From: a virus
Strand: one strand, 5' to 3'
Length of the DNA: 54,842 nucleotides
IMG/VR virus record: IMGVR_UViG_3300035691_000006
Coordinates: 1 to 54,842 of that record
The notes under the pieces are model-generated. The model was given only the letters and a program-made list of their open reading frames with translations. It did not search any database and was not told the origin of the DNA. Of the stretch, positions 1 through 54,842 are shown in pieces; positions within the stretch are counted from its first letter, which is position 1, and each line of letters starts with the position of its first letter. Both the position numbers and the translations under genes were made by a program.

Positions 1-59
1 TCCCGTCCGCCTGCTCCGTCGCTCCCCGCTGCTTGCTACATTCAACAAGCGTAGGGCTA

Positions 60-88
60 CAGTTACTCCCGCCCGCGGCTTGTGTCAA
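60..88 (-). promoter_or_regulatory. Candidate promoter for the leftward early operon
   Basis: On the minus strand a perfect -35 hexamer TTGACA (88-83) is followed after 17 bases by TAACTG (65-60), a weak -10. It lies beyond the terminator at 111-143 and, across the circle junction, points at the gene starting at 54692. A full consensus -35 is rare in DNA this GC-rich. Start site and activity are inferred. Confidence 0.4.
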
Positions 89-100
89 GTTGCAAGTTGC
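87..100. repeat. Tandem AAGTTGC repeat, candidate operator
   Basis: AAGTTGC occurs twice in tandem at 87-93 and 94-100, overlapping the TTGACA box of the leftward promoter. The 8-mer GCAAGTTG (92-99) recurs at 900-907 between the two divergent regulator genes. This spacing fits a repressor binding at both control regions, which is inference. Confidence 0.35.
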
Positions 101-110
101 TAGGCGAAGC

Positions 111-143
111 AAAGGGCGCGATCCCGTTGGAATCGCGCCCTTT
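111..143. terminator. Bidirectional intrinsic terminator-like hairpin
   Basis: A perfect 12-bp stem (111-122 with 132-143) encloses a 9-base loop. It begins AAA and ends TTT, so each strand has a GC-rich stem followed by a short T run. It lies just past the stop of the minus-strand gene 170-409 and would end the short regulatory transcript before the leftward operon promoter. Confidence 0.75.
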
Positions 144-169
144 ATGGGTGAAGCGGCTGGAGGGGGTGA

Positions 170-409
170 CTACCGGCGGATGCGGTCCTGGAGGGCCAGG
201 AAGCGCGGCCGGAGATCCGCGAGGGTGTCGAGCAGGTACTCGGCCCCATGCTCGGGTTCGGGCCCGTCCGCGGCGATGCGCGCCAGCTCCGAGGCGTGCG
301 CGAGGTGGCGCGCGAGCTGGCGCACCTCGTCCTTCAGGATCAGTGCTGCTGCGATCTGTGTGGGGGGCTCAACCTGCCCCGCCCCCCTGCGGGCATCAGT
401 GTGTGCCAT
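170..409 (-). CDS. Small helical protein of unknown function, downstream of the Cro-like gene
   Basis: 79 residues, with an N-terminal stretch rich in R, G and P and then a charged, probably helical body rich in Ala, Leu and Arg. No domain recognised. It is the second gene of a short minus-strand transcript that starts with the HTH gene at 807 and ends at the hairpin at 111-143. No clear ribosome binding site precedes the ATG, so the start is uncertain. The position suggests a small regulator or anti-repressor, but the sequence does not show it. Confidence 0.55.
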   Translation of the reverse strand: MAHTDARRGAGQVEPPTQIAAALILKDEVRQLARHLAHASELARIAADGPEPEHGAEYLLDTLADLRPRFLALQDRIRR

Positions 410-498
410 CCGGGTACGGTACCAGCACTCCCTGTCACGCCCGCAAGTCCCCAGCCCTGGCTACGTTGTCACGGACGCAGCGTAGGGCTGGGTCATCG

Positions 499-807
499 TT
501 ATCCCTTGCGCGTGGTGGGTCCGCGGCGCGGCAGGGCGGCGTCGATCCGCTCGCCCTCGCCCCAGGGGATCCAGGGCCAACCCGTTGGCGCGTCAAGGAA
601 TGTCGCGATGCGTCCAATCTCGTCGATGTCGAGCGAGGTGTAGACGCCGCGCATCTTGTGGCTGAAGGCCTGCTCGGTGAGACCGATTCCGAGTGCTACC
701 GCCTTGCGCGATCCGCGTCCTTTCTTGCGGAGGCGGTCCGCGATCTCGTGCGTGGCGGTCTCGAGCGTGTAGCGGGGCTCCGGGATCGGCTGTCGTTTCG
801 TGGTCAT
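499..807 (-). CDS. Short HTH transcriptional regulator (Cro/CI type), leftward
   Basis: 102 residues from the ATG at 807; an in-frame ATG at 843 would add 12. Residues about 30-60 form a helix-turn-helix (SRKAVALGIGLTEQAFSHKM), followed by a motif seen in small phage XRE-type regulators (DIDEIGRIATF and GWPWIPW). There is no S24/LexA cleavage domain. It is divergent from the HTH gene at 924 with about 115 bp between them, the arrangement of a lysis-lysogeny switch. Which of the two is the repressor cannot be told from sequence. Confidence 0.8.
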   Translation of the reverse strand: MTTKRQPIPEPRYTLETATHEIADRLRKKGRGSRKAVALGIGLTEQAFSHKMRGVYTSLDIDEIGRIATFLDAPTGWPWIPWGEGERIDAALPRRGPTTRKG

Positions 808-923
808 AGCTGGCCGAAACGATAGGACGCGGGGGTAGGTCATGGGTGCACCGTCTCTTGTGGAAGTCTGCACGTCCCGGCCGGTCCTTGACGATCCCCG
901 CAAGTTGTGCGAAACAAACAAGT
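808..923. promoter_or_regulatory. Divergent control region between two HTH regulators
   Basis: 116 bases separate the two start codons. A TTGACG hexamer (888-893) reads rightward, with a poor -10 about 17 bases on (911-916). If used, transcription would start almost at the ATG at 924, giving a leaderless message as for lambda cI. GCAAGTTG at 900-907 matches the repeat at 92-99. Operators are inferred. Confidence 0.4.
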
Positions 924-1160
924 ATGAAGCGGACCAAGCAGGCGCGTGCTTTCGTGGTGGCGGTCGGGGGCAAGATTCGCGAGACCCGGAAGGCGGCCCG
1001 GCTCACTCAGGTCGGCCTCGGGAAGAAGCTGGACATCGACGCGCCCACCGTCTCGCGCATCGAGAGCGGGAAGAAGGACCTCCGCACGTCTGAGTTGTAC
1101 GAGGTCGGCCGCGCGCTCGGGACCTCGCCCGCCATCCTCGTCGCCGTCGAGGCCGAGTAG
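924..1160 (+). CDS. Short XRE-family HTH regulator, rightward
   Basis: 78 residues, nearly all one XRE/Cro-CI helix-turn-helix domain: IRETRKAARLTQVGLGKKL, then the recognition-helix region APTVSRIESGKK, then a helix ending in SELYEVGRAL. No ribosome binding site lies before the ATG, which fits a leaderless transcript. The same frame extends upstream to 846, but that part is not conserved-looking. Too short to hold a RecA-responsive cleavage domain, so induction must differ from lambda if this is the repressor. Confidence 0.85.
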   Translation: MKRTKQARAFVVAVGGKIRETRKAARLTQVGLGKKLDIDAPTVSRIESGKKDLRTSELYEVGRALGTSPAILVAVEAE

Positions 1161-1254
1161 ATGGCCCGCCGCCTCGTTTGCAGCCGGCCCAGCCGCTCGG
1201 CGGGCCAGCCCGCCCAGCGCAGTCGCTAGCACTTCCGAAAGGTGACGACACGTC

Positions 1255-1725
1255 ATGCCCGGAACGTTCGCCCAAACCACCGGTGAAAAGGGTTGCAAAG
1301 CAGCACTGAACAAGGCCGCAAACCCATCGGAGCACCTGATCGACGGGGACCAGTTCTTCCTCGGAAGCACTGAGGAAAAGTGCCGCGAAGGGGCCGTCTT
1401 CATCGCCGTGGCTGCCAAGACGGCGCGCCAGGACAACGGGTTCTCGTACTCCACCCTCGGCTCGATGCTGGGGAAGGACGCGACCGCGGCTCACCGGGTC
1501 TTCAACGACGAGGATCCGTCGATCGCGCTCCAGGCCCTCGCCGCCCACCTACTGCTCGACAAGACCGGGACGCTGCTGCGGGCGATGGCGCGCGCGACGG
1601 GACGCGACGTGGTCGATCGGCCGGCGATGACGGACGCCGAGTTCCGGGCCCGGGTCGAGCGGAAGGCCAAGGGCGGCAAGGCAGACGCGGCGTGGCTCGA
1701 GGAAGCGCTCGAGGAGAAGCCATGA
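1255..1725 (+). CDS. Probable HTH regulator, CII-like position
   Basis: 156 residues. The centre (about residues 63-110: YSTLGSMLGKDATAAHRVF, then SIALQALAAHLLLDKTGTL) reads as an HTH of the type in phage CII-like or XRE-like proteins, with a charged C-terminal tail (EEALEEKP). GAAAGGTGA precedes the ATG. It is the first gene of the long rightward operon, 94 bases after the HTH gene at 924; that gap holds only a GC-rich imperfect hairpin and a 22-codon ORF at 1161-1229 with no support. CII-like function is inference from position. Confidence 0.7.
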   Translation: MPGTFAQTTGEKGCKAALNKAANPSEHLIDGDQFFLGSTEEKCREGAVFIAVAAKTARQDNGFSYSTLGSMLGKDATAAHRVFNDEDPSIALQALAAHLLLDKTGTLLRAMARATGRDVVDRPAMTDAEFRARVERKAKGGKADAAWLEEALEEKP

Positions 1726-1919
1726 GCGCCGCCCGCGGTCACCGTCTCTCGTCTCGCCGGGTCCGGGGACTCTCTCCGGCGCACGGCATGAGGACCGCCA
1801 CGGCCGCCGCCCCCGAGTCCCGCTTCGCCCTCGCCTACCAGAGGCTCGCACCGGAGGACGAGGAGAGGAACCGCTGGCTCGAGGCCCACAAGAACGAAGG
1901 CCCGGAGGACGCGCCCTAG
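1722..1919 (+). CDS. Small basic protein of unknown function
   Basis: 65 residues starting at an ATGA overlap with the upstream stop, behind GAGGAG. Arg-rich N-terminal half, acidic C-terminal half (LAPEDEERNRWLEAHK). No family recognised. Confidence 0.6.
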   Translation: MSAARGHRLSSRRVRGLSPAHGMRTATAAAPESRFALAYQRLAPEDEERNRWLEAHKNEGPEDAP

Positions 1920-1935
1920 GCGCGAGGAGGAGCGG

Positions 1936-2340
1936 ATGGAGACGGCTACGGTGGTTCGGTTTCCGAAGAAGGCGGAACACTCCCAGCGGAAGGCGTCGCG
2001 GCTCGACCGCCTCCGCTGCCTCATGAACGGCCACTCCTACGGCAGCGGCCCCGATGACGTGGAGTGGCGCCGGGACCGGAACGGCGCTCCGCTTGAGTTC
2101 TCCTGCGCCCGCCGCTGCGGGTACTGGACCGACCGGCCGATCTGGGTGGGCGCGTGGCTGGCCTGGGGCGCCCCGCTCGTGATCGGCGCCGGTACGGGCG
2201 TGCTCCTTGCCCCGATCTTCGTGTCGCTGTGGCACGGGCCGGTGGTTGGGGCCTGCTTCGCGGCGCTCGGCGTCGTGTTCTGGGGCGACCGACCCCACTT
2301 CACCGCGGGCGCCCTCCGTCCCTCGGAGCGCGCTCCGTGA
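1936..2340 (+). CDS. Small membrane protein with two transmembrane segments
   Basis: 134 residues behind a strong GAGGAGGAG site. A basic N-terminal half with a Cys-containing stretch (CLMNGHSYG, then CARRCGYW) is followed by two hydrophobic helices at about 76-95 and 98-118. The C-xn-C region may bind metal. An inner-membrane early protein is likely, and a superinfection or host-takeover role would be a guess. Confidence 0.7.
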   Translation: METATVVRFPKKAEHSQRKASRLDRLRCLMNGHSYGSGPDDVEWRRDRNGAPLEFSCARRCGYWTDRPIWVGAWLAWGAPLVIGAGTGVLLAPIFVSLWHGPVVGACFAALGVVFWGDRPHFTAGALRPSERAP

Positions 2341-2360
2341 CCACCACGGAGGGGAGCCGG

Positions 2361-2627
2361 ATGCGTTCCTTCGTCTCGCAGGTGTGCCTGTACGTCTCGG
2401 CGCTGCTCCTCGGATGGGCGGAGAGAGTCAAGGCTCCTCCTCCCCGGGCGATGAAGTCCTCGGTGGGAGGGTTCATGTCGGTGCTCCCCCGGGAGCGCAG
2501 GGCCTACGAGAGAGGGGCGGAGTGGCACAACACGTTCGGCGAGAAGCGGGTGGACTTCGACCCCGCCGCGGCCGTGCTCGTCGGGCAGGAGTTCGCCTTC
2601 AAGGCGCAGGGAGAGGGGAACGCATGA
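2361..2627 (+). CDS. Small protein of unknown function
   Basis: 88 residues. ATG at 2361 chosen because GGAGGGGAG lies just before it; a GTG at 2337 overlapping the previous stop is possible. Hydrophobic N-terminus (FVSQVCLYVSALLLGW), then a soluble C-terminal half ending VGQEFAFKAQG. May be membrane-anchored. Confidence 0.6.
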   Translation: MRSFVSQVCLYVSALLLGWAERVKAPPPRAMKSSVGGFMSVLPRERRAYERGAEWHNTFGEKRVDFDPAAAVLVGQEFAFKAQGEGNA

Positions 2628-3364
2628 GCCGGTGCATTCACGGGCGGAAGTTGGGGACGTGCAAAGCATGCGGCGACGCGATGATGCGGGAGGCGGAGCG
2701 CACCTACGGTGGCGACGTCCGAGACGACCTGCTCGCCGGGGTCGAGCGCTGGCGGGCCCGCGCCGAAGCGGCCGAGTCCCGGGCTGAGGCGCTGGATGGG
2801 GCGCTTGCCGTGGCGAACCGCGCCCTCATCGCAAACGGCGCGGCCCCTGTGGCTGGCGGCGCTTCCCTCGCGCCCGCTCTCCCGGCGAAGCGGGTCCGGG
2901 CCGGGCACCACTGCACGGATGGAGACGACTGCCCCGACTGCGGAGGCGTGCGTGGTTCGCACCTCGTCCACGACGGCCAGGGCCTGTGCGCCGACTGCGG
3001 CGCATTCGGTGAAGCGCTGTTCACGAAGCGCTGCACCGGGCCCGTCCCGCCATCGTCCTTGGCGGCCGACGCCCTCTGCCCCGACTGCACGCACCCGCTC
3101 CGGCTACACAACGCGAAGGGCTGCCCCGCCGTCTTCAGCCAGGGCGACGAGTGCCTCTGCGGCTTCGACGACCCCGTCCCCGAGCCGGAAGCGCCGCGCG
3201 AGGTGTACTTCGCCCGCTGGGTCGCGTCGCGGCCGTGTGAGTGCAAGCCGGGGCAGCCTCCATGCTTCCCGTGCGGCGCGCGTCTCGTGGTTCCGACGAA
3301 GCCCTCGGGGTCCGATGCCGGCACCTTCGTCATCCTCGTGACCGACGAGGAGAGCGCGCCATGA
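2624..3364 (+). CDS. Multi-zinc-ribbon protein of unknown function
   Basis: 246 residues. The first Cys pair (CIHGRKLGTCKAC) is followed by a coiled-coil-like stretch (about 40-70), then repeated CxxC knuckles (CPDCGG, CADCG, CPDC, CLCGF, CECKPG, CFPCG). About a dozen cysteines suggest three or more zinc sites. Start is an ATGA overlap. Small zinc-ribbon proteins are common in early phage operons and often bind nucleic acid or host proteins; no specific role is visible. Confidence 0.7.
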   Translation: MSRCIHGRKLGTCKACGDAMMREAERTYGGDVRDDLLAGVERWRARAEAAESRAEALDGALAVANRALIANGAAPVAGGASLAPALPAKRVRAGHHCTDGDDCPDCGGVRGSHLVHDGQGLCADCGAFGEALFTKRCTGPVPPSSLAADALCPDCTHPLRLHNAKGCPAVFSQGDECLCGFDDPVPEPEAPREVYFARWVASRPCECKPGQPPCFPCGARLVVPTKPSGSDAGTFVILVTDEESAP

Positions 3365-3672
3365 GCCGCGCGCGTGTCATGCAGATGGTCCGTTCCGTCG
3401 AGGAGGTCGCGGTCCAGCGAGCAAAGGAGCAGACCGCCCCCGTCCGCCTGCTGGACCCCGGATGCCGGGGTGCGTGCTCCAGGCTCCGGGCGGGGCTGCG
3501 CGGCGACCTTCGGGGCCGACCCGCGACCGGACTCGTCGCGGTGCTCGCCCGCCTGCCGTCCGACGACCTGCGGCGCCTCGACGACCTCGGGGCGCGAACC
3601 CGGGTGCCGCGGGCGACGTACCTGCGCGAGGCGGTGGTCGACCTGCTGGTGAAATACGGGGGGACGCCGTGA
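3361..3672 (+). CDS. Ribbon-helix-helix type DNA-binding protein
   Basis: 103 residues, ATGA overlap start. The C-terminal 40 residues have the ribbon-helix-helix pattern: a short strand (AVLARLPSDDL), helix (RRLDDLGARTRV), then PRATYLREAVVDLLVKY. This is the Arc/CopG-type fold that binds operators as a dimer. The N-terminal half is basic and unassigned. Probably a regulator of the early operon. Confidence 0.65.
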   Translation: MSRARVMQMVRSVEEVAVQRAKEQTAPVRLLDPGCRGACSRLRAGLRGDLRGRPATGLVAVLARLPSDDLRRLDDLGARTRVPRATYLREAVVDLLVKYGGTP

Positions 3673-3920
3673 CCGCGCCTCCGCCCCGCACCGAGTTCGA
3701 TCGGCTCCTGCAAGGCATGAGGCCGATCACGGATAGCGACCCGTCGCCGATGATCCTCTCCACGCAGATCCAAGGCGGCTCGGTCGTCGCGCACCGCTAC
3801 CTGCCGCGCGCGCCGAAGGGCACGCCGCCCGAGATCGCGCGCCAGTACCACGCCTGGGTCGACGAGAACGTGCCGTGGATCCCGGGCCCGCCGAAGTTCG
3901 CAAAGGAGTGCGCCGCATGA
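3669..3920 (+). CDS. Small protein of unknown function
   Basis: 83 residues from a GTG overlapping the previous stop (GTGA). Pro-rich, with ends FDRLLQGM and HAWVDENVPWIPGPP. No domain recognised. Co-translated with its neighbours. Confidence 0.6.
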   Translation: MTAPPPRTEFDRLLQGMRPITDSDPSPMILSTQIQGGSVVAHRYLPRAPKGTPPEIARQYHAWVDENVPWIPGPPKFAKECAA

Positions 3921-4228
3921 CCCGCCCCGGCCCTCAGACGGTGAGCCCCCTGCGCGTGGAGCGCCTCGTCGACGTCATCCAGGCTCCGAAGCAGGAGATC
4001 GACCCCCGCAAGACGCTGGCGTGGCTCGCGGTCGTACTCGGTGTCGTCGGACTCGCGTGGGCGCTCTCGGGGTGCAGCGGAGATCGGAAGCCAGCGGTGT
4101 CCCGGGGCGAGGAGTGCGCTCGCTACTGCCACCCGCTTCCACTCCAGGGAATTCAGTCGACCGGCGCATTCTGGGGATCGTGCATCTGCGGCACCGGCCC
4201 GGTCTGCGCTGACGGGAGGCTGCCGTGA
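3917..4228 (+). CDS. Putative lipoprotein or single-pass membrane protein
   Basis: 103 residues, ATGA overlap behind AAAGGAG. About 35 charged residues, then a hydrophobic stretch (about 35-53) that ends in the lipobox-like LSGC, then a Cys-containing domain (CARYC, CICGTGPVC). As a lipoprotein the N-terminal region is long, so it may instead be a type II membrane protein. First of three consecutive lipobox genes. Confidence 0.6.
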   Translation: MTRPGPQTVSPLRVERLVDVIQAPKQEIDPRKTLAWLAVVLGVVGLAWALSGCSGDRKPAVSRGEECARYCHPLPLQGIQSTGAFWGSCICGTGPVCADGRLP

Positions 4229-4278
4229 CTCGCGCCCTAGTCCTGGCTCTCGTGGCGATGGCGGGGTGCTCGCGATGA
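4225..4278 (+). CDS. 17-residue lipoprotein-signal micro-ORF
   Basis: GTG at 4225 overlaps the upstream stop and TGA (4276-4278) overlaps the next ATG. The product is VTRALVLALVAMAGCSR: basic start, hydrophobic core and lipobox MAGC, ending two residues after the Cys. It closely resembles the first 17 residues of the lipoprotein at 4571. Either a minimal lipopeptide or a remnant kept for coupling. Confidence 0.45.
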   Translation: MTRALVLALVAMAGCSR

Positions 4279-4574
4279 TCTACATCCGGGTCGAGTTGTG
4301 GCCGCACGGGAACCGCGAGCGCATGCGCCTGCTGGGCGAAGCGACGATCGCGAACACCGGCGACAGCGAGGACCGGGCCAACGTCGGGAACTACGACGTT
4401 CGGCTACTCAATTCGCCCGAGTACGCGAATCCGGGCAACGAGGGGAAGGTCTGGATGCAGGGGCGCGTGGAGGGCTTCCCCCGTAAGCGCCTCGGTCCCT
4501 GGGACCTCCTGTTCCGCGCCCTGATGGCGACCGTTGGCCGAGACCGGCGCCGCAACCCGGAGGTGGCCCCGTGA
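4275..4574 (+). CDS. Small protein of unknown function
   Basis: 99 residues, ATGA overlap start. Mostly beta-like N-terminal half (IYIRVELWPHGNRERMRLL, then YDVRLLNSPEY) and a basic C-terminus. N-terminal text of this kind (a short strand with charged turns) is common in small phage proteins, but no named family is recognised. Confidence 0.65.
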   Translation: MIYIRVELWPHGNRERMRLLGEATIANTGDSEDRANVGNYDVRLLNSPEYANPGNEGKVWMQGRVEGFPRKRLGPWDLLFRALMATVGRDRRRNPEVAP

Positions 4575-4756
4575 CGCGCTTCATCGTCCTGGCCCTCATC
4601 GCGGCTGCGGGGTGCTCCTCGGAGCCTCAGAGAGAGCACCCGCACCCGGCCCCAGCCTGCGCGTGGCCTTCGCGGGAGTGCTCTTGCGTCCCGCCGAACC
4701 TGGGACGGCACCCCCTTCGTGACCTCCGCGCGGAGCGGATCGCGAGGGCGAAGTGA
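4571..4756 (+). CDS. Small lipoprotein
   Basis: 61 residues from a GTG overlapping the previous stop. Signal peptide with lipobox: VTRFIVLALIAAAGCSSEP. The mature part is about 47 residues with further cysteines (PACAWPSRECSC). Paralogue of the micro-ORF at 4225. Phage lipoproteins of this size can mask receptors and exclude other phages (for example Llp of T5), but that role is inference here. Confidence 0.65.
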   Translation: MTRFIVLALIAAAGCSSEPQREHPHPAPACAWPSRECSCVPPNLGRHPLRDLRAERIARAK

Positions 4757-4794
4757 GCGGCAACACCGCAGCACCAACCACGAAGGAGGACCGC

Positions 4795-4995
4795 ATGCCG
4801 TTGGAGTTCAAGGACATCAGCGACGAGAAGTCCCGCACGTACACGTTCCCCGGGGGCGAGACCCTCACGCTCACGCCCGGGAAGATCGCGATCTCGGCCA
4901 TCGGCGGCCACCGCCACGAGACGGCCGACGGGAAGCACGTCTACGTCTCGCCGCGCTGGCTCTACTTCGAGATCGGCGCGCCGTTCCGGTTCTAG
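4795..4995 (+). CDS. Small protein of unknown function
   Basis: 66 residues. ATG at 4795 has AAGGAGGA at ideal spacing, preferred over the GTG at 4753 that overlaps the previous stop. Beta-rich (RTYTFPGGETLTLTPGKIAI, HVYVSPRWLYFEI), so probably a small beta-barrel or sandwich. No family assigned. Confidence 0.65.
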   Translation: MPLEFKDISDEKSRTYTFPGGETLTLTPGKIAISAIGGHRHETADGKHVYVSPRWLYFEIGAPFRF

Positions 4996-4997
4996 CC

Positions 4998-5519
4998 ATG
5001 AACGCGGCGCTCCCCCTGATCCTCATCCCCGACGCGCGCCCCGCCACGTGGCGGGTCCCGTCCAACGGGAAGGGGAGCACCGCGCTTCTGGGACTCGCGG
5101 ATCGCCACTACACCCGCCAGTCGCCTGGTTCCAACCAGTTCTGCCGTCCGGGAACGAACTTCTGTCTCCTCCTTTCGGACGGTGCCGCCGGTTGGGTGGT
5201 GTGGCGGCCGGATCCCGAGGTCGGACGCATGGACAACCTCGAAGCCTGGGAATGCACCCTGTTTCGCAACGAGGGGCCGCGGCTCAGCTCCGACCTCGTC
5301 CGTGAGGCGACTCGCCTGACGTTCCGAGCCTGGGGATGGCCCCCGCCGGACGGGCTTATCACCTCGGTCGGGGTCGAGGAAACGAAGCGCCGCCGCTCCA
5401 AGAAGTCGCCCGCCGGACGCTGCTTCATCGAGGCCGGGTGGGAGCCGATGGACAAGGCGAGCGACGGGAAGGTGTGGCTGCGAGCCCCCCGTCCGATTCG
5501 CACGGCGAGGCCCGCATGA
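4998..5519 (+). CDS. Mom-like GNAT-fold protein (possible DNA modification)
   Basis: 173 residues. The order of motifs matches the phage GNAT group related to Mu Mom: LADRHYTRQSPGSNQF near the start, then CTLFRNEGPRLSSDL (about 92-107), REATRLTFRAW, and GRCFIEAGWEP near the C-terminus. Mom modifies adenine in phage DNA and blocks restriction enzymes. Family assignment is from memory of this motif set; the modification itself is inferred. It is two genes upstream of a DNA methyltransferase, which strengthens a DNA-modification role. Standard length for the group. Confidence 0.65.
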   Translation: MNAALPLILIPDARPATWRVPSNGKGSTALLGLADRHYTRQSPGSNQFCRPGTNFCLLLSDGAAGWVVWRPDPEVGRMDNLEAWECTLFRNEGPRLSSDLVREATRLTFRAWGWPPPDGLITSVGVEETKRRRSKKSPAGRCFIEAGWEPMDKASDGKVWLRAPRPIRTARPA

Positions 5520-5860
5520 CCCAACTCTCCCTGACCGCTGCCGCAGCAGCCCGCGCAGACGCCCTCCGCCGCGTCGAGGAGCACGCGGACCCGGGATGGA
5601 ACGAGCGGGCCTTCGCGGCGCTCTCGGCCTACCTCCGGACGCACCCCTCGTTCTTCTGCGACGATCTGTGGTCGGCTGGGCTCGACCGTCCCCACGACTC
5701 CAGGGCGCTCGGGCCGGTCATCGTCCGGGCCTCGAAGGCGAAGCTGATGGTGCAGACCGGCGAGTACCGCAAGAGCGTTGCGAGCAACCTCTCGATCAAG
5801 CCGGTCTGGAAAAGCCTCGTGTTCGTCGGTTCGTGCGGCGGGAGCGGGGGTCGGACGTGA
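5516..5860 (+). CDS. Conserved phage protein of unknown function
   Basis: 114 residues, ATGA overlap. An N-terminal helix (AAAARADALRRVEEHADPGW) is followed by FAALSAYLRTHPSFFCDDLW and a middle block PHDSRALGPVIVRASKAKL. Text of this kind recurs in small early phage proteins, often with a winged-helix look, but no function is known to me. Confidence 0.65.
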   Translation: MTQLSLTAAAAARADALRRVEEHADPGWNERAFAALSAYLRTHPSFFCDDLWSAGLDRPHDSRALGPVIVRASKAKLMVQTGEYRKSVASNLSIKPVWKSLVFVGSCGGSGGRT

Positions 5861-6174
5861 GCCGGAGCGCGAAGACCGAGATCACCCCCGAGATGATCGC
5901 TCGCTGTCGGGAGCTAACCGCGGCCTGGCACCGAACGAACTGGACCGGTGAATCCGGCGGTGATGTGGGGTTCGTCCTATGCGAGGTCCTTCCTGCGCTG
6001 CTGGCGGAGCGGGACGAATTGGAGCAGCGGATCGACACGCCGGAGCGATGTAAATGCCTACATCCGCGCGACGCTCACGCCGGGCCGAATCGGAACGGGG
6101 CCTGCCTGGTGCACTGCCCCTGCAAAGCCTTCGCGCTCGCCACGCCCAAGTCCCCCGCCGAGGTCAAGGGATGA
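5857..6174 (+). CDS. Small Cys/His-rich protein of unknown function
   Basis: 105 residues, GTGA overlap. N-terminal helix (ITPEMIARCRELTAAWH), then a helical stretch LLAERDELEQRI, then a probable zinc site: CKCLHPRDAH followed by CLVHCPCKAF. The last motif resembles small phage zinc-finger proteins. No role assigned. Confidence 0.6.
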   Translation: MSRSAKTEITPEMIARCRELTAAWHRTNWTGESGGDVGFVLCEVLPALLAERDELEQRIDTPERCKCLHPRDAHAGPNRNGACLVHCPCKAFALATPKSPAEVKG

Positions 6175-7016
6175 GCGAGCACCGCGTCATCCTGGCCGAC
6201 TGCCTCGGTCCCGAGGGGCTCTGCACCCTCGCCGACAAGTCGGTGGACCACGTGATCACCGACCCGCCGTACTCCGAGCATGTCCACACGCGATCGATGC
6301 GGGGAGCCGCCGCGTGGAAGGGCGTCCCGAGCGAGCGCGCGGACCTGGGGTTCGGTTCGCTCGACGGCCGGACGCTGTTGACCGCCTCCGGCGAATTCGC
6401 CCGCATCGCGCGTCGCTGGGTCCTCGTCTTCTCGGACACCGAAAGCGCCCACCTGTGGCGCGAGGCGTTGGAATCGCGCGGCCTCGAGTACGTGCGCACG
6501 TGTTTCTGGCACAAGGTGTGCGGAACTCCGCAGTTCACGGGAGATCGCCCCGCCGTCGCCTGTGAGGCGATCACGGTCTGCCACCAGCCGGGCCGGAAGA
6601 AGTGGAACGGCGGAGGCAAGCAAGGGATCTACCCGTTCCCCGTTGCCGTGGAGCGTCCCGGCCGCCAGCAGGATGACGCCCGGGTGCACACGACCCAGAA
6701 GCCGCTCGCGCTGATGGAGGCGCTCATCCGGGACTTCACGAATCCGGGCGACCTCATCGCGGACCCGTTCGCGGGAGCTGGTTCCACCATTGTCGCTGCC
6801 AAGCGGCTCGGGCGCCTCGCGGTGGGTTGGGACTACGACCAAGGCGACCCCGGGGATCCCGACGAGAACCGGCCTCCGCGCGAGCCCTACGCCGCCATCG
6901 CCCAGAAGCGGATCGACGGGGCCCGAGAGCAGCTCGGGCTGTTCAAGGGCACGCGGGAGCCCGAGCCCAAGCAGGAGTCATTGCTCGCGGCGTCGTCACT
7001 CCATGGAGGGCGGTAG
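6171..7016 (+). CDS. DNA N4/N6 methyltransferase, beta-class
   Basis: 281 residues, ATGA overlap. Catalytic motif IV DPPY is at 31-34 and the AdoMet-binding motif I (DPFAGAGSTI) at 198-207, so IV precedes I as in the beta class of amino-methyltransferases. The TTQKPLALMEALI block before motif I is the usual motif X region. No endonuclease partner is next to it, so it is an orphan enzyme, likely protecting phage DNA from restriction or affecting regulation. Target sequence cannot be read from the protein. Confidence 0.92.
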   Translation: MSEHRVILADCLGPEGLCTLADKSVDHVITDPPYSEHVHTRSMRGAAAWKGVPSERADLGFGSLDGRTLLTASGEFARIARRWVLVFSDTESAHLWREALESRGLEYVRTCFWHKVCGTPQFTGDRPAVACEAITVCHQPGRKKWNGGGKQGIYPFPVAVERPGRQQDDARVHTTQKPLALMEALIRDFTNPGDLIADPFAGAGSTIVAAKRLGRLAVGWDYDQGDPGDPDENRPPREPYAAIAQKRIDGAREQLGLFKGTREPEPKQESLLAASSLHGGR

Positions 7017-7877
7017 ATGGCCGGCCTGGACTGGATGGAACTCGACGTGGACTTCCACGACGACCCGAAGATCCGGGCCCTGTGCTCGCGCCTGCGCCAA
7101 CCGCTCGCGGACTCCTACGTCTCCCGGCTCTACGCCTACTGCTACAAGCACGTGCAGGACCGTTTCGACCCCGACGTCGCCCCCGAGACCATCGAGGGCG
7201 CGGCGAACTGGAAGGGGCGGAGAGGGGTCCTATTCGACGCCCTACACGCCGTCGGAGTCCTCGAGCGGGAGGCCGGGAAGGTCGTTGTGCATGGGGTCGC
7301 CGCCCGGCTCGCGCCGCACGTCGCGCGCAAGCTCGGGAACGCCATCCGCCAGAAGCGGCGCAGGGATAAGGTCGCGAAACTAATGGAGGCAGCGGCCGGC
7401 GTCACGGGTGACGTCACGGCGGCCGTCACTAGTGACGTCACGGGTGACGTCACGCCCGCTGTCACACCCCTACACGGACACGGACCAAACACGGACCACG
7501 TCGTTCTTACGAACGACGTCGCGCCCGTCGCTCCGATCCAGCCGCTCGGGGTCCACGTCCAGGGCAACCACCCCGACCTCGTTGCCGCCGTGAAGCGCGC
7601 CGCCGAGGCGGGGGTCGGGGTCGACATCGGGAAGCGGGCCGCGCTCTGGGGCGAAGCCGAGGGGCTAATCAAGATCCTCGGCGCCGACGCCGTGCATGCC
7701 GCGTGGGTCCAGGCCGCGAACAAGCGCGACGGGGATCGCGGCAGTGTCCCGCTCGCCTACCTCGTCCCTGTCGTTCGGTCGCTGGTGAAGCGCGGAACAG
7801 GCCCGCCCGCCCGCACCGCGACCGTCCCTGCCTCGCCGCCAACCGCATTCACCGGAGGAAAGCGTGTCTTCACCTGA
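7017..7877 (+). CDS. Replication initiation / replisome organiser protein
   Basis: 286 residues, starting directly after the methyltransferase stop. N-terminal 100 residues (WMELDVDFHDDPKIRAL, then a winged-helix-like LFDALHAVGVLE) match phage replication proteins that precede a helicase loader; the C-terminal part (LAYLVPVVRSLVKRG) fits too. Residues about 129-152 are a repetitive VTGDVTAAVTSDVTGDVT stretch encoded by a 12-bp-periodic DNA array, so the origin may lie inside the gene as in lambda O. It overlaps the DnaC-like gene by 14 bases. Confidence 0.7.
   Translation: MAGLDWMELDVDFHDDPKIRALCSRLRQPLADSYVSRLYAYCYKHVQDRFDPDVAPETIEGAANWKGRRGVLFDALHAVGVLEREAGKVVVHGVAARLAPHVARKLGNAIRQKRRRDKVAKLMEAAAGVTGDVTAAVTSDVTGDVTPAVTPLHGHGPNTDHVVLTNDVAPVAPIQPLGVHVQGNHPDLVAAVKRAAEAGVGVDIGKRAALWGEAEGLIKILGADAVHAAWVQAANKRDGDRGSVPLAYLVPVVRSLVKRGTGPPARTATVPASPPTAFTGGKRVFT
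7401..7465. repeat. 12-bp iteron-like array, candidate replication origin
   Basis: GTCAC recurs exactly every 12 bases at 7401, 7413, 7425, 7437, 7449 and 7461. Several units read GTCAC-NN-GTGAC, so the array also holds three TGACGTCAC elements (7409, 7433, 7445) and a perfect palindrome GTCACTAGTGAC (7425-7436). It encodes the VTxx repeat of the replication protein. Iterons inside the initiator gene are known from lambdoid phages. Origin function is inferred. Confidence 0.55.
7498..7519. repeat. 9-bp inverted repeat next to the iteron array
   Basis: ACGTCGTTC (7498-7506) pairs perfectly with GAACGACGT (7511-7519) around the loop TTAC. It follows a short run of ACGGAC-type direct repeats at about 7473-7497, 33 bases after the iterons. 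It could be part of the origin or a small hairpin in the message. Confidence 0.4.
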
Positions 7878-8577
7878 GACGTTCAAGCCGTCGTCGATCG
7901 TCGAGCGGATGCGTCGCGCTGCCGAGGAGCACGACCGGCGCATGGCGACCGACCCGAAGTACCGCGCCGATCAGGAGCAGGCGGAGCGGGAGACCCGGGA
8001 GCACGATGCGTGGCTCGCGCGGCTCGAGGCCGACCGCAAGCGCAAGGTGACCGAGGCCCGACGCGAGGCGGATGGCATCCCGCGCCGGCTGTGGTCACTG
8101 ATCGATGACCCGGCGAAGGTCGAGGACACGGCCGCCATCCAAGCCGTCAAGGCGTTCCTCGGAAGCGGGAAGACGTTTCTGGTCGTCGCGGGCGGAGTGG
8201 GGCCCGGCAAGACGGTCGCCGCCGCGTGGGCAGCCGAGTCGCGTCGCGGGATGTTCGTGAAGGCGATCGACCTGACGCGCACCGGGACCTACGACGAGGC
8301 GCGCTGGGATGAACTGCGCCGAGCCACGTTCCTCGCGATCGACGACCTGGGCACCGAGCCGCGCGACGAGAAGGGCTGGGCGGCCGCGAACTTCGAGGCG
8401 CTCCTCGATCACCGCTACGACTGGGAGCTCCCGACGGTGATGACGACCAACCTCGCCTTCGATGCGTTCCGAGCGCGCTACCTGACGGCGGACGGCGGGC
8501 GGCTCAACGATCGATTCCGCGAGGTGGGGGAGTTCGTCGAGATCACGGACCCGTCGCTACGGAAGAGCGGCTCATGA
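7864..8577 (+). CDS. DnaC-like helicase loader ATPase
   Basis: 237 residues from GTG behind GGAGGAAAG. AAA+ ATPase: Walker A GGVGPGKT (110-117), Walker B FLAIDDLG (156-163), sensor 1 in VMTTNL (about 193-198) and an arginine-finger region RLNDRFRE near the end. The charged N-terminal 70 residues would contact helicase or initiator. Paired with the upstream replication protein, it would load the host DnaB helicase at the phage origin, since no phage helicase or polymerase is encoded here. Confidence 0.88.
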   Translation: MSSPETFKPSSIVERMRRAAEEHDRRMATDPKYRADQEQAERETREHDAWLARLEADRKRKVTEARREADGIPRRLWSLIDDPAKVEDTAAIQAVKAFLGSGKTFLVVAGGVGPGKTVAAAWAAESRRGMFVKAIDLTRTGTYDEARWDELRRATFLAIDDLGTEPRDEKGWAAANFEALLDHRYDWELPTVMTTNLAFDAFRARYLTADGGRLNDRFREVGEFVEITDPSLRKSGS

Positions 8578-8801
8578 CCTCGGTCCGCGAAGACCTCGGC
8601 TACCTGCCCCAAGAGCCGAAGTTCCCCAAGCGTCCCCCCGAGGCCCGCTTCGAGGGCGTGAGGGACCTCGGGGACGAGGGCTGGGAAGCGTCGGTCCTGA
8701 AGCCGGACGGGCGCCGGGTGTGGCTCTACGCATCGACGAGGATGGAAGCGATCAACCGCGCCCGGAACTACGCCGCGGCGCTGAACGGAGGGGCGAAGTG
8801 A
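8574..8801 (+). CDS. Small protein of unknown function
   Basis: 75 residues, ATGA overlap. A short beta-type core (EGWEASVLKPDGRRVWLYAS) followed by a helix (MEAINRARNYAAAL). Reads like a small single-domain protein, unassigned. Translationally coupled to the helicase loader. Confidence 0.65.
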   Translation: MTSVREDLGYLPQEPKFPKRPPEARFEGVRDLGDEGWEASVLKPDGRRVWLYASTRMEAINRARNYAAALNGGAK

Positions 8802-9124
8802 GCGAGACCAAGCACAGCCCTGAGCCTGCCGATGACGGCGCGTTCTCGGACATGACCTGCTACGCCTGCGGCGGCAAGCCCGTGAACACGCTGGTCGGCT
8901 ACTGCGACACGCACGTCCCGGCGGACGGCGAGGCCCGGCGGATCGCGGCGGCGCTCGCGGCCGTCGAGGGCATCCCGACCGAGGCCCTTGAAGCCGGGGC
9001 GCTGGCGAAGGCGCTGGACCTGGCGCAGCGGTACGTCGCCCTCCTGCACAGCGACTACTGCGGGCGCACGTGCCGATGCGGCGAGGAGCGCGCCGCCCTC
9101 CGCTCCGTCGGGAGGCTCAAGTGA
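8798..9124 (+). CDS. Small zinc-finger protein
   Basis: 108 residues, GTGA overlap. One CxxC (CYACGG) with a later CDTH forms a likely zinc knuckle near residues 22-41, and a second Cys cluster (CGRTCRCG) lies near the C-terminus. The stretch between is helical. Function unknown; first of three consecutive small CxxC proteins. Confidence 0.65.
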   Translation: MSETKHSPEPADDGAFSDMTCYACGGKPVNTLVGYCDTHVPADGEARRIAAALAAVEGIPTEALEAGALAKALDLAQRYVALLHSDYCGRTCRCGEERAALRSVGRLK

Positions 9125-9345
9125 GCGACGGCAAGCATCCCGTCCCCTGCGAAGCCTGCGGGACGAACACCTACCGGAAGGCAGGCATCTGCTGGTCCTG
9201 TGACGGCGAGCGGGAGGCGAAGCTGCCGCTTCCGGGAGACCTTCCCGACGCCTACCTGATCCGGTGCGCTCAGGAGCTGCTGCGCCGGCACAACGAGCGG
9301 CACGCGCTCCTGACTCAACTCGGCGTCAAGGCGGAGGCGGCATGA
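9121..9345 (+). CDS. Small zinc-ribbon protein
   Basis: 74 residues, GTGA overlap. CEACG (about 11-15) and CWSC (about 26-29) form a four-Cys zinc ribbon, followed by a helical C-terminal half (YLIRCAQELLRRHNERH). Unknown role. Confidence 0.65.
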   Translation: MSDGKHPVPCEACGTNTYRKAGICWSCDGEREAKLPLPGDLPDAYLIRCAQELLRRHNERHALLTQLGVKAEAA

Positions 9346-9590
9346 ACGACTCTCCCGAGGCCCTCGCGGTGGCGATGGTGGCGCACCGCTTCGCCGACGA
9401 GGACGCGGCGCGCCGGCGCTGGCTCGACGACAAGCTCCTCGCCGAGCGGGTGGACGAGGTGGAGATCCCCCGCATGCGCCCGAGGTGCAAGCGCGGGCAC
9501 AACGACTGGGTCGTGATGAGCGGCGCTCGTCGCTGCCGCACCTGTCACCGGCTGGCGATGGTGGCGAGCCGAGCGCGGAGGGGACTGTGA
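9342..9590 (+). CDS. Small protein with CxxxH...CxxCH zinc site
   Basis: 82 residues, ATGA overlap. Helical N-terminus, then CKRGH and CRTCH about 17 residues apart, which resembles the metal site of HNH-associated zinc fingers but without an HNH core. Basic C-terminus. Possible DNA-binding protein, unproven. Confidence 0.65.
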   Translation: MNDSPEALAVAMVAHRFADEDAARRRWLDDKLLAERVDEVEIPRMRPRCKRGHNDWVVMSGARRCRTCHRLAMVASRARRGL

Positions 9591-9739
9591 GCTTCTACGG
9601 AGAGGCGGTCGTGCTCGGGGTCTGCGTCTTTGGAGCGCCGGCGTTCATAGACGCTCACCACCCCGGGATGGCTGCTCTGCTCGCGGTGGTGGGCGCCTTC
9701 ATCATCGGCCACATGCTCGGGCACTGGGAGAAAACGTGA
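9587..9739 (+). CDS. 50-residue membrane protein
   Basis: GTG at 9587 overlaps the previous stop. Two hydrophobic segments (AVVLGVCVFGAPAFI and MAALLAVVGAFIIGHMLG) separated by a short polar turn. Small two-helix membrane protein of unknown function. Confidence 0.6.
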   Translation: MSFYGEAVVLGVCVFGAPAFIDAHHPGMAALLAVVGAFIIGHMLGHWEKT

Positions 9740-9795
9740 GCCCCGCCCCCTCCTACGCCGCGGCCCGGTTCGTCGTGCCTAGGAGAACTTCATGA
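9736..9795 (+). CDS. 19-residue coupling micro-ORF
   Basis: GTG at 9736 overlaps the TGA of the membrane protein, and TGA at 9793-9795 overlaps the ATG of the next gene. The product starts VSPAPSYAAARFVVP. It bridges an otherwise uncoded 52-base gap and may serve only to carry ribosomes to the next start. Could be chance. Confidence 0.3.
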   Translation: MSPAPSYAAARFVVPRRTS

Positions 9796-10703
9796 GCGCG
9801 AAGTGCTCGGACGCGGACGTCATCAAGGCCTACGAGGAGACCAAGAACGTCTGGAGGGCCGGCGAGATGCTCGGAATCTCCGGCCAGGGAGTAGCGAGGA
9901 GACTCAAGGGGCTAGGAATCACGGCGACGGGGAACGGCAGGCCTTGGACGGAATCCGACTCCGAGGTGCTGCGCCGGGAGTACCTAATTCACCGAGATGC
10001 GGGCCAGCTCGTGCTGTTGGCGGGCAGGCTCGGACGCACCAGGCACTTCATCTGCCGCCAGGCGCGCGCCCTAGGCCTGACGGACGTCAAGCACGGAAGG
10101 CGCTACGGCGCCGTGTGGAAGTACATGGAGGAACCTGTCGCGGCCGGGATCTTCGCGGCCTTCAAGGCCTCGTCCCTGGGCCTCGGCAAGTTCTGCAAGA
10201 AGCACGGCTACGACGACCTGGGCTTCGCTCGGGCGATGAAGCGGTTCTTTGCCGACGAGTGGGAGCACGTCATCGAAGCCAAGGTCCCCAAACAGTCGAT
10301 GTATCGGGTGGGCCGTGCGTTCGAGTACCGCACCAGGGACTACCTGAAATCGATCGGCTACATCGTGATGCGGTCTCCGGGGTCACGGTCACCCGTGGAT
10401 CTCGTGGCCATCAAGCGCGGAGGTGTGCTGCTCGTTCAGTGCAAGCGCGGCGGAGCTCTGCCTGTCGGTGAGTGGAATGCTCTCTACCGGATGGCGACTT
10501 CCTCGGGCTCTGTTCCCGTGATGGCCCGGATGCCCGAGGCATCGACTCGGGGAATCGAGTTCTTCCTGATGACCGGGGAGAAGAGCGGGTTACGCAAGGC
10601 GCAGCCGATGGTTCCGTTCGACCCAGCAGTGCAGCCGTACCCAGAGCCGGAGGCGTGCAACTGGGTGGACGCGGTTGAGCAGGAGGAGGCGAGGAAGCCA
10701 TGA
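9792..10703 (+). CDS. HTH plus Hjc-type PD-(D/E)xK nuclease
   Basis: 303 residues behind AGGAGAA. Two DNA-binding segments come first: an HTH-like VWRAGEMLGISGQGVARRL (about 20-38) and a Myb/SANT-like block beginning WTESDSEVLRREY (about 52-96). The nuclease core follows: Glu178 in GRAFEYRTRDYL, GYIVMRSPGSRSPVD with Asp203, and LLVQCKRGG with Gln216 and Lys218, the pattern of archaeal Hjc Holliday-junction resolvases. It could be the phage resolvase or a PD-(D/E)xK homing nuclease; the N-terminal DNA-binding part favours site recognition. The surrounding genes are very small, so it stands out. Confidence 0.7.
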   Translation: MSAKCSDADVIKAYEETKNVWRAGEMLGISGQGVARRLKGLGITATGNGRPWTESDSEVLRREYLIHRDAGQLVLLAGRLGRTRHFICRQARALGLTDVKHGRRYGAVWKYMEEPVAAGIFAAFKASSLGLGKFCKKHGYDDLGFARAMKRFFADEWEHVIEAKVPKQSMYRVGRAFEYRTRDYLKSIGYIVMRSPGSRSPVDLVAIKRGGVLLVQCKRGGALPVGEWNALYRMATSSGSVPVMARMPEASTRGIEFFLMTGEKSGLRKAQPMVPFDPAVQPYPEPEACNWVDAVEQEEARKP

Positions 10704-11110
10704 GGGTCTACGTTGCAGGGCGCTGGACGCGCAAGGACGAGGTGCGGTCGGTCCAGCGGATGCTCCGCGAGGCGGGGCACGAGATCACGCACGACTGGAC
10801 GAGGGCGGACGATCCGCCGGCCGGCTGGAGCCAGGAGCGCGTGCGGGGCTACCTCGCGCAGCAGGCGTTCGAGGACTACATGGGCGTTCTCGCCGCGGAG
10901 GCCGTCGTAATCCTCGACGACCCCACGGGCCGTGGCCTCTACGTGGAACTCGGGATCGCCCTCGGCGAGACGGAGCACCCGAAGCGGATCGTGGTCGTGG
11001 GCCCGACGCGCGAGGTCGGGGCCTGCGTCTTCTACTTCCTGCCCAACATCGAGTACGTGAACGCGCCGTCTCAGGCCGTCGCGACGCTCGGCCGTTCGGA
11101 GGCCGCGTGA
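10700..11110 (+). CDS. Nucleoside 2-deoxyribosyltransferase-like protein
   Basis: 136 residues, ATGA overlap. Starts MRVYVAGRWTRKDEVR, has AEAVVILDDPTGRGLYVELGIALG in the middle (Glu of VELG matches the catalytic Glu of the family) and RIVVVGP after it: a Rossmann-like fold shared by deoxyribosyltransferases and TIR-like domains. May handle nucleotides for phage DNA or act on NAD-type substrates. Function unproven. Confidence 0.7.
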   Translation: MRVYVAGRWTRKDEVRSVQRMLREAGHEITHDWTRADDPPAGWSQERVRGYLAQQAFEDYMGVLAAEAVVILDDPTGRGLYVELGIALGETEHPKRIVVVGPTREVGACVFYFLPNIEYVNAPSQAVATLGRSEAA

Positions 11111-11406
11111 AGCGCAACGTGATCGCAGAGGCGGACCAGATCATCAACTCCGACCGTCCGAGCAAGTACGGCACGGTCACGGACTCGTTCTCCCGCATCG
11201 CCGCGGCGTTCAACGCGATGCGGCCCCACGGCGGACCCTTCACCGCCGAGGACGTGGCCCGCCTGCTCGTGTGCATGAAACTCGTGCGCGACGGGTACTC
11301 GCCGAGCAACCCCGACCACGTCACCGACGCGATCGGCTACCTCGGCCTGCTCGACCAGCTCAGGCAGGCGGCGACTTCATCCACGGGGGAGGAGAGCAAG
11401 TCATGA
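11107..11406 (+). CDS. DUF6378-like protein
   Basis: 99 residues, GTGA overlap. Has the pattern ADQIINSDRPSKYGTVTDSF, RIAAAFNAM, FTAEDVARLLVCMKLVRDG and DHVTDAIGYLGLL, seen in phage proteins carrying DUF6378. All helical; biochemical role unknown. Sits beside the deoxyribosyltransferase-like gene, so a nucleotide-related role is possible. Confidence 0.7.
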   Translation: MKRNVIAEADQIINSDRPSKYGTVTDSFSRIAAAFNAMRPHGGPFTAEDVARLLVCMKLVRDGYSPSNPDHVTDAIGYLGLLDQLRQAATSSTGEESKS

Positions 11407-11690
11407 GGTTTCCGCTGGACGACGTGTCAGAGCGTCTCGCCGCGAACGAGCGGAGGCGCGCCGCCAACGCCCGGGGGCAAGAGGTACTCGACGCGTTCCA
11501 AGCCGATGCGGTGCGTCACGCCGAGCAGGGCGTCCCGCTCAACCTCTACTTCGTGAGGCGGGACGACATGGACGCGATCGAGGCCATGGTTGGGCCCGAC
11601 GACCGGCCGTTGATTGCGAAGCCGGTTCGTTTCTTCGGTCCCCTCGGCGAGTGCGAGGTCCGCGTGCTGAGGGAGGGGGCCAAGCGATGA
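11403..11690 (+). CDS. Small protein of unknown function
   Basis: 95 residues, ATGA overlap. Charged helical N-terminal half (VSERLAANERRRAANARGQ), then a beta-like half (LNLYFVRRDDMDAIEAMVG). No family recognised. Confidence 0.6.
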   Translation: MRFPLDDVSERLAANERRRAANARGQEVLDAFQADAVRHAEQGVPLNLYFVRRDDMDAIEAMVGPDDRPLIAKPVRFFGPLGECEVRVLREGAKR

Positions 11691-11887
11691 GCAACTACCA
11701 GCGGTCGTACGAAATCCTATGGGATGCCCGGAAGGCCCCGACCCCAGAGCATCCCAATGGCTGCACGGTCGCCCCTGGCGGTGATCTGGGGCCGTGCTGG
11801 GAGTGCATGCACTGCCATGACGAGGCCTTCAAGATCGAGGCCCGACTCGATGCCGAGGCAGTGGAGCAGAAGGGAACCAGGCGATGA
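11687..11887 (+). CDS. Small Cys-rich protein
   Basis: 66 residues, ATGA overlap. Cysteines in CTVAPGGDLGPCWECMHCHDE suggest one zinc site in the middle third. Unknown role. Confidence 0.6.
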   Translation: MSNYQRSYEILWDARKAPTPEHPNGCTVAPGGDLGPCWECMHCHDEAFKIEARLDAEAVEQKGTRR

Positions 11888-11955
11888 GCGACCTCGCTTT
11901 CTGGGCGGCCACCGCGGCCGTCTGCGCAGTCGTCTGGGTCGTCGCGGGGATGTAG
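11884..11955 (+). CDS. 23-residue single-pass membrane micro-protein
   Basis: ATG at 11884 overlaps the previous stop. The whole product is MSDLAFWAATAAVCAVVWVVAGM in two parts: a short polar start and one hydrophobic helix. Too short for usual gene finding, but the coupling and the transmembrane character support it. Confidence 0.5.
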   Translation: MSDLAFWAATAAVCAVVWVVAGM

Positions 11956-12038
11956 GGCGCCAGCAGTGGGGCGCAGGGCGTGGCGGCGTCCGGGGGCTAT
12001 CACGGCCCCGGCGCCGAAAGGAGCGAAAGGGAGGGCAC

Positions 12039-12368
12039 ATGGTCGATCCGGTCGAGATGGACGAGGCGGGGGAGCATGTCGCCCTCCTCGGGATCCAGGG
12101 CAAACGCACCCCCCGAGAGCGGGTGCTCGAGGCGGCGATCGGGCTCGTCGACTGCGACGCGGACGACCCCGTCGCCTACCGCCGAGCCTGGGAGTGCTTC
12201 CGGCGAGCCGCCATCGCCTGGCTCGCGGCGACCGAGGGAGGCCGGGGCCGGGTCCGGGCGGAGTTCCGGCTGCGGCATCCCAGCGCCCTGAGCCACTGCC
12301 GGTCCCGTCCGGTTCCCAAGGAGCAATTCGCGTTCGGGTTCTGCGCTTCCGCCTCGCCGCGTTCCTGA
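12039..12368 (+). CDS. Protein of unknown function upstream of terminase
   Basis: 109 residues from ATG 12039 behind GGGAGGG. Helical centre (RERVLEAAIGLVDC, then VAYRRAWECFRRAAIAWLAA), basic C-terminus. The upstream gap 11956-12038 is GC-rich with no clear signal. Confidence 0.55.
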   Translation: MVDPVEMDEAGEHVALLGIQGKRTPRERVLEAAIGLVDCDADDPVAYRRAWECFRRAAIAWLAATEGGRGRVRAEFRLRHPSALSHCRSRPVPKEQFAFGFCASASPRS

Positions 12369-12378
12369 AGTAGCCCCG

Positions 12379-12420
12379 ATGCAACGGACCCCGGGACGCC
12401 CTTTAGTCTGCGGGTCGTGA
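12379..12420 (+). other. 13-codon ORF overlapping the terminase start
   Basis: ATG at 12379 opens a 13-residue frame whose TGA (12418-12420) overlaps the GTG of the terminase gene, which itself lacks a ribosome binding site. Matches the stop-start pattern seen elsewhere in the genome, but chance is quite possible. Confidence 0.25.
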
Positions 12421-12992
12421 CGGACCTTAGCAACGGGCGACCGGCACAGGACGACGACGGACTGACCCCGCGCCAGCGGGCGTTCATCGTTGAATTTCTC
12501 AAGGATCGCAACGGAACCCAGGCGGCAATCCGCGCCGGGTTCGCCCCCAAGAGCGCTGCGGTCGCTGCATCGCGTTTGCTGAGACACGCTAAGGTCAAGG
12601 CCTTCCTCGCGGCTCGGGTTGCTAAGGTCGAGCGCGAAGCGATGGAAGTGAGCGCCGAGCGGACCCTCCTCGAGCTCGCGCGCCTCGCCTACGTCGACCC
12701 CGGCCAGTTCTATGACGAGAAGGGCCACCTTCGGCTCGTCCACGACATTCCCGAGGACGCCCGCAGGGCGCTTCACGGGATGGAGACCTTCGAAGAATTC
12801 GAGGGCTTCGGTGAGGAGCGCACGAAGGCCGGCGACGTCCGCAAGGTGCGTTGGCACGACAAGCGCGCCGCCCTCGCCGACCTCGCCAAGATCCAGGGGC
12901 TCTTGCGCGAGAAGGTCGAGGTCGGGGGCCCGAACGGCGGCCCTTTGGTCGTCGAGATTCGCGACCTAGCCAAAGAGCCGGAGGAGTCCTGA
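12417..12992 (+). CDS. terS: Terminase small subunit
   Basis: 191 residues from GTG. The N-terminal HTH region DGLTPRQRAFIVEFLKDRNG, TQAAIRAGF and SAAVAASRLLRHAKVKAFL is the classic Terminase_2 (P22/SPP1-type small subunit) pattern. Helical oligomerisation core and a C-terminal tail (VEIRDLAKE) follow. It recognises the packaging site and hands DNA to the large subunit. The large subunit gene is about 2 kb away, separated by nine small genes, which is unusual since the two are generally adjacent. Confidence 0.9.
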   Translation: MTDLSNGRPAQDDDGLTPRQRAFIVEFLKDRNGTQAAIRAGFAPKSAAVAASRLLRHAKVKAFLAARVAKVEREAMEVSAERTLLELARLAYVDPGQFYDEKGHLRLVHDIPEDARRALHGMETFEEFEGFGEERTKAGDVRKVRWHDKRAALADLAKIQGLLREKVEVGGPNGGPLVVEIRDLAKEPEES

Positions 12993-13180
12993 TGCCCGCC
13001 CGTTCGCAGGCCCAATTCCGAGCCATGCAGGCCGCCGCACACGGCGAGAGCACCCTCGGCATCCCGCAGTCGGTTGGCAAGGAGTTCGCTGACGCGACGC
13101 TGAACCCAAAGGCGTTGCCGCCCAAGAAGCGCAGCCCGCTCTCGGAAGCCATGAGGCGCCGCAAGGCGCAGGAGGAGTAG
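12992..13180 (+). CDS. Small basic protein, SPLSEAMRRRK motif
   Basis: 62 residues starting inside the TGATG junction with terS. N-terminal block SQAQFRAMQAAAHGEST is typical of small phage structural-region proteins with a QARFMRA-like start. C-terminus KKRSPLSEAMRRRKAQ matches the next two genes. Confidence 0.65.
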   Translation: MPARSQAQFRAMQAAAHGESTLGIPQSVGKEFADATLNPKALPPKKRSPLSEAMRRRKAQEE

Positions 13181-13363
13181 ATGCCCGTTCCCCCGAAGTT
13201 TCCGATCCGCCGCCGTCCCCTTCCTCCGACGGAGCCCGAGGGCGAGGAGACCGTCGCCCACGAGCAGGGCGAGACCCCTGCCTTCGAGAAGACCGAGGAC
13301 GTGAAGCCGAAGGGCAAGAAGGCCTCTCCGCTGGCCGACGCGATGCGCCGGCGCAAGCGGTAA
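13181..13363 (+). CDS. Small basic protein, SPLADAMRRRK motif
   Basis: 60 residues, starts on the base after the previous stop. Disordered-looking Pro/Glu-rich body ending KKASPLADAMRRRKR. The same C-terminal motif as the neighbour suggests a shared binding partner. Confidence 0.65.
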   Translation: MPVPPKFPIRRRPLPPTEPEGEETVAHEQGETPAFEKTEDVKPKGKKASPLADAMRRRKR

Positions 13364-13388
13364 CGCAGCACCCACCCAGGAGAGAACC

Positions 13389-13568
13389 ATGGCCAAGCCC
13401 AGTCCCATCTCAGAGGCGATCAAGGCGATTCCGGCGCGTCCGCCCAAGGAGACCCTTCCCTGCGGCCACACCAAGTCCCAGGCCGCGTGGCTCGGCTGCA
13501 CCGAGGACGAGTGCCGGCCCCAGGACGCGATGATTTCCCGGCAGTACGCCGCCCAGCAGGAGCGCTGA
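13389..13568 (+). CDS. Small protein with SPISEAI motif and Cys/His site
   Basis: 59 residues behind AGGAGAGAACC. Opens MAKPSPISEAIKAIPARP, a motif like those of the two preceding genes but placed at the N-terminus. CGHTKSQAAWLGC and a further Cys may bind metal. Ends in an ATG overlap (TGATG). Confidence 0.65.
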   Translation: MAKPSPISEAIKAIPARPPKETLPCGHTKSQAAWLGCTEDECRPQDAMISRQYAAQQER

Positions 13569-13756
13569 TGTGCGCCCCCGTGCTGAAGATCGGAGACGTG
13601 GTGTGGCTTCGGTCGTCCGACGAGGGGCCGCGCATGACGGTGATCGGGCTAGTCACCAAGGACACAGCACCGGTGGCGTGGTTCGACAACGACAACCGTC
13701 TCAACACGGCCCTGCTTGCGGTCGAGGCGCTCGAGGTTGACGAGGAGATCCGCTAA
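13568..13756 (+). CDS. DUF2158/YodC-like small beta protein
   Basis: 62 residues. Pattern KIGDVVWLRSSDEGPRMTV, then VAWFDNDNRLN and LEALEV is close to the DUF2158 (YodC) small beta-barrel family. Function of that family is unknown. Family assignment from pattern memory. Confidence 0.6.
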   Translation: MCAPVLKIGDVVWLRSSDEGPRMTVIGLVTKDTAPVAWFDNDNRLNTALLAVEALEVDEEIR

Positions 13757-14007
13757 TGCCCGTCACCACCCAGGACGAGCATGAGCGCGACAGGCAGGAG
13801 CGGCACTACCACGCCGCGATGGCGAGGCTCACCGAGGCCCGTGGCCACCTGAACCTCGCCCAGGCCCACGCCCTCGCGGCGAAGGACTGCCCGAAGGGCT
13901 GCGGGTGCTCGGGGTGCGTCTCGACGCGGGCCGAGGTCGAGCACCAGCGGATGATCAAGGCGATCCGGGCCAAGGCGGCGCCGCGGGCGAACGGGAGGGC
14001 GGCGTGA
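13756..14007 (+). CDS. Small helical protein with Cys cluster
   Basis: 83 residues, TAATG overlap. A long helix (RHYHAAMARLTEARGHLNLA) is followed by CPKGCGCSGC and another basic helix. The compact Cys cluster could bind one zinc. Unknown role. Confidence 0.6.
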   Translation: MPVTTQDEHERDRQERHYHAAMARLTEARGHLNLAQAHALAAKDCPKGCGCSGCVSTRAEVEHQRMIKAIRAKAAPRANGRAA

Positions 14008-14315
14008 TGCGGCTCGACGACCAGTACATCGCCGAGGTGCTCGCCCTAGCGGAGCGGAACATCGGTCCCGGCGAGTTCTCGCACATGCCGATTCACGTCG
14101 ATGCTGCGTTTCTGCGCGACGTGCTCACCGAGCTACGGGACCGACGGAAGCTGGGCCCGGTCGTCCTTGGGGACACGGTCCACGCCACCATCGCCCTGAC
14201 CGGACTGGAGCGGCTCAAGAACCAGGGATCCAAGATCGAGGAGTTGCTCGACGCGCGTCTTGCGGTCGCGCGCGCGACGATCCTGGCGATGATCGAGAAG
14301 GGGCGTGCGGCATGA
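14007..14315 (+). CDS. Small helical protein of unknown function
   Basis: 102 residues from the ATG at 14007 (TGATG); an in-frame GTG at 14004 is equally possible. Helical, with a central LRDVLTELRDRRKLGP. No domain recognised. Confidence 0.6.
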   Translation: MRLDDQYIAEVLALAERNIGPGEFSHMPIHVDAAFLRDVLTELRDRRKLGPVVLGDTVHATIALTGLERLKNQGSKIEELLDARLAVARATILAMIEKGRAA

Positions 14316-14551
14316 GCAGGGACAGCCTTCTCGAGCCACTGTCTTCCAGCACGGCCATCCTCGGGACCTGCAAGGACTGCCGGTTCTACTGCGCGAAGGA
14401 GCAGGAGTGCCGCGCGAACCCGCCGCAAGCGTTCCCGATGCCCGGCAAGAGTTCGCTGACGGGTGAGCCGCGGCTCAACATCGTCGGGATCTGGCCGAGC
14501 GCGAGGCCGGAGCTGTGGTGCGGGGCCTTCAAGGAGAGGGCCCAGGGATGA
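14312..14551 (+). CDS. Small Cys-rich phage protein
   Basis: 79 residues, ATGA overlap. CKDCRFYCAKEQECRANPP then a late WCGAF: this Cys spacing, with a Pro after the third cluster, recurs in small phage zinc-binding proteins. Role unknown. Confidence 0.65.
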   Translation: MSRDSLLEPLSSSTAILGTCKDCRFYCAKEQECRANPPQAFPMPGKSSLTGEPRLNIVGIWPSARPELWCGAFKERAQG

Positions 14552-14772
14552 TCTGGCGCGTCCCGCACTGGATCGGCGTGGCGCTGCTCCACGTCGCCCG
14601 CCTCCTGTCGTGGCTGCTTCTGCCGGCAAAGACGGACACCCGTCTCTGGGACCGCGACCTGTGCCGCTGGGGGATGCACAACGACGAGTACGACCACGCC
14701 CCTTGGCCTGGCGATCTCCGCTGGAAGTGCCGCCGGTGCGGGCGTGAGTGGACCCACCCGAGGATGGTCTGA
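14548..14772 (+). CDS. Small membrane-associated zinc-knuckle protein
   Basis: 74 residues, ATGA overlap. A hydrophobic helix near the start (WIGVALLHVARLLSWLLL), then a soluble part with CRRCGREWTHP, which looks like half of a zinc ribbon (paired perhaps with the earlier Cys). Unknown role. Confidence 0.55.
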   Translation: MIWRVPHWIGVALLHVARLLSWLLLPAKTDTRLWDRDLCRWGMHNDEYDHAPWPGDLRWKCRRCGREWTHPRMV

Positions 14773-14960
14773 TGTGGTCCCGATCGACCAGGCAGCGCAG
14801 GGCGGCGCTGCGGAGAAAGTTCGGAGCCTTCTCGGGCGTTCAGCGGACGATCTGGTCCCAGTGGCGCACCGTCTCGGTGCCGCGTCGTTTCGGTATGGAT
14901 ACGGCCTGGATTCAGAAGGCCCTGAACCTCGCCTATGAGCGGCTGAAGGCGGGCGCGTGA
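14772..14960 (+). CDS. Small basic protein before terminase large subunit
   Basis: 62 residues, TGATG overlap. Strongly basic N-terminal half (RSTRQRRAALRRKFGAF) and an aromatic C-terminal half. Might bind nucleic acid. No family recognised. Confidence 0.55.
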   Translation: MWSRSTRQRRAALRRKFGAFSGVQRTIWSQWRTVSVPRRFGMDTAWIQKALNLAYERLKAGA

Positions 14961-16438
14961 GTGCGATCCGTGTCCTGCTCACCCTGGTGGTCGCCGTGGC
15001 CGTGACCGGCGGCCGTCCAGCGGCGGCCTCGGTTCGTCTCCCGCACGACTTCTCCCCGCGCTGGTACCAGCGCCCGTTCATGCAGTTCTTCACGGACGGA
15101 GGCTCGGACGGACGGGGAAAGACGGCGGTGGAGGTGATGCACCGCCGCGGCGGCAAGGACCTGATGGGCGCCCACACGGGAGTCATGCTGATGCACCGTC
15201 GGATCGGCGCCTACTGGCATACGTTTCCGACATTCGAGCAAGGACGCAAGGCGATTTGGGAAGGCTTCCGCTCCGACGGCAAGCGGATCATCGACAACGT
15301 GTTCCCGGCCGAGATCGTCAAGCGCCGGGACAACCAGCAGATGATGGTCGAGCTCAAGTGCGGGTCTATCTACCGCATCATGGGCACCGACAAGATCGAG
15401 AACGTCGGCGCCGGCCCGGTCGGCGTGCTGCACAGCGAGTACAGCATCGCGAAGCCGAAGGCGGCGGACATGATCGCCCCGATGCTCCGCGAGAACGACG
15501 GCTGGGAGGCGTATCTCTACACGCCCCGGGGCAACAACCACGGCAAGCGGCTGTTCGACCGCATGAAGGTCGCCGCGGCGCAGAACCCACGCCACAACTT
15601 CTGCGAGCTTCGGACGCTCTACGACACCCGGGCCTACGATCCGGAGCAGACGTTCTCCAAGGAGCGCGAGCGCGGACGTCCCGAGGCGATCATCCGGCAG
15701 GAGTACCTCTGCGACTGGACCGCCGCGAACGTCGGTGCCGTCTACGGAGACCTGATCGAGGCGATCGAGAAGTCGGGCCGGGTGTGCGACTTCGAGCCGG
15801 ACAAGGCGCGCGCCTTCACGACCTGGGACTTAGGCGGAGCCGGCGCCCGAGGGGACGCCACCTGCTTCTGGCTCTGGGCCGCGCGGGAGGACGGGGCGGA
15901 CTTCCTCGACTACTGCGAGGGGCAGGGGAAGACCCTCGACTACTACATGGACGAGGCGGACCGCCGCGCCTCCCTGGCCGGCGTCCGGGTCGTCAAGCAC
16001 GAGTTCCCCCACGACGCCCGAGCGAAGCACCTCACGGGCGCATCGGTCATCGAGCAGGCCATCGCGCGGTGGGGCGTGGAGCGCGTCGGAATCTACCCCG
16101 AGGACTCGTTCCTGAACGGGATCCAGGCGCTCCGGTGGCTACTCCAGCGCAACGTTCGGTTCCACCCTCGCTGCCAGGAGGGGCTCGAGGCGCTCAAGGC
16201 CTACCACTACGAGTGGGACGAGGACCGCAAGACGTTCTCGAACCAGCCGGTCCACGACTGGAGTTCGCACCCGTCCGACGCGGCCCGCGGCGTTGCCCTC
16301 GTCGCTCGCCGGGCCGAGGAATCCACCCGCGTCGAGAAGCCGGACGAGCGCCCCGTCGCAACCGAGGCTGACGGTGCCTTCACACTGGACGACCTATGGC
16401 GTGCTCGCGACAACTCGCGCCGCTGGAACCGGGACTGA
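14957..16438 (+). CDS. terL: Terminase large subunit
   Basis: 493 residues from GTG 14957 (GTGA overlap). The ATPase has the Walker A variant HRRGGKD (about 64-70) used by many phage terminases, and SEYS (about 160-163) in the coupling region. The nuclease half begins TTWDLGGAGARGDATCFWLW with its catalytic Asp, has FPHDARAKH and WSSHPSDAARG. Odd: the first 25 residues look like a signal peptide (VLLTLVVAVAVTG, then PAAAS), so an internal GTG near codon 17 may be the real start. It cuts and pumps DNA into the prohead. Confidence 0.92.
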   Translation: MSAIRVLLTLVVAVAVTGGRPAAASVRLPHDFSPRWYQRPFMQFFTDGGSDGRGKTAVEVMHRRGGKDLMGAHTGVMLMHRRIGAYWHTFPTFEQGRKAIWEGFRSDGKRIIDNVFPAEIVKRRDNQQMMVELKCGSIYRIMGTDKIENVGAGPVGVLHSEYSIAKPKAADMIAPMLRENDGWEAYLYTPRGNNHGKRLFDRMKVAAAQNPRHNFCELRTLYDTRAYDPEQTFSKERERGRPEAIIRQEYLCDWTAANVGAVYGDLIEAIEKSGRVCDFEPDKARAFTTWDLGGAGARGDATCFWLWAAREDGADFLDYCEGQGKTLDYYMDEADRRASLAGVRVVKHEFPHDARAKHLTGASVIEQAIARWGVERVGIYPEDSFLNGIQALRWLLQRNVRFHPRCQEGLEALKAYHYEWDEDRKTFSNQPVHDWSSHPSDAARGVALVARRAEESTRVEKPDERPVATEADGAFTLDDLWRARDNSRRWNRD

Positions 16439-16447
16439 GGGGACTAG

Positions 16448-18673
16448 ATGGCCAAGGCTAAGCCGATCGCGACCGAGCCGGAGAAGACCATCGAGGGGCA
16501 GTTCGAGGAGACCCCCGAGGGCTGGAACCGGTACTGGGACACGGAGTTCCGGGCGGCCCGCGAGGACAGCGGCGAGGACTGGTTCGGCATCAAGGCCTTC
16601 CAGGAGAAGGGCGCCAAGGTCGTCAAGCGCTACCGGGCGAAGAAGGCGGGCAGCCTCTCCGCGAACGACGCCCGGATCAACATCTTCCCATCGAACATCC
16701 AGACCCAGCGCGCGATCCTCGTCGGCAACACCCCGAAGTGCGAGGTGGCGCGCCGGTTCGAGGACTCCGAGGACGATGACGCCCGGGTCGCCGCGACGAT
16801 GCTGGAGCGGATCCTGAACACCGGGCTCGAGAACGAGTCCAAGGGGTTCTCCGCGGTCATCGCGAAGTGCACCGAGGATCGGCTGCTCCCGGGGATGTGT
16901 GGCTCGCGGGTCGAGTTCTCCGCGGAGTTCGAGCAGATCCCGGAGATCCCCGCGAAGATGGGGCCATGCCCGGCGTGCCAGGGCTCGGGGCAGGTCGCGG
17001 CGCCTCTGCCGATGCCAATGCAGCCCACGGTTCCCGGGATGATGCCGCCCGGTCCGAGCCTGGGCGATGCATTCGGCGGCGAGCCGGCGCCCTGCGATGC
17101 TTGCCAGGGTTCAGGCCAACGTGAACTCGCCCCCGCGGTCCCTGCCCAGGAGAAGCCGACCAACGAGAAGGCCGAGCCGGTCTACGCCAACTGGCGCGAT
17201 CAGCTCTGGAACCAGGCTCGGACCTCCGATGAACTCCGCTGGTGGGCCTTCTCCGCCGACATGGGCCGGAAGCAGCTCGTCGAGGCGTTCGGAGACGAGG
17301 GCAAGAAGATCCCGCTCTCCCTTGGCAAGGGCAGGGGCAGCGGCGAGAACAAGAAGGACACCCCGTGGTCGCGCGCCCGGGTCTGGGAAATCTGGTCGAA
17401 GGAGTACCGGCGCGTCTTTTACCGGGTGGAGGGGCACAAGCGTGTCTTCTGGCACGTCGACAACCCGGAGGGCGAGGATCCGCTCGGGCTCGAGGACTTT
17501 TGGCCGTTCCCGCTGCCGATGATGGCGAACGCCACCACCGACGCCTACCTGCCCACCGCCGACTACGACTACGCCCGGGACCTCTATGACGAGGCGGACG
17601 AGCTCACGAGCCGCATCCGCGGGATCGTGAAGGCGATCAAGGTCGCCGGCTGCTACGACCGATCGAACAAGGCCCTGGGCCGGCTCCTCGACGAGGCGTG
17701 CGAACTGGAACTCATCCCCACGTCCAACTGGGCCGAGTTCATGGCCAAGGGCGGCATGGCCGGCGCCTTCCAACTCCTGCCCATCCAGGAGATGGTCAAC
17801 ACCGTCCAGGCCCTCGTGGCCCAGCGCAACATGGTGATCGAGCAGATTTTCCAGATCACCGGGCTCGGGGACATCATCCGGGGCCAGCAGACCCAGAGCG
17901 AGACGGCGACCACCTCGGCGATCAAGGCCCGGTTCGCCTCGGTCCGCCTCCAGGATCTCCAGAAGGAGGTGGCGCGCTACGCCACCGACCTCCAGCGCAT
18001 CCGGAAAGAGGTCATTGCCAAGCACTTCTCGATCGAGACCATCATCGAGCAGTCCTGCATCATGCGGAGCGAGGACGGGAAGGACCCGCAGCGCATCATG
18101 CGGGCCGCCCAGCTTATCAAGGACCGGCACCTCGACTTCCGAGTGGTGGTGAAGCCGGAGCAGATCAGCCTACAGGACTGGGCCCAACTCAAGCAGCAGC
18201 GGAGCGAGGTGCTCTCCGGCCTCGGCGCCTACTTCCAGTCGATGATGCCGCTCGTGCAGCTTTCGATGCCGGGCGGGCCGGCGGCGATGCAGCCCGCGCT
18301 CGCCTTCATCTTCCGCACCGCGCAGTGGCTCGTCGCCGGGATGCCCGGGGCCTCCGGGGTCGAGTCGGCCTTCGACGCCTTCGTGGGTCAGGTCGAGAAG
18401 CTTGCCGAACAGGCCGCGCAACAGCCCCCGCGGCCTCCTCCGCCCGATCCGAAACTCCAGACGGCGCAGGTCAAGGCCGGCGCGGAGTCCACCAAGGCGC
18501 AGCTCGGGGTGGCTCAGGCGGTCATCGACGCCAAGGCCCACGCGGTCAAGACCGGGCTCGAGATCCAGAAGGCCCAACAGCAGCACGCGATGGGGATCCA
18601 GACCGAGGAAGCGAAGCAGCGGACCGAGGCCCTGAAGGCGATGAACACCGTCGTTCCGGGGGGGCAGCCGTAA
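16448..18673 (+). CDS. Portal protein, P22-like, with zinc-finger insert
   Basis: 741 residues. Dodecameric ring at the head vertex that DNA passes through. Portal pattern: WNRYWDTEFRAAREDSGEDWF at the start, INIFPSNIQTQ (77-87), GLGDIIRG in the crown-side half and a long helical C-terminus (residues about 640-740, rich in Q, K and A). An insert holds two CxxCxGxG elements (CPACQGSG from 174, CDACQGSG from 216) separated by a Pro/Met-rich loop, like DnaJ-type zinc fingers; this is unusual in portals. Confidence 0.88.
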   Translation: MAKAKPIATEPEKTIEGQFEETPEGWNRYWDTEFRAAREDSGEDWFGIKAFQEKGAKVVKRYRAKKAGSLSANDARINIFPSNIQTQRAILVGNTPKCEVARRFEDSEDDDARVAATMLERILNTGLENESKGFSAVIAKCTEDRLLPGMCGSRVEFSAEFEQIPEIPAKMGPCPACQGSGQVAAPLPMPMQPTVPGMMPPGPSLGDAFGGEPAPCDACQGSGQRELAPAVPAQEKPTNEKAEPVYANWRDQLWNQARTSDELRWWAFSADMGRKQLVEAFGDEGKKIPLSLGKGRGSGENKKDTPWSRARVWEIWSKEYRRVFYRVEGHKRVFWHVDNPEGEDPLGLEDFWPFPLPMMANATTDAYLPTADYDYARDLYDEADELTSRIRGIVKAIKVAGCYDRSNKALGRLLDEACELELIPTSNWAEFMAKGGMAGAFQLLPIQEMVNTVQALVAQRNMVIEQIFQITGLGDIIRGQQTQSETATTSAIKARFASVRLQDLQKEVARYATDLQRIRKEVIAKHFSIETIIEQSCIMRSEDGKDPQRIMRAAQLIKDRHLDFRVVVKPEQISLQDWAQLKQQRSEVLSGLGAYFQSMMPLVQLSMPGGPAAMQPALAFIFRTAQWLVAGMPGASGVESAFDAFVGQVEKLAEQAAQQPPRPPPPDPKLQTAQVKAGAESTKAQLGVAQAVIDAKAHAVKTGLEIQKAQQQHAMGIQTEEAKQRTEALKAMNTVVPGGQP

Positions 18674-19407
18674 TGGAGATCGTCACCCAGACGGAAGTCG
18701 GGAAGCACAACGCCGACCTCGGGATTTCCTCAGCGCGCATTCTCGAGGGCGGATCATGGAAGAAACAGCGGGTGGTGGTGCTCATCCCGAGCGCCAAGAC
18801 CCTTTCGGCCAAGGTCGCCCTCTCTCACTGGAACCTCATCTTTCCCCCGAACCAGGCGTCTTACCGGATCCTGGCTCTCGGGATGGAGGTGGGTGACGCC
18901 TACTCGCAGGCGATGGACTCGGTCCTCCAGAATCCCGAACTTTCCACCTGGGAGTTCGTCCTGACGCTGGAGGCGGACAACGCTCCGCCGCCGGACGGAC
19001 TCGTTAAGCTCATCCGCCGCATGGAGGAGCATCCGGAGTTGTCGGCGATCTCCGGGCTCTACTGGACGAAGGGCGAGGGCGGCGTCCCGCAAATCTGGGG
19101 CGACCCGAGCGATCCGGTGCTGAACTATCGGCCCCAGGTCCCGCGCCCCGGTGAGCTCGTCGAGTGCTGCGGGCTCGGGATGGGTTTCGTCCTTCATCGC
19201 ATGTCGATGTTCCGGGGCCTCGCCGAGAAGAAACTCGAGCGGCCGTGGTGGATGACGCTCTCGGGTGACGGTGGGGTCTCGACCCAGGATCTCTACTTCT
19301 GGCAGCGGGCGCGGCAGTTCGGGCACCGCTGCGCCGTCGACTGCGGAGTGCTGGTGGGACACCACGACCTGGAAGGCAAGTTCGGTCCGCCCGACATGAT
19401 GTGGTGA
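18673..19407 (+). CDS. GT-A-type glycosyltransferase-like protein
   Basis: 244 residues, TAATG overlap with the portal. Shows [19 protein letters not shown], then [20 protein letters not shown] where EAD stands in for the DxD metal site, then [17 protein letters not shown] and [12 protein letters not shown]. This is the phage glycosyltransferase-2-like pattern. It may glycosylate virion proteins or host surface sugars. With the epimerase and methyltransferase downstream it forms a modification cassette. Confidence 0.7.
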
Positions 19408-19411
19408 CGCG

Positions 19412-19933
19412 ATGGGCCTACCACTCAGACTTGCCAAGAGCAGCCGCGTCCTCAACGAGACGCCACAGCAGCGAGCCCGTCGGCTTCAGCAGTGCCGAGA
19501 GCGTTACGAGCGCAACCGCGAGATGGCCAAGGCCGCGGCCAAGGCGTGGCGCGCCAAGAACCATGAGCGTGCGCGCGAGAGTTCAAGGGAGTGGAGGGAG
19601 GCGCACCCGGAGCGCGTCAGGGAACTGGGCCGCGAGTGGCGGAAGGACAACATCGAGCGCATCAAAAAGATCGAGCGCGCCAAGACTCTGGCGAAGTACG
19701 GCATCACCACCGCTCGCTTCGCCGCAATGCTGGCCGATCAGGGCGGAAAGTGCGCCATCTGCGGAACTTCCGAGCCCGGCGGGCGCGGGGCCTTCCATGT
19801 CGATCACTGCCACGTCACCGGCGTCGTTCGCGGCCTGCTCTGCCAGGGATGCAACGCGCGCCTGGGTTGGTTCGAGAAGTACCAGTTGGAAACCATGAAC
19901 TATCTGATGGCGAGTGCCCAGGAGGTCGCATGA
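19412..19933 (+). CDS. HNH endonuclease, endonuclease VII type
   Basis: 173 residues. The basic N-terminal half is a highly charged helix with repeated ERxREL-like text. The C-terminal half is the endonuclease VII fold: [40 protein letters not shown] and [10 protein letters not shown], with a four-Cys zinc site and catalytic His. Such genes either resolve branched DNA or are mobile homing nucleases. Its place inside a sugar cassette suggests mobility. Confidence 0.88.
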
Positions 19934-20916
19934 CGGTCGCGATGGTGACGGGTGGGGCGGGCTTCATGGGGCACCACCTCGTGGAGCACATTCTCAAGAA
20001 CACCGACTGGCAGGTCATTCTCCTCGACCGACTCGACACGTCCGGTAATCTCAACCGTGTAGCCCAGATCGGCGGGTGGGAGCAGTACCGGACCCGCTGC
20101 CGCTGGGTGTGGCACGACCTCAAGGCGCCCATCTCGAGCCAGCTCGCCCAGCAGATCGGTCCGGTGGACTACGTCTTCCACCTCGCCGCCGGGACCCACG
20201 TCGACCGGTCGATTACGCATCCCGCGGAGTTCGTCTACGACAACGTCTGCGGGACGGCCCACATCCTCGACTTCTGTCGCTGGGCAGAGCCCGAGCGGAT
20301 GATCTACTTCTCGACGGACGAGGTGTTCGGTCCGGCGCCCACGGGAACCAACTATCGCGAGTGGGACCGCTACAACTCGGGCAACCCCTACGCGGCGACG
20401 AAGGCGGGCGCGGAGGAGCTGTGCCTCGCCTACCACAACACGTTCGGCCTGCCGGTCACCATCCAACACACGATGAATCTGATCGGCGAGCGCCAGCACG
20501 TCGAGAAGATGGTCCCCAACACCATAGCCAAGGTTCGCGACGGGAAGACCGTCACCATCCACGCGGACAAGACAAGGACCACGCCCGGGTCGCGGTTCTA
20601 CATCCACTGCCGGAACGTGGCCGATGCCTCGATGTTCATCCTCAAGAACGGGAAGGCGGGCGACAAGTACAACGTCGTGGGTCAGCGCGAGGTCAACAAC
20701 CTCGAGTTGGCGCAGATGATCGCCGACGTCCAGGGCAAGAAGCTGAGTTACGAGTTGGTCGACTTCCACAGCAGCCGACCCGGTCACGATCTCCGGTACG
20801 GCCTCGATGGCGGGAAGCTCGCGGCGATGGGGTGGAAGCCACCCGTCGCATTCGAGCAGAGCCTCGAGCGCGTCGTGAAGTGGACGCTCGACCATCCGGA
20901 GTGGCTCCACGGCTAG
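19930..20916 (+). CDS. NAD-dependent nucleotide-sugar epimerase/dehydratase
   Basis: 328 residues, ATGA overlap. Extended short-chain dehydrogenase: [15 protein letters not shown] (NAD-binding GxxGxxG), [23 protein letters not shown] and the catalytic YAATK (Tyr-x-x-x-Lys) about residues 157-161. The STDEVFG and overall length are those of dTDP-glucose 4,6-dehydratase. It would make or change an activated sugar, plausibly for the glycosyltransferase two genes upstream. Confidence 0.88.
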
Positions 20917-20948
20917 CCCGCCAACCCCGCATTCACCCAGGAGACACC

Positions 20949-21518
20949 ATGTCGAACGAGACCGCCGCGAGTTCCACCCCCGAGCTGACCGTCGTCGCAC
21001 CAACCCCGCTGCGCCTCGACCTGGGGTGTGGAAAGGCGAAGAAGGAGGGATTCACGGGCGTCGACTGCCGCGAGTTCCCCGGGGTCGATGTGGTCTGCGA
21101 CCTCGGGAAGGCGCAGTGGCCGTGGGACGATGACTCGGTGGACGAGATCCACTGCTCCCACCTCGTCGAGCATCTCAACTCGGCGGAGCGGATCCACTTC
21201 GTGAACGAGGCGCACCGGGTCATGAAGAAGGGCGCCAAGGCCCTCATCATCACGCCGCACTGGTGCTCGACCCGGGCCTACGGGGACCTGACGCACCAGT
21301 GGCCGCCGGTCTCGGAGTTCTGGTTCTTCTACCTCCAGAAGGCGTGGCGGGCGGTGAACGCTCCGCACAACGACGCCTACACCTGCGACTTCGATGCGAC
21401 CTGGGGCTACGGGCTCAACCCGAAGCTGACGGTTCGCGCCCAGGAGGCGCAGCAGTTCGCGATCGAGTTCTACAAGGAGGCCTGCATGGACACGGTGGCG
21501 ACCCTGGTGAAGCGGTGA
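20949..21518 (+). CDS. SAM-dependent methyltransferase (Methyltransf_11 type)
   Basis: 189 residues behind AGGAGACACC. AdoMet motif I PLRLDLGCGKAKKEGFTGVD, acidic loop VVCDLGKAQWPWDDDSVDEI and HLVEHL define a class I methyltransferase. No DPPY or Cys motif, so it acts on a small molecule, sugar or protein rather than DNA. Probably works with the sugar cassette. Confidence 0.8.
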   Translation: MSNETAASSTPELTVVAPTPLRLDLGCGKAKKEGFTGVDCREFPGVDVVCDLGKAQWPWDDDSVDEIHCSHLVEHLNSAERIHFVNEAHRVMKKGAKALIITPHWCSTRAYGDLTHQWPPVSEFWFFYLQKAWRAVNAPHNDAYTCDFDATWGYGLNPKLTVRAQEAQQFAIEFYKEACMDTVATLVKR

Positions 21519-21634
21519 GCGAACCTGCCGTCCGCGTCGTCTGCTGGAAGTGCGGAGATCCTCTCGGGACGGAGAGAGGGGCGGATGGCTATAGCTGCCC
21601 GGTCTGCCGACCGTGCCAACTGTGCGGCGGATAG
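21515..21634 (+). CDS. 39-residue zinc-ribbon protein
   Basis: GTG overlaps the methyltransferase stop. CWKCGDP, CPVC and CQLCGG give six Cys in a 39-residue product, enough for one or two zinc sites. Unknown role. Confidence 0.55.
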   Translation: MSEPAVRVVCWKCGDPLGTERGADGYSCPVCRPCQLCGG

Positions 21635-21661
21635 ATCGGACCGGACATCACCGGGCGCCCC

Positions 21662-21931
21662 ATGTGCTACGGGTGCGGGCCGATCGACATGATGCCGCGC
21701 GGGGCGCGCGCCAAACGCCGCGACGCACTGGAGAGCCGGATGGGCGAGGCATACAGCCGACTCCAAGCGGACCTCGCTACATCCCTGTTTCCCGTCTTCG
21801 TCGGTCCGCCGCTCCCGCCGGACCCGTGGCGCATCCTGGCTCTCCGGCGGCTGCGCGCGTGGTGGCTCAGCGTCCGCGAGTGGATCGCGGTTCACGTCCT
21901 GCGGGTCGAGGTGGCGGGGGACGACTGGTGA
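21662..21931 (+). CDS. Small protein of unknown function
   Basis: 89 residues from ATG; CYGCG at the extreme N-terminus, an Arg-rich middle and a C-terminal amphipathic helix (ILALRRLRAWWLSVREWIAVHVLR). Perhaps membrane-peripheral. Modest support. Confidence 0.45.
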   Translation: MCYGCGPIDMMPRGARAKRRDALESRMGEAYSRLQADLATSLFPVFVGPPLPPDPWRILALRRLRAWWLSVREWIAVHVLRVEVAGDDW

Positions 21932-22149
21932 CCATGGCCGTTCTCGCCCGATTCCCGTTCGAGCCTCGTCCGCCGGGACCGGGCCGCTGCCCTGGAGCGG
22001 ACGAGCAACGGCACCTTTTCTACGGCTGCTTCCACCGTGAGCCGTGCCGTTGCCGTTGCCTCTGCGGCATGACGCTGAGCGAGGCGAGTGAAGCCGGCGA
22101 GGCGTACCAACGAGCAATCCAGCAGCACACGGAAATGGGGTGTCCGTGA
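21928..22149 (+). CDS. Small Cys-rich protein
   Basis: 73 residues, GTG 21928 (GTGA overlap) or ATG 21934. CRCRCLCGMTLSEASE and an earlier FYGCFHREPC give a Cys-dense middle. The final helix reads EAYQRAIQQHTEMG. No family known to me. Confidence 0.5.
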   Translation: MTMAVLARFPFEPRPPGPGRCPGADEQRHLFYGCFHREPCRCRCLCGMTLSEASEAGEAYQRAIQQHTEMGCP

Positions 22150-22355
22150 CCCTCGGCGCCCCCGCCACCTGCGCCCGCTGCCTGGAGCCGTACACCTTCC
22201 AGGGCGCGTATCGGCTGCGCGACCCGCTGCCGGATGACCATCCGTTGCCGGCGCACCTCCGGTTCGAGAGCGAGGACGGTCGATACCTGATGTGCCCTAA
22301 GTGCGCCCGAGAGGGAGCGCGCTGGTTCGTGAAGTCGAAGCGAAAGGATGGCTGA
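22146..22355 (+). CDS. Small zinc-ribbon protein
   Basis: 69 residues from the GTG that overlaps the previous stop; an in-frame GTG at 22140 is an alternative. CARCLEPYTFQG and CPKCAREGARWF make a two-knuckle zinc ribbon. Unknown role. Confidence 0.6.
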   Translation: MTLGAPATCARCLEPYTFQGAYRLRDPLPDDHPLPAHLRFESEDGRYLMCPKCAREGARWFVKSKRKDG

Positions 22356-22831
22356 TGCGATACTTCCTCGACACCGAGTTCATGGAGTCCGGGCCGCGGG
22401 ACCCGATACGGCTCATCAGCATCGGCATCGCAGCCGAGGACGGCCGGACGTACTACGCCGAGGACGCCTCCGCGCCGCTCGATAAGGCGAACCCGTGGGT
22501 CCGACAGAACGTGATCCCGTTCCTCTGGGGGCCGCGCAAGGAGCGCCACGAGATCCGCTCGGACATCGCGATGTTCGTGGCGGATCCTGCGCCGGAGTTC
22601 TGGGGCTACTTCGCGGACTACGACTGGGTGGTGTTCTGCCAACTGTTCGGGTCCATGGTGGATCTGCCGCGCCACTTCCCTCAGTTCTGCATGGACCTCC
22701 AGCAGGTTGCCGCGATGCGTGGCGTTCCCCGTGAGTCGTTCGTCCCCGCCAAGGCAGAGCGAGAACACGACGCCCTGGCGGACGCGGTCTGGCACCGCGA
22801 CCTGTACCGATTCCTTGTGGGGGGCGCGTAA
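22355..22831 (+). CDS. DnaQ-like 3'-5' exonuclease (Rv2179c-type)
   Basis: 158 residues, TGATG overlap. DEDDh-type pattern: YFLDTEFMESG (D and E of Exo I), FWGYFADYDWVVFCQLFG (Exo II Asp) and KAEREHDALADAVWHRDL (His and Asp of Exo III). Start, length and the YFADYDW string match the small exoribonuclease group related to mycobacterial Rv2179c. It probably trims RNA or DNA ends. Its site in the head module is unusual. Confidence 0.78.
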   Translation: MRYFLDTEFMESGPRDPIRLISIGIAAEDGRTYYAEDASAPLDKANPWVRQNVIPFLWGPRKERHEIRSDIAMFVADPAPEFWGYFADYDWVVFCQLFGSMVDLPRHFPQFCMDLQQVAAMRGVPRESFVPAKAEREHDALADAVWHRDLYRFLVGGA

Positions 22832-23358
22832 TGGCCCGCGGAATGGCAAACGGAGAGGCGGTCGTCAGCCAAGCGCAGACCAAGGCCTTCGACGAGGGCT
22901 ACGACCGAGCCGGCCTCGGCAGGAGCCGGGGAGCGAAGGAGCGCGGCTCGTTCGTCTGGGACTCGGAGCGCAAGAAGCTCGTCCGGCCCTGGGAGATCGA
23001 GATGGACCAGACGCGCATGGCGAAGTTCGCCCCCATCTCAGTGGACCGTCACTACGAGAACGTGCGGTCCCCGATCGACGGCCACGTGTTCCGCTCCCGG
23101 CGCGACCACAAGGAGTACATGCGACGGAAGGGACTCACCACGATCGACGACTACAACGCCCCCGGGGGCGCATGGGACAAGGCGGAGGCGAAGCGGGCTC
23201 AGGGCTTCGCGGCCCCCGAGCAGAAGCGCGTGCGCCGCGATGCGATCGGGAAGCGCCTCTACGAGATCGAGAAGCTGCCACAGAAGGTCTACGACAAGCA
23301 GGTTCGCGAGGTCGCCATCCGCAGGGCGAAACGCGGGACCGCGGAGCCAACCGAGTAG
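22831..23358 (+). CDS. Conserved phage protein before scaffold
   Basis: 175 residues, TAATG overlap. The centre SVDRHYENVRSPIDGHVF, then SRRDHKEYMRRKGLTTIDDY, is a motif seen in head-region genes of other phages. The rest is charged and helical. Probably virion assembly related; no defined function. Confidence 0.65.
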   Translation: MARGMANGEAVVSQAQTKAFDEGYDRAGLGRSRGAKERGSFVWDSERKKLVRPWEIEMDQTRMAKFAPISVDRHYENVRSPIDGHVFRSRRDHKEYMRRKGLTTIDDYNAPGGAWDKAEAKRAQGFAAPEQKRVRRDAIGKRLYEIEKLPQKVYDKQVREVAIRRAKRGTAEPTE

Positions 23359-23435
23359 AGCGGCGAGTCGAGACACCGGGGCCGGCGAGCCCCGCCGCAG
23401 TTCCACCAAGCGAAGGGAGCACCCAGGAGTTCCAG

Positions 23436-24644
23436 ATGCCCGAGACCACCGACCGCCGCGCCATGCTTCGTGAGGCATTCGACCGTTCCACCGCCGGCGA
23501 CGAGGAGGAGGTCGAGACCCCCGCCGCAGAGGAGACTCCGGAGGAGCCTGTCGAGGCCCCCGCGGCAGCCGAGGAGACCCCCGCCGAGCACGAGGGCGAG
23601 ACCGAGGAGCAGAAGGCCGCCCGCGAGCGCGACGAGAAGGGCCGCTTTGCCGCAGCGCCGAAGGAGAAGGAGGAGAAGGCGCCCAAGGCCCCCAAGGCCG
23701 CCGCCGCCCCCAAGGCGAAGCCCGGCACCGCTCCCGAGCCCAAGCCCGCGGCGCCTGCCGTTCCTGCCCAGGCCGCCGCCCCCGCTCCGAAGGGCCCGGA
23801 GACCAAGCCCCCGCAGTCCTGGACCCCGGCCGAGCGCGAGCAGTGGGGGAAGCTCACCCCGGAGGCCCAGCGCGCCGTGCTGCGCACCGAGGGCGAGACC
23901 CGGCGCGTGCTCCAGGAGAACGCCGGCCTGCGACGCGAGTACGGCGAGGCCCAGAAGTTCCGGAGCGAGATCGACAACGGCCTGCGCCCGTTCGAGGGCA
24001 TCTTCCGGTCGCAGGGCATGGACCCGCTCTCGGGGGCCATGTCGGTCGTCCGGACCTACGCCGCCCTGCACTACGGCGCCCCCCAGCAGAAGGCCGACAT
24101 TCTCGCCGACCTGATCGTCCGGTTCGGTGACGTGGACTCGGTGAACGCGGCGATGGAGCGGCGCGGGGCGGGCGTTCCGGCGGCTCCCCAGCCTCAGTAC
24201 CGTCAGCCGCAGGCCCAGCAGCCCGTGGACTACCGGGCGGCGATCCGCGAGGAGCTGGCAGGCCTCACTCAGCAGGCGGTGAGCTCCAGGGCGGACCGGG
24301 ATCTCGAGGCGTTCCTCGCGACCTCCCCTGAGTTTGCTCAGGATCCGCAGGTCTGGGAGGACATGCAGGTGGTCCTCGACGCCGCGGCCAAGGGTGGACG
24401 CAACGTGACTTACCAGCAGGCGTACGATCGGGCCTTGAAGATGAACGAGGAGATCCAGGGCGTTCTCCAGCAGCGCGCGCAGGCCGCAGCGATGGCCCAG
24501 CCGAGTGCCACGGCACCGACGGCACGGGCCCGAACCGCTGCGGCGACGGTTCGTTCGAAGCCTGCCCCTGCGGTGACGCAGGCGGTGGACCCGAAGGATC
24601 GGCGCGCGATGCTCCAGAAGGCGATGGAGAACTCCTCGCGGTAG
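23436..24644 (+). CDS. Scaffold-like head assembly protein
   Basis: 402 residues behind AGGAGTTCC. The first 150 residues are low-complexity (E, A, P and K runs), then QSWTPAEREQWGKLTPEAQ starts a helical middle as in scaffolds of P22-type and related phages, and the C-terminus is helical. Position just before the capsid gene fits. The two ends carry a shared motif: DRRAMLREAFDRS at the N-terminus and DRRAMLQKAMENSS at the C-terminus. Confidence 0.72.
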   Translation: MPETTDRRAMLREAFDRSTAGDEEEVETPAAEETPEEPVEAPAAAEETPAEHEGETEEQKAARERDEKGRFAAAPKEKEEKAPKAPKAAAAPKAKPGTAPEPKPAAPAVPAQAAAPAPKGPETKPPQSWTPAEREQWGKLTPEAQRAVLRTEGETRRVLQENAGLRREYGEAQKFRSEIDNGLRPFEGIFRSQGMDPLSGAMSVVRTYAALHYGAPQQKADILADLIVRFGDVDSVNAAMERRGAGVPAAPQPQYRQPQAQQPVDYRAAIREELAGLTQQAVSSRADRDLEAFLATSPEFAQDPQVWEDMQVVLDAAAKGGRNVTYQQAYDRALKMNEEIQGVLQQRAQAAAMAQPSATAPTARARTAAATVRSKPAPAVTQAVDPKDRRAMLQKAMENSSR

Positions 24645-24790
24645 CACGGCAGTTCGGTGGGAGCCGGGTTCCGGCCGACTCACTGCGAAGCGAGCCCCAG
24701 CGGTGGGGCGTGGGCGAACGGGATTGGACCCGTTGACGCGCAAAGACCGCGGACAACCTCGATTTGCAGTGAGAAGGGCAGGGTAACCCC
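24645..24790 (+). promoter_or_regulatory. Leader region before the capsid gene
   Basis: 146 untranslated bases with short GC hairpins (GCCGG-GTT-CCGGC near 24664-24676, GCCCC-AGCGGT-GGGGC near 24693-24708) and a TTGACG hexamer at 24733-24738 with a poor -10. A separate capsid promoter or attenuator is possible and would raise capsid output, but the boxes are weak. Confidence 0.3.
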
Positions 24791-25762
24791 TTGGCCGTTC
24801 CGAACCTCGCCGAAATCGCCACTTCCACGATCGACAACCGGTCGGGGATCGTGGCCGACAACGTCACCGCCAACAACCCGTTCCTGACGTACCTGAAGAA
24901 GCGCGGGAACATCAAGACCCTCGACGGCGGCGACAACATCAACGTCGAGATCAGCTTCGCGGAGAACTCGAACGCTGGCTGGTACTCGGGCATGGACCCG
25001 CTCCCGGTTCAGCAGGCCGAGGTGCTGACCTCCGCTCAGTTCCAGTGGAAGCAGCTCGCCGCCGCGGTCGTCATCAGCGGCCTCGACCGCATGAAGAACA
25101 AGGGCGAGGCGAAGATCCTCGACCTGCTCGACGCGCGCATGGAGGTGGCGGAGAACACCCTCGCCAACTTCGTCGAGCGCGGCCTGTACGGCGACGGCAC
25201 CAGCTACGGCGGGAAGAGCCTCACCGGCCTCGACCTCGCCGTCCCGACCACCGTCACCTCTGGCGTCTACGGCGGCATCGACCGTCAGACCTGGACGATG
25301 TGGCGTTCGCAGCTCCAGGACGACGCCGGCGCGCCCTCGAGCACCACGATCCAGGGCCGCATGACCACGCTCTACGGGAAGTGCGTCCGTGGCGCGGACG
25401 TCCCGGACCTCGTCCTCCTCTCCCAGACCTACTGGGGGACCTACATCGCGTCCCTCCAGGCGATCCAGCGGTTCGTGGACTCGAGCAAGGCTGAACTCGG
25501 CTTCAAGACCTCCAGCTTCCTCGGCGCGGACGTCGTCCTCGCGGGCGGCATCGGCGGCTCGGCGACCGACACGAACGGCACGGGGTACTTCCTCAACACC
25601 AAGTACTTCCAGCTTCGTCCCCACACCGATCGCCAGTTCACCTCGCTCGATCCGGAGAAGCGCTACGCCCTGAACCAGGACGCGATGGTGGTGCTCATCG
25701 GCTGGATGGGCAACGTCATCGGCAAGGGCCCGCAGTTCTGCGGCCGGCAGATCCACCACTAG
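24791..25762 (+). CDS. Major capsid protein
   Basis: 323 residues from a TTG start (TTGGCCGTTCC) behind AGGGCAGGG. N-terminal STIDNRSGIVADNVTANNPF, FLTYLKKRGNIKTLDGGDNI, then QFQWKQLAAAVVISGL and long helices DARMEVAENTLANFVERGLY, ending with a beta-rich C-terminal domain. The order matches phage major capsid proteins of HK97 fold. It follows the scaffold and precedes the decoration-like genes. No cleavage protease is visible, so the shell probably matures without proteolysis. Confidence 0.88.
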   Translation: MAVPNLAEIATSTIDNRSGIVADNVTANNPFLTYLKKRGNIKTLDGGDNINVEISFAENSNAGWYSGMDPLPVQQAEVLTSAQFQWKQLAAAVVISGLDRMKNKGEAKILDLLDARMEVAENTLANFVERGLYGDGTSYGGKSLTGLDLAVPTTVTSGVYGGIDRQTWTMWRSQLQDDAGAPSSTTIQGRMTTLYGKCVRGADVPDLVLLSQTYWGTYIASLQAIQRFVDSSKAELGFKTSSFLGADVVLAGGIGGSATDTNGTGYFLNTKYFQLRPHTDRQFTSLDPEKRYALNQDAMVVLIGWMGNVIGKGPQFCGRQIHH

Positions 25763-25789
25763 CCCGGTCGGTTCAGAAAGGCGAACGCC

Positions 25790-26326
25790 ATGAGCGACTT
25801 CAGGATGATTTACCCGGATGCAGGGTTCCCGCAGGTCAGCGCTGCGGATTCGTCCCCTCTGCTTCCGGTCGGCTTCGAGTGTCCCGCCCGCGACGTCGCG
25901 GCGGGCACCGGCGCGGCTGGCGGCTTCGGCGTGTTCCAGTACTGCCGAGGCTCCAACGTCGCGTCGGCCGGCCAGTTCGTCCAGATCATCAACGGGAGCG
26001 CCGTTCTGCTCGCCGCGGCCAACTCCGCGTCCAACTTCCCGATCGGCGTCGCGGCCGGAGTCCTCTCCGCCACGAACGTCTACGGGTGGGTGCAGGTGCA
26101 GGGGCGCGTCGACTACGCCAAGGGCACTAACACGTCGAACGGGGCCGGGGTGCAGCGCTACATCTGCGCCGGTACGCCCGGGATCGTGGTGTCCAACGTC
26201 GTCGCCGGCAACCGGATCCAGGGGCTGTGCGTGCCCGCGGACCAGAGCAACACGGCCGCGGTCTCCGCCTCCGGCATCTACGACCTGAACCGGCCGTTCT
26301 GCGCCGGTCTGACCGCGAGCCTGTAA
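25790..26326 (+). CDS. Putative capsid decoration protein 1
   Basis: 178 residues. Beta-rich, small-residue-rich text; the segment LSATNVYGWVQVQGRVDYAK is shared with the next gene. Position after the capsid gene and the composition fit a head decoration or stabilising protein. No Gam- or gpD-type signature is clear, so it may be a different class. Confidence 0.65.
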   Translation: MSDFRMIYPDAGFPQVSAADSSPLLPVGFECPARDVAAGTGAAGGFGVFQYCRGSNVASAGQFVQIINGSAVLLAAANSASNFPIGVAAGVLSATNVYGWVQVQGRVDYAKGTNTSNGAGVQRYICAGTPGIVVSNVVAGNRIQGLCVPADQSNTAAVSASGIYDLNRPFCAGLTASL

Positions 26327-26335
26327 GGGAGGAAC

Positions 26336-26872
26336 ATGTCCGCCTACAAGTTCATCGAGCCCATGGTTGGGGCTCCGAGCGTCTCCGGAACGGGCACCTG
26401 GGGCACCGCCCCCGGCCAGGCTCCTCCGGCTCCGTTCGGTCTCATCGCTGGGGCGCTCGATCCGACCTACGGGTACGGAGAGTTCATGTTCGTCTGCGGC
26501 GCGAGCGCTTCCGCTCCCACCGCGGGCGACGCCTGCCTCATCAACGGCGTCAGCGCCATGCAGGCGGTCTCCGGGAACACCGCTTCCCAGGGCGCGATCG
26601 GCATCGCTCCGGCCGCCCTCTCGGCCACCAACGTGTACGGCTGGGCCCAGGTCTACGGCGTGTGCGACTACGCCAAGCTCGGGACTCAGGGGACCGGGGC
26701 GCAGGGACTTCCGGTCTTCATCGGCACGACCGCGGGCCGCCTCCAGACCACGGTCGGCACCACCGGCTACATCATCAACGGCCTGAAGATCAGCCAGTAC
26801 AGCACCACGGCCAACAGCAACAGCGCAATCCTGAACCTGTACTACCCGGTCTACGACGGCCGGAACCAGTAG
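26336..26872 (+). CDS. Putative capsid decoration protein 2 (paralogue)
   Basis: 178 residues, the same length as its neighbour and related to it: LSATNVYGWAQVYGVCDYAK against LSATNVYGWVQVQGRVDYAK, with similar flanking glycine-rich loops. A tandem duplication followed by divergence is likely, so the virion may use two decoration proteins at different capsid positions. The N-terminal 40 residues differ most. Confidence 0.65.
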   Translation: MSAYKFIEPMVGAPSVSGTGTWGTAPGQAPPAPFGLIAGALDPTYGYGEFMFVCGASASAPTAGDACLINGVSAMQAVSGNTASQGAIGIAPAALSATNVYGWAQVYGVCDYAKLGTQGTGAQGLPVFIGTTAGRLQTTVGTTGYIINGLKISQYSTTANSNSAILNLYYPVYDGRNQ

Positions 26873-26887
26873 CGACGAATCGGGCGG

Positions 26888-26981
26888 GCCGCCTGCCTTC
26901 GGGTGGGCGGCTCGTCCGAGCGGTACGGCCGCGTCGTCAGCGGCCTGGGTCCGCCCGTTCTCTGGGTGGCGGGCGGACCCA
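26888..26981 (+). terminator. Tandem hairpins after the capsid genes
   Basis: First hairpin: a 10-bp stem (26888-26897 with 26102 offset removed, i.e. 26902-26911) around a TTCG tetraloop, two of its pairs being G-U. Second: a perfect 12-bp stem (26946-26957 with 26970-26981) around a 12-base loop. No T run follows, so they may attenuate transcription or protect the 3' end of the capsid message rather than stop it fully. Confidence 0.55.
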
Positions 26982-27013
26982 CTTCACCCAGACACCCTAC
27001 GGAAGGTGGACGC

Positions 27014-27877
27014 ATGGCCCAGGACGTTGCCCAGAAGCTGAGCGGCAGGTTCATCGACGAGCAGACCCTCGAGCCAGTGAAGGAGGACGGCGGCTGCTAC
27101 GTCGAGTTCTTCATGGAGGCGGAGCCGGACCAGCTCCTCACCGAGGGCGGAGTCATCGAGAAGAAGCACCCCCAGGTGAAGGAGATCCGGAAGATGGAGC
27201 AGGAGGCGCTCGCCGCCCTCCGTGCCGAGTTCCCCTTCTCGGACCCGGAGCCGGTGCAGCCGGCGAAGGACGCGCCTCCCCCGGTGCAGCGCCAGTTCTC
27301 CCAGGCGCATGAGGAGTGGGATGAGCGCCGACTCTCCCACGATGCCGACCTGAAGGAGAAGGCGACCCTTCTCCGCGACCATCACGAGTTCAAGGACCTG
27401 CTCGTGGTCTCGCCGGCCGGGCGCCCCATCTTCACGGATCGCGAGTTCATCCGGATCGTGGTCCCGGGCGACAAGGACAACATGCCCGTGCGCCGGGTGC
27501 GGCAGGCGGACATCGAGGCGTACCGGGAGAAGTACAACCTCTTCAAGCAGGGCCTCTCCCAGGCGACCACCGGGACCCCGCTCGAGCAGTGGCCGGGCCT
27601 CACCAAGGCCCAGGTCCGGGAGCTCTCCTACTTCAACGTCCGCACGGTGGAGCAACTCGCCAAGCTGTCCGACACCGCGATCCAGGGGATCGGGCCGTAC
27701 ATGGCCTATCGGCGCAAGGCGCAGGACTGGCTCGCCACCGCCCGTGGCGTCGCTCCGGTCGAGGAGGCGCGCGCCGAGGCGCAGCGGCTCCGCGACGAGA
27801 TGGCGGTTCTTCGCCGGCAGATGGCGGAGATGGCCGAGGCCCAGGCTCCCAGCAAGGGCAAGCAGGCGCGGACGTAG
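27014..27877 (+). CDS. Conserved structural-region protein with HhH-like segment
   Basis: 287 residues. Beta-like start, then charged helices; residues about 195-250 read GTPLEQWPGLTKAQVRELSY, then TVEQLAKLSDTAIQGIGPYM, a helix-hairpin-helix-like block seen in podovirus head proteins. The C-terminal 40 residues form a coiled coil (AQRLRDEMAVLRRQMAEMAE). Likely a minor head component. Confidence 0.65.
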   Translation: MAQDVAQKLSGRFIDEQTLEPVKEDGGCYVEFFMEAEPDQLLTEGGVIEKKHPQVKEIRKMEQEALAALRAEFPFSDPEPVQPAKDAPPPVQRQFSQAHEEWDERRLSHDADLKEKATLLRDHHEFKDLLVVSPAGRPIFTDREFIRIVVPGDKDNMPVRRVRQADIEAYREKYNLFKQGLSQATTGTPLEQWPGLTKAQVRELSYFNVRTVEQLAKLSDTAIQGIGPYMAYRRKAQDWLATARGVAPVEEARAEAQRLRDEMAVLRRQMAEMAEAQAPSKGKQART

Positions 27878-27889
27878 CGAGGGGGTGTC

Positions 27890-28894
27890 ATGGCCGCCCA
27901 GGTCTACGAACTGTTCTTTGGGACGGCCAACGCGGGCGGGGCGCCGACGTTCTCGCGCTTCGCCCGCGGCGACACCGGAGACCCCGTCACTCCGCCGGCG
28001 ATCACGGAACGGGGCCAGGGGCTATACCTGTTCTCCTGGGACTGGGGCCTCTCTCCTTCCACGTCGATCGAGTACATCGCCACCCTGAACGGCGTCGAAC
28101 TCTTCGACTCCATCAGCGGGAACCCTCCGCCCGGCACGGTCGCGATCACGCCCTCGACCTCCCCGGCGCAGTCGATGTTCGACAGCGCCGGGACGATCAT
28201 CACGCGCGCGGCGCTCCAACTCGGGCTCGGGAACTTCTCCGACCCCTACGCCTCGACCGACCCGCAGATCCTCCAGCTCTGCGAGTTCCTCCGGCAGGCC
28301 GGGGACGACCTCAACACCGAGCACGACTGGACCCAACTCGTCCGGGAGGCGACGTTCGTCACCGACGGCGTCTCGACCAGCTACGCCCTGCCGGCGGACT
28401 TCCATGACTTCATCGACCAGTCCGGCTGGAACCGCTCCGCCCACCTCCCGCTCATCGGCCCGCTCACCTCGCAGGATGTCCAGTACATGAAGGCGAGGCT
28501 CATCAACGTCCTGCTTCAGATTGCCTTCCGGAAGGTGGGCGGTCTGCTCGTGTTCCCGGTCGTTCCGGCCGCCAACGCCACCGTGGCGTTCGAGTACCAG
28601 TCGACGAACTGGGTTCAGAGCATCAACGCGAGCGCGCCGGACAAGGACGCCCCGAACGCGTCGACGGACACGGTCCTCTACGACTCCGACCTGATGGTCG
28701 CGGCGGTCAAACTGCGCTGGTGCGAGGAGAAGGGCTGGGACACCTCCGCCGCCCAGGCCCGCTACGACGAGAAGCTCGAGCACTGCATCGGAAAGGACAC
28801 GGGCGGGACGGTGCTTTCCCTTGGGCGGCGGGCCCGCCCCTTCGATCGGCTCATCGATGGAAGGAACGTACCCGAGGGGTCATGGGGCCAGTGA
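27890..28894 (+). CDS. Head-tail adaptor protein (P22 gp4-like position)
   Basis: 334 residues. About 95 beta-rich residues precede an adaptor-like domain: FDSAGTIITRAALQLGLG, FLRQAGDDLNTEHDW, TQLVREATFVTDG and YALPADFHDFIDQSGWNR. This matches phage adaptor/tail-tube-A-like proteins that sit under the portal. C-terminal part has LKLRWCEEKGW-type helix. The N-terminal extension is larger than in the minimal adaptors. Confidence 0.72.
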   Translation: MAAQVYELFFGTANAGGAPTFSRFARGDTGDPVTPPAITERGQGLYLFSWDWGLSPSTSIEYIATLNGVELFDSISGNPPPGTVAITPSTSPAQSMFDSAGTIITRAALQLGLGNFSDPYASTDPQILQLCEFLRQAGDDLNTEHDWTQLVREATFVTDGVSTSYALPADFHDFIDQSGWNRSAHLPLIGPLTSQDVQYMKARLINVLLQIAFRKVGGLLVFPVVPAANATVAFEYQSTNWVQSINASAPDKDAPNASTDTVLYDSDLMVAAVKLRWCEEKGWDTSAAQARYDEKLEHCIGKDTGGTVLSLGRRARPFDRLIDGRNVPEGSWGQ

Positions 28895-28905
28895 CGCCCC
28901 GCGCC

Positions 28906-29478
28906 CTACAGGACGTGCGCCCATGCTCGGCGCGAAACGATGCGCCCCGCCATGGCGTCAGTCACTCCGTACTCACGGCCGAGGGCTGCGGCAGTTACCC
29001 CGGCGGCGTGCCGGGTACGCATCTCGACAACCTGAGCCTCTGTCAGTTTGGCGCGTCCGTTCATCGTTCCACGGGTGATGCGGGCCATGCGCTCTGGGAA
29101 TCGGCGCGCCGGATTGCGGTCACCGCGCGGAACGCGCTCCGGGTGAATCCGCCAGTGATGTCGATCGCCTCGGATCTGACGTCCCTTCGCGACCTTGTCA
29201 TTGACGTTGTCCTGCGACGTTCCGAGGAACAGATGGTCGGGGTTCACGCAGGACGGCTGATCGCATCGATGCAGGACACACAGGGATGCGTCGAGCGGAC
29301 CACGGAACATGCGCCACGATGTTCGGTGCGCGAGCTCGGGAGTTCGCGACGCGGTGTTACCGAATTGACCGTAACCCTTGGGCAAGGACGCCGCTGTCCA
29401 CCACCAGCATCCGGTGATGGGGCATGGGCTAACCTTCTCAAGGAATCGCTCCGTTTCTGGGCGTCTCGTGCGGGCCAT
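28906..29478 (-). CDS. HNH homing endonuclease, antisense in the structural module
   Basis: 190 residues. HNH core: CPITGCWWWTAAS, then VLHRCDQPSCVNPDHLFLG (H-N-H), then HPERVPRG-type minor-groove repeats, and a C-terminal HTH (AAALGREYGVTDAMAGRI). It lies antisense between the adaptor and the next tail gene, ending 11 bases past the adaptor stop. An AT-rich box just upstream supplies its own promoter. Homologous to 39557-40219. Free-standing homing gene by inference. Confidence 0.88.
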   Translation of the reverse strand: MARTRRPETERFLEKVSPCPITGCWWWTAASLPKGYGQFGNTASRTPELAHRTSWRMFRGPLDASLCVLHRCDQPSCVNPDHLFLGTSQDNVNDKVAKGRQIRGDRHHWRIHPERVPRGDRNPARRFPERMARITRGTMNGRAKLTEAQVVEMRTRHAAGVTAAALGREYGVTDAMAGRIVSRRAWAHVL

Positions 29479-29484
29479 ACTCGG

Positions 29485-29493
29485 ATTATAGCA
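29485..29493 (-). promoter_or_regulatory. Extended -10 promoter of the antisense HNH gene
   Basis: Minus-strand TGCTATAAT (29493-29485) is a perfect extended -10, extremely rare in this GC-rich DNA. It lies 6 bases before the ATG at 29478, so the transcript would start at or very near the ATG (leaderless). No good -35 is needed with TGn. Function inferred. Confidence 0.6.
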
Positions 29494-29519
29494 TTCGTGC
29501 CCGACGGACAGGGGGCATT

Positions 29520-31154
29520 GTGTTGACGGCAGCGCGCAGGGCGCGCCCGTCGCGCCTCCAGACTCTGCATCTGGATGCTCCCATCGGAGGGGATGACACT
29601 GTTTCTCCGGGTGTCGCGATCCCTCCACTTCGCAGCATTCTCAGCATCAACTTGATTTCAGCCGAATACGGCCTCCGTTCCCGACTCGGCTGGCGCGAGT
29701 GGGCGATCCTCGGCACTGGCGAGCAGGTCCGTTCGATCCTCCCCTACTTCGGCTCGACCAAGGACGGAGCCTCCAACCGCCTCTTTGCCGCAACGAAGTC
29801 CGGGATCTGGGATGTGTCCGCCTCGGGCGATCAGTCCGGGCACGGCACCCCGCCCACGCGGGTCGTGACGTTCGGCACTCAGAACGACGATTCGGGCTGG
29901 GGCCAGTCCACCGTGTTCGTCAACTCCGCCGGACACTGGCTCGTCTACACCGACGAGGCCAACGGGGTGTTCACCTACAAGGAGAGCGGATCGACCTGGA
30001 CCCAGGGCGGGATCCCGGGAACCGCGATCTCCGGGGTCGATCCGACGCTTCTCGTGGGCGTGCTCGCCTGGAAAAACCGGCTGTGGTTCGTGGAGCGCGA
30101 CTCGGGCCGGGGATGGTACCTCGGGATCGGGGCGGTCGCCGGTCCCGCCGTCTCCTTTACCTTCGGTAACCGCTTCCAGCGCGGCGGGGATCTCCGTTGC
30201 CTCGCGTCCTGGACCTTCGATGGCGGGTCGGGGATGGACGACCAACTCGTCGCGGTCTCTGGCGGCGGCGACGTGGTTGTGTACCAAGGCACCGACCCAG
30301 CCACCCCGGGAGCCTTCCAGCTTCGTGGCGTCTACTTCGCGGGATCCGTGCCGGCGGGGCGCAGGCTCACCACCGACTCGGGCGGCGATGTCCTCCTCAT
30401 GACGTCCACGGGGATCGTCCCGCTCTCCCGGCTCACCTCTGGGATCGTCGCGGCGGACCGGACCCAGTACCAGACGTTCCAGGTCGCGAACTTGTGGAAC
30501 CAGATGCAGGCCGCCACGGGAAGCCTGCGCGGCTGGGCGATGCGCCTTCACCCGGCCGATGCCGCCTTGATGGTGCTCGTCCCGATCGCGGACGGTCAGC
30601 CGACCGAGCAACTCGTGATGAGCCTCACCACGAAGGGCTGGCACCGCTACCGCGACATGCCGATGGGTGTCTGCGCTGAGCCCTGGAGCGGGACGCTCTA
30701 CTTCGGGACCGAGGACGGCCGGGTGTGCGTCAACGACGGCTACCTCGATGCGGTGCTCCTCTCCGATCCGAACAGCTACGCCGCGATCAACTGGAGCCTC
30801 GTCACCGCCTTCTCGAATCTGGGCCGTCCGACCCGCAAGCGGATCCAGCAGATCACGGTGGAGGTCATGTCCCAGGGCGGAGCGGTCGCTCTCAACGCCG
30901 AGGCCCGCTACCAACTCGACTTCTCCGAGGCGGCTCCGCCTTCGGCCGCCTCGGTGGCGCAGACCGTCGCGGCCTGGGACGCCGCACTCTGGGATCAGGC
31001 GAAGTGGGCGGGGACGTATCAGGTGCAGCGCCAGAACTTCGGCGCCTTCGGCTCGGGGGCGGAGCTCGCCCTCGCGATCCGTGGGGCGACCGTCTCGCGC
31101 ATGACCTTTGTGGGCGCCGACATTCTCTACGACGAGGGAGGGAACTTCCGGTGA
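29520..31154 (+). CDS. Beta-propeller-like DNA stabilisation / head-closure protein
   Basis: 544 residues from GTG 29520. Repeated beta motifs with W, G and D, including FVNSAGHWLVYTDEANGVF, LLMTSTGIVPLSRL and LAWKNRLWFVERDSG, suggest a propeller as in P22 gp10. The C-terminal 100 residues form a separate beta domain. It follows the adaptor in order, as gp10 follows gp4. The HNH gene separates the two. Confidence 0.65.
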   Translation: MLTAARRARPSRLQTLHLDAPIGGDDTVSPGVAIPPLRSILSINLISAEYGLRSRLGWREWAILGTGEQVRSILPYFGSTKDGASNRLFAATKSGIWDVSASGDQSGHGTPPTRVVTFGTQNDDSGWGQSTVFVNSAGHWLVYTDEANGVFTYKESGSTWTQGGIPGTAISGVDPTLLVGVLAWKNRLWFVERDSGRGWYLGIGAVAGPAVSFTFGNRFQRGGDLRCLASWTFDGGSGMDDQLVAVSGGGDVVVYQGTDPATPGAFQLRGVYFAGSVPAGRRLTTDSGGDVLLMTSTGIVPLSRLTSGIVAADRTQYQTFQVANLWNQMQAATGSLRGWAMRLHPADAALMVLVPIADGQPTEQLVMSLTTKGWHRYRDMPMGVCAEPWSGTLYFGTEDGRVCVNDGYLDAVLLSDPNSYAAINWSLVTAFSNLGRPTRKRIQQITVEVMSQGGAVALNAEARYQLDFSEAAPPSAASVAQTVAAWDAALWDQAKWAGTYQVQRQNFGAFGSGAELALAIRGATVSRMTFVGADILYDEGGNFR

Positions 31155-31723
31155 GTGACCCGACCTACGATCTCCGGGGCGCCGCCGCCTCCGCCATGGC
31201 CGGCGCGATGCGGAAGCATCGGGAGTTGCCCACGGGTCAGGGTGTGGTGCCGGGCGCCATCCCTGGTTCCGTGGCCAACAGCCCGGATCTCCAGTGGAAC
31301 ACCGACCTGTCGCCGGAAGAGGAGCAGCAGTTCCAGGACTGGGCCTCACGGCAGTCCGCCGCGCTGAGGCGGCCGATCCTGAATGACCTTCAGGACTACG
31401 ACATGCGGGGCCTCTTCCGCGACGTGAAGGGCGGCGACCTCGCTGCGGGTCACTTCACCGACAAGTTCAAGAAGCCGAATCACCCGACATTCAGTGACCA
31501 GTCCATGTACCAGGGCCGCAACGGATTGGCCGGCGGGCGATGGGTCCAGGGGCCAGGGGGATGGGAGTTCTACGCATCGCCGCACAACGCGCAGAACCTC
31601 GGTCCCGAAGGACTCGCGCGCTACTTCAACGAACACGAACAGGGGGTGCGCCTCATCCTGCCCGGCGCCGACGAGGCCACTGCCCGCGCCGAAGCCCTGA
31701 ACAGAAGGAAGCCCATGCCATGA
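31151..31723 (+). CDS. Conserved virion-associated protein (FSDQSMY motif)
   Basis: 190 residues from GTG overlapping the upstream stop. Contains DYDMRGLFRDV, then FTDKFKKPNHPTFSDQSMY, a motif common in podovirus structural regions. Ends with charged text; the first 40 residues carry AGAMRKHREL. A virion role is likely but unproven. Confidence 0.68.
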   Translation: MSDPTYDLRGAAASAMAGAMRKHRELPTGQGVVPGAIPGSVANSPDLQWNTDLSPEEEQQFQDWASRQSAALRRPILNDLQDYDMRGLFRDVKGGDLAAGHFTDKFKKPNHPTFSDQSMYQGRNGLAGGRWVQGPGGWEFYASPHNAQNLGPEGLARYFNEHEQGVRLILPGADEATARAEALNRRKPMP

Positions 31724-31995
31724 GCGATCCCGTTCTCTCTCCCGATGCCGCCGCCCGTGCCGAGGCCATGCGTCGCGCGCGCCCGGTTGAGCCGGTCGCC
31801 CAGCCTGGACTCTGGCAGCGATTCCTCGAGTATCTCCGCGCGGCCGAAGGCGGTCCGCGCCAGCAGGCCGGTCAGAACGTCGATCGGGCCATCCACGACA
31901 AGGTGCTCCCCGCTCCGCTCCAGATCAACGAGGCGCTCGCAACCGAGCAGCGCAAGCGGGCGATGATCGATGCGGCACTGAAGGGATCTGAGTGA
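31720..31995 (+). CDS. Small structural-region protein
   Basis: 91 residues, ATGA overlap. Contains ARAEAMRRARPVEP, similar to motifs in other virion-region genes, then WQRFLEYLRAAEGGPR and a helical C-terminus. Unknown role. Confidence 0.6.
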   Translation: MSDPVLSPDAAARAEAMRRARPVEPVAQPGLWQRFLEYLRAAEGGPRQQAGQNVDRAIHDKVLPAPLQINEALATEQRKRAMIDAALKGSE

Positions 31996-32480
31996 TCGTT
32001 AGGGCCGCACATCCGGATCACTACAACTGGATCGCCGAACGGGCGACCCTGGTGGTTCACCCTGCGTTCCGGGCGATCATGGCGGCCGAGAGCGGTGACA
32101 CCTGCGAATCCTGCCGGGCCCGAAAGGAGCCGCACGGACGGATTCTCGGGATGGTCGGATATGACTCGTGGTGGGATGGCGCGGTCGGTCTTCATATCGC
32201 GCTGGACAACCCGATTGCACTCCGGAGGCTCGTGACTGCCGGCTTCGGCGCTGCGTTCGATGCTCCGCCCGCCGGGTTCGGGAAGCGCGCGGTCACCGCC
32301 ACGGTGCTGTCGACGAACGGCCGATCGATCCAACTCGTGCGTCACCTCGGCTTCCGGCACGTCCACACCGGCAGGGACTACGCCGGCCCGGGGTGTGACG
32401 TCGAGTTCTTTGAGATGAGAAAAGCCGACTGTCGGTACGTTCGACGTTCTCCCGGCGTACGGCGGAGGAGCAGCCCATGA
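31992..32480 (+). CDS. GNAT-family acetyltransferase-like protein
   Basis: 162 residues from GTG. The C-terminal half has LVTAGFGAAFDAPP and a GFRHVHTGRDYAGPGCDVEFFEM ending that fit GNAT motifs A and B; the N-terminal half has a CESCRARKE insert. Phages carry GNATs near structural genes for unknown reasons. Catalytic base unclear. Confidence 0.6.
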   Translation: MIVRAAHPDHYNWIAERATLVVHPAFRAIMAAESGDTCESCRARKEPHGRILGMVGYDSWWDGAVGLHIALDNPIALRRLVTAGFGAAFDAPPAGFGKRAVTATVLSTNGRSIQLVRHLGFRHVHTGRDYAGPGCDVEFFEMRKADCRYVRRSPGVRRRSSP

Positions 32481-33118
32481 GGCGCGGTCCGATCCCCGAG
32501 GATCTCGTCGGGCGCCGCTTCGGCAAACTGGTGGTTGTCGATAGAGCAGCGCCGCCCGTCCGCGACAACCTTCCTCGCGTGTGGTGGCTGTGTCGGTGCG
32601 ACTGCGGGAAGGTCAAGCCTATGCGCTCAGGTACCGTTCGCACGGCACTGTCATGTGGATGCACCAAGCGATGCACGGGTCGGCACGGGCATGCGCGGCG
32701 AGGCCGGGAGAGCAGCACGTGGTCGGCATGGCACAGCATGATCCAGCGGTGCACTGATACCAAGTGGACGAGGTACGCCGACTACGGCGGCCGCGGGATC
32801 ACGGTCTGTGAGCGCTGGCGGACGTTCGAGAACTTCCTGGCCGACATGGGCGATCGGCCCACGGAGAAGACGCTCGACAGGATCGACAACGACAAGGGCT
32901 ATGAGCCCGGAAACTGCCGGTGGGCGACGGCGCTGGAACAGGCGAACAACAAGCGTTCGACCGTCTTTGTCACCATCGGGGAACGCACCATGTCTGCGGC
33001 AGAATGGGAGCGGTCTTCTGGAGTACGGGCGGGGTCGATTCGTGCCCGCGTGCATCGAGGACTTGTCGGAACAGAGGCCGTTTACGGTAGCGATCGACGC
33101 GGTCGGAGGGCGGCCTAA
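32477..33118 (+). CDS. HNH/AP2-type homing endonuclease
   Basis: 213 residues, ATGA overlap. N-terminal Cys-rich part (WLCRCDCGKVKPM, SCGCTKRC), then YADYGGRGITVCERW, LDRIDNDKGYEPGNCRWAT (the HNH core), and a basic C-terminal HTH (MSAAEWERSSGVRAGSIRAR). The GNCRWAT block is typical of intron-like and free-standing HNH genes that pair with AP2 domains. Codirectional with neighbours, unlike 28906. Confidence 0.85.
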   Translation: MRRGPIPEDLVGRRFGKLVVVDRAAPPVRDNLPRVWWLCRCDCGKVKPMRSGTVRTALSCGCTKRCTGRHGHARRGRESSTWSAWHSMIQRCTDTKWTRYADYGGRGITVCERWRTFENFLADMGDRPTEKTLDRIDNDKGYEPGNCRWATALEQANNKRSTVFVTIGERTMSAAEWERSSGVRAGSIRARVHRGLVGTEAVYGSDRRGRRAA

Positions 33119-33948
33119 TGGGCGGATCGGTCGGCAGGGCGCTGGATCCAACGAGTAGCGACTTCCTGGGCGGAGTGCCCACGGTGGCGAACCCTCGCGG
33201 CCAGCAGAAGATGAGCGGCGGCAAGGGGGCGAAGCCTCCGGCTGCTCCGGACTTCAACGAGGCGGCCCGTATTCAGGCCGAGTCCTCGGAGAAGGTGAAC
33301 CGGGAGCAGACCCAGGCCAACCGGCCGAACCAGTACAACGAGTTCGGCTCCTCCGAGTGGACCCAGGACGCCAACGGCAACTGGACCCAGAGGTCCGGGC
33401 TCAACGACACGCTCGGCGCTGCGGCGGAGGGTCTCCAGGGGCAGGTGCTCGACAACGCGGGGCGTCCGGTGATGACCGGCGACGCGGCCCGGCAGCAGGC
33501 GATCGACGCCGGCTACTCGCAGGCGACGCGCATGTTGGATCCGCAGATGGCCCAGCGAGAGCAGGCCATGAAGGCGGACCTGGCCGCCCAGGGTCTCGAT
33601 CCCTCAAGCGAGGCCTACCAGAAGGCGGTGGGCGACTTCGACCGTTCACGCACGACCGCGTACGGAGACGCCCGGGATCGCGCCATCGGCCAGGGGACGG
33701 CGGCGGGGCAGGCGACGTTCATGCAGAACCTCGCTGCGCGCGAAGTCCCGATGGCGGAGCTCGACCAACTCAAGGGTCTCGGGAAGTCGGATCCATTCAC
33801 TGCGGCCGGAGCGGCCCAGCCGATCCAGTCGCTCGCCGCAGCGATGCAGCAGTACGGCGGGGATCTCCAGGGTTACGGGATCCAGCAGCAGGGCAAGAAC
33901 AGCAAGATGAGCGGCGGAGCCTCGCTGGCTCCGCTTCTCGCAGGGTGA
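33118..33948 (+). CDS. Ejection-type internal virion protein A
   Basis: 276 residues, TAATG overlap. Contains QANRPNQYNEFGSSEWT, then ANGNWTQRSGLNDTLGAAAEGL and a long alanine/glutamine-rich helical part. This GN-W-T text is found in short-tailed phage virion proteins that leave the head with the DNA. Rich in Q, A and G; no enzyme motif. Confidence 0.62.
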   Translation: MGGSVGRALDPTSSDFLGGVPTVANPRGQQKMSGGKGAKPPAAPDFNEAARIQAESSEKVNREQTQANRPNQYNEFGSSEWTQDANGNWTQRSGLNDTLGAAAEGLQGQVLDNAGRPVMTGDAARQQAIDAGYSQATRMLDPQMAQREQAMKADLAAQGLDPSSEAYQKAVGDFDRSRTTAYGDARDRAIGQGTAAGQATFMQNLAAREVPMAELDQLKGLGKSDPFTAAGAAQPIQSLAAAMQQYGGDLQGYGIQQQGKNSKMSGGASLAPLLAG

Positions 33949-33963
33949 AAGGGGGGGATAACC

Positions 33964-34407
33964 ATGCCCATGGACAACGGAATGGACTACGAGGCCCTGC
34001 TCGAGGCGATTTCCGACCCAGCGATGGCGGAGCAGCTCGCCCAGATGGCCGGGTACAGCGACCAGATGGCACTTGCCAACGCCAAGGCGCACCGCGCCGA
34101 CGCACTCCGCGCCACTCCGCTGGCGGCGGGCCGCGAGGTGGGCCGGGCCTACGTGGCATCGTCCCCGCTCGAGCACATGGCGGTCGCGGTGCAGCGGGCA
34201 AAGGGCGAGCACGACCTATCCGCCGTGAACAAGGCGCAGCAGGGCCTCATCGCGGGGGACACGAACGCCCGGACCGCCCTCGCGCGGGCGATGGGTGAGG
34301 CGATGCGGCGCCGCGCGGCCTCGTCTCCGATGGCCCCGGTTCCGGCCCCCGGAACCCCAGGCTACGACGCATCGCCCGGAATCGACGACCCCGCGAACTA
34401 CGGGTAA
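33964..34407 (+). CDS. Small ejection-type protein
   Basis: 147 residues, helical, Ala/Met-rich with LLEAISDPAMAEQLAQMAG at the start and GEAMRRRAASSPMAP near the end. Position between two larger internal proteins fits an ejection set of three or four components. Confidence 0.6.
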   Translation: MPMDNGMDYEALLEAISDPAMAEQLAQMAGYSDQMALANAKAHRADALRATPLAAGREVGRAYVASSPLEHMAVAVQRAKGEHDLSAVNKAQQGLIAGDTNARTALARAMGEAMRRRAASSPMAPVPAPGTPGYDASPGIDDPANYG

Positions 34408-34411
34408 AGCC

Positions 34412-35821
34412 ATGGACGCCTCGGACCTCTTCGACATCTACGGCAGCGACGATGCCCTCGCCAAGGCGCGCGCCGACGCGATGTCTCGCCGCGCCCAGGC
34501 GATGCAGGGGACAGGGCTCATCCTGAAGACCCTCGCTGGAGACCGCGATCCGACCGGAGGCGCACTGGGGACGATGGGCCAGCACGAATCCGATCAGGCG
34601 GTCGCGGCGATTCAGCATCGTCCACAGGCCCAACTCCAGGCCGAACAGATGCGTAAGGCGCAGATCCAGAACCAGGCCGAGGCGAGCCCCGAGTACGCGG
34701 GGGCCATGCGAGACCTGGGATACGAACTCGGCGCGCCGGCCGGCTCGCTCGAGAACGTTCCGGGGCCCGCCCTGACCCACGTCATCGGGCCGCGCGAGAA
34801 GCTGGCCGAGCGCCGGATGATGGCGGACATCTACGGCGCCCGCCAGTCGATGATGGGGTGGCAGATCAAGACCCTTGACAGCGGCCAGCAGGTCTACGTC
34901 AACACGCACACCCTGGAGACGCGCTCGGTTGGTCCGGACGGTGCTCCGGGACGCCAGCTTTCTCCGCCGCGCCTGCTCATCGGTGGCGGGCGAGGCGCTC
35001 CGGCGCCGGCAGTCCCGCCGGCAGCACCGGCCGCTGCGCCATCGGCCGATGGTTCTCCTCCCGCTCCCGCTCCGGCGGCGCCCCGGACTCCGCGACTCGT
35101 CGACCCGACGAAGCCCGCAGCCGCCGCGGCTCCCGGCGGCACCGCGTTCTACCCGCTGTTCGGCAAGCAGCTCGACAAGGCCAACCAGGCCTTCGGCGCC
35201 GATCTCGACCCGAACGGCAAGGGCGCCGGGGAGATCCAGAAGAACCAGGCCCGGCTCAACGCGGCGATCCGACTCCGCAAGCTCGTCACGAACGAGGACG
35301 GGACGATCAAGGACATGATCCCGCCGCAGTTCATGAAGGAGACCGCGACGGCGCTGGCCCAGCTCGTGAGCAACGGTGGGCAGCCCGCCCAGAACCTGAT
35401 CGAGGAGCTCACCCCCAAGACCGGCTCGAGCAAGGTCGCGGACCTGGTTCAGTGGGTGACGGCTCATCCGCAGGACGCCGGACAGCAGGCCTTCGTGAAG
35501 CTCTACCTGGAGTCCGCGAACCGCGAAGCCCAGGCCGCGCAGGAGGCGCTCAACAAGGCGGTCTCGGCGCGCGTCGGGAAGCACCAGCGGCTGATCAAGG
35601 GAAATCCGGATGTCGCCCGCGAGACCGCAGGGCACTTCGGCTGGGATATCGACGAGAAGGGGAACCTCGTTCCGAGGCAGCCGGCCGCGGTGGCGTCCGG
35701 GGCTGTCGAGGCGGCGAAGCCCTCGCCGGACGATCTCGCGGCGATGGAGTGGCTCAAAACCCACCCGGACCACCCGAAGGCGGCGGGGGTGGCGGCCAAG
35801 CTGAAGGCGAAGGGGCTCTAG
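34412..35821 (+). CDS. Ejection-type internal virion protein B
   Basis: 469 residues. Helical N-terminal third (ADAMSRRAQAMQGTG), a Pro/Ala-rich linker (about 195-245), then a helical domain with TPKTGSSKVADLVQWVTAH. C-terminal tail LKAKGL. Overall architecture matches internal proteins of P22-type phages (multi-helix with disordered linkers). No transglycosylase motif seen. Confidence 0.6.
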   Translation: MDASDLFDIYGSDDALAKARADAMSRRAQAMQGTGLILKTLAGDRDPTGGALGTMGQHESDQAVAAIQHRPQAQLQAEQMRKAQIQNQAEASPEYAGAMRDLGYELGAPAGSLENVPGPALTHVIGPREKLAERRMMADIYGARQSMMGWQIKTLDSGQQVYVNTHTLETRSVGPDGAPGRQLSPPRLLIGGGRGAPAPAVPPAAPAAAPSADGSPPAPAPAAPRTPRLVDPTKPAAAAAPGGTAFYPLFGKQLDKANQAFGADLDPNGKGAGEIQKNQARLNAAIRLRKLVTNEDGTIKDMIPPQFMKETATALAQLVSNGGQPAQNLIEELTPKTGSSKVADLVQWVTAHPQDAGQQAFVKLYLESANREAQAAQEALNKAVSARVGKHQRLIKGNPDVARETAGHFGWDIDEKGNLVPRQPAAVASGAVEAAKPSPDDLAAMEWLKTHPDHPKAAGVAAKLKAKGL

Positions 35822-37378
35822 ATGGCCTTCGATCCCGACGCCTACGCAGCGGACACGCCCGGCGGATTCGACCCGGATGCCTACCTGTCCGAGGTCAAGA
35901 CCATCCCGTCGCACAGGCGCGGCGAGGACGTGCGGGAGATCACGCCCGGCGGGATGGCGCTCGGCGGGCTCGAGGGGCTCGCCGCGGTGGGTTCCTCGGC
36001 GCTGGCCTATCCGGCGGGCCTCGGCGCGGCGGCGATCCAGCTCGCCCGCGGGAAGGGCATGGCCGGGGCGAGGCCGCAGCGCGCGCTCGTTCAGGACGCG
36101 CTGACCTACTCGCCGCGGACCGACGAGGGCAAGGGGTTCGTGGGCGCCGTCGGTCGGCTCATGGCGCCGTGGACCAAGTCCGCCGAGTACGTGGGCAGGA
36201 AGGTCGGCGAGGCCACGGGAATGCCGACCCTCGGCGGAATGGCCGAGGAGGGGTTCGGGGCGGTCGTGAACCCGCTCGCGGCGGTCGGGATGACCAAGGG
36301 GCTCAAGCCGCAGAAGGTGCTCGAGGCGCCCCGGATCGCCGAAACCCCCGCGGCGGCGCTACTCCGGTCGCACGGGGTGGACAACCTCACGACGGGTCAG
36401 CGCGCCGGCCCCGGGACGTTCCTGGGGCAAGCCGAGGCGGCAGCAGAGAAGAATTGGCAGGGCCTGCTCACTCAGCGCGAGGCCGCGCTACGCAAGGCGA
36501 ACGTCCAGGCCGTACAGCACGCGGTCAAGGGCGGGAACGCGCCCCTGCCGGACGATCTCCCGAGATCGCTGGGCGACGCCCGGCAGATGCTCTCCGGGGA
36601 GTACGCGGCGATGGACAAGAAGCCCGTCCCGTCTCATGCCGCCGCCGGGGTGTACGACGCGCCGAACGTCCCTCAACCAGCGATCCCCGACTCGATGCGT
36701 GCCGCAGTCCAGTCGGAGGCGACGGACGCGCTCACGTCGCTCCCTCACGCACCGCTGACGGTGGGCGACCTCCAGAACACCCGAAGCCTGATGCGCGAGA
36801 GCCGGGTCGCGGCGACGGCGGCCGGGGACGCTCGGAAGGTCGCTGCGCTTCGCCGAGGCGAAGAACTCGTCACCAAGGGGATCAACGACTCGTTGACTCC
36901 AGCCGAGGCTGCGGAACTCGCGGCCATCGATCGCCGGTTCGCCATGCTTGAGACGATCGAGGGGGCGATCCCGTCCGGCGGGGACGCCTTCACTGGACGG
37001 CAGCTTCTGAGATCGAACCAGAAGGCCGTTGGACCGCGCGCTGCCAAGGAGGGCCGCGGTGGACCGCTTCAGGCCTACGGGCAGGCCATGGAGGACGTGT
37101 TCGCCCCTGCCCCCCCGACTGGCTGGGGAGGTCGGGTGCTCGACTCCATGCCCCTCGGAGACAAGCTCATCGGACCGCTGTCGAGGGCGCTGAATGCGCG
37201 GGCCGCCCAGCGCTTCCTTTTCGACCCTCGCACCCGCCTCGAGCTCACCGGTTCGCCGGAGGCAGCCCCGCTGTCCCTGTCGGCAGCGATGGCCCGTGCG
37301 ATGGAAGCAAGGAACGAGACGCTAGCGCCGCGCCTGCGCCTCCAGCTTGCCGCAGCGCACGAGCAGGAGGGTCAGTGA
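35822..37378 (+). CDS. Ejection-type internal virion protein C
   Basis: 518 residues, starts right after the previous stop. The N-terminus repeats FDPDAY twice (residues 3-8 and 16-21), a start seen in large internal proteins. Glycine/alanine-rich helices follow (GLEGLAAVGSSALAYPAGLG), which may insert in membranes. No peptidoglycan-cleaving site is evident. Confidence 0.62.
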   Translation: MAFDPDAYAADTPGGFDPDAYLSEVKTIPSHRRGEDVREITPGGMALGGLEGLAAVGSSALAYPAGLGAAAIQLARGKGMAGARPQRALVQDALTYSPRTDEGKGFVGAVGRLMAPWTKSAEYVGRKVGEATGMPTLGGMAEEGFGAVVNPLAAVGMTKGLKPQKVLEAPRIAETPAAALLRSHGVDNLTTGQRAGPGTFLGQAEAAAEKNWQGLLTQREAALRKANVQAVQHAVKGGNAPLPDDLPRSLGDARQMLSGEYAAMDKKPVPSHAAAGVYDAPNVPQPAIPDSMRAAVQSEATDALTSLPHAPLTVGDLQNTRSLMRESRVAATAAGDARKVAALRRGEELVTKGINDSLTPAEAAELAAIDRRFAMLETIEGAIPSGGDAFTGRQLLRSNQKAVGPRAAKEGRGGPLQAYGQAMEDVFAPAPPTGWGGRVLDSMPLGDKLIGPLSRALNARAAQRFLFDPRTRLELTGSPEAAPLSLSAAMARAMEARNETLAPRLRLQLAAAHEQEGQ

Positions 37379-37443
37379 TGCACTCGCTCGTGAAGGCAAG
37401 CACCGCAAGACCGAGTCGGACCACCCAGCGCAGCACAATCTAG
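37378..37443 (+). CDS. 21-residue ORF between ejection and fibre genes
   Basis: ATG overlaps the upstream TGA; the product begins MHSLVKASTARPSRTTQ. Basic, no domain. May be only a coupling ORF; support is weak. Confidence 0.25.
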   Translation: MHSLVKASTARPSRTTQRSTI

Positions 37444-37454
37444 GAGCGTACCTC

Positions 37455-38222
37455 ATGCGTAAGGCCATCGCCACCACCGTTGGGGTCGCCCTGGGGGTCG
37501 CCCTCGCTGCGGCCGGAACGGTCGCCCTCGCGGCCCGCAACTCGTCCGGGACGTACTCCAATACCGCCCCAACTTTCGTATCCGGCACGGCCATCAACAG
37601 CAGCGTCTTCAACACGCAGTTCGCGGACTACGCCGCTGCCTTGACGGACAGCGTCAGCCGAAGCGGCAAGGGCGGTTTCCAGGCTCCCGCGCAGTGCGTG
37701 GACGGCGTGGCCGGGCTCCCGGGGCTCACGTTCGGCCTCGAGCCGACCACCGGCTTCTACCGGATCGGAACGAACGACGTGGGCCTGTCCATTGGCGGCG
37801 TGAAGCGGTGGGAGCACACCGCGGCGGGGCAAATCGAGACGGGGTGGGCGCAGTTCGCGGGGACGGTGACGATCGGCGGGGTCCTGACCATCACTGCGTC
37901 TCCGGTCTGGACGACCATTTCTCCCACGGCCGGATGGACGAATGGCTCCGGGGATCAGGCGCTGGCCTATCGCAAGGACGCTTATGGCGTCGTTTACCTG
38001 CGCGGCCGAATCACCAATACGGCCGGATCGGCCAGCACTACGGTTGTCACTCTCCCGGCAGGGTTTCAGCCTCCAGCGATCCGGGGTGCGATGGTGTTCG
38101 GGTTCTCCGCTGCCGCCGCAATCGGAACCACCATCGATACGTCCGGCAACGTCCAGATGCAGTCTGCCGGTGGAGCGGGGAACATCTTCTACATGGACAG
38201 CGTCTCGTTCTCTACCCAGTAG
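37455..38222 (+). CDS. Tail-fibre-like protein with signal peptide
   Basis: 255 residues. N-terminal signal peptide (MRKAIATTVGVALGVALAA, then TVALAARN) is unexpected for a virion protein. The middle is beta-rich with FRLGLEP-like glycines; the C-terminal 90 residues have the fibre-tip pattern SPTAGWTNGSGDQALAYRKD, GVVYLRGRITNTAG and LPAGFQPP. It may be exported, or the hydrophobic start may anchor it to the particle. Confidence 0.68.
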   Translation: MRKAIATTVGVALGVALAAAGTVALAARNSSGTYSNTAPTFVSGTAINSSVFNTQFADYAAALTDSVSRSGKGGFQAPAQCVDGVAGLPGLTFGLEPTTGFYRIGTNDVGLSIGGVKRWEHTAAGQIETGWAQFAGTVTIGGVLTITASPVWTTISPTAGWTNGSGDQALAYRKDAYGVVYLRGRITNTAGSASTTVVTLPAGFQPPAIRGAMVFGFSAAAAIGTTIDTSGNVQMQSAGGAGNIFYMDSVSFSTQ

Positions 38223-38228
38223 GAGATC

Positions 38229-38615
38229 CTAGAACGACAGGCGCAGTCCTGCGGAATAGTTCATGCCAACGACCGCGGTTTCCACTCCAATCCAGGTTAC
38301 CTGCCAAATCTCGCGATATGGCCTCGGAAGAAGGAGGGCGATCGTGAAGTGCGCTGCGAGCGCTCCGGTAGTGTACGAGACCACTGTGAGCCGATTGGGA
38401 TGCGGGCCCAGGACGATGTTGCTTTCGTCGCCCCAGAGTGGAGGCGGACGGCGCGGATCCGGGGGATGCCCCACCATCCATAGGGTTTGCGAGCAGTCGA
38501 CAAGTAGAAGCGACGCGAAGGTCAACTCGCGCACCCCGTCCCCGCTGCTCCATGTGTCATCGGCGAGCACGGGGAAGGAGATCATCAGCAGCATGAGCAG
38601 AGCGGCCGATTTCAT
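38229..38615 (-). CDS. Antisense signal-peptide membrane protein
   Basis: 128 residues; MKSAALLMLLMISFPVLADD is a good signal peptide. Two or more hydrophobic segments follow (FASLLLVDCSQTLWMVG, LAAHFTIALLLP, TWIGVETAVVGMNYSAG). A related layout (signal peptide, SQTLWM-like helix, GPHPN, GVE near the end) occurs in small unassigned phage membrane proteins near lysis genes. Its antisense direction means separate expression, perhaps in the prophage. Confidence 0.65.
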   Translation of the reverse strand: MKSAALLMLLMISFPVLADDTWSSGDGVRELTFASLLLVDCSQTLWMVGHPPDPRRPPPLWGDESNIVLGPHPNRLTVVSYTTGALAAHFTIALLLPRPYREIWQVTWIGVETAVVGMNYSAGLRLSF

Positions 38616-38659
38616 GGCACGCCAGCGTAGCACGGCCAGCCGTACTCGGGGTGTGACCC

Positions 38660-38860
38660 TTGGCCTCCCCCGACGTTGACCGCATCGACGCGACGATCCG
38701 GACCTTCCGGGTCTTCTGGGCCGCTACCGCTCCGACCTCGGGAACGTGGAACCAGGGCGACGTCGTCTTCAACTCCGCCGCGACGGTGGGGCAACCGAAG
38801 GGTTGGCAGTGCACGGTCGGCGGGACCCCGGGAACGTGGGTGTCGATGGGGAACCTGTGA
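38660..38860 (+). CDS. Small fibre-tip-like protein
   Basis: 66 residues from TTG at 38660. Text GTWNQGDVVFNSAATVGQPK, then GWQCTVGGTPGTWVSMG is the repeated tip pattern of tail fibre ends. May be a split fibre tip module or chaperone-like part. Confidence 0.55.
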   Translation: MASPDVDRIDATIRTFRVFWAATAPTSGTWNQGDVVFNSAATVGQPKGWQCTVGGTPGTWVSMGNL

Positions 38861-38918
38861 GGTGCGACGCAACGTTACCCGCCCCGACCCGTAGTCTAGG
38901 TGCGTTCGGGAGGTAGTC

Positions 38919-39599
38919 ATGGGCAAGTCGAATCTCGCCCTCGTCGAGCCGTACCTGCAAGAGATCGCGCAGGGCTCGGGGATGTACGCCTCGGCGGCCG
39001 GGACGAAGCCGGAAGGGGTCGCCCTCCTCTGCGCCATCGGGCTCCGCGAGACATGGATGGGAACCTGCCCCGGCTACACGCCGAAGGGTCCGGACGGCTC
39101 TGGAGACTGGTGCGCGCGCGTCGGGCACTGGCTCAAGGAGCAGGGCGTCCAGATCGTCGGGAACCTGCCGGCGGGGTGGGTCGCTCCGAAGAAGGCGGGG
39201 CAGGTTGTCCAGCCCCCCTACGCAATCCCGCAGGACGGCAAGGGGTGGGGGCGCGGGATCTGGCAACTCGACGTTCTGGGCGACGTGCGAGACCTCATCG
39301 CACCGGCGCCGTGGGCCGTGGACCGCCAGGCGGCCGCGGCGTGCGCGATGCTGCACCGGGCTCGCCGCGAGCTCGCAGAGTACGTCGGACATCCGCTCTA
39401 CGAGCGCGCCATCGCGGCCCGCTACAACACAAGCCTCTCGCGCGTGAAGGCGGGGATGGACGCCGGGGACCCTGACATCGCGACGACACCGGGCCCGTCG
39501 GGCAAGCCCGACTACGGCCGGCACGTCCTCGAACTACGAGACGCGCTGCTGGCCGCCTACCCCGACCGGTTGACGTCCACACACGGAGCGCGAACGTGA
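38919..39599 (+). CDS. Endolysin, transglycosylase (SLT/lysozyme-like) type
   Basis: 226 residues. Catalytic Glu lies in LLCAIGLRETWMG; GKGWGRGIWQLD supplies the GxGxxQ element; then IAARYNTSL and an STTPG-like ATTPGPSGKPDYG pattern complete the SLT/lysozyme fold. No signal peptide, so it needs a holin. It would cut glycan strands at lysis. The last 43 bases overlap the antisense HNH gene. Confidence 0.78.
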   Translation: MGKSNLALVEPYLQEIAQGSGMYASAAGTKPEGVALLCAIGLRETWMGTCPGYTPKGPDGSGDWCARVGHWLKEQGVQIVGNLPAGWVAPKKAGQVVQPPYAIPQDGKGWGRGIWQLDVLGDVRDLIAPAPWAVDRQAAAACAMLHRARRELAEYVGHPLYERAIAARYNTSLSRVKAGMDAGDPDIATTPGPSGKPDYGRHVLELRDALLAAYPDRLTSTHGART

Positions 39600-40219
39600 C
39601 GCCACAGCACTCCGCGAACGATCTTGCTCACGATTGCCTGCGATACGCCGAAGCGCGCCCCCAGATCGACTTGGCGCACGCCTCCGGCGCCGTAAACGCG
39701 GCGGATCTCCGTGACGTCGGCTTCGGTGAGCTTCGCGGACCACTGGGCTTCGCCCCGGGCGAGGCGTTCGGGATGGAGTCGCGAGCCGTTGCAGTCACCG
39801 CGGGCGAGCCGATCCGGCTTGGTGCGGGATCCGTGGCGAGATCCGCGCGGAACGCGCTCCGGGTGCACCCGGGACACGTGGCGCTCTCCCCTCGCCTGTC
39901 GACCCTTCGCAACCATGTCGGCGGCGTTGTCGGCCGGGGAACCCAGGAACAGGTGACTGACGAGCGGATCGGGATCCGCGAAGGTGCAAAGCCGGTTGTC
40001 GCAGCGATGCAGGACGTCGAGACCTGGCGGAATTGGCCCGTTGATCCGCTCCCACGCGAAGCGGTGCGCGTAGACGCTGCCGTTGCTCCAGTTGAACCGA
40101 CCGTACCCACTCGTGAACCTCGCGGCGGTCCAAACACGGCACGGTGTGTTCATCCTGTCCACGACCGGGCCGGCAACGTTGATTTTGCGCCAGAAGTCGG
40201 CAGCCGTATTCGGTTTCAT
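39557..40219 (-). CDS. HNH homing endonuclease with three DNA-binding repeats, antisense
   Basis: 220 residues. HNH core: CRVWTAARFTSGYGRFN, then VLHRCDNRLCTF and HLFLGSPADNAADMVAKG. Three tandem 15-residue repeats follow (HPERVPRGSRHGSR, KPDRLARGDCNGSR, HPERLARGEAQWSA) of minor-groove-binding type, then an HTH (LGARFGVSQAIVSKIVRG). Homologue of 28906-29478. It overlaps the endolysin 3' end. Confidence 0.88.
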   Translation of the reverse strand: MKPNTAADFWRKINVAGPVVDRMNTPCRVWTAARFTSGYGRFNWSNGSVYAHRFAWERINGPIPPGLDVLHRCDNRLCTFADPDPLVSHLFLGSPADNAADMVAKGRQARGERHVSRVHPERVPRGSRHGSRTKPDRLARGDCNGSRLHPERLARGEAQWSAKLTEADVTEIRRVYGAGGVRQVDLGARFGVSQAIVSKIVRGVLWRHVRAPCVDVNRSG

Positions 40220-40227
40220 GGTGATGA

Positions 40228-40233
40228 ATATTA
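40228..40233 (-). promoter_or_regulatory. -10-like box of the second antisense HNH gene
   Basis: Minus-strand TAATAT (40233-40228) is 8 bases from the ATG at 40219, in a local AT-rich patch in GC-rich surroundings. The layout parallels the promoter at 29485-29493 and suggests a near-leaderless message. Weaker than the first. Confidence 0.4.
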
Positions 40234-40275
40234 CTCGCCGTCCCTGACACCCGACCGCCTGCACCGGGAGGTCGC

Positions 40276-40461
40276 GTGACCCCCTCCTGCCCTCGCTGCG
40301 GCTCGAGGGACGTCTCCGGCTCGTCCGAGATGCTCGAGGCGTCGGACGAGCGGTTCCAGTCGACGCACGAGTGCAGCCAGTGCCACACGCGGTTCCGGTT
40401 CGTTCCGCCGGACGCGCCGTTCAACGGGATCCGCGTGCGCGGGTCCAGGGAGATCGCATGA
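40276..40461 (+). CDS. Small zinc-ribbon protein
   Basis: 61 residues from GTG. CPRCGSRDVSGSS and CSQCHTRFRFVPP form a classic two-knuckle zinc ribbon. Overlaps the next gene by ATGA. Unknown role. Confidence 0.65.
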   Translation: MTPSCPRCGSRDVSGSSEMLEASDERFQSTHECSQCHTRFRFVPPDAPFNGIRVRGSREIA

Positions 40462-41267
40462 CCCGCTTCACCCGCATCGTCGGCCTCACCGTCCTCGCCC
40501 TCTGCCTCGCGCCCGCTCTCGCCCTGGCACAGGACATCCAGATCGACCCGATCGACGTGATCAGCCAGATCCCGTTCCTCGCCAAGTACAAGAGCGTGAT
40601 CCTGCTCGCGCTCCCGGCGGTGTACGCGGCGCTGCTCCTCGCGCGGCGCTTCACGTCCCCAACCTCGCCCGTCGGCAAGGCCATCCGCGCGATCCTCGTC
40701 GGCTGGAAGCACCCGGACGAGTTGCTCAAGGACCCCGCGGCTCCGGTTCCGGCCCCCGCGCCCGTCCCGGCGCCGCCCGCTCCCCCGGGCTTCGTCACGC
40801 CCCGGGCCCTCGCGCTCCTGTTCGGCGCCGCTGTCATCGCCGGAGCCCTCATCGCCCTGGCCGCTCCGCGGGTCGCCCGCGCTGACGACGCCGCGGCGGC
40901 GGCGCCCGCCACCGTTCCGGCGAACCCGCTCGCCCTCGACCTCTCGGCCGATCTGACGCTGCGCCCGAACCTTTCCGTTATCGCCTTCGGCTACGACCTG
41001 ACGCACAAGGCGTACCTCGGGCAGGCGCAGATCGCGGGCCTCTACTCGCTCACGTCGAGGCGACTCCTCGAGGCGGGCGTCATCGCCGGCGGCTCGATCG
41101 CCTTCGACTCGACCTCGAAGCCGGTCGGGCAGGTTCTTGCCGGCATCGTGAGCCCAAAGCTGAAACTCTCGCCCCAGCTCTCGCTGCACGGCGCGGTGCT
41201 GTACGCGCACCGCTTCGGGCCCGACCCGGCAGACATCATCCACGGCGCTCCCACGCTGGAGTTCTAG
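40458..41267 (+). CDS. Chimeric exported membrane protein
   Basis: 269 residues. First signal peptide (IVGLTVLALCLAPALALAQD), a transmembrane helix (VILLALPAVYAALLLARR, about 48-65), a Pro/Ala/Val linker (about 94-112), then a second signal-like segment (LALLFGAAVIAGALIALAA, then RVARADD) and a beta-rich domain (LSADLTLRPNLSVIAFGYD). Looks like two exported proteins fused. An outer-membrane-like end is possible. Role in lysis unproven. Confidence 0.65.
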   Translation: MTRFTRIVGLTVLALCLAPALALAQDIQIDPIDVISQIPFLAKYKSVILLALPAVYAALLLARRFTSPTSPVGKAIRAILVGWKHPDELLKDPAAPVPAPAPVPAPPAPPGFVTPRALALLFGAAVIAGALIALAAPRVARADDAAAAAPATVPANPLALDLSADLTLRPNLSVIAFGYDLTHKAYLGQAQIAGLYSLTSRRLLEAGVIAGGSIAFDSTSKPVGQVLAGIVSPKLKLSPQLSLHGAVLYAHRFGPDPADIIHGAPTLEF

Positions 41268-41276
41268 GCGGCGACG

Positions 41277-41795
41277 GTGGGACTCCTCCGCAAGCTCTGG
41301 GACCGCCTCGTCTCCGGCGCCGCCGAGGAACTCGGCGAGGCCGAGGAGCGCGTCGGCGGGCCGCTCTACCCGGTCACCGCCTACGCGGCCGACGTCTATC
41401 CCGGCGTCCTCATCCGCGGTTCGTGGCCCTCCAAGGAGCGGCTCGTGGCGATGTGGGGCCGCGGGGTGCGCGCCGTCGTGAACCTGTGCTCGGAGCGGGT
41501 CCAGGACGAGGAGGTCCGCGCTGCGGGCCTCCGACCCATCAACATCCCGATCCGCGACAACACCGTCCCGACCCAGCAGCAGGTGACCGACTTCCTTCTC
41601 GCCGTCGACTTCCGGGCGCCCGTCTACGTCCATTGCGAGGCGGGGAAGGGCCGCACCGGCTGCATGGTCGCTGCGTTTCGCGTGCTCGTGCAGGGCTGGG
41701 AGCCGCGTGCGGCGCTCGACGAGGCGGAGCGCTTCGGACTCGGCGTGCCGGCGCAACGGGACTGGATCCTCGGGCTCGGCAAGGGGGCGCGGTAG
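41277..41795 (+). CDS. Dual-specificity / tyrosine phosphatase
   Basis: 172 residues from GTG. Active site HCEAGKGRTG (HCxxGxxR) about residues 122-131, inside VYVHCEAGKGRTGCMVAAFRVL-type P-loop text split here to stay brief. Upstream PGVLIRGSWPSKERL and VVNLCSERVQDEE are the family's general-acid side. Removes phosphate from protein or nucleic-acid-like substrates; target unknown. Rare in small phages. Confidence 0.78.
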   Translation: MGLLRKLWDRLVSGAAEELGEAEERVGGPLYPVTAYAADVYPGVLIRGSWPSKERLVAMWGRGVRAVVNLCSERVQDEEVRAAGLRPINIPIRDNTVPTQQQVTDFLLAVDFRAPVYVHCEAGKGRTGCMVAAFRVLVQGWEPRAALDEAERFGLGVPAQRDWILGLGKGAR

Positions 41796-41798
41796 TCC

Positions 41799-42089
41799 AT
41801 GGACCCCGCGGCGCTCCCCACCACGGCAGCGGCAGTGGCCTCGCTCGACCCGGGGTTGGTCGTCGGCCTCGTCGTGGCGATCGTCGCCGCGCTCGGGGCT
41901 CCATGGTGGGTGGGGCCTGCGCTGCGGGTCGCGGCGGCGGCGGTCTTCGGCGCCCGCGCCGCCGGGGTGAAGGTCGAGCCCGCCCCGGAGCCCGTCTCTG
42001 ACGGCGGGACGGCGGCGGACCGCGCTCTCCCTCCAGCGCAACCCGGGACCGTGCCGCCCGCGACGAACGCCCCAGGAGATTCCGGATGA
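41799..42089 (+). CDS. Small single-TM protein, holin candidate
   Basis: 96 residues. One long hydrophobic stretch (VVGLVVAIVAALGAPWWVGP, about 21-40) and a Pro/Ala-rich, charged C-terminal tail. Size and layout fit a class III holin or a TM chaperone of the lysis gene set, but no holin family is recognised. Confidence 0.5.
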   Translation: MDPAALPTTAAAVASLDPGLVVGLVVAIVAALGAPWWVGPALRVAAAAVFGARAAGVKVEPAPEPVSDGGTAADRALPPAQPGTVPPATNAPGDSG

Positions 42090-42379
42090 GCCCCCATCTA
42101 CCCCTCGAAGCCCCCTCCCGGCTGCCCCGGGACTACCGCAGAACCCTCACCGTCGCGGTCGTGCTCGTCGGAATCCTCGGGCCTCCCTTCGCCTACGTGT
42201 ACGCGATCGATCGCCGCCTCGACACCCATCTCACGGGGCTCGAGGCGAAGCGTCAGCAGATGGACGACTACGTGAGCGAGGAGCGCGCGGCCCGGTGCGC
42301 CTCGGCGCGGAACGTGTACCGCCTCTGCCTTGCGGCCCGGATCGACTGCGAGCCCGTCGAGGCGAGGTGCCGGCCGTGA
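42086..42379 (+). CDS. Spanin-like inner membrane protein
   Basis: 97 residues, ATGA overlap. N-terminal transmembrane helix (LTVAVVLVGILGPPFAYVYA, about 21-40), then a charged helix (RRLDTHLTGLEAKRQQMDDY) and three Cys near the end. This Rz-like layout (anchor plus coiled coil) suits an inner spanin. The partner outer spanin is not obvious. Confidence 0.5.
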   Translation: MSPHLPLEAPSRLPRDYRRTLTVAVVLVGILGPPFAYVYAIDRRLDTHLTGLEAKRQQMDDYVSEERAARCASARNVYRLCLAARIDCEPVEARCRP

Positions 42380-42486
42380 GCGCCTTCCTGCTCGAGGACA
42401 GCAGGGAGATCGAGGAGGCAATCGAAGGCGCTCCCGAGATCCCGCTGGTCGTCGACGACGACATGCCGCACGGGGAGGACGACTAG
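42376..42486 (+). CDS. 36-residue acidic protein
   Basis: GTG overlaps the previous stop. Highly acidic (VSAFLLEDSREIEEAIEGAP, ending DDDMPHGEDD). Translationally coupled on both sides. Unknown role. Confidence 0.5.
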   Translation: MSAFLLEDSREIEEAIEGAPEIPLVVDDDMPHGEDD

Positions 42487-42752
42487 TGCCCGGAACTCGT
42501 CCATATGACTCCACGCCCGCGGGGCTGGCCCGGTTCGCCAAGTACGAGGCGACACCGAGAGGCAAGGAGCGCCAGCGGCGTTACAGAGCCAGCCCGCGCG
42601 GCCTGGATAGCTACGCTAGGTACAACCACTCCAAGAAGGGCCTGGCCCGGCGCACCCGCTACAACCGCTCGCCGAAGGGCCGCGCGCATGGTCTCGCCTA
42701 CCGCCACGGCGTCGCTGGCCGAGTTGCCGATCGGCGGAGGAAGCAGCGGTGA
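42486..42752 (+). CDS. Small basic repeat protein
   Basis: 88 residues from GTG (TAGTG overlap). About four repeats of 14 residues with RYxxSPKGxxxxxR-like text: TPRGKERQRR, SPRGLDSYARYN, SKKGLARRTRYN, SPKGRAHGLAYR. Basic throughout. Similar repeats occur in the N-terminal arms of HNH proteins, so it may bind DNA, but no nuclease core is present. Confidence 0.6.
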   Translation: MPGTRPYDSTPAGLARFAKYEATPRGKERQRRYRASPRGLDSYARYNHSKKGLARRTRYNRSPKGRAHGLAYRHGVAGRVADRRRKQR

Positions 42753-43936
42753 CGGCCCAGGACCGTGATCGCGCGCTGCTCGCTCGGCTCCAGGCCGAGA
42801 ACAAGGAACTCCGCGCCGATCTGCGCAAGCCGAAGCGAGACCCCGAGGCGGCCCGGCTGTGGGAGGAGAACAAACTCCTGCGGTCGGACCTCCGCCGGCT
42901 CGAGCAGGAGACGGCTCCGCTCCGACGCGACGCCGAGGCCCGCGCGGCGGTGCAGCATGTCGTCAAAGACGTGGACGTGCCGCGCTGGGCGACGGAGGAG
43001 ACAACCCGGGCCGGAGAGCACGGCGTCCCGAGCGTGCTCGCGACCGACTGGCACACCGGAGAGACGATCAACGAGCGCCTCATCGGCGGAGTGAACCGCT
43101 ACAACCGCTCGATCCAAGAGGACCGCGTCCGGCTCCTCGCGCTGAACGGCGTCGAGATGCTGACGAAGCACACCACGAACCCGCGATATCCCGGGATGGT
43201 GCTCGCCGTTGGAGGCGACATGGTCTCCGGCGGCATCCATGAGGAGCTCGCCGTCACGAACTGGTGCGACCTTCGCGACGCGGTGCGCATCACGGCCCGG
43301 ATGCTCTGTGGAGTCATCACCGCGTTCGCCGAGAAGGTCACTCCAAACGTCCTCGTCCCGATGGTCTCTGGAAACCACGGGCGGTTGACGAAGTTCACCC
43401 AGCACAAGCGCCGCGTCGGGACGAGCGCCGACGCGATGATCTACGACGCGGTGGCGGAGCACTTCCATCGGGACCGCTCGATCACGTGCGCCATCGCCGA
43501 GGGCGTCTCCCTCCGATACCGGATCTTCGATCATCGCTACCTGCTACTGCACGGGGACAAGGACTCGATCGGTCAGAAGGGCGGGGACGGGATCATCGGG
43601 GCGATCGGTCCGCTGATGCGCGGGAAGAAGTCCCTGCGCGCTCGGAACGCGGAAATCGGACAGGACTTCGACACGCTCGTCGCCGGCCACTGGCACTTCC
43701 GGTACCCGATCCCGGGACTCATCGTCGGCCAGGCGCTCAAGGGATACGACGAACTGGCCTGGGGCTGGGGCCTCCCGTTCGGCGAGCCGACGCAAGAACT
43801 GTGGTTCACGCACCCCTCGCGCGGGGTGACAAGCCATCACCCGATCTTCCTCGAGCCCAAGAAGACCCGGAAGACGAGCGAGCGCTGGGCGTCGATCGAT
43901 GCGCGTGGAGTGCTGAGACAGGAGGCCGCCGCGTGA
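42749..43936 (+). CDS. Calcineurin-like metallophosphoesterase
   Basis: 395 residues from GTG. A coiled coil at the start (LQAENKELRADLRKPKRD and a second stretch), then metal-site motifs in order: LATDWHTGETI (DxH), AVGGDMVSGG (GD), PMVSGNHGRLT (GNH), LLLHGDKD and VAGHWHFRY (GHxH). Cleaves phosphoesters of nucleic acids or nucleotides in this family; target here unknown. Sits between phosphatase and tailspike genes. Confidence 0.82.
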   Translation: MTAQDRDRALLARLQAENKELRADLRKPKRDPEAARLWEENKLLRSDLRRLEQETAPLRRDAEARAAVQHVVKDVDVPRWATEETTRAGEHGVPSVLATDWHTGETINERLIGGVNRYNRSIQEDRVRLLALNGVEMLTKHTTNPRYPGMVLAVGGDMVSGGIHEELAVTNWCDLRDAVRITARMLCGVITAFAEKVTPNVLVPMVSGNHGRLTKFTQHKRRVGTSADAMIYDAVAEHFHRDRSITCAIAEGVSLRYRIFDHRYLLLHGDKDSIGQKGGDGIIGAIGPLMRGKKSLRARNAEIGQDFDTLVAGHWHFRYPIPGLIVGQALKGYDELAWGWGLPFGEPTQELWFTHPSRGVTSHHPIFLEPKKTRKTSERWASIDARGVLRQEAAA

Positions 43937-43971
43937 AGATTTCGGCCATCACCCAGGAGCGTGCCGCATGA
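43933..43971 (+). other. 12-codon coupling ORF before the tailspike
   Basis: GTG at 43933 overlaps the TGA of the phosphoesterase and the TGA at 43969-43971 overlaps the tailspike ATG. Product VKISAITQERAA. It contains a GGAG-like CAGGAG that may also be the tailspike ribosome binding site, so it may be untranslated leader. Confidence 0.3.
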
Positions 43972-45524
43972 CCCCCCTCCTCGTAGCCATCCTTCTCTCC
44001 GCCGGAGCCCAGGTCACCGGGCAGATGTCCCCCACCTCGGATGTGAGCTCGAACCGGGTGAAGGCGACCGGCTCGACCACCTCTCGGGCGCTCAAGGACC
44101 GCTGGGCCGACGTCGTCAACGTCAAGGACTTCGGGGCGAAGGGGGATGGGGTTACGGACGACTCCGGGGCCTTCGCGGCGGCCTTCGCCGATCTCTCATC
44201 GTCTGGCGGTCGGATCTACGTGCCGCGTGGAACGTACTACGTCACGGCGACAACGAACCTCGACGGCAAGCGCGTGACCGTGAGTGGCGACGGAGCGGGG
44301 TCCGTCGTGAAACTCGCCGCGGGCGTTTCGGGGTTCACCATCACGAACCACGACAAGGACGTCCAGTTCCGCGAGATCGAGTTCGATGCCGCCGGGGCGA
44401 ACGCCATCGGCATCGACGTGGAAGCGGCGACAACGTCCGCTAGCGCGTACCGCGATCTCACCGTGGAGCGCTGCACCTTCCGCACGACGACCTACCCGAT
44501 GATCGGCGTGAAGCTCGTGAACGCCCGCGAGTCGTTCATCACCGATAGCCACTTCGTCGAGCCGGAGGGCGGCGGGTACTTCCTGACGGGCGTGTACCTC
44601 GTCTCCTCGGTGAACGTGAGCATCTCGCGAAGCACCTTCCTCTATGCGCAGTACGGGGTCCATGCCTACGGGACGCCGATCGCTGGCGTGGTTAACCCCT
44701 TCGACGTGGGCCCATCCATCGACCACTCCAAGATGCTGGGGTGTCTCTACGGCGTGGTGGCCGAGTACAACGACTACGTCGGCGTCAGTAACTCGGTGAT
44801 CGACTACTGCGACCATCCCATCGTGATCTACGGGTCGCAGTCCCCGATCCTGCGCGGGAACTACATCTCCAGCCAGAACAACAACCCCGCGATCCAGATG
44901 ATCCCCGGCTCGCGCTTCCCGACGCTGGCGACGAGCAACGTCATCGTCGACCACAACGACATCATCGCCCACGACAGCGGGTCGGGGCCCTGGACGCACT
45001 CGGCCGTGTACCTGACAAGCGTCACCGTCGGCAGCTTCGACCACAACAACGTGACGCCGTACCGCGGGAACGGGCTCACGCACGACACCTGCACCCACCT
45101 CGGCATCGATCACAACTCGTTCATCCCGGAGGCCGGTTACGGCACCTACTCAGTCGTCGAGGCGAACGGCGCGACGAGCGTCCGAGTGTTCTTCAACCTC
45201 ATGGGGAAGCCCTCAAGCGGGCAGCTCAATTCCATGGTCGACTGGAATCGCTACGTCAACATCAGCGACCGCCTCGATGGCACGTCGACCGCGAAGGGCG
45301 CCACCCTGCTCACCGCTGGGAACACGAGCGTGACCATCAACCCCGGGATCGGACGCACACCGAACATGGTCGTAGCGGTGCCGAGCAAGAACGTTGGCGC
45401 GTTTTGGGTCGACAATTTCGGCGCCAACTCCTTCCGGTTCAACATCTCCGCCGCGCTCGGTCAGGATGTGGCGGTGTACTGGTTCGCCTCGACGAGCTAC
45501 TCCGCGATCCAGCCGCAGCCGTAG
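43968..45524 (+). CDS. Tailspike, pectate-lyase-fold, with signal-like N-terminus
   Basis: 518 residues. N-terminal signal-like MTPLLVAILLSAGAQVTGQ, then the pectate lyase 3 entry motif VVNVKDFGAKGDGVTDDSGA (about 49-68), SSGGRIYVPRGTYYV, and a long right-handed beta-helix with Asn, Asp and His-rich turns (DHNDIIAHDSG, DHNNVTPY). The C-terminal 80 residues form a separate beta domain, likely for trimerisation. It binds or cuts a host polysaccharide. The signal-like start is odd for a virion part. Confidence 0.82.
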   Translation: MTPLLVAILLSAGAQVTGQMSPTSDVSSNRVKATGSTTSRALKDRWADVVNVKDFGAKGDGVTDDSGAFAAAFADLSSSGGRIYVPRGTYYVTATTNLDGKRVTVSGDGAGSVVKLAAGVSGFTITNHDKDVQFREIEFDAAGANAIGIDVEAATTSASAYRDLTVERCTFRTTTYPMIGVKLVNARESFITDSHFVEPEGGGYFLTGVYLVSSVNVSISRSTFLYAQYGVHAYGTPIAGVVNPFDVGPSIDHSKMLGCLYGVVAEYNDYVGVSNSVIDYCDHPIVIYGSQSPILRGNYISSQNNNPAIQMIPGSRFPTLATSNVIVDHNDIIAHDSGSGPWTHSAVYLTSVTVGSFDHNNVTPYRGNGLTHDTCTHLGIDHNSFIPEAGYGTYSVVEANGATSVRVFFNLMGKPSSGQLNSMVDWNRYVNISDRLDGTSTAKGATLLTAGNTSVTINPGIGRTPNMVVAVPSKNVGAFWVDNFGANSFRFNISAALGQDVAVYWFASTSYSAIQPQP

Positions 45525-45573
45525 TGCCCCTGCTCCTCGCGTAGCCCGAGGGAGCGCGCGGGGCCGGCGTCTT

Positions 45574-45627
45574 GCGGCGATCGGCGGTTCGGGCGGGGCA
45601 GGGGAAGGGCGTGGCGCCGATCGCCGC
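45574..45627. repeat. 13-bp perfect inverted repeat
   Basis: GCGGCGATCGGCG (45574-45586) pairs with CGCCGATCGCCGC (45615-45627) over a 28-base spacer. Each arm includes CGATCG. It could be a terminator stem for the tailspike message or a recombination protein site. Confidence 0.5.
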
Positions 45628-45650
45628 TCCTGCGCGATCCTCCTGCGTCG

Positions 45651-45680
45651 GCGCGTACGCCGGCCGTACGTCGCTGGCGG
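45651..45680. repeat. Candidate integrase arm site, left
   Basis: GCGCGTACGC, C, GGCCGTACG and following bases match 45867-45896 at 26 of 30 positions in the same orientation. It has two CGTACG palindromes. The two copies flank the attachment core, as arm-type sites do. Confidence 0.5.
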
Positions 45681-45745
45681 CTAACCGTGCGAAGTCCTGT
45701 GCACCAGAACGGCTCGCCGCCAGGAAAAACCCAAGGAAAATCGCG

Positions 45746-45802
45746 CGAGCGTTCTGGATGGCATTCAGGAGGTCACCGGTTCGATCCCGGTCGGGTCCAC
45801 CA
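45746..45802 (+). other. attP core: 3' part of tRNA-Ala(GGC)
   Basis: The sequence folds as the 3' half of a tRNA: anticodon stem TCTGG/TCAGG (45753-45757, 45765-45769) with loop ATGGCAT, anticodon GGC at 45760-45762, U33 present, then variable AGGTC, T-arm ACCGG-TTCGATC-CCGGT and acceptor 3' strand CGGGTCC with A and CCA to 45802. The 5' half is missing, so this is not an expressed tRNA. The phage integrates into the host tRNA-Ala and restores its 3' end. Confidence 0.85.
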
Positions 45803-45815
45803 GTAAGACGAAGAA

Positions 45816-45850
45816 AGACGGGCGGTTCGGTCACTCCGAGCCGCCCGTCT
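45816..45850. terminator. Bidirectional terminator at integrase end
   Basis: A 15-bp stem (45816-45830 with 45836-45850, one G-U pair) around TCACT is followed on the plus strand by CCTTTTC and on the minus strand by TTTCTTCG. The integrase stop (45831-45833) is in the loop. It would end both the late rightward and the leftward transcripts, and lies next to the attachment core. Confidence 0.8.
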
Positions 45851-47063
45851 CCTTTTCGGGGGTGGCGCGCGTACGCGGGCCGTACGCCGCCGGCGCCCCG
45901 ACGAGCGCCCGGAGGCGGTCGAGGCGGGCGTGCGTGTAGCGGTCTGCCATGCGGGAGGAGCTCCACCCGCCGGCGTCCCGGAGCTCGTGGCGCCCCGCCC
46001 CGCGCTCGGCGAGGCGGCTCGCGAAGAGGTGCCGCCAGAGGTGCATCCAGAGCCGCTCGAGGCCGGCGGCCTTCGCCGCGGTCCGGAAGGCGGCCCGGGG
46101 GTCCCCGATCTTCCCGAAGACGAGGCCGTCCTTCCGCTTCGGAAGGCGCTCTAGGACCTCCAGGGCGCGCTCGGAGAGGGGGATCGGGCGCATCCGGCGG
46201 CTCTTCGTCCGACCCCGGGCGCGCGAGCTCGTGACGAAGAGGACCCCGTCCCGGACCTCGTCGCGGCGGATCCGCCCGAGCTCGCCCTTCCGGAGGCCGG
46301 TCTCCCGCGCGAACTCGACGATGAGGCGCCAGGGGTAGCGGTACTTCCGGCGCCCGTGCTGGGGGAGCTCAGCAGGCTCCTCGAGGGCGCGGAGGACGCG
46401 CTCGAGCTGCTCCTCCTCGAGGTCGGGAACCGCGACCTCGTCCTCGGCGAGGGGCTTGTGGCGCGCCCACGGGTTCGCGGTGTGGTAGCCGCGCCCCTCG
46501 ACGAGGCACCACTCGCCGAAGGCCGCCATCGCCGCCATGAGGCGGTTTACGGTCGCGTCGCTGATCGTGTCGGCGTCCGCCGGCGCCGGCTCGCCGCAGC
46601 CGGAGCAGCTCCACCCGCCCGGCGCCGCGCTCCAGGGCCGCTGGCAGCAGCGGGTGAGCCGGGCGGGCCGTCCGATCTCCTGCGCCCGGAAGGTCTCGAC
46701 GTCGGCGCGCGAGATCGAGGAGACGAGTCGCTCTTTGCCGAGGCGGGCAAGGACGCTGTTCGCCACGAACCCGTCGACGGTGATGAACCAGCCGGGCGAC
46801 CAGGTGGGCTTCTTGTGGACCAGGTACTCGGCCGTCGCCTCGAGGAGGGAGATCGGCCGGGCGACGGGAACGCCGGCGTCGACACGGACGCGCTCTAGTT
46901 CACGGGCCGCGAGCCACGTGCGAGCCGCTCCATCATCGCGGCAACCTGTGGATTCGCGGACCGGGGAGCCGCCGCCCGCGGGCGTGTACTCGGCCCAGAT
47001 GAACGGGGAGTCTTTCCGGCGGTAGAGGCGGGAGGTGACTCGCTGGCGCTGGGGTGGCGGCAT
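45831..47063 (-). CDS. int: Tyrosine recombinase integrase with zinc-ribbon-like insert
   Basis: 410 residues. N-terminal arm-binding domain (FIWAEYTPAGGG, VRESTG) about 15-60. Catalytic residues: Arg258 in TGLRKGEL, His341-x-x-Arg344 in MHLWRHLFAS, Trp367 in GGWSS and nucleophile Tyr376 in DRYTH. Between the core-binding and catalytic parts sits CC (139-140) with CSGC (153-156), a zinc-ribbon-like insert that is rare in phage integrases. It acts at the adjacent tRNA-Ala core. Confidence 0.92.
   Translation of the reverse strand: MPPPQRQRVTSRLYRRKDSPFIWAEYTPAGGGSPVRESTGCRDDGAARTWLAARELERVRVDAGVPVARPISLLEATAEYLVHKKPTWSPGWFITVDGFVANSVLARLGKERLVSSISRADVETFRAQEIGRPARLTRCCQRPWSAAPGGWSCSGCGEPAPADADTISDATVNRLMAAMAAFGEWCLVEGRGYHTANPWARHKPLAEDEVAVPDLEEEQLERVLRALEEPAELPQHGRRKYRYPWRLIVEFARETGLRKGELGRIRRDEVRDGVLFVTSSRARGRTKSRRMRPIPLSERALEVLERLPKRKDGLVFGKIGDPRAAFRTAAKAAGLERLWMHLWRHLFASRLAERGAGRHELRDAGGWSSSRMADRYTHARLDRLRALVGAPAAYGPRTRATPEKETGGSE
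45867..45896. repeat. Candidate integrase arm site, right
   Basis: Same orientation as 45651-45680, matching at 26 of 30 bases. It is within the C-terminal codons of the integrase gene, so the coding and site constraint overlap. The copies are 216 bases apart with the attachment core between. Confidence 0.5.
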
Positions 47064-47224
47064 CGCTCGATGTAGGCGAAGACGGCTTCGGGGTGGAACC
47101 GGACGCGACGGCGCCCGATGGTGACCCAGCCGATCGCGTCCTTCAAGGGGTAGACCTCGGCCCGCGTGATCCCGAGGATCTCCGCGACCTGCTCGGCGGT
47201 CAGGAGTTGGGGAAGCGGGCTCAC
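46895..47224 (-). CDS. Excisionase / MerR-type HTH protein
   Basis: 109 residues from GTG 47224. Opening VSPLPQLLTAEQVAEILGI, then TRAEVYPLKDAIGWVTIG and RRRVRFHPEAVFAYIERC is the excisionase-type winged helix. The tail beyond residue 54 overlaps the integrase N-terminus by 169 bases, and is Pro/Ser-rich. It would direct excision and control the integrase. Directly upstream of int. Confidence 0.8.
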   Translation of the reverse strand: MSPLPQLLTAEQVAEILGITRAEVYPLKDAIGWVTIGRRRVRFHPEAVFAYIERCRHPSASESPPASTAGKTPRSSGPSTRPRAAAPRSANPQVAAMMERLARGSRPVN

Positions 47225-47226
47225 CC

Positions 47227-47463
47227 TTACCTCGCCCCTCCCGCCGTCCGGAGCTCGGTCCGGGCGGCCGACCAGGCCCGCCAGGCGGCCCGGCGCTCGG
47301 CGGAGGTCCTCGCCGCCAGGATCGCCGCCTCCGCCTCGTCGAGGCGGCGCGCCGCGGCCTGGAGCCGCTCTAGGTGCTTCAGCGCCACGGCGACGCGGTC
47401 GAGGGTCGCCGGGACCGTCGCCGGCGACGCCGAGAGGAGGGCGGCGAGGAGGAGGGCGGTCAC
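47227..47463 (-). CDS. Small protein with signal-like N-terminus
   Basis: 78 residues from a GTG that overlaps the upstream stop. VTALLLAALLSASPATVPA is signal-like; the rest is a helix rich in Ala, Arg and Glu (LERLQAAARRLDEAEAAIL). An exported or membrane-attached helical protein of unknown role, just before the excisionase. Confidence 0.6.
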   Translation of the reverse strand: MTALLLAALLSASPATVPATLDRVAVALKHLERLQAAARRLDEAEAAILAARTSAERRAAWRAWSAARTELRTAGGAR

Positions 47464-48152
47464 GTCGGGTTCCTCCACCCCTGTCCGTCGTCGACGTGGA
47501 CAGTGCCGCTCGGCGCGTCCGTCCCCGCCCCCGTGGGCGACGGGGCGTCGAGGGCGCGGAGCATGTCGGCAGCTTCGCGCATGGCCGCCCAGCGATCGGG
47601 CTTGGTCTGCATCCCCGCCGCCGTCTCCAGGATGGCGATGTCCTCGGCGCGCGCCGCGAGGAACCCTTCCGCGCGACGCTCCCGGAGCCGCCGCGTGATC
47701 GGGTCCTCTCCGCCTTCGCCGCTCTCGCGCGCGGGGGGCGAGTCGGACGGCGCGGCCAGGGAGCGAAGGCGCCGGTGCTGCGGGCAGTCGCACGCGCGCT
47801 CCTCACCCGTGACGCTGGGGCACCGGCACCCGCTCCACTCGCCGTAGGGCTCGATCTTGATCCCGCGGCAGTCGGGCGGACAGGTTCCGGTCGGCCCGCT
47901 GAGCCTCTCGATCGCCCGGTGACAATCCGCGATGTCAGGCATCACGGCCTTGACGGTGGCGAGGATCTCGGCCACGGCGGCGTCGGGGGGAGAGGAGGCG
48001 CGGGAGGCGCGGACCTCCGCGAGCAGCCGATCGGCGTAGTCGATGATCGCCGCCACCCCAGGCACACGTCGCCGGATGTTGGGGTCGTCCCTCCACCACC
48101 GAACGAGACCCTCCGCGTCAGCCAACTCCTCGTCCGTCAGTCGTTCACTCAT
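47460..48152 (-). CDS. Cys-rich protein of unknown function
   Basis: 230 residues. N-terminal helical part (LTDEELADAEGLVRWWRDD), then CPPDCRGIKIEPYGEWSGC, CPSVTGEE and CDCPQHRR give several Cys, then a disordered-looking Pro/Ser/Glu stretch and a helical C-terminus. Possible zinc-binding early protein. Confidence 0.6.
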   Translation of the reverse strand: MSERLTDEELADAEGLVRWWRDDPNIRRRVPGVAAIIDYADRLLAEVRASRASSPPDAAVAEILATVKAVMPDIADCHRAIERLSGPTGTCPPDCRGIKIEPYGEWSGCRCPSVTGEERACDCPQHRRLRSLAAPSDSPPARESGEGGEDPITRRLRERRAEGFLAARAEDIAILETAAGMQTKPDRWAAMREAADMLRALDAPSPTGAGTDAPSGTVHVDDGQGWRNPT

Positions 48153-48354
48153 GGCTCGCGTCCTCCTCCGGGAGTCCTGCGTTGCGGCGAGCAGCCCGCG
48201 CGATCTTCAGCAGAGCGACGCGCTCGGGGTTCGCCTTCCATCCGTCGCACACGTCGTCGGGGCGAACCGCGATCCCGAGGTCCCAACAGCGCCGCTCGGG
48301 CTCGCGGAAGTGGGCGCACGTAGCGCAAGACTTCAGCGCCTTAGTCGCGGCCAT
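48145..48354 (-). CDS. Small zinc-binding protein
   Basis: 69 residues. CATCAHFREPERRC and a later CDGW about 14 residues on form a four-Cys site as in small phage zinc proteins. Basic helix after it (ERVALLKIARAARRN). Unknown role. Confidence 0.65.
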   Translation of the reverse strand: MAATKALKSCATCAHFREPERRCWDLGIAVRPDDVCDGWKANPERVALLKIARAARRNAGLPEEDASHE

Positions 48355-48673
48355 CGTGCTCCTCCTTCTCTGGGGTCGTGCCGCCCTTGGGAGAGGAGGC
48401 GCACAGGTCGCAGGGTCCGGTCCCCACGAAGCCCTCGCAGACGGCTGGAGGCTTCTCGCAGCGACGGATGCCGGCCTCGCTCTGCTTCGACGGCGAGGAG
48501 GGGGACGGGGCGGCGCTGAAGTCGTAGGTCACCGAAACGGTGACAGTGAACCTAGCGTCGCAGACATCGCACCACGTCTCGGCCGTGTCGCCGTCGCGCG
48601 CGAGGCCGTCGGGGTAGTCGGCCGTCTCGCGATCGACGTACCCGCAGGCAGGGCAGGTGATGAACGCGCTCAC
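48341..48673 (-). CDS. Zinc-ribbon protein
   Basis: 110 residues from a GTG overlapping the previous stop. CPACGYVDRETADY and CDVCDARFTVTV form a treble-clef-like ribbon; the tail has CEGFVGTGPCDLC. Unknown role, same class as several neighbours. Confidence 0.65.
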   Translation of the reverse strand: MSAFITCPACGYVDRETADYPDGLARDGDTAETWCDVCDARFTVTVSVTYDFSAAPSPSSPSKQSEAGIRRCEKPPAVCEGFVGTGPCDLCASSPKGGTTPEKEEHDGRD

Positions 48674-48987
48674 GGTGCGGTCTCCTCGTGTTCGGGGTCG
48701 GTCTCGGGGGACTCCTCGACGCCTTCCGCGCCCTGCTCGATCGCCTCCTCGCAGGCGGCATCGAACAGCCGGTGGATCGGGGTCGTTCCCTCCTCGTCCT
48801 CGTCGTTCAGGGCGCGCACGACCTCGGGGGCGAACTTCCGCGCGTTCGTGATCTTGAACCCGGGCTCGATCGCGCCGATGTCGATCCCGGCCTGGTACGC
48901 GCTCGGGAGCACGTCGATCGCGATGCGGATGACGATCTCGCCCTTCTCGATGAATGCCTCGGCGGTGCGCTTCTGCTTGCGAGCCAT
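48670..48987 (-). CDS. Protein of unknown function
   Basis: 105 residues, ATG behind AGGAGTGAAC. Beta-like and helical middle (AFIEKGEIVIRIAIDVLPSA), acidic C-terminus (EESPETDPEHEE). Small early protein with no family known to me. Confidence 0.65.
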   Translation of the reverse strand: MARKQKRTAEAFIEKGEIVIRIAIDVLPSAYQAGIDIGAIEPGFKITNARKFAPEVVRALNDEDEEGTTPIHRLFDAACEEAIEQGAEGVEESPETDPEHEETAP

Positions 48988-48992
48988 CGTGT

Positions 48993-49178
48993 TCACTCCT
49001 TCGTCGGGGCGGGGTCGGTCTCGGGGGAGGACGGGGAGCGGGAGGGCGTCCACTTCTGGAACGTCGTCTCGCGGAACTCTCCGGGCGCGCCGCCGGGGCA
49101 CGCATCGTCACCAACCCGATGCTCGCCGAAGCGATGGTGGCAGACGCCGCAGAGCCGGTTGTTGCAGGCCATGCACAC
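48993..49178 (-). CDS. Small Cys/His-rich protein
   Basis: 61 residues from GTG 49178 (spacing to GAGGAAG favours it over the ATG at 49172). CNNRLCGVCHHRFGEH and a later Cys are a probable zinc site. Disordered C-terminal tail ending PETDPAPTKE, like neighbours. Confidence 0.6.
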   Translation of the reverse strand: MCMACNNRLCGVCHHRFGEHRVGDDACPGGAPGEFRETTFQKWTPSRSPSSPETDPAPTKE

Positions 49179-49183
49179 GGGGT

Positions 49184-49498
49184 TCACTTCCTCTCGGGGT
49201 CGGAGGCGGGGCCACCAAGCGCACCCAGCGCGGCGCCGAGCGAGGCGGCGACATAGGCGGGTCCGGGGATGGCGGGGGTGGGCGGGACGTACCCAGCGAA
49301 CGCGCGCCCAGTGGTGGATTCCGCGCGCACCGAGACGGCTCCCCGGCAGCCTCCCGTCTCGCCATGGATCCAGAGGAGACCGTCCGCGTCGGGACCAGTC
49401 ACCCACGGCGCGGGGGCGTCGATCTCCACGTAGTTGTCGTCGGGAGCGGTCTCGCTCGACACGATCACGTCGTACGGCACCCACGATTTCTCGGTCAT
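49184..49498 (-). CDS. Protein of unknown function
   Basis: 104 residues. Beta-rich start (WVPYDVIVSSETAPDDNYVE), a central GLLWIHGETGG, and an Ala-rich end. The C-terminus ends in PERK before the next start. No family assigned. Confidence 0.6.
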   Translation of the reverse strand: MTEKSWVPYDVIVSSETAPDDNYVEIDAPAPWVTGPDADGLLWIHGETGGCRGAVSVRAESTTGRAFAGYVPPTPAIPGPAYVAASLGAALGALGGPASDPERK

Positions 49499-49502
49499 CG
49501 GT

Positions 49503-50327
49503 TCACTCCTTCTCGGGTTCGGGGTCGGAGGCGGGGGAGGGGGAACCTTCGCGCCGAGCGATGGCGCGCAGGCAGTTGCGGCAGGCGAACGCGGACGAGC
49601 GGTCGAACGCGACGCCATGGATCTTGGTCACGTCCGCGGCGCACTCCGCGGTCATCGAGCACTCGGCGCGGACCGCGTGGACGATCTCGCCGCCCTTCGA
49701 TGCGTAGGCGGCCGTGTAGTCGTAGGCCGGGGTCCGCGCGTCTCCCGGGGGAGCGGGCGCGGACCACGACGTGCCGCTCTTGGACGTGTGCATGTCGGGC
49801 GGGTGGCCCTTCTCGCGGACGCACTCCTTCGACCCGAGCGTCTCGTAGCAGAGGTTCACCGCATCCCCGCACTCCGAGCACCGGGCCAGATCCCCGAAGC
49901 GGCGCATCGGGGCATCAGGGTGACGTGGGCAGGAGCACCGCGCCTCGAAGGTCCCGGGCTGGTACGTCCAGAACGCGGGGTCCCGGGTCGGGGTAGCGGG
50001 CGCCGCGGGCCGGGGCATCGGGGGATGCGACGGAGCGACGCCCGGACGCAGCGCCCGGTCCGCCGCGTCGCAGTCGGAGTGCCAGAGGCAGGACCGCGCA
50101 GGGGAAGCGGGGGCGAGGGCGGCGGGGTCCGGGAGCGTCAGCGAGTGGACCGAGGGCGACTCCGCAGCGACGCGACACACCGACTCGACCGCGGCGCGGA
50201 GGTAGAAGCGCGCCGCATCCGCCGGTCCAGGGCCATCGAGCATCCCCCGACCGACCGCCACGGCGTAGCGGTGCGCGAGGTCCATCACCCGTTCCGTCAG
50301 CGTCTTGGCGAGGCCTGCTTCACTCAT
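49503..50327 (-). CDS. Multi-Cys early protein
   Basis: 274 residues behind AAGGAGG. N-terminal helix (LTERVMDLAHRYAVAV), then several zinc-like Cys groups: CLWHSDCDAADR, CSCPRHPDAP, CSECGDAVNLC and CRNCLRAI. Overlaps the upstream gene by 8 bases. Probably a nucleic acid or protein binding adaptor; role unknown. Confidence 0.6.
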   Translation of the reverse strand: MSEAGLAKTLTERVMDLAHRYAVAVGRGMLDGPGPADAARFYLRAAVESVCRVAAESPSVHSLTLPDPAALAPASPARSCLWHSDCDAADRALRPGVAPSHPPMPRPAAPATPTRDPAFWTYQPGTFEARCSCPRHPDAPMRRFGDLARCSECGDAVNLCYETLGSKECVREKGHPPDMHTSKSGTSWSAPAPPGDARTPAYDYTAAYASKGGEIVHAVRAECSMTAECAADVTKIHGVAFDRSSAFACRNCLRAIARREGSPSPASDPEPEKE

Positions 50328-51015
50328 CGGCGTCCTCCTTGTTGGCGTGCTGCGTTGAGGTCGTGGAGGCGGGCGCAAGGGCGTCCTCCAACCCGTCGCA
50401 CGCCCTCGTGACCGCCGTCAGCCACGGGACGCCGTGGAACAGCGAACCGTTGAGCGGTTCCGAACCGTCGTGGTTTGCGAGGATGCGTAGCGCGTGAACC
50501 GCAACCACCGCCGGCTCCTCCAGCGCCCCCACCCTGGCGAGAGCCGCGGCGGCCCGGGACTCGGAGGCGGCGAGGGCGGCCTCGGCTTTCTCCGCGCGGT
50601 GGAGCACGGACGAGTCGAAGTGCAGCGGCTCGTTGCAGTGAACCTGCCGGGCCAGCCGCTCCGCCTCCTCGGCCCTCCGCGCGAGGGCGTCCACGTAGTC
50701 GAGGAGAGCGTCCCGGGCGGCTGCGCACTTCTCGTCGCTGCCGTCGTGCTCCGGCTGCCAGAAGGCATCGACGGCCGACTCGAATGCGACGATGAGGTCG
50801 AACGCTTCCCTCGTCGTCGGGGGCCGCGTCGTCGGGGGAGGGGGGGCGGCACGGACGAACGGAACGAGGGTCACGATCCGGCGCGCCATGTCGTCGATGG
50901 CCTGCATCGGGTCGCGGTCGAGTTCCGCGCCCGCGTCCAGCCACGCTCGGGCCTCGCGCTCCCATTCGTCGAGGCGCGACTCGGGGATCGTGGGGATCAT
51001 GGCCGGGGCGTCCAC
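50320..51015 (-). CDS. Helical early protein of unknown function
   Basis: 231 residues from GTG 51015, chosen for the GGAGGG upstream (ATG at 51000 is an alternative). Mostly helical with a central coiled-coil-like DALARRAEEAERLARQVHC and EKAEAALAASESRAAAAL. Not a recognised family. Confidence 0.6.
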   Translation of the reverse strand: MDAPAMIPTIPESRLDEWEREARAWLDAGAELDRDPMQAIDDMARRIVTLVPFVRAAPPPPTTRPPTTREAFDLIVAFESAVDAFWQPEHDGSDEKCAAARDALLDYVDALARRAEEAERLARQVHCNEPLHFDSSVLHRAEKAEAALAASESRAAAALARVGALEEPAVVAVHALRILANHDGSEPLNGSLFHGVPWLTAVTRACDGLEDALAPASTTSTQHANKEDADE

Positions 51016-51509
51016 TAGCCGACCCTCCGGTGCTTCGTGGGGGCCGCCTCGGAGAGGGCCATCCGGTGCTCGATCTCCCGGAGCGCATCCCCGAAGAAGT
51101 TGAGGATCGCCCACGCCTTCGCGTCCCGGAACGTCTGCGGCTCGTTCTTCGCCCACCCCCGGTGATGGCAGTCGGCGCAGATCGCGGCGGTGTTCTCGGA
51201 GGACTCCTTGTGCGTCCGGTCGCCGGCACCGAAAATGTGATGCCACTCGAGGACGAACCCCTCGCGGTGGCAGAACTCGCAGCGGCCATCGGCCCGCTTC
51301 ATCACCTCGGCGCGGATCTCGGCGGCGCGCTTGTTCCTCTCCTCCTTGCGCTGCTCCTTGGTCAGTCCGGGCGCCTCGGGCTTGGGGATCGCCTTGGCCT
51401 TGGACTTGCGGATCTCGGCCTCCAGGGAGGCAATGGCGGCGGCAAGCTCGACGAACCCCTCGCGCTGTTTGCGCTTCAAGGCGCGGAGGGCGGTGGTGGA
51501 GAGGGTCAC
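51015..51509 (-). CDS. HNH nuclease in the recombination operon
   Basis: 164 residues, ATGA overlap with the Bet gene. Helical basic N-terminal half (LEAEIRKSKAKAIPKP), then the HNH core: CEFCHREGFVLEWHHIFG, AICADCHHRGW, with four zinc Cys and the paired His. It may supply the nuclease function that the Gam-Bet pair lacks, or be an independent nuclease. Not antisense or promoter-bearing, so less likely a homing gene. Confidence 0.82.
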   Translation of the reverse strand: MTLSTTALRALKRKQREGFVELAAAIASLEAEIRKSKAKAIPKPEAPGLTKEQRKEERNKRAAEIRAEVMKRADGRCEFCHREGFVLEWHHIFGAGDRTHKESSENTAAICADCHHRGWAKNEPQTFRDAKAWAILNFFGDALREIEHRMALSEAAPTKHRRVG

Positions 51510-52465
51510 GGGACGTCCTTGGGCCAGAGGTGGTCAGCGACGGCGGCGGCGTGCTCCGGGGTCCAGTCCTTCGACTCGATGGGGGCGCCAGCCGCCTGGG
51601 CCGCCTTGTCCCAGTGGGCCTTCGCCAACTTCTTGTTCCCGCCCTCCTGCTTCACGAGCCGCTCCCACATCGCCATCACGTAGGGCGGGGGGGCGGAGGA
51701 CTTCGGGGGAGCCGGCGGGAGCACCTCGACCGTGCGCGCCGCGGCCGGGGGCGGCACCTCGACCTTGCCGGTGGCGGGGAGCGCTGCGGCCGGGGCCGGG
51801 TCGTGCTTCACCTCGACGACCTCGCACTCGATCGCCTTCATCGCCTCGGGTGAGGCGTCCTTGCCCATCTCCGCGGGGTCGTAGATGCCTCCGAAGTTCT
51901 CGGGGTAGGCGCGCCGCAGGGCCGTGGACCGCGCGACCTTCTCGATCATCACGGTCGGCTTGTTCTTCCAGAGGAACGACCGAAGGTCGACGTACTCCGA
52001 GAAGCGGATGAGGGCGACGAAGGGGGTCTTGCCGGCGCGGCGCACGATGGCCCACGCGCCCACGATGTCGCCCTGCGCTCCGAAGGGGTTGCCTAGGTGG
52101 CGGACCACCTCGCCCTTCGCCTTATCGAACACGAAGTCGTCCTTGGCGTAGACCACCGCGGACTGGATGCCCTCGCAGTCCGGCATCCGGAGGGCGCGCG
52201 CCTGGAGCCCGTCCACGCCGGCCTGGATGGTGACGCGGTCCTCCCATGACTCCTGCCCGTTCTTCTCGACCTTCTGCCGGCGCTTCACGAACCAGATTTG
52301 CTTCTGGAGCGGGTCGAGCCCCGCCTTCGCGGCGACGTGCAGGAACATCGCCAGCTCGTCGTTCGTGGCGTCGGGGGCGACGGTGCGCTTGATCAGGGTG
52401 CGCTGGTCCTCGGACCACTGTGGAGGAACCGGGGAACACGTGGCGATGGCGGTGACGTTGGACAC
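51506..52465 (-). CDS. bet: Bet/RecT-type single-strand annealing protein
   Basis: 319 residues from GTG behind GGGAG. Bet-type core: ELAMFLHVAAKAGLDPLQKQ, IWFVKRRQKV, VTIQAGVDGLQARA, and KPTVMIEKVARSTALRRAYP, then a Pro/Ala-rich linker and a helical C-terminus. It anneals single strands in phage recombination and works with a 5'-3' exonuclease and Gam. No exonuclease gene sits next to it. Confidence 0.9.
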   Translation of the reverse strand: MSNVTAIATCSPVPPQWSEDQRTLIKRTVAPDATNDELAMFLHVAAKAGLDPLQKQIWFVKRRQKVEKNGQESWEDRVTIQAGVDGLQARALRMPDCEGIQSAVVYAKDDFVFDKAKGEVVRHLGNPFGAQGDIVGAWAIVRRAGKTPFVALIRFSEYVDLRSFLWKNKPTVMIEKVARSTALRRAYPENFGGIYDPAEMGKDASPEAMKAIECEVVEVKHDPAPAAALPATGKVEVPPPAAARTVEVLPPAPPKSSAPPPYVMAMWERLVKQEGGNKKLAKAHWDKAAQAAGAPIESKDWTPEHAAAVADHLWPKDVP

Positions 52466-52466
52466 G

Positions 52467-53087
52467 TTAGGCTCCCTTCTTCATCAGCGCGGCCTCGGGG
52501 GCCAGCGCCGTGATTGAGACGGTTTCGCGGCTCGGCTCCACCTCGCACCCCGGGAAGATCTCCCCGGTCTCCTTGAACTGCGCCTGGAGGGCGCGCATCT
52601 CCGGCTTCAGCTCCACCCGGTACAGGCCGCGCTCCACCGGCTGAACAGCGAGCCACGCGGACAGCGCCTCGGGGTCCGAGACCTTGAGCCGCTCGGGCGA
52701 GGACCGGAACGCGATGCGGCCGTGGATCAGGTCCCGCGACTTCTTGCTGCCTTTGAGGAGCGCGTCTCGCTGCTCCTCCGCGAACCGGGTGAGTTGGAAC
52801 CGGAAGTAGGCGGCGCCGCGCATCGCCTTCTCGGTCAGGTCGCGCTTGCGAGCCTCGATCTGGGCGATGGCTTCCTCGGCCTGCCGGCGGATCTCCTCGG
52901 CCTCTGCCTCGCACTCCGCCACGCGGCGCAGCGCCCAGTCCGCGGCGGCGAGATCGGTGACGCGCCACGCGAGCCCGTACACCTCCTCGTTGCTGTCGTC
53001 CTGGTACGCCTCGATCTCCGGGGTGGCGCCCAGGGGCTTCGCCGGCTCCATCGTCTCGGCTGTGGCGATCAACTTCGTGACGTCCAT
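52467..53087 (-). CDS. gam: Gam-like host-nuclease inhibitor
   Basis: 206 residues, ATG behind CAGGAC. Mu Gam-type layout: LAAADWALRRVAECEAEAEE, a long coiled coil (EEIRRQAEEAIAQIEARK), and SGRIAFR-like RIAFRSSPERLKV. Gam binds DNA ends and blocks RecBCD-type nucleases, protecting the incoming genome. Directly upstream of bet, a common pairing. Confidence 0.85.
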   Translation of the reverse strand: MDVTKLIATAETMEPAKPLGATPEIEAYQDDSNEEVYGLAWRVTDLAAADWALRRVAECEAEAEEIRRQAEEAIAQIEARKRDLTEKAMRGAAYFRFQLTRFAEEQRDALLKGSKKSRDLIHGRIAFRSSPERLKVSDPEALSAWLAVQPVERGLYRVELKPEMRALQAQFKETGEIFPGCEVEPSRETVSITALAPEAALMKKGA

Positions 53088-53178
53088 GGCGTCCTGCTTT
53101 CTCGGGGAGGCGGCGGCCCCGGGCGAATTCCCAGGAGACCGCCGCCCCCTCTCACGCGCCCGAGGCGCGCCGAGGTCG
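53088..53178 (-). promoter_or_regulatory. Leader before gam with hairpin
   Basis: 91 uncoded bases. GGCGGCGG (53109-53116) pairs with CCGCCGCC (53139-53146) over 22 bases including an EcoRI-type GAATTC. It could be an attenuator or internal terminator between the small upstream genes and gam. No strong promoter is seen. Confidence 0.35.
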
Positions 53179-53421
53179 TTAAGCCGCGTCGCTCACTTCC
53201 ACCGGCGGGTTCTCTCCGCGAGCCTTGGCGGCGTAGTAGTCGGCCGCGCTGGCGCAGAACTCGGCGTGCCGGCGGCAGTGCTCGACCGACCGCGCTCTCG
53301 CCTCCGGCTTGGCGTTGGGGTCGAGGCTCTCCGCCCTCTCACGGGCCCGGTAGGCGTCGGCCTCGAGGGTGAAGGAGTAGGCCAAGGCGCTGTAATGGGC
53401 GACGAGGAGGGGGGTAATCAT
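53179..53421 (-). CDS. Small helical protein
   Basis: 80 residues, ATGA overlap. Aromatic-rich helical pattern (VAHYSALAYSFTLEADAYRA), then CRRHAEFCASAADYYAAKA. Unknown role in the early recombination operon. Confidence 0.6.
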   Translation of the reverse strand: MITPLLVAHYSALAYSFTLEADAYRARERAESLDPNAKPEARARSVEHCRRHAEFCASAADYYAAKARGENPPVEVSDAA

Positions 53422-53747
53422 GGAGTCGCTTCCTTGGCGTCCACGGCGCGGATCCGCTCCATCGCGCGCTGGATCCCGGGGCGCTCGTAGGGCATGAAGT
53501 CGGTGAGCGCCTTAGCCCCGGAGATGACGTCGCGCGCGTCGCGCTCGCTGACGAGCGCCCAGAACCGCTCGTGCCCGCCCGGCACGCCGGACTGCGAATC
53601 GGCGTACGCCTCGTGGTACTGGCGGTCCCACTCACGGCCATCGAGGGCGGCGAGCTCCGCCTCCGCGCGATGGCGCTCGAGCATCGCCGCCTTCTCGCGG
53701 GCGGTGGCGTCGTCGATGCGGGCCTGGATCTCTTCGCGGGTCGCCAT
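53418..53747 (-). CDS. Helical early protein
   Basis: 109 residues. ATG 53747 chosen because AGGAGG is 7 bases upstream; a GTG at 53753 would leave only 1. N-terminal coiled-coil-like ATREEIQARIDDATAREKAAM. No family known to me. Confidence 0.6.
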   Translation of the reverse strand: MATREEIQARIDDATAREKAAMLERHRAEAELAALDGREWDRQYHEAYADSQSGVPGGHERFWALVSERDARDVISGAKALTDFMPYERPGIQRAMERIRAVDAKEATP

Positions 53748-53749
53748 GG

Positions 53750-54085
53750 TCACGCCTCCTCAGGAATCGCCCTTTCGTGACTCGGCCTCGGGGCGAGCAA
53801 CTCCGCCACCCCGCCGGTCTGCTTCCGCCGCTCCTCGCGCACCCGGGACTCGACGCGGGCCAGCAGAGGACGGATCGCCCGGAGCGACTCCTCGGCGGAG
53901 CGGAGCGAGGAGGGGAGCGGGGACCACCCCGGGTAGAGCAGGGCCGACAGGGTGTGCGCCGCGGCGGTCAGGGCGCATGGGGCACAGGCCGGGACGCCAT
54001 CGAGGATCACGACCTCGCCGGACTCGATGAGATCGCGGCAGTCGTCGCATTCGACGAGAGGCGCGGAGGAGAGCGCGGAGGCCAT
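53750..54085 (-). CDS. Small zinc-finger protein
   Basis: 111 residues. CDDCRDLIESG and CAPCALTAAA form a four-Cys site near the N-terminus, like a compact DksA-type finger, but without its acidic coiled coil. C-terminal half is basic and helical. Role unknown. Confidence 0.62.
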   Translation of the reverse strand: MASALSSAPLVECDDCRDLIESGEVVILDGVPACAPCALTAAAHTLSALLYPGWSPLPSSLRSAEESLRAIRPLLARVESRVREERRKQTGGVAELLAPRPSHERAIPEEA

Positions 54086-54088
54086 GAC

Positions 54089-54277
54089 CTACCACCCTCC
54101 CGCGCGGAGCATCCTGAGCACCGCGCGCTCTACCTGCGGAGCGGCGTGGATCTGCTCCCACGTCGCGATCTGCTGATCCCGGAACTCCTCGTCGGAGAGG
54201 AGCCCTTCTCCGAGGGCGTCTGTACGGTCCCGGAGTTCCGTCAGGTAGGACTGGGCGAGATCGTGGGTGGAGGGCAT
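54089..54277 (-). CDS. Small acidic-helical protein
   Basis: 62 residues from ATG. Helical (LAQSYLTELRDRTDALGEGL, then DQQIATWEQIHAA). No ribosome site of note and no family. Confidence 0.55.
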   Translation of the reverse strand: MPSTHDLAQSYLTELRDRTDALGEGLLSDEEFRDQQIATWEQIHAAPQVERAVLRMLRAGGW

Positions 54278-54281
54278 GGGG

Positions 54282-54473
54282 TTACGCCGCCTTCTCGTGA
54301 ACGTGGCGGCCGCGGCAGGACTCCTCGCAGCCGAACCCGGCGGCGGTCCCGCAGCCCTTGCACTCCTCGCCGTGGCAGGAGCAGTTGCAGGCGAACTCGG
54401 CGCGGCCCTCGGGATTGCTGCACGCGCACTCGCAAGCATCGATCTGCCGGTCCCGCTCGTTCTTCGTCGCCAT
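54282..54473 (-). CDS. Very Cys-rich small protein
   Basis: 63 residues with ten Cys: CECACSN, CNCSCHGEECKGC, and CEESCRGRH. The His and CxC pairs suit binding of two or more metal ions. Metallothionein-like in density but not in pattern; unknown role. Ends just before the next start. Confidence 0.6.
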   Translation of the reverse strand: MATKNERDRQIDACECACSNPEGRAEFACNCSCHGEECKGCGTAAGFGCEESCRGRHVHEKAA

Positions 54474-54500
54474 CGTCCGTTCCTCCCGTCGCTTCGCGCC

Positions 54501-54692
54501 CTACGCGGCCTTCGTCGTCTCGGCCGCCGCCTTCGCCCGCGCCTCGCGCCGCGCCGCCACGTGAACCTCCGCCAGCGACGGCGACCGCGCCGGGCCCTTC
54601 ACCTTGCCCGTCGTCCCCTTCGCCGGCCCGCGCCGCGTCGGGATCCCCTGCGCCTTCGCCATCGACCGCTTCATCGTCCTGAGACCGCTCAT
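54501..54692 (-). CDS. Small basic protein, first gene of leftward operon
   Basis: 63 residues from ATG 54692 behind GGGAGGAAC. Strongly basic, with GLRTMKRSMAKAQGIPTRR and a helical end (VAARREARAKAAAET). First in the leftward operon driven by the candidate promoter at 60-88. Possibly nucleic-acid binding. Confidence 0.6.
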   Translation of the reverse strand: MSGLRTMKRSMAKAQGIPTRRGPAKGTTGKVKGPARSPSLAEVHVAARREARAKAAAETTKAA

Positions 54693-54715
54693 GTGGTGTT
54701 CCTCCCGTCGCTGCG

Positions 54716-54842
54716 TCCCGTCCGCCTGCTCCGTCGCTCCCCGCTGCTTGCTACATTCAACAAGCGTAGGGCTACAGTTACTCCCGCCCGCGGCTTGTGT
54801 CAAGTTGCAAGTTGCTAGGCGAAGCAAAGGGCGCGATCCCGT
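54716..54842. repeat. Terminal direct repeat, right copy
   Basis: Second copy of bases 1-127. It lies upstream of the minus-strand gene 54501-54692, so the regulatory DNA of that operon appears twice in the window but probably once in the real genome. Confidence 0.95.

Follow-up and report, generated by a model that had tools for sequence, protein, structure and literature searches.

The stretch at 7400–7519 of the window (the whole 54,842-nucleotide viral record IMGVR_UViG_3300035691_000006) is very probably a phage theta-replication origin located within the linker-coding part of the initiator gene. The element consists of an array of iterons, a block of short repeats and a hairpin. Dozens of relatives display the same three-part layout although letters and reading frames differ, and this shows preservation of the DNA itself in addition to the protein. 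A 127-bp direct terminal repeat (1–127 and 54716–54842), of a kind typical of complete circular or circularly permuted assemblies, marks the window as the full genome of a phage.

The host gene of the element (7017–7877, + strand) encodes a 286-amino acid replication initiator of the replisome-organizer type, which matches the replication initiation protein family PHROG_9474 (E 5e-5). In the AlphaFold model of this protein, a winged helix (residues about 10–93) is followed by a long helix (94–128), a disordered linker (about 129–185) and a helical C-terminal domain (186–258), and the DNA element coincides with the predicted disordered linker. The best match of the fold in BFVD is a ‘Replisome organizer’ (E 2e-5). 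Fold matches in the PDB are winged-helix domains, including the DnaD NTD, and as they comprise the winged helix only, with middling Z scores of 6–8, no family assignment was taken from them. A sequence search of the PDB with the initiator gave no match, and RepA_N is absent among its Pfam matches.

The end of the initiator gene overlaps the gene of a DnaC-like helicase loader (7864–8577, +; PHROG_50, E 2e-21), so that initiator and loader follow each other in the lambda order. The context directly upstream of the initiator is a DNA methyltransferase gene (6054–7016, +; PHROG_67, E 2e-32); a methyltransferase neighbour is also found upstream in Arthrobacter phage MrSmee (L164, 397–1104). Further genes of the neighbourhood encode a repressor/Cro-type regulator and the small and large terminase subunits, and the other strand carries an integrase, RecT and a Gam-like protein, the RecT-like annealing protein and the Mu Gam-like end-protection protein being adjacent (51506–53087, −). 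This layout suggests the early operon of a temperate lambdoid phage. In the initial annotation, the initiator gene was proposed to contain the origin in the style of lambda O, a proposal that the initiator-family match, the predicted succession of winged helix, linker and helical domain, the DnaC-like loader and the lambdoid operon all support. As in the lambda arrangement, the iterons are part of the initiator gene and separate the segments that encode its two domains. A comparison with lambda O itself detected no homology (hhalign probability 0.15%, E 0.39). Considering that the lambda-like order is present but O homology is not, the likeness would be one of working and not of family, and our best reading is that the element functions in the manner of ori-lambda without belonging to an O family gene.

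The iteron array (7400–7465, +) lies entirely within the initiator reading frame. It comprises six GTCAC half-sites spaced by exactly 12 bp (starting at 7401, 7413, 7425, 7437, 7449 and 7461) and three inverted GTGAC half-sites (7408, 7432 and 7444), which together make three GTGACGTCAC palindromes (7408–7417, 7432–7441 and 7444–7453); TGACGTCAC starts at 7409, 7433 and 7445. The repeats, boxes and three-copy elements of the initial annotation are confirmed, but the element is larger than the interval given there, 7401–7465, which takes in only its beginning; related features extend to 7519. Four GTCAC copies at 12-bp steps match three times in the window and never when the entire window was dinucleotide-shuffled 100 times. 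Nine GTSAC sites are found in the 65 bp of the array, whereas every other 65-bp stretch of the phage contains two at most.

As the array peptide (GVTGDVTAAVTSDVTGDVTPAVTP) alone would yield many GTSAC sites, it was recoded synonymously 200,000 times with the phage’s own codon usage. Under this null, the probability of nine GTSAC sites is 2.5e-5 and that of three GTGACGTCAC palindromes is 5e-6, and the palindromes are built from codons that the phage avoids (GGT 6%, AGT 2%). Codon choice does not explain the array (p about 1e-5), a figure that is perhaps inflated because duplication of a 12-bp unit could account for part of the array and its copies are not all independent; relatives were therefore needed. 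Duplication is central to one rival explanation, in which the repeats are a feature of the protein only: the linker, flexible and of low complexity, would have expanded by duplications of 12 bp (four codons) and would have no function as DNA. The period is indeed divisible by three, disorder is predicted for the linker, and two 12-bp units of the array are identical, as duplication would have it. The rejection of the synonymous null in the window speaks against this explanation, as does the repeat block that follows the array.

Directly 3′ of the array lies the short direct-repeat block (7472–7498, +), with ACACGGAC at 7472 and ACACGGACCA at 7478 and 7489 (block sequence 7472–7497, ACACGGACACGGACCAAACACGGACC). 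The two copies of the 10-mer ACACGGACCA are 11 bp apart and are read in different frames (p = 3e-4, synonymous recoding), which a repeat of the protein does not account for. The block is directly followed by a perfect hairpin, ACGTCGTTC-TTAC-GAACGACGT (7498–7519, no strand assigned), with a 9-bp stem and the loop TTAC. Its probability is 0.018 under synonymous recoding of 7467–7525 and 0.16, which is not remarkable, at the length of the whole gene. The same loop, CTTACG with its closing bases, occupies the same place in a relative (L178). All three parts stand in order in the linker-coding DNA of the window.

The DNA at 7470–7515 is 57% GC (57–58% after the array) compared to about 69% for the genome, which places it in the lowest 4% of windows. 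Next to the iterons there is no clear AT-rich unwinding element, this stretch being low in GC for the genome but not AT-rich; the hairpin lies beyond this candidate unwinding stretch, as in the lambda type. The cumulative GC skew of the window gave no clear origin signal here and was dropped as uninformative. The repeat block, composed of ACACGGAC repeats, is not of the G-quadruplex type (at least four C3/G3 runs with short loops).

Searches of IMG/VR and GTDB genomes with the single protein or a small alignment returned no close relative of the initiator or one at most, and the nearest isolate relative is p49 of Mx9 (36% over 95 amino acids). Phages related by terminase mostly carry other initiators, and only one of them has a related N-terminus. 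A scan of IMG/VR for GTCAC arrays produced many simple repeats and some initiator genes in which the array is read in other frames. Because that set was selected for the motif, it served as a lead only, and the statistics rest on a set chosen by homology; the notion that every GTCAC array with a 12-bp step in IMG/VR is an origin was rejected, many being simple repeats in fibre-like or other genes. One protein of the scan led to annotated actinophage initiators and, from these, to an alignment of N-terminal domains only. With the first ~95 residues, and hence blind to the linker, 80 loci were fetched, 73 of which are non-redundant. The N-terminal domain of the window family matches the alignment of these relatives with a profile–profile probability of 98.4% (E 4e-15, 84 columns), a homology that is remote (about 20% identity) and limited to this domain. 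The relatives match the same replication-initiation families (PHROG_9474, 2447 and 3926). The surveyed genes are mutually related, and the counts below are not independent.

In 64 of the 73 genes there is a C-run block with three or more runs, and the 105 nucleotides preceding it were analysed for periodicity. Exact 5-mer pairs exceed the synonymous null both in direct (1922 vs 737 expected) and in inverted orientation (1308 vs 497 expected), whereas three control stretches of the same genes display an excess of 1.1–1.3-fold only. The pairs peak at offset 11 (253 vs 19.7, 13-fold) and offset 12 (210 vs 77.8, 2.7-fold), and the peaks recur at 22–24 and 33–36. An 11-bp step is out of frame and cannot stem from codon repeats. 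The letters of the half-sites vary among phages (GTCAC/GTGAC, GTTAC/GTAAC, CGAAC/GTTCG, GAAGC, TGGCA, GGGAC/GTCCC), and so do the frames: GTCAC is read in each of the three, GTGAC in the two that avoid a TGA stop. Mapped onto a tree of the N-terminal domain, the half-site class requires 22 changes compared to 26–37 for shuffled classes, which is better than chance and expected if this domain reads the sites, even if shared descent alone could suffice.

In the initial annotation, the period was taken to be four codons, with protein and DNA repeating together. The 12-bp period stands, but a simple four-codon origin of it does not, as relatives also use 11 bp and other frames. The same annotation held that relatives losing the period while keeping the protein would count against an origin; the opposite is found in 64 relatives, in which an 11–12 bp period persists although the half-site letters have changed. 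Rejection of the synonymous null across relatives, the out-of-frame period, the excess of inverted copies and the use of every frame that avoids a stop make a purely protein-level cause of the repeats highly improbable.

The second and third parts of the element, too, are commoner in the relatives than under synonymous recoding. A block with at least four C3 runs is found in 59 of the 73 linkers, compared to an expectation of 0.006 per linker from flanking DNA and of 12.7 of 73 (maximum 20) from synonymous recoding. Its C runs are on the coding strand in every case and never on the other. Depending on the unit and the frame, its peptide is PDPTR, PVPSR, SHPIP or PVPV. Given the strand bias of the C3 runs (linkers L167–L246), the opposite strand carries a G-quadruplex motif next to the hairpin. 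In 31 of 62 cases, a perfect stem of 7 bp or more comes after the block (2.5 expected, maximum 7, synonymous recoding), the commonest loops being CTAACG (9), CTAAAG (6) and CTGACG (5). The repeat block of the window is of another type than the C3/G3 runs of most relatives. Mx9, G011, G001 and L255 likewise contain short repeats of other kinds, so that the G-quadruplex was discarded as a universal feature. In one linker (L170, gene from 1501) the order is reversed, with a (CCCGT)n block before GTTAC/GTAAC-like half-sites.

Two GTGACGTCAC palindromes 12 bp apart were found in nine stretches of IMG/VR, compared to none for a control palindrome of the same composition. Five of the nine lie, in two frames, in genes that match replication-initiation families: two Zitch-like initiators (frame 0), L249 and L253 (both frame 1) and L255 (frame 0), the latter three matching replication-initiation PHROGs. 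The peptide in L253 is SGDVTSDVTDNVTSD, and L255 also contains an AGTCAG hexamer block and a hairpin. L252 is initiator-like but lacks a PHROG match; a second array, with AACGTT palindromes of the GAAACGTTNCGAAACGTTTC type, directly follows its GTGACGTCAC array (about 4083–4200). L251, L254 and L256 are not clearly initiators. The nearest phage by terminase (G001, 70%) has an initiator of a different family, but its linker, too, includes a hairpin and a block of CAGGAR hexamers. An initiator of another family (L034, 608–1495) has an EQEQEQEQE linker; here CAGGAR hexamers precede the hairpin GCGGCTCG-TTCC-CGAGCCGC.

If the DNA itself is under selection, it could serve a purpose other than replication. 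The inverted half-sites resemble operators and the site is within an early operon, as would befit an array that binds the phage repressor, or the initiator for autoregulation of transcription only, with the hairpin as an attenuator. The array is, however, about 380 bp inside the gene, away from the position of a promoter. Initiators of different types carry it in the linker, and its letters vary together with the DNA-binding domain of the initiator itself. Known cases at such a position are origins, all of which renders a regulatory array unlikely. Tandem palindromic arrays are found also at partition, packaging and incompatibility sites. Such a role is less probable still, and indeed very doubtful here: among the genes examined, none was recognised as a partition gene, the terminase genes are 5–7.5 kb distant from the element, and in relatives with many types of genome the element stays within the initiator gene.

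For an origin at 7400–7519, we infer the following course of binding, unwinding and loading and the following role of each part. The N-terminal winged helix of the gene’s own product would bind GTSAC half-sites, probably as dimers on the inverted pairs, and the bound initiator would stack along the 12-bp array. The wrapped array would then put strain on the short-repeat block beside it, a stretch lower in GC than the DNA around it, and so cause the block to open. The adjacent hairpin may mark or hold the opened strand or form a structure for priming or loading. Finally, the C-terminal domain of the initiator would recruit the DnaC-like loader and thereby deliver the host DnaB helicase.

The survey also leads us to a broader supposition, towards which the evidence leans only slightly, that a large class of tailed phages shares a frame-independent origin module in the disordered linker of the initiator. 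The module would consist of arrays of inverted 11–12 bp half-sites that diverge with the initiator’s winged helix, a strand-specific tandem block of 5–6 nucleotide units (mostly a G-quadruplex-capable C3/G3 run) and a hairpin whose loop reads T-[A/T/G]-A-[C/A]. Opening or loading would be the part of the block, which would act structurally and replace the AT-rich stretch in GC-rich phages. We found no description of a frame-independent three-part intragenic phage origin or of the C3/G3 block in the literature covered, which lies mostly outside the subscription journals; what is new here is the breadth and anatomy of the module, intragenic origins themselves being already known. On this supposition, odd linkers of phage replication proteins (PDPTRPDPTR, PVPSRPVPS, EQEQEQ, VTGDVT) become readable as origins. 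Origins could be located, and the specificity between iteron and initiator predicted, from the sequence alone in very many uncultured phages, and for GC-rich genomes the strand-biased C3-run block beside a hairpin provides a concrete substitute for the AT-rich unwinding element that can be put to the test.

Origins within initiator genes are established for lambda (PMC7466680), SPP1 (PMC6316719) and TP901-1 and Tuc2009 (PMC8965321), as well as for pSK41-type plasmids (PMC5703833), and they were suspected in RepA mycobacteriophages (PMC7157519). The lambda origin in gene O resembles the element of the window in having iterons with inverted half-sites in the middle of the gene, an unwinding stretch (a candidate one in the window), a palindrome and the loader gene P next to it (PMC7466680), but its iterons are 18 bp long and spaced by about 20–24 bp, its AT-rich stretch is clear and its letters are different. 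In SPP1 (gene 38, oriL), TP901-1 (ORF13) and Tuc2009 (ORF16), the origin repeats are also inside the replisome-organizer gene and are bound by its product (PMC6316719, PMC8965321); for SPP1, an AT-rich unwinding element is reported. In RepA_N proteins of the pSK41 type, an N-terminal winged helix binds boxes located centrally inside rep, and the ori-coded middle is a dispensable linker; this is, however, a plasmid family with four Rep boxes, and a short-repeat and hairpin module is not mentioned in the passages covered (PMC5703833).

The actinophage initiators of Gordonia phage Zitch (gp59), Microbacterium phage Appa (gp42) and Arthrobacter phage MrSmee (gp55) have a homologous N-terminal domain and, as in the window, iterons followed by short repeats; Zitch shares with the window even the two GTGACGTCAC palindromes 12 bp apart. 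They differ from the window in the frame (VTSH instead of GDVT), in the second block, which is (CCCGA)n, (GTCCC)n or (ATCCC)n, in their C-terminal domains and in the next gene, which encodes DnaB or other loaders. In Myxococcus phage Mx9, the letters differ and p49 is followed by a DnaB-like helicase gene and not by a loader, but the p49 linker contains, like that of the window, inverted repeats (of the GGGGT/ACCCC type), a block of purine repeats and a hairpin, ACAGACTCC-TTC-GGAGTCTGT.

Follow-up and report, generated by a model that had tools for sequence, protein, structure and literature searches.

The gene at positions 9792..10703 (+ strand) of the viral DNA that we analysed, an entire IMG/VR record 54,842 bases in length (the window), encodes a 303-aa protein from an ATG start. 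On balance, we favor the reading that the phage has in this protein its branch-specific (Holliday junction type) endonuclease, and that the protein alternates with a RusA-type resolvase at the same place in the genome while a C-terminal tail is retained. The protein is laid out as a predicted helix-turn-helix (HTH) unit, a predicted SANT-like unit, a predicted third trihelix, an Hjc-type nuclease domain and the tail, and is probably a resolvase, i.e., a known enzyme type with a new architecture. Its gene lies after a DnaC-like helicase loader gene of the upstream replication region (7864..8577, +; phrog_50, 2.1e-21) and before the genes for the terminase small subunit (12417..12992, +; phrog_51, 3.6e-29) and large subunit (14957..16438, +). 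It is preceded by a Shine-Dalgarno-like AGGAG (9781..9785, +), and its stop codon overlaps the ATG of the next gene downstream, which is nucleoside deoxyribosyltransferase-like (10700..11110, +), so that it is tightly packed with its neighbors.

The nuclease domain comprises residues 170-268 (10299..10595, +), as delimited using Pfam, alignment, AlphaFold, Foldseek and a second structure aligner. The Pfam family Hjc (PF01870) matched residues 182-245 of the protein with 24.7 bits (cut-off 21.1, E = 2.3e-5), and when all six frames of the record were searched this was the sole Hjc match (E = 2.1e-7). We also obtained a match to PHROG 6591, "Holliday junction resolvase" (2.3e-4), and a PDDEXK_5 match below that family's own cut-off. 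The preliminary description of this DNA had singled out E178, D203, QCK (216-218) and GSRSPVD (197-203) as matching Hjc resolvases, and both the positions and the resemblance were borne out: E178 (codon 10323-10325), D203 (10398-10400), Q216 (10437-10439) and K218 (10443-10445; all +) were present in 20 of the 20 sequences in our alignment A4, which held the window protein and 19 others with repeats left out, and so are not missing from homologues. Y171, G174, G189, R194 and S198 were likewise invariant. As given in PMC8805305, motifs I-III of the Hjc/Mrr group consist of a glutamate in helix 1, hD and hhh(E/D/Q)hK; the four catalytic residues fit these motifs, the glutamine in motif III agreeing with (E/D/Q)hK.

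A full-length AlphaFold model built with A4 (mean pLDDT 75.4, pTM 0.45) gave an Hjc-type nuclease domain with separate helical units in front of it. The pLDDT was about 92-97 in the nuclease and 60 or below in the third trihelix and the linkers, and the relative placement of the predicted units in the model is unreliable. Foldseek placed archaeal junction-resolving enzymes (Hjc and its relatives) at ranks 1-24, with an E-value of 4.4e-5 for 1gef, and the second structure aligner superimposed model residues 170-282 on 1gef with Z = 12.8 and an rmsd of 2.6 over 107 residues. The fold match thus begins at about residue 170, and at least two predicted DNA-binding segments lie outside it, which answers the question of whether the N-terminal segments might themselves form part of an Hjc fold. 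With 303 aa and three extra predicted units in front, the protein is not the small single-domain enzyme that is usual for Hjc, although small size does not strictly define that group.

In the N-terminal front (residues 1-168), the HTH unit covers residues 7-40 (9810..9911, +) and is confidently predicted, with helices at 7-17, 20-27 and 31-40, a pLDDT of about 90 for the block and a weak HTH_50 match (E = 0.13). It is followed by a SANT/Myb-like trihelix at residues 54-93 (9951..10070, +), predicted with moderate confidence (helices 54-66, 70-80 and 84-93; pLDDT about 70-79) and resembling the repeats of Listeria phage B054 gp65. When the N-terminal part was used as query, residues 13-101 matched HTH/SANT-repeat proteins such as the latter with 33.7% identity (E = 2e-4). 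The preliminary description had recognized both of these units ahead of the nuclease, and both were predicted by AlphaFold; it had missed the conserved tail as well as the predicted third trihelix at residues 115-161 (10134..10274, +), which has low pLDDT (helices 115-128, 131-137 and 142-161) and lies in a stretch, residues 100-165, with no family match. Pfam returned neither the HTH nor the SANT-like unit above cut-off, its HTH matches all being sub-threshold, and the "SANT" label therefore rests on the model and on the indirect likeness to the Listeria repeat proteins. The front also matched PHROG 323, "transcriptional regulator" (0.0015), and its residues 22-100 (within 9792-10286) matched positions 23-101 of the PHROG 190 profile (E = 0.007), which scored 0.002 in another search. 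Folded alone, the N-terminal part gave a poor model (pLDDT 57.7) that matched nothing in the PDB at E below 0.5, so the front folds rest on the full-length model, whose Foldseek list is filled with nuclease matches and barely probed the front. Taken together, the model, the Listeria repeat likeness and the PHROG 323 and 190 matches suggest that the front may bind DNA.

A search with the terminase large subunit gene as query yielded 28 related loci. In one of these, L014, the gene at the corresponding place encodes a RusA protein (PF05866, 2.3e-25; phrog_140, 2.2e-30); the slot is therefore occupied by RusA and is not an empty site. The RusA domain had no match anywhere in the window record, and only the position and the tail are common to the window gene and a RusA gene. 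The tail, residues 280-303 (10629..10700, +), matches the tail of the L014 RusA protein at 17 of its 24 residues; 11 codons are identical, 6 differ synonymously and 7 non-synonymously, and the DNA is 84% identical over 63 bp (E = 5e-9). The L014 protein extends 11 residues beyond the matched tail. With the tail as a phmmer query against the 5031 frames of L005-L033, L014 scored 2.2e-6 and the next frame 0.55, and the match is limited to this one relative. A motif search of viral contigs recovered L014 again (as L034) and a single internal match in L035, which we rejected as unrelated. Since RusA proteins of named phages match the L014 protein at most over residues 1-118 (best 10 of 147 records), the tail of L014 RusA appears to be an extra piece.

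The tail DNA is one of three islands collinear with L014. The other two lie at 8616-8671, corresponding to L014 20-75 (84.7% DNA identity), and at 11952-12023, corresponding to L014 1761-1830 (87.7%); the tail island itself, at 10629-10690, is 84.1% identical. As the nucleases are unrelated, yet the tail and the collinear flanks are common to both loci, a single exchange in which the 3′ end was retained would be the simplest history. The 73-bp island at 11952-12023 is located upstream of the gene for the terminase small subunit and is possibly a regulatory or recombination site; we considered a structured RNA there and discarded it, as a 101-nt stretch showed no excess folding (z = -0.33). The closest relative by terminase, L005 (70%), carries, between the genes for its helicase loader and its terminase, a small PD-(D/E)xK-like gene that matched phrog_93, "endonuclease" (1.8e-6), and phrog_5702, "Holliday junction resolvase" (5e-4); it had no Pfam match, and its nuclease label comes from PHROGs only. 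Searches for a very close relative phage and for relatives by helicase loader found none, and the downstream gene gave five distant loci.

Alignment-based scans for the nuclease identified stand-alone Hjc-type relatives in 18 distinct viral contigs (the scans gave 6 and 16 loci, and four contigs recur) and 3 genome contigs. All are 80-171 aa long, with at most 52 residues ahead of the domain when counted from the first start codon, and inspection by eye found no front like that of the window protein in any of these contigs. The stand-alone viral proteins of L051-L075, recognizable by the string "NYxRGRAFEYR...RSAGSHSP.D...QCK", are the closest to the nuclease domain by sequence (54% at best, over a short segment) and have the same invariant residues. 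Two of them, in L067 and L072, adjoin DNA polymerase and primase-helicase genes. We found no homologue covering the whole fusion in phages, viral contigs, genome contigs or plasmids (the last gave partial matches only), nor in viral contigs searched with the N-terminal part alone. Hits in a Sphingobium plasmid and in faecal phages were rejected as fusion relatives because they look like multi-HTH proteins and have no nuclease part matching that of the window, and Enterococcus hits annotated "endonuclease" and "transcriptional regulator" proved to be stand-alone HTH/Myb-like proteins. Among the open-access papers listed for resolvases, DNA-binding fusions and homing enzymes, no title or opening of an abstract mentioned an Hjc fused to HTH/SANT units.

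Among known systems, archaeal Hjc and Hjc_15-6 of Thermus phage Tth15-6, an Hjc-type enzyme that is likewise phage-encoded, resemble the window protein in nuclease fold and catalytic motif set. They differ in length, in that solved Hjc chains have about 95-130 residues and the window protein adds a 168-residue front and the C-terminal tail, and in motif III, which is E-x-K in Hjc_15-6 and the Hjc examples quoted in PMC8805305 and Q-x-K in the window. The preliminary description had held that resolvases lack such DNA-binding parts, a generalization contradicted by SPP1 G44P. As described in PMC3485210, this RusA-family enzyme of a phage, whose resolvase activity has been tested, carries at its N-terminus an additional 13 kDa to which that paper assigns no role, forms a dimer, binds without sequence specificity and cuts junctions. 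Like the window protein, it has an added region N-terminal to the nuclease, but its nuclease is of RusA type; N-terminal additions as such do not exclude resolvase function. The phage "Holliday junction resolvases" of PHROG 190/DUF1064 also invite comparison. The N-terminal part of the PHROG 190 profile, which matches the window front, matches HTH/SANT-like proteins too, whereas the nuclease core at profile positions 155-297 is of DUF1064 type and unlike that of the window. Judged from these profile matches, other phage resolvases (some PHROG 190 members) may carry similar fronts. The five annotated PHROG 190/DUF1064 members that we inspected were stand-alone proteins of 110-148 aa, in Lactococcus phages 1 of 10 matched PHROG 190 (in the core only), and a search for full-length members having an HTH/SANT front found none. 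Holliday junction resolvase domains are over-represented among mosaic phage proteins, according to PMC10684548.

The preliminary description had offered two identities, a homing nuclease or a new type of resolvase, and the resolvase half has more in its favor, given that the gene takes the place of RusA in L014 and shares the tail of that protein. Homing would mean that a free-standing PD-(D/E)xK endonuclease reads a long specific site through its front units, cuts with its Hjc-type domain and spreads to phages without the gene, which we regard as unlikely. It draws on the closeness of the nuclease fold to that of the homing enzyme I-Ssp6803I (2ost, Z = 10.2, tied with lower-ranked Hjc entries at 10.4), although a common fold is by itself no demonstration of function, and the window protein falls below the cut-off of PF11645, which we take to be the I-Ssp6803I family (11.6 bits against 26.1). 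The window also differs from I-Ssp6803I in that we saw no intron or insertion site at its locus. Two BFVD entries, A7KV39, presumably the homing enzyme I-Bth0305I, and A0A172Q0C1, gave low-TM alignments of about 270-280 columns that take in the front. Phage homing enzymes are described in PMC3943268 as DNA-binding regions tethered to a nuclease, and F-CphI, in PMC6083498, is a precedent for a resolvase-type motif in a homing enzyme. By analogy with the endonuclease VII proteins covered in that same paper, a DNA-binding front followed by a C-terminal nuclease would be the order of homing enzymes and not of resolvases. Against homing, the L014 slot holds another resolvase gene with the same tail, the gene has a good ribosome site in its tight packing, and the two stand-alone relatives noted above sit among replication genes. 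In our judgment, slot and tail outweigh the resemblance of a back-end nuclease to the homing layout.

The window also encodes a second candidate junction nuclease, an endonuclease VII homologue (19412..19933, +; PF02945, 1.2e-23; phrog_2914, 2.1e-28), so the phage may not need the Hjc fusion as a resolvase. This homologue could be the resolvase and the fusion could have another job, for example as a nickase at an origin or packaging site, a site-bound role that front DNA-binding units would suit; despite the strong endonuclease VII match, we think this quite improbable. The PF02945 match lies at the C-terminal end of the protein (about residues 91-165 of 173), a position that PMC6083498 assigns to the homing and restriction clade, resolvases having the motif at the N-terminus, and the gene lies beyond the terminase, beside an epimerase-like gene. 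Least probable of all, in our estimate, is an Mrr-like enzyme that is guided by the front domains and cleaves host or competing DNA. Such an enzyme would account for the Mrr_cat match (PF04471, E = 0.0051) and for the QCKR string, which we take to be typical of the Mrr group, but the match scored 17.4 bits against a cut-off of 21 while Hjc exceeded its own, and the gene sits in a resolvase slot.

If the protein is a resolvase, its nuclease would act as a dimer and nick two strands at crossed or branched DNA arising from replication and recombination, which would let concatemers be packaged. The HTH and SANT-like units might grip the arms of the duplex or direct the enzyme to particular phage DNA, and the tail could be a peptide that docks to a phage partner or the homologous stretch by which the two nuclease genes were swapped. 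A more specific scheme, which we consider doubtful, is that of a site-directed resolvase (or an Hjc-based phage homing enzyme): the Hjc-type nuclease would be steered by the HTH, SANT-like and third units to chosen phage sequences, and the tail would be exchangeable between unrelated resolvases and would perhaps dock to the packaging machinery. Phages use resolvases of several unrelated folds, and here a putative exchange between Hjc and RusA is visible at base level, in that the greater part of a 24-codon tail, together with collinear flanks, is common to the fusion and RusA. Should the tail be a docking peptide, it would show how a partner, for instance the packaging motor, is coupled to phage resolvases; should the front units confer site preference, the protein would show a structure-reading enzyme becoming a sequence-reading one, a step between resolvases and homing enzymes.

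We surveyed junction nucleases in 30 records, namely the window, 28 IMG/VR records and Myxococcus phage Mx9; as many of these are fragments, absences of nuclease families mean little. RuvC and Pfam VRR_NUC were found in 0 of the 30. RusA was found in 6 (24 without). In L008, L014, L016 and L022 it shares the strand of the terminase and lies upstream of it by 0.7-3.6 kb; in G019 it is about 10 kb upstream, and in G013 elsewhere on the same strand (these positions were worked out by hand). Two records had Hjc matches, with only the window over the cut-off, and endonuclease VII was present in 2 of the 30 including the window (28 without). We count the closeness of RusA to the terminase in four records in favor of the preferred reading, and the scarcity of RusA, endonuclease VII, RuvC and VRR_NUC across the 30, like the confinement of the tail match to one relative, against it. 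The window homologue has a charged N-terminal part and its gene directly precedes the epimerase-like gene; an epimerase-like ORF also occurs in L014, where endonuclease VII gave no match. Elsewhere in the window, at 51120-51350 on the - strand, another endonuclease VII-like match is weak, its 14.9 bits falling short of the cut-off, and L010 encodes a short endonuclease VII-type protein in its replication region (L010:3886-4209), with the motif at residues 9-93 of 107.
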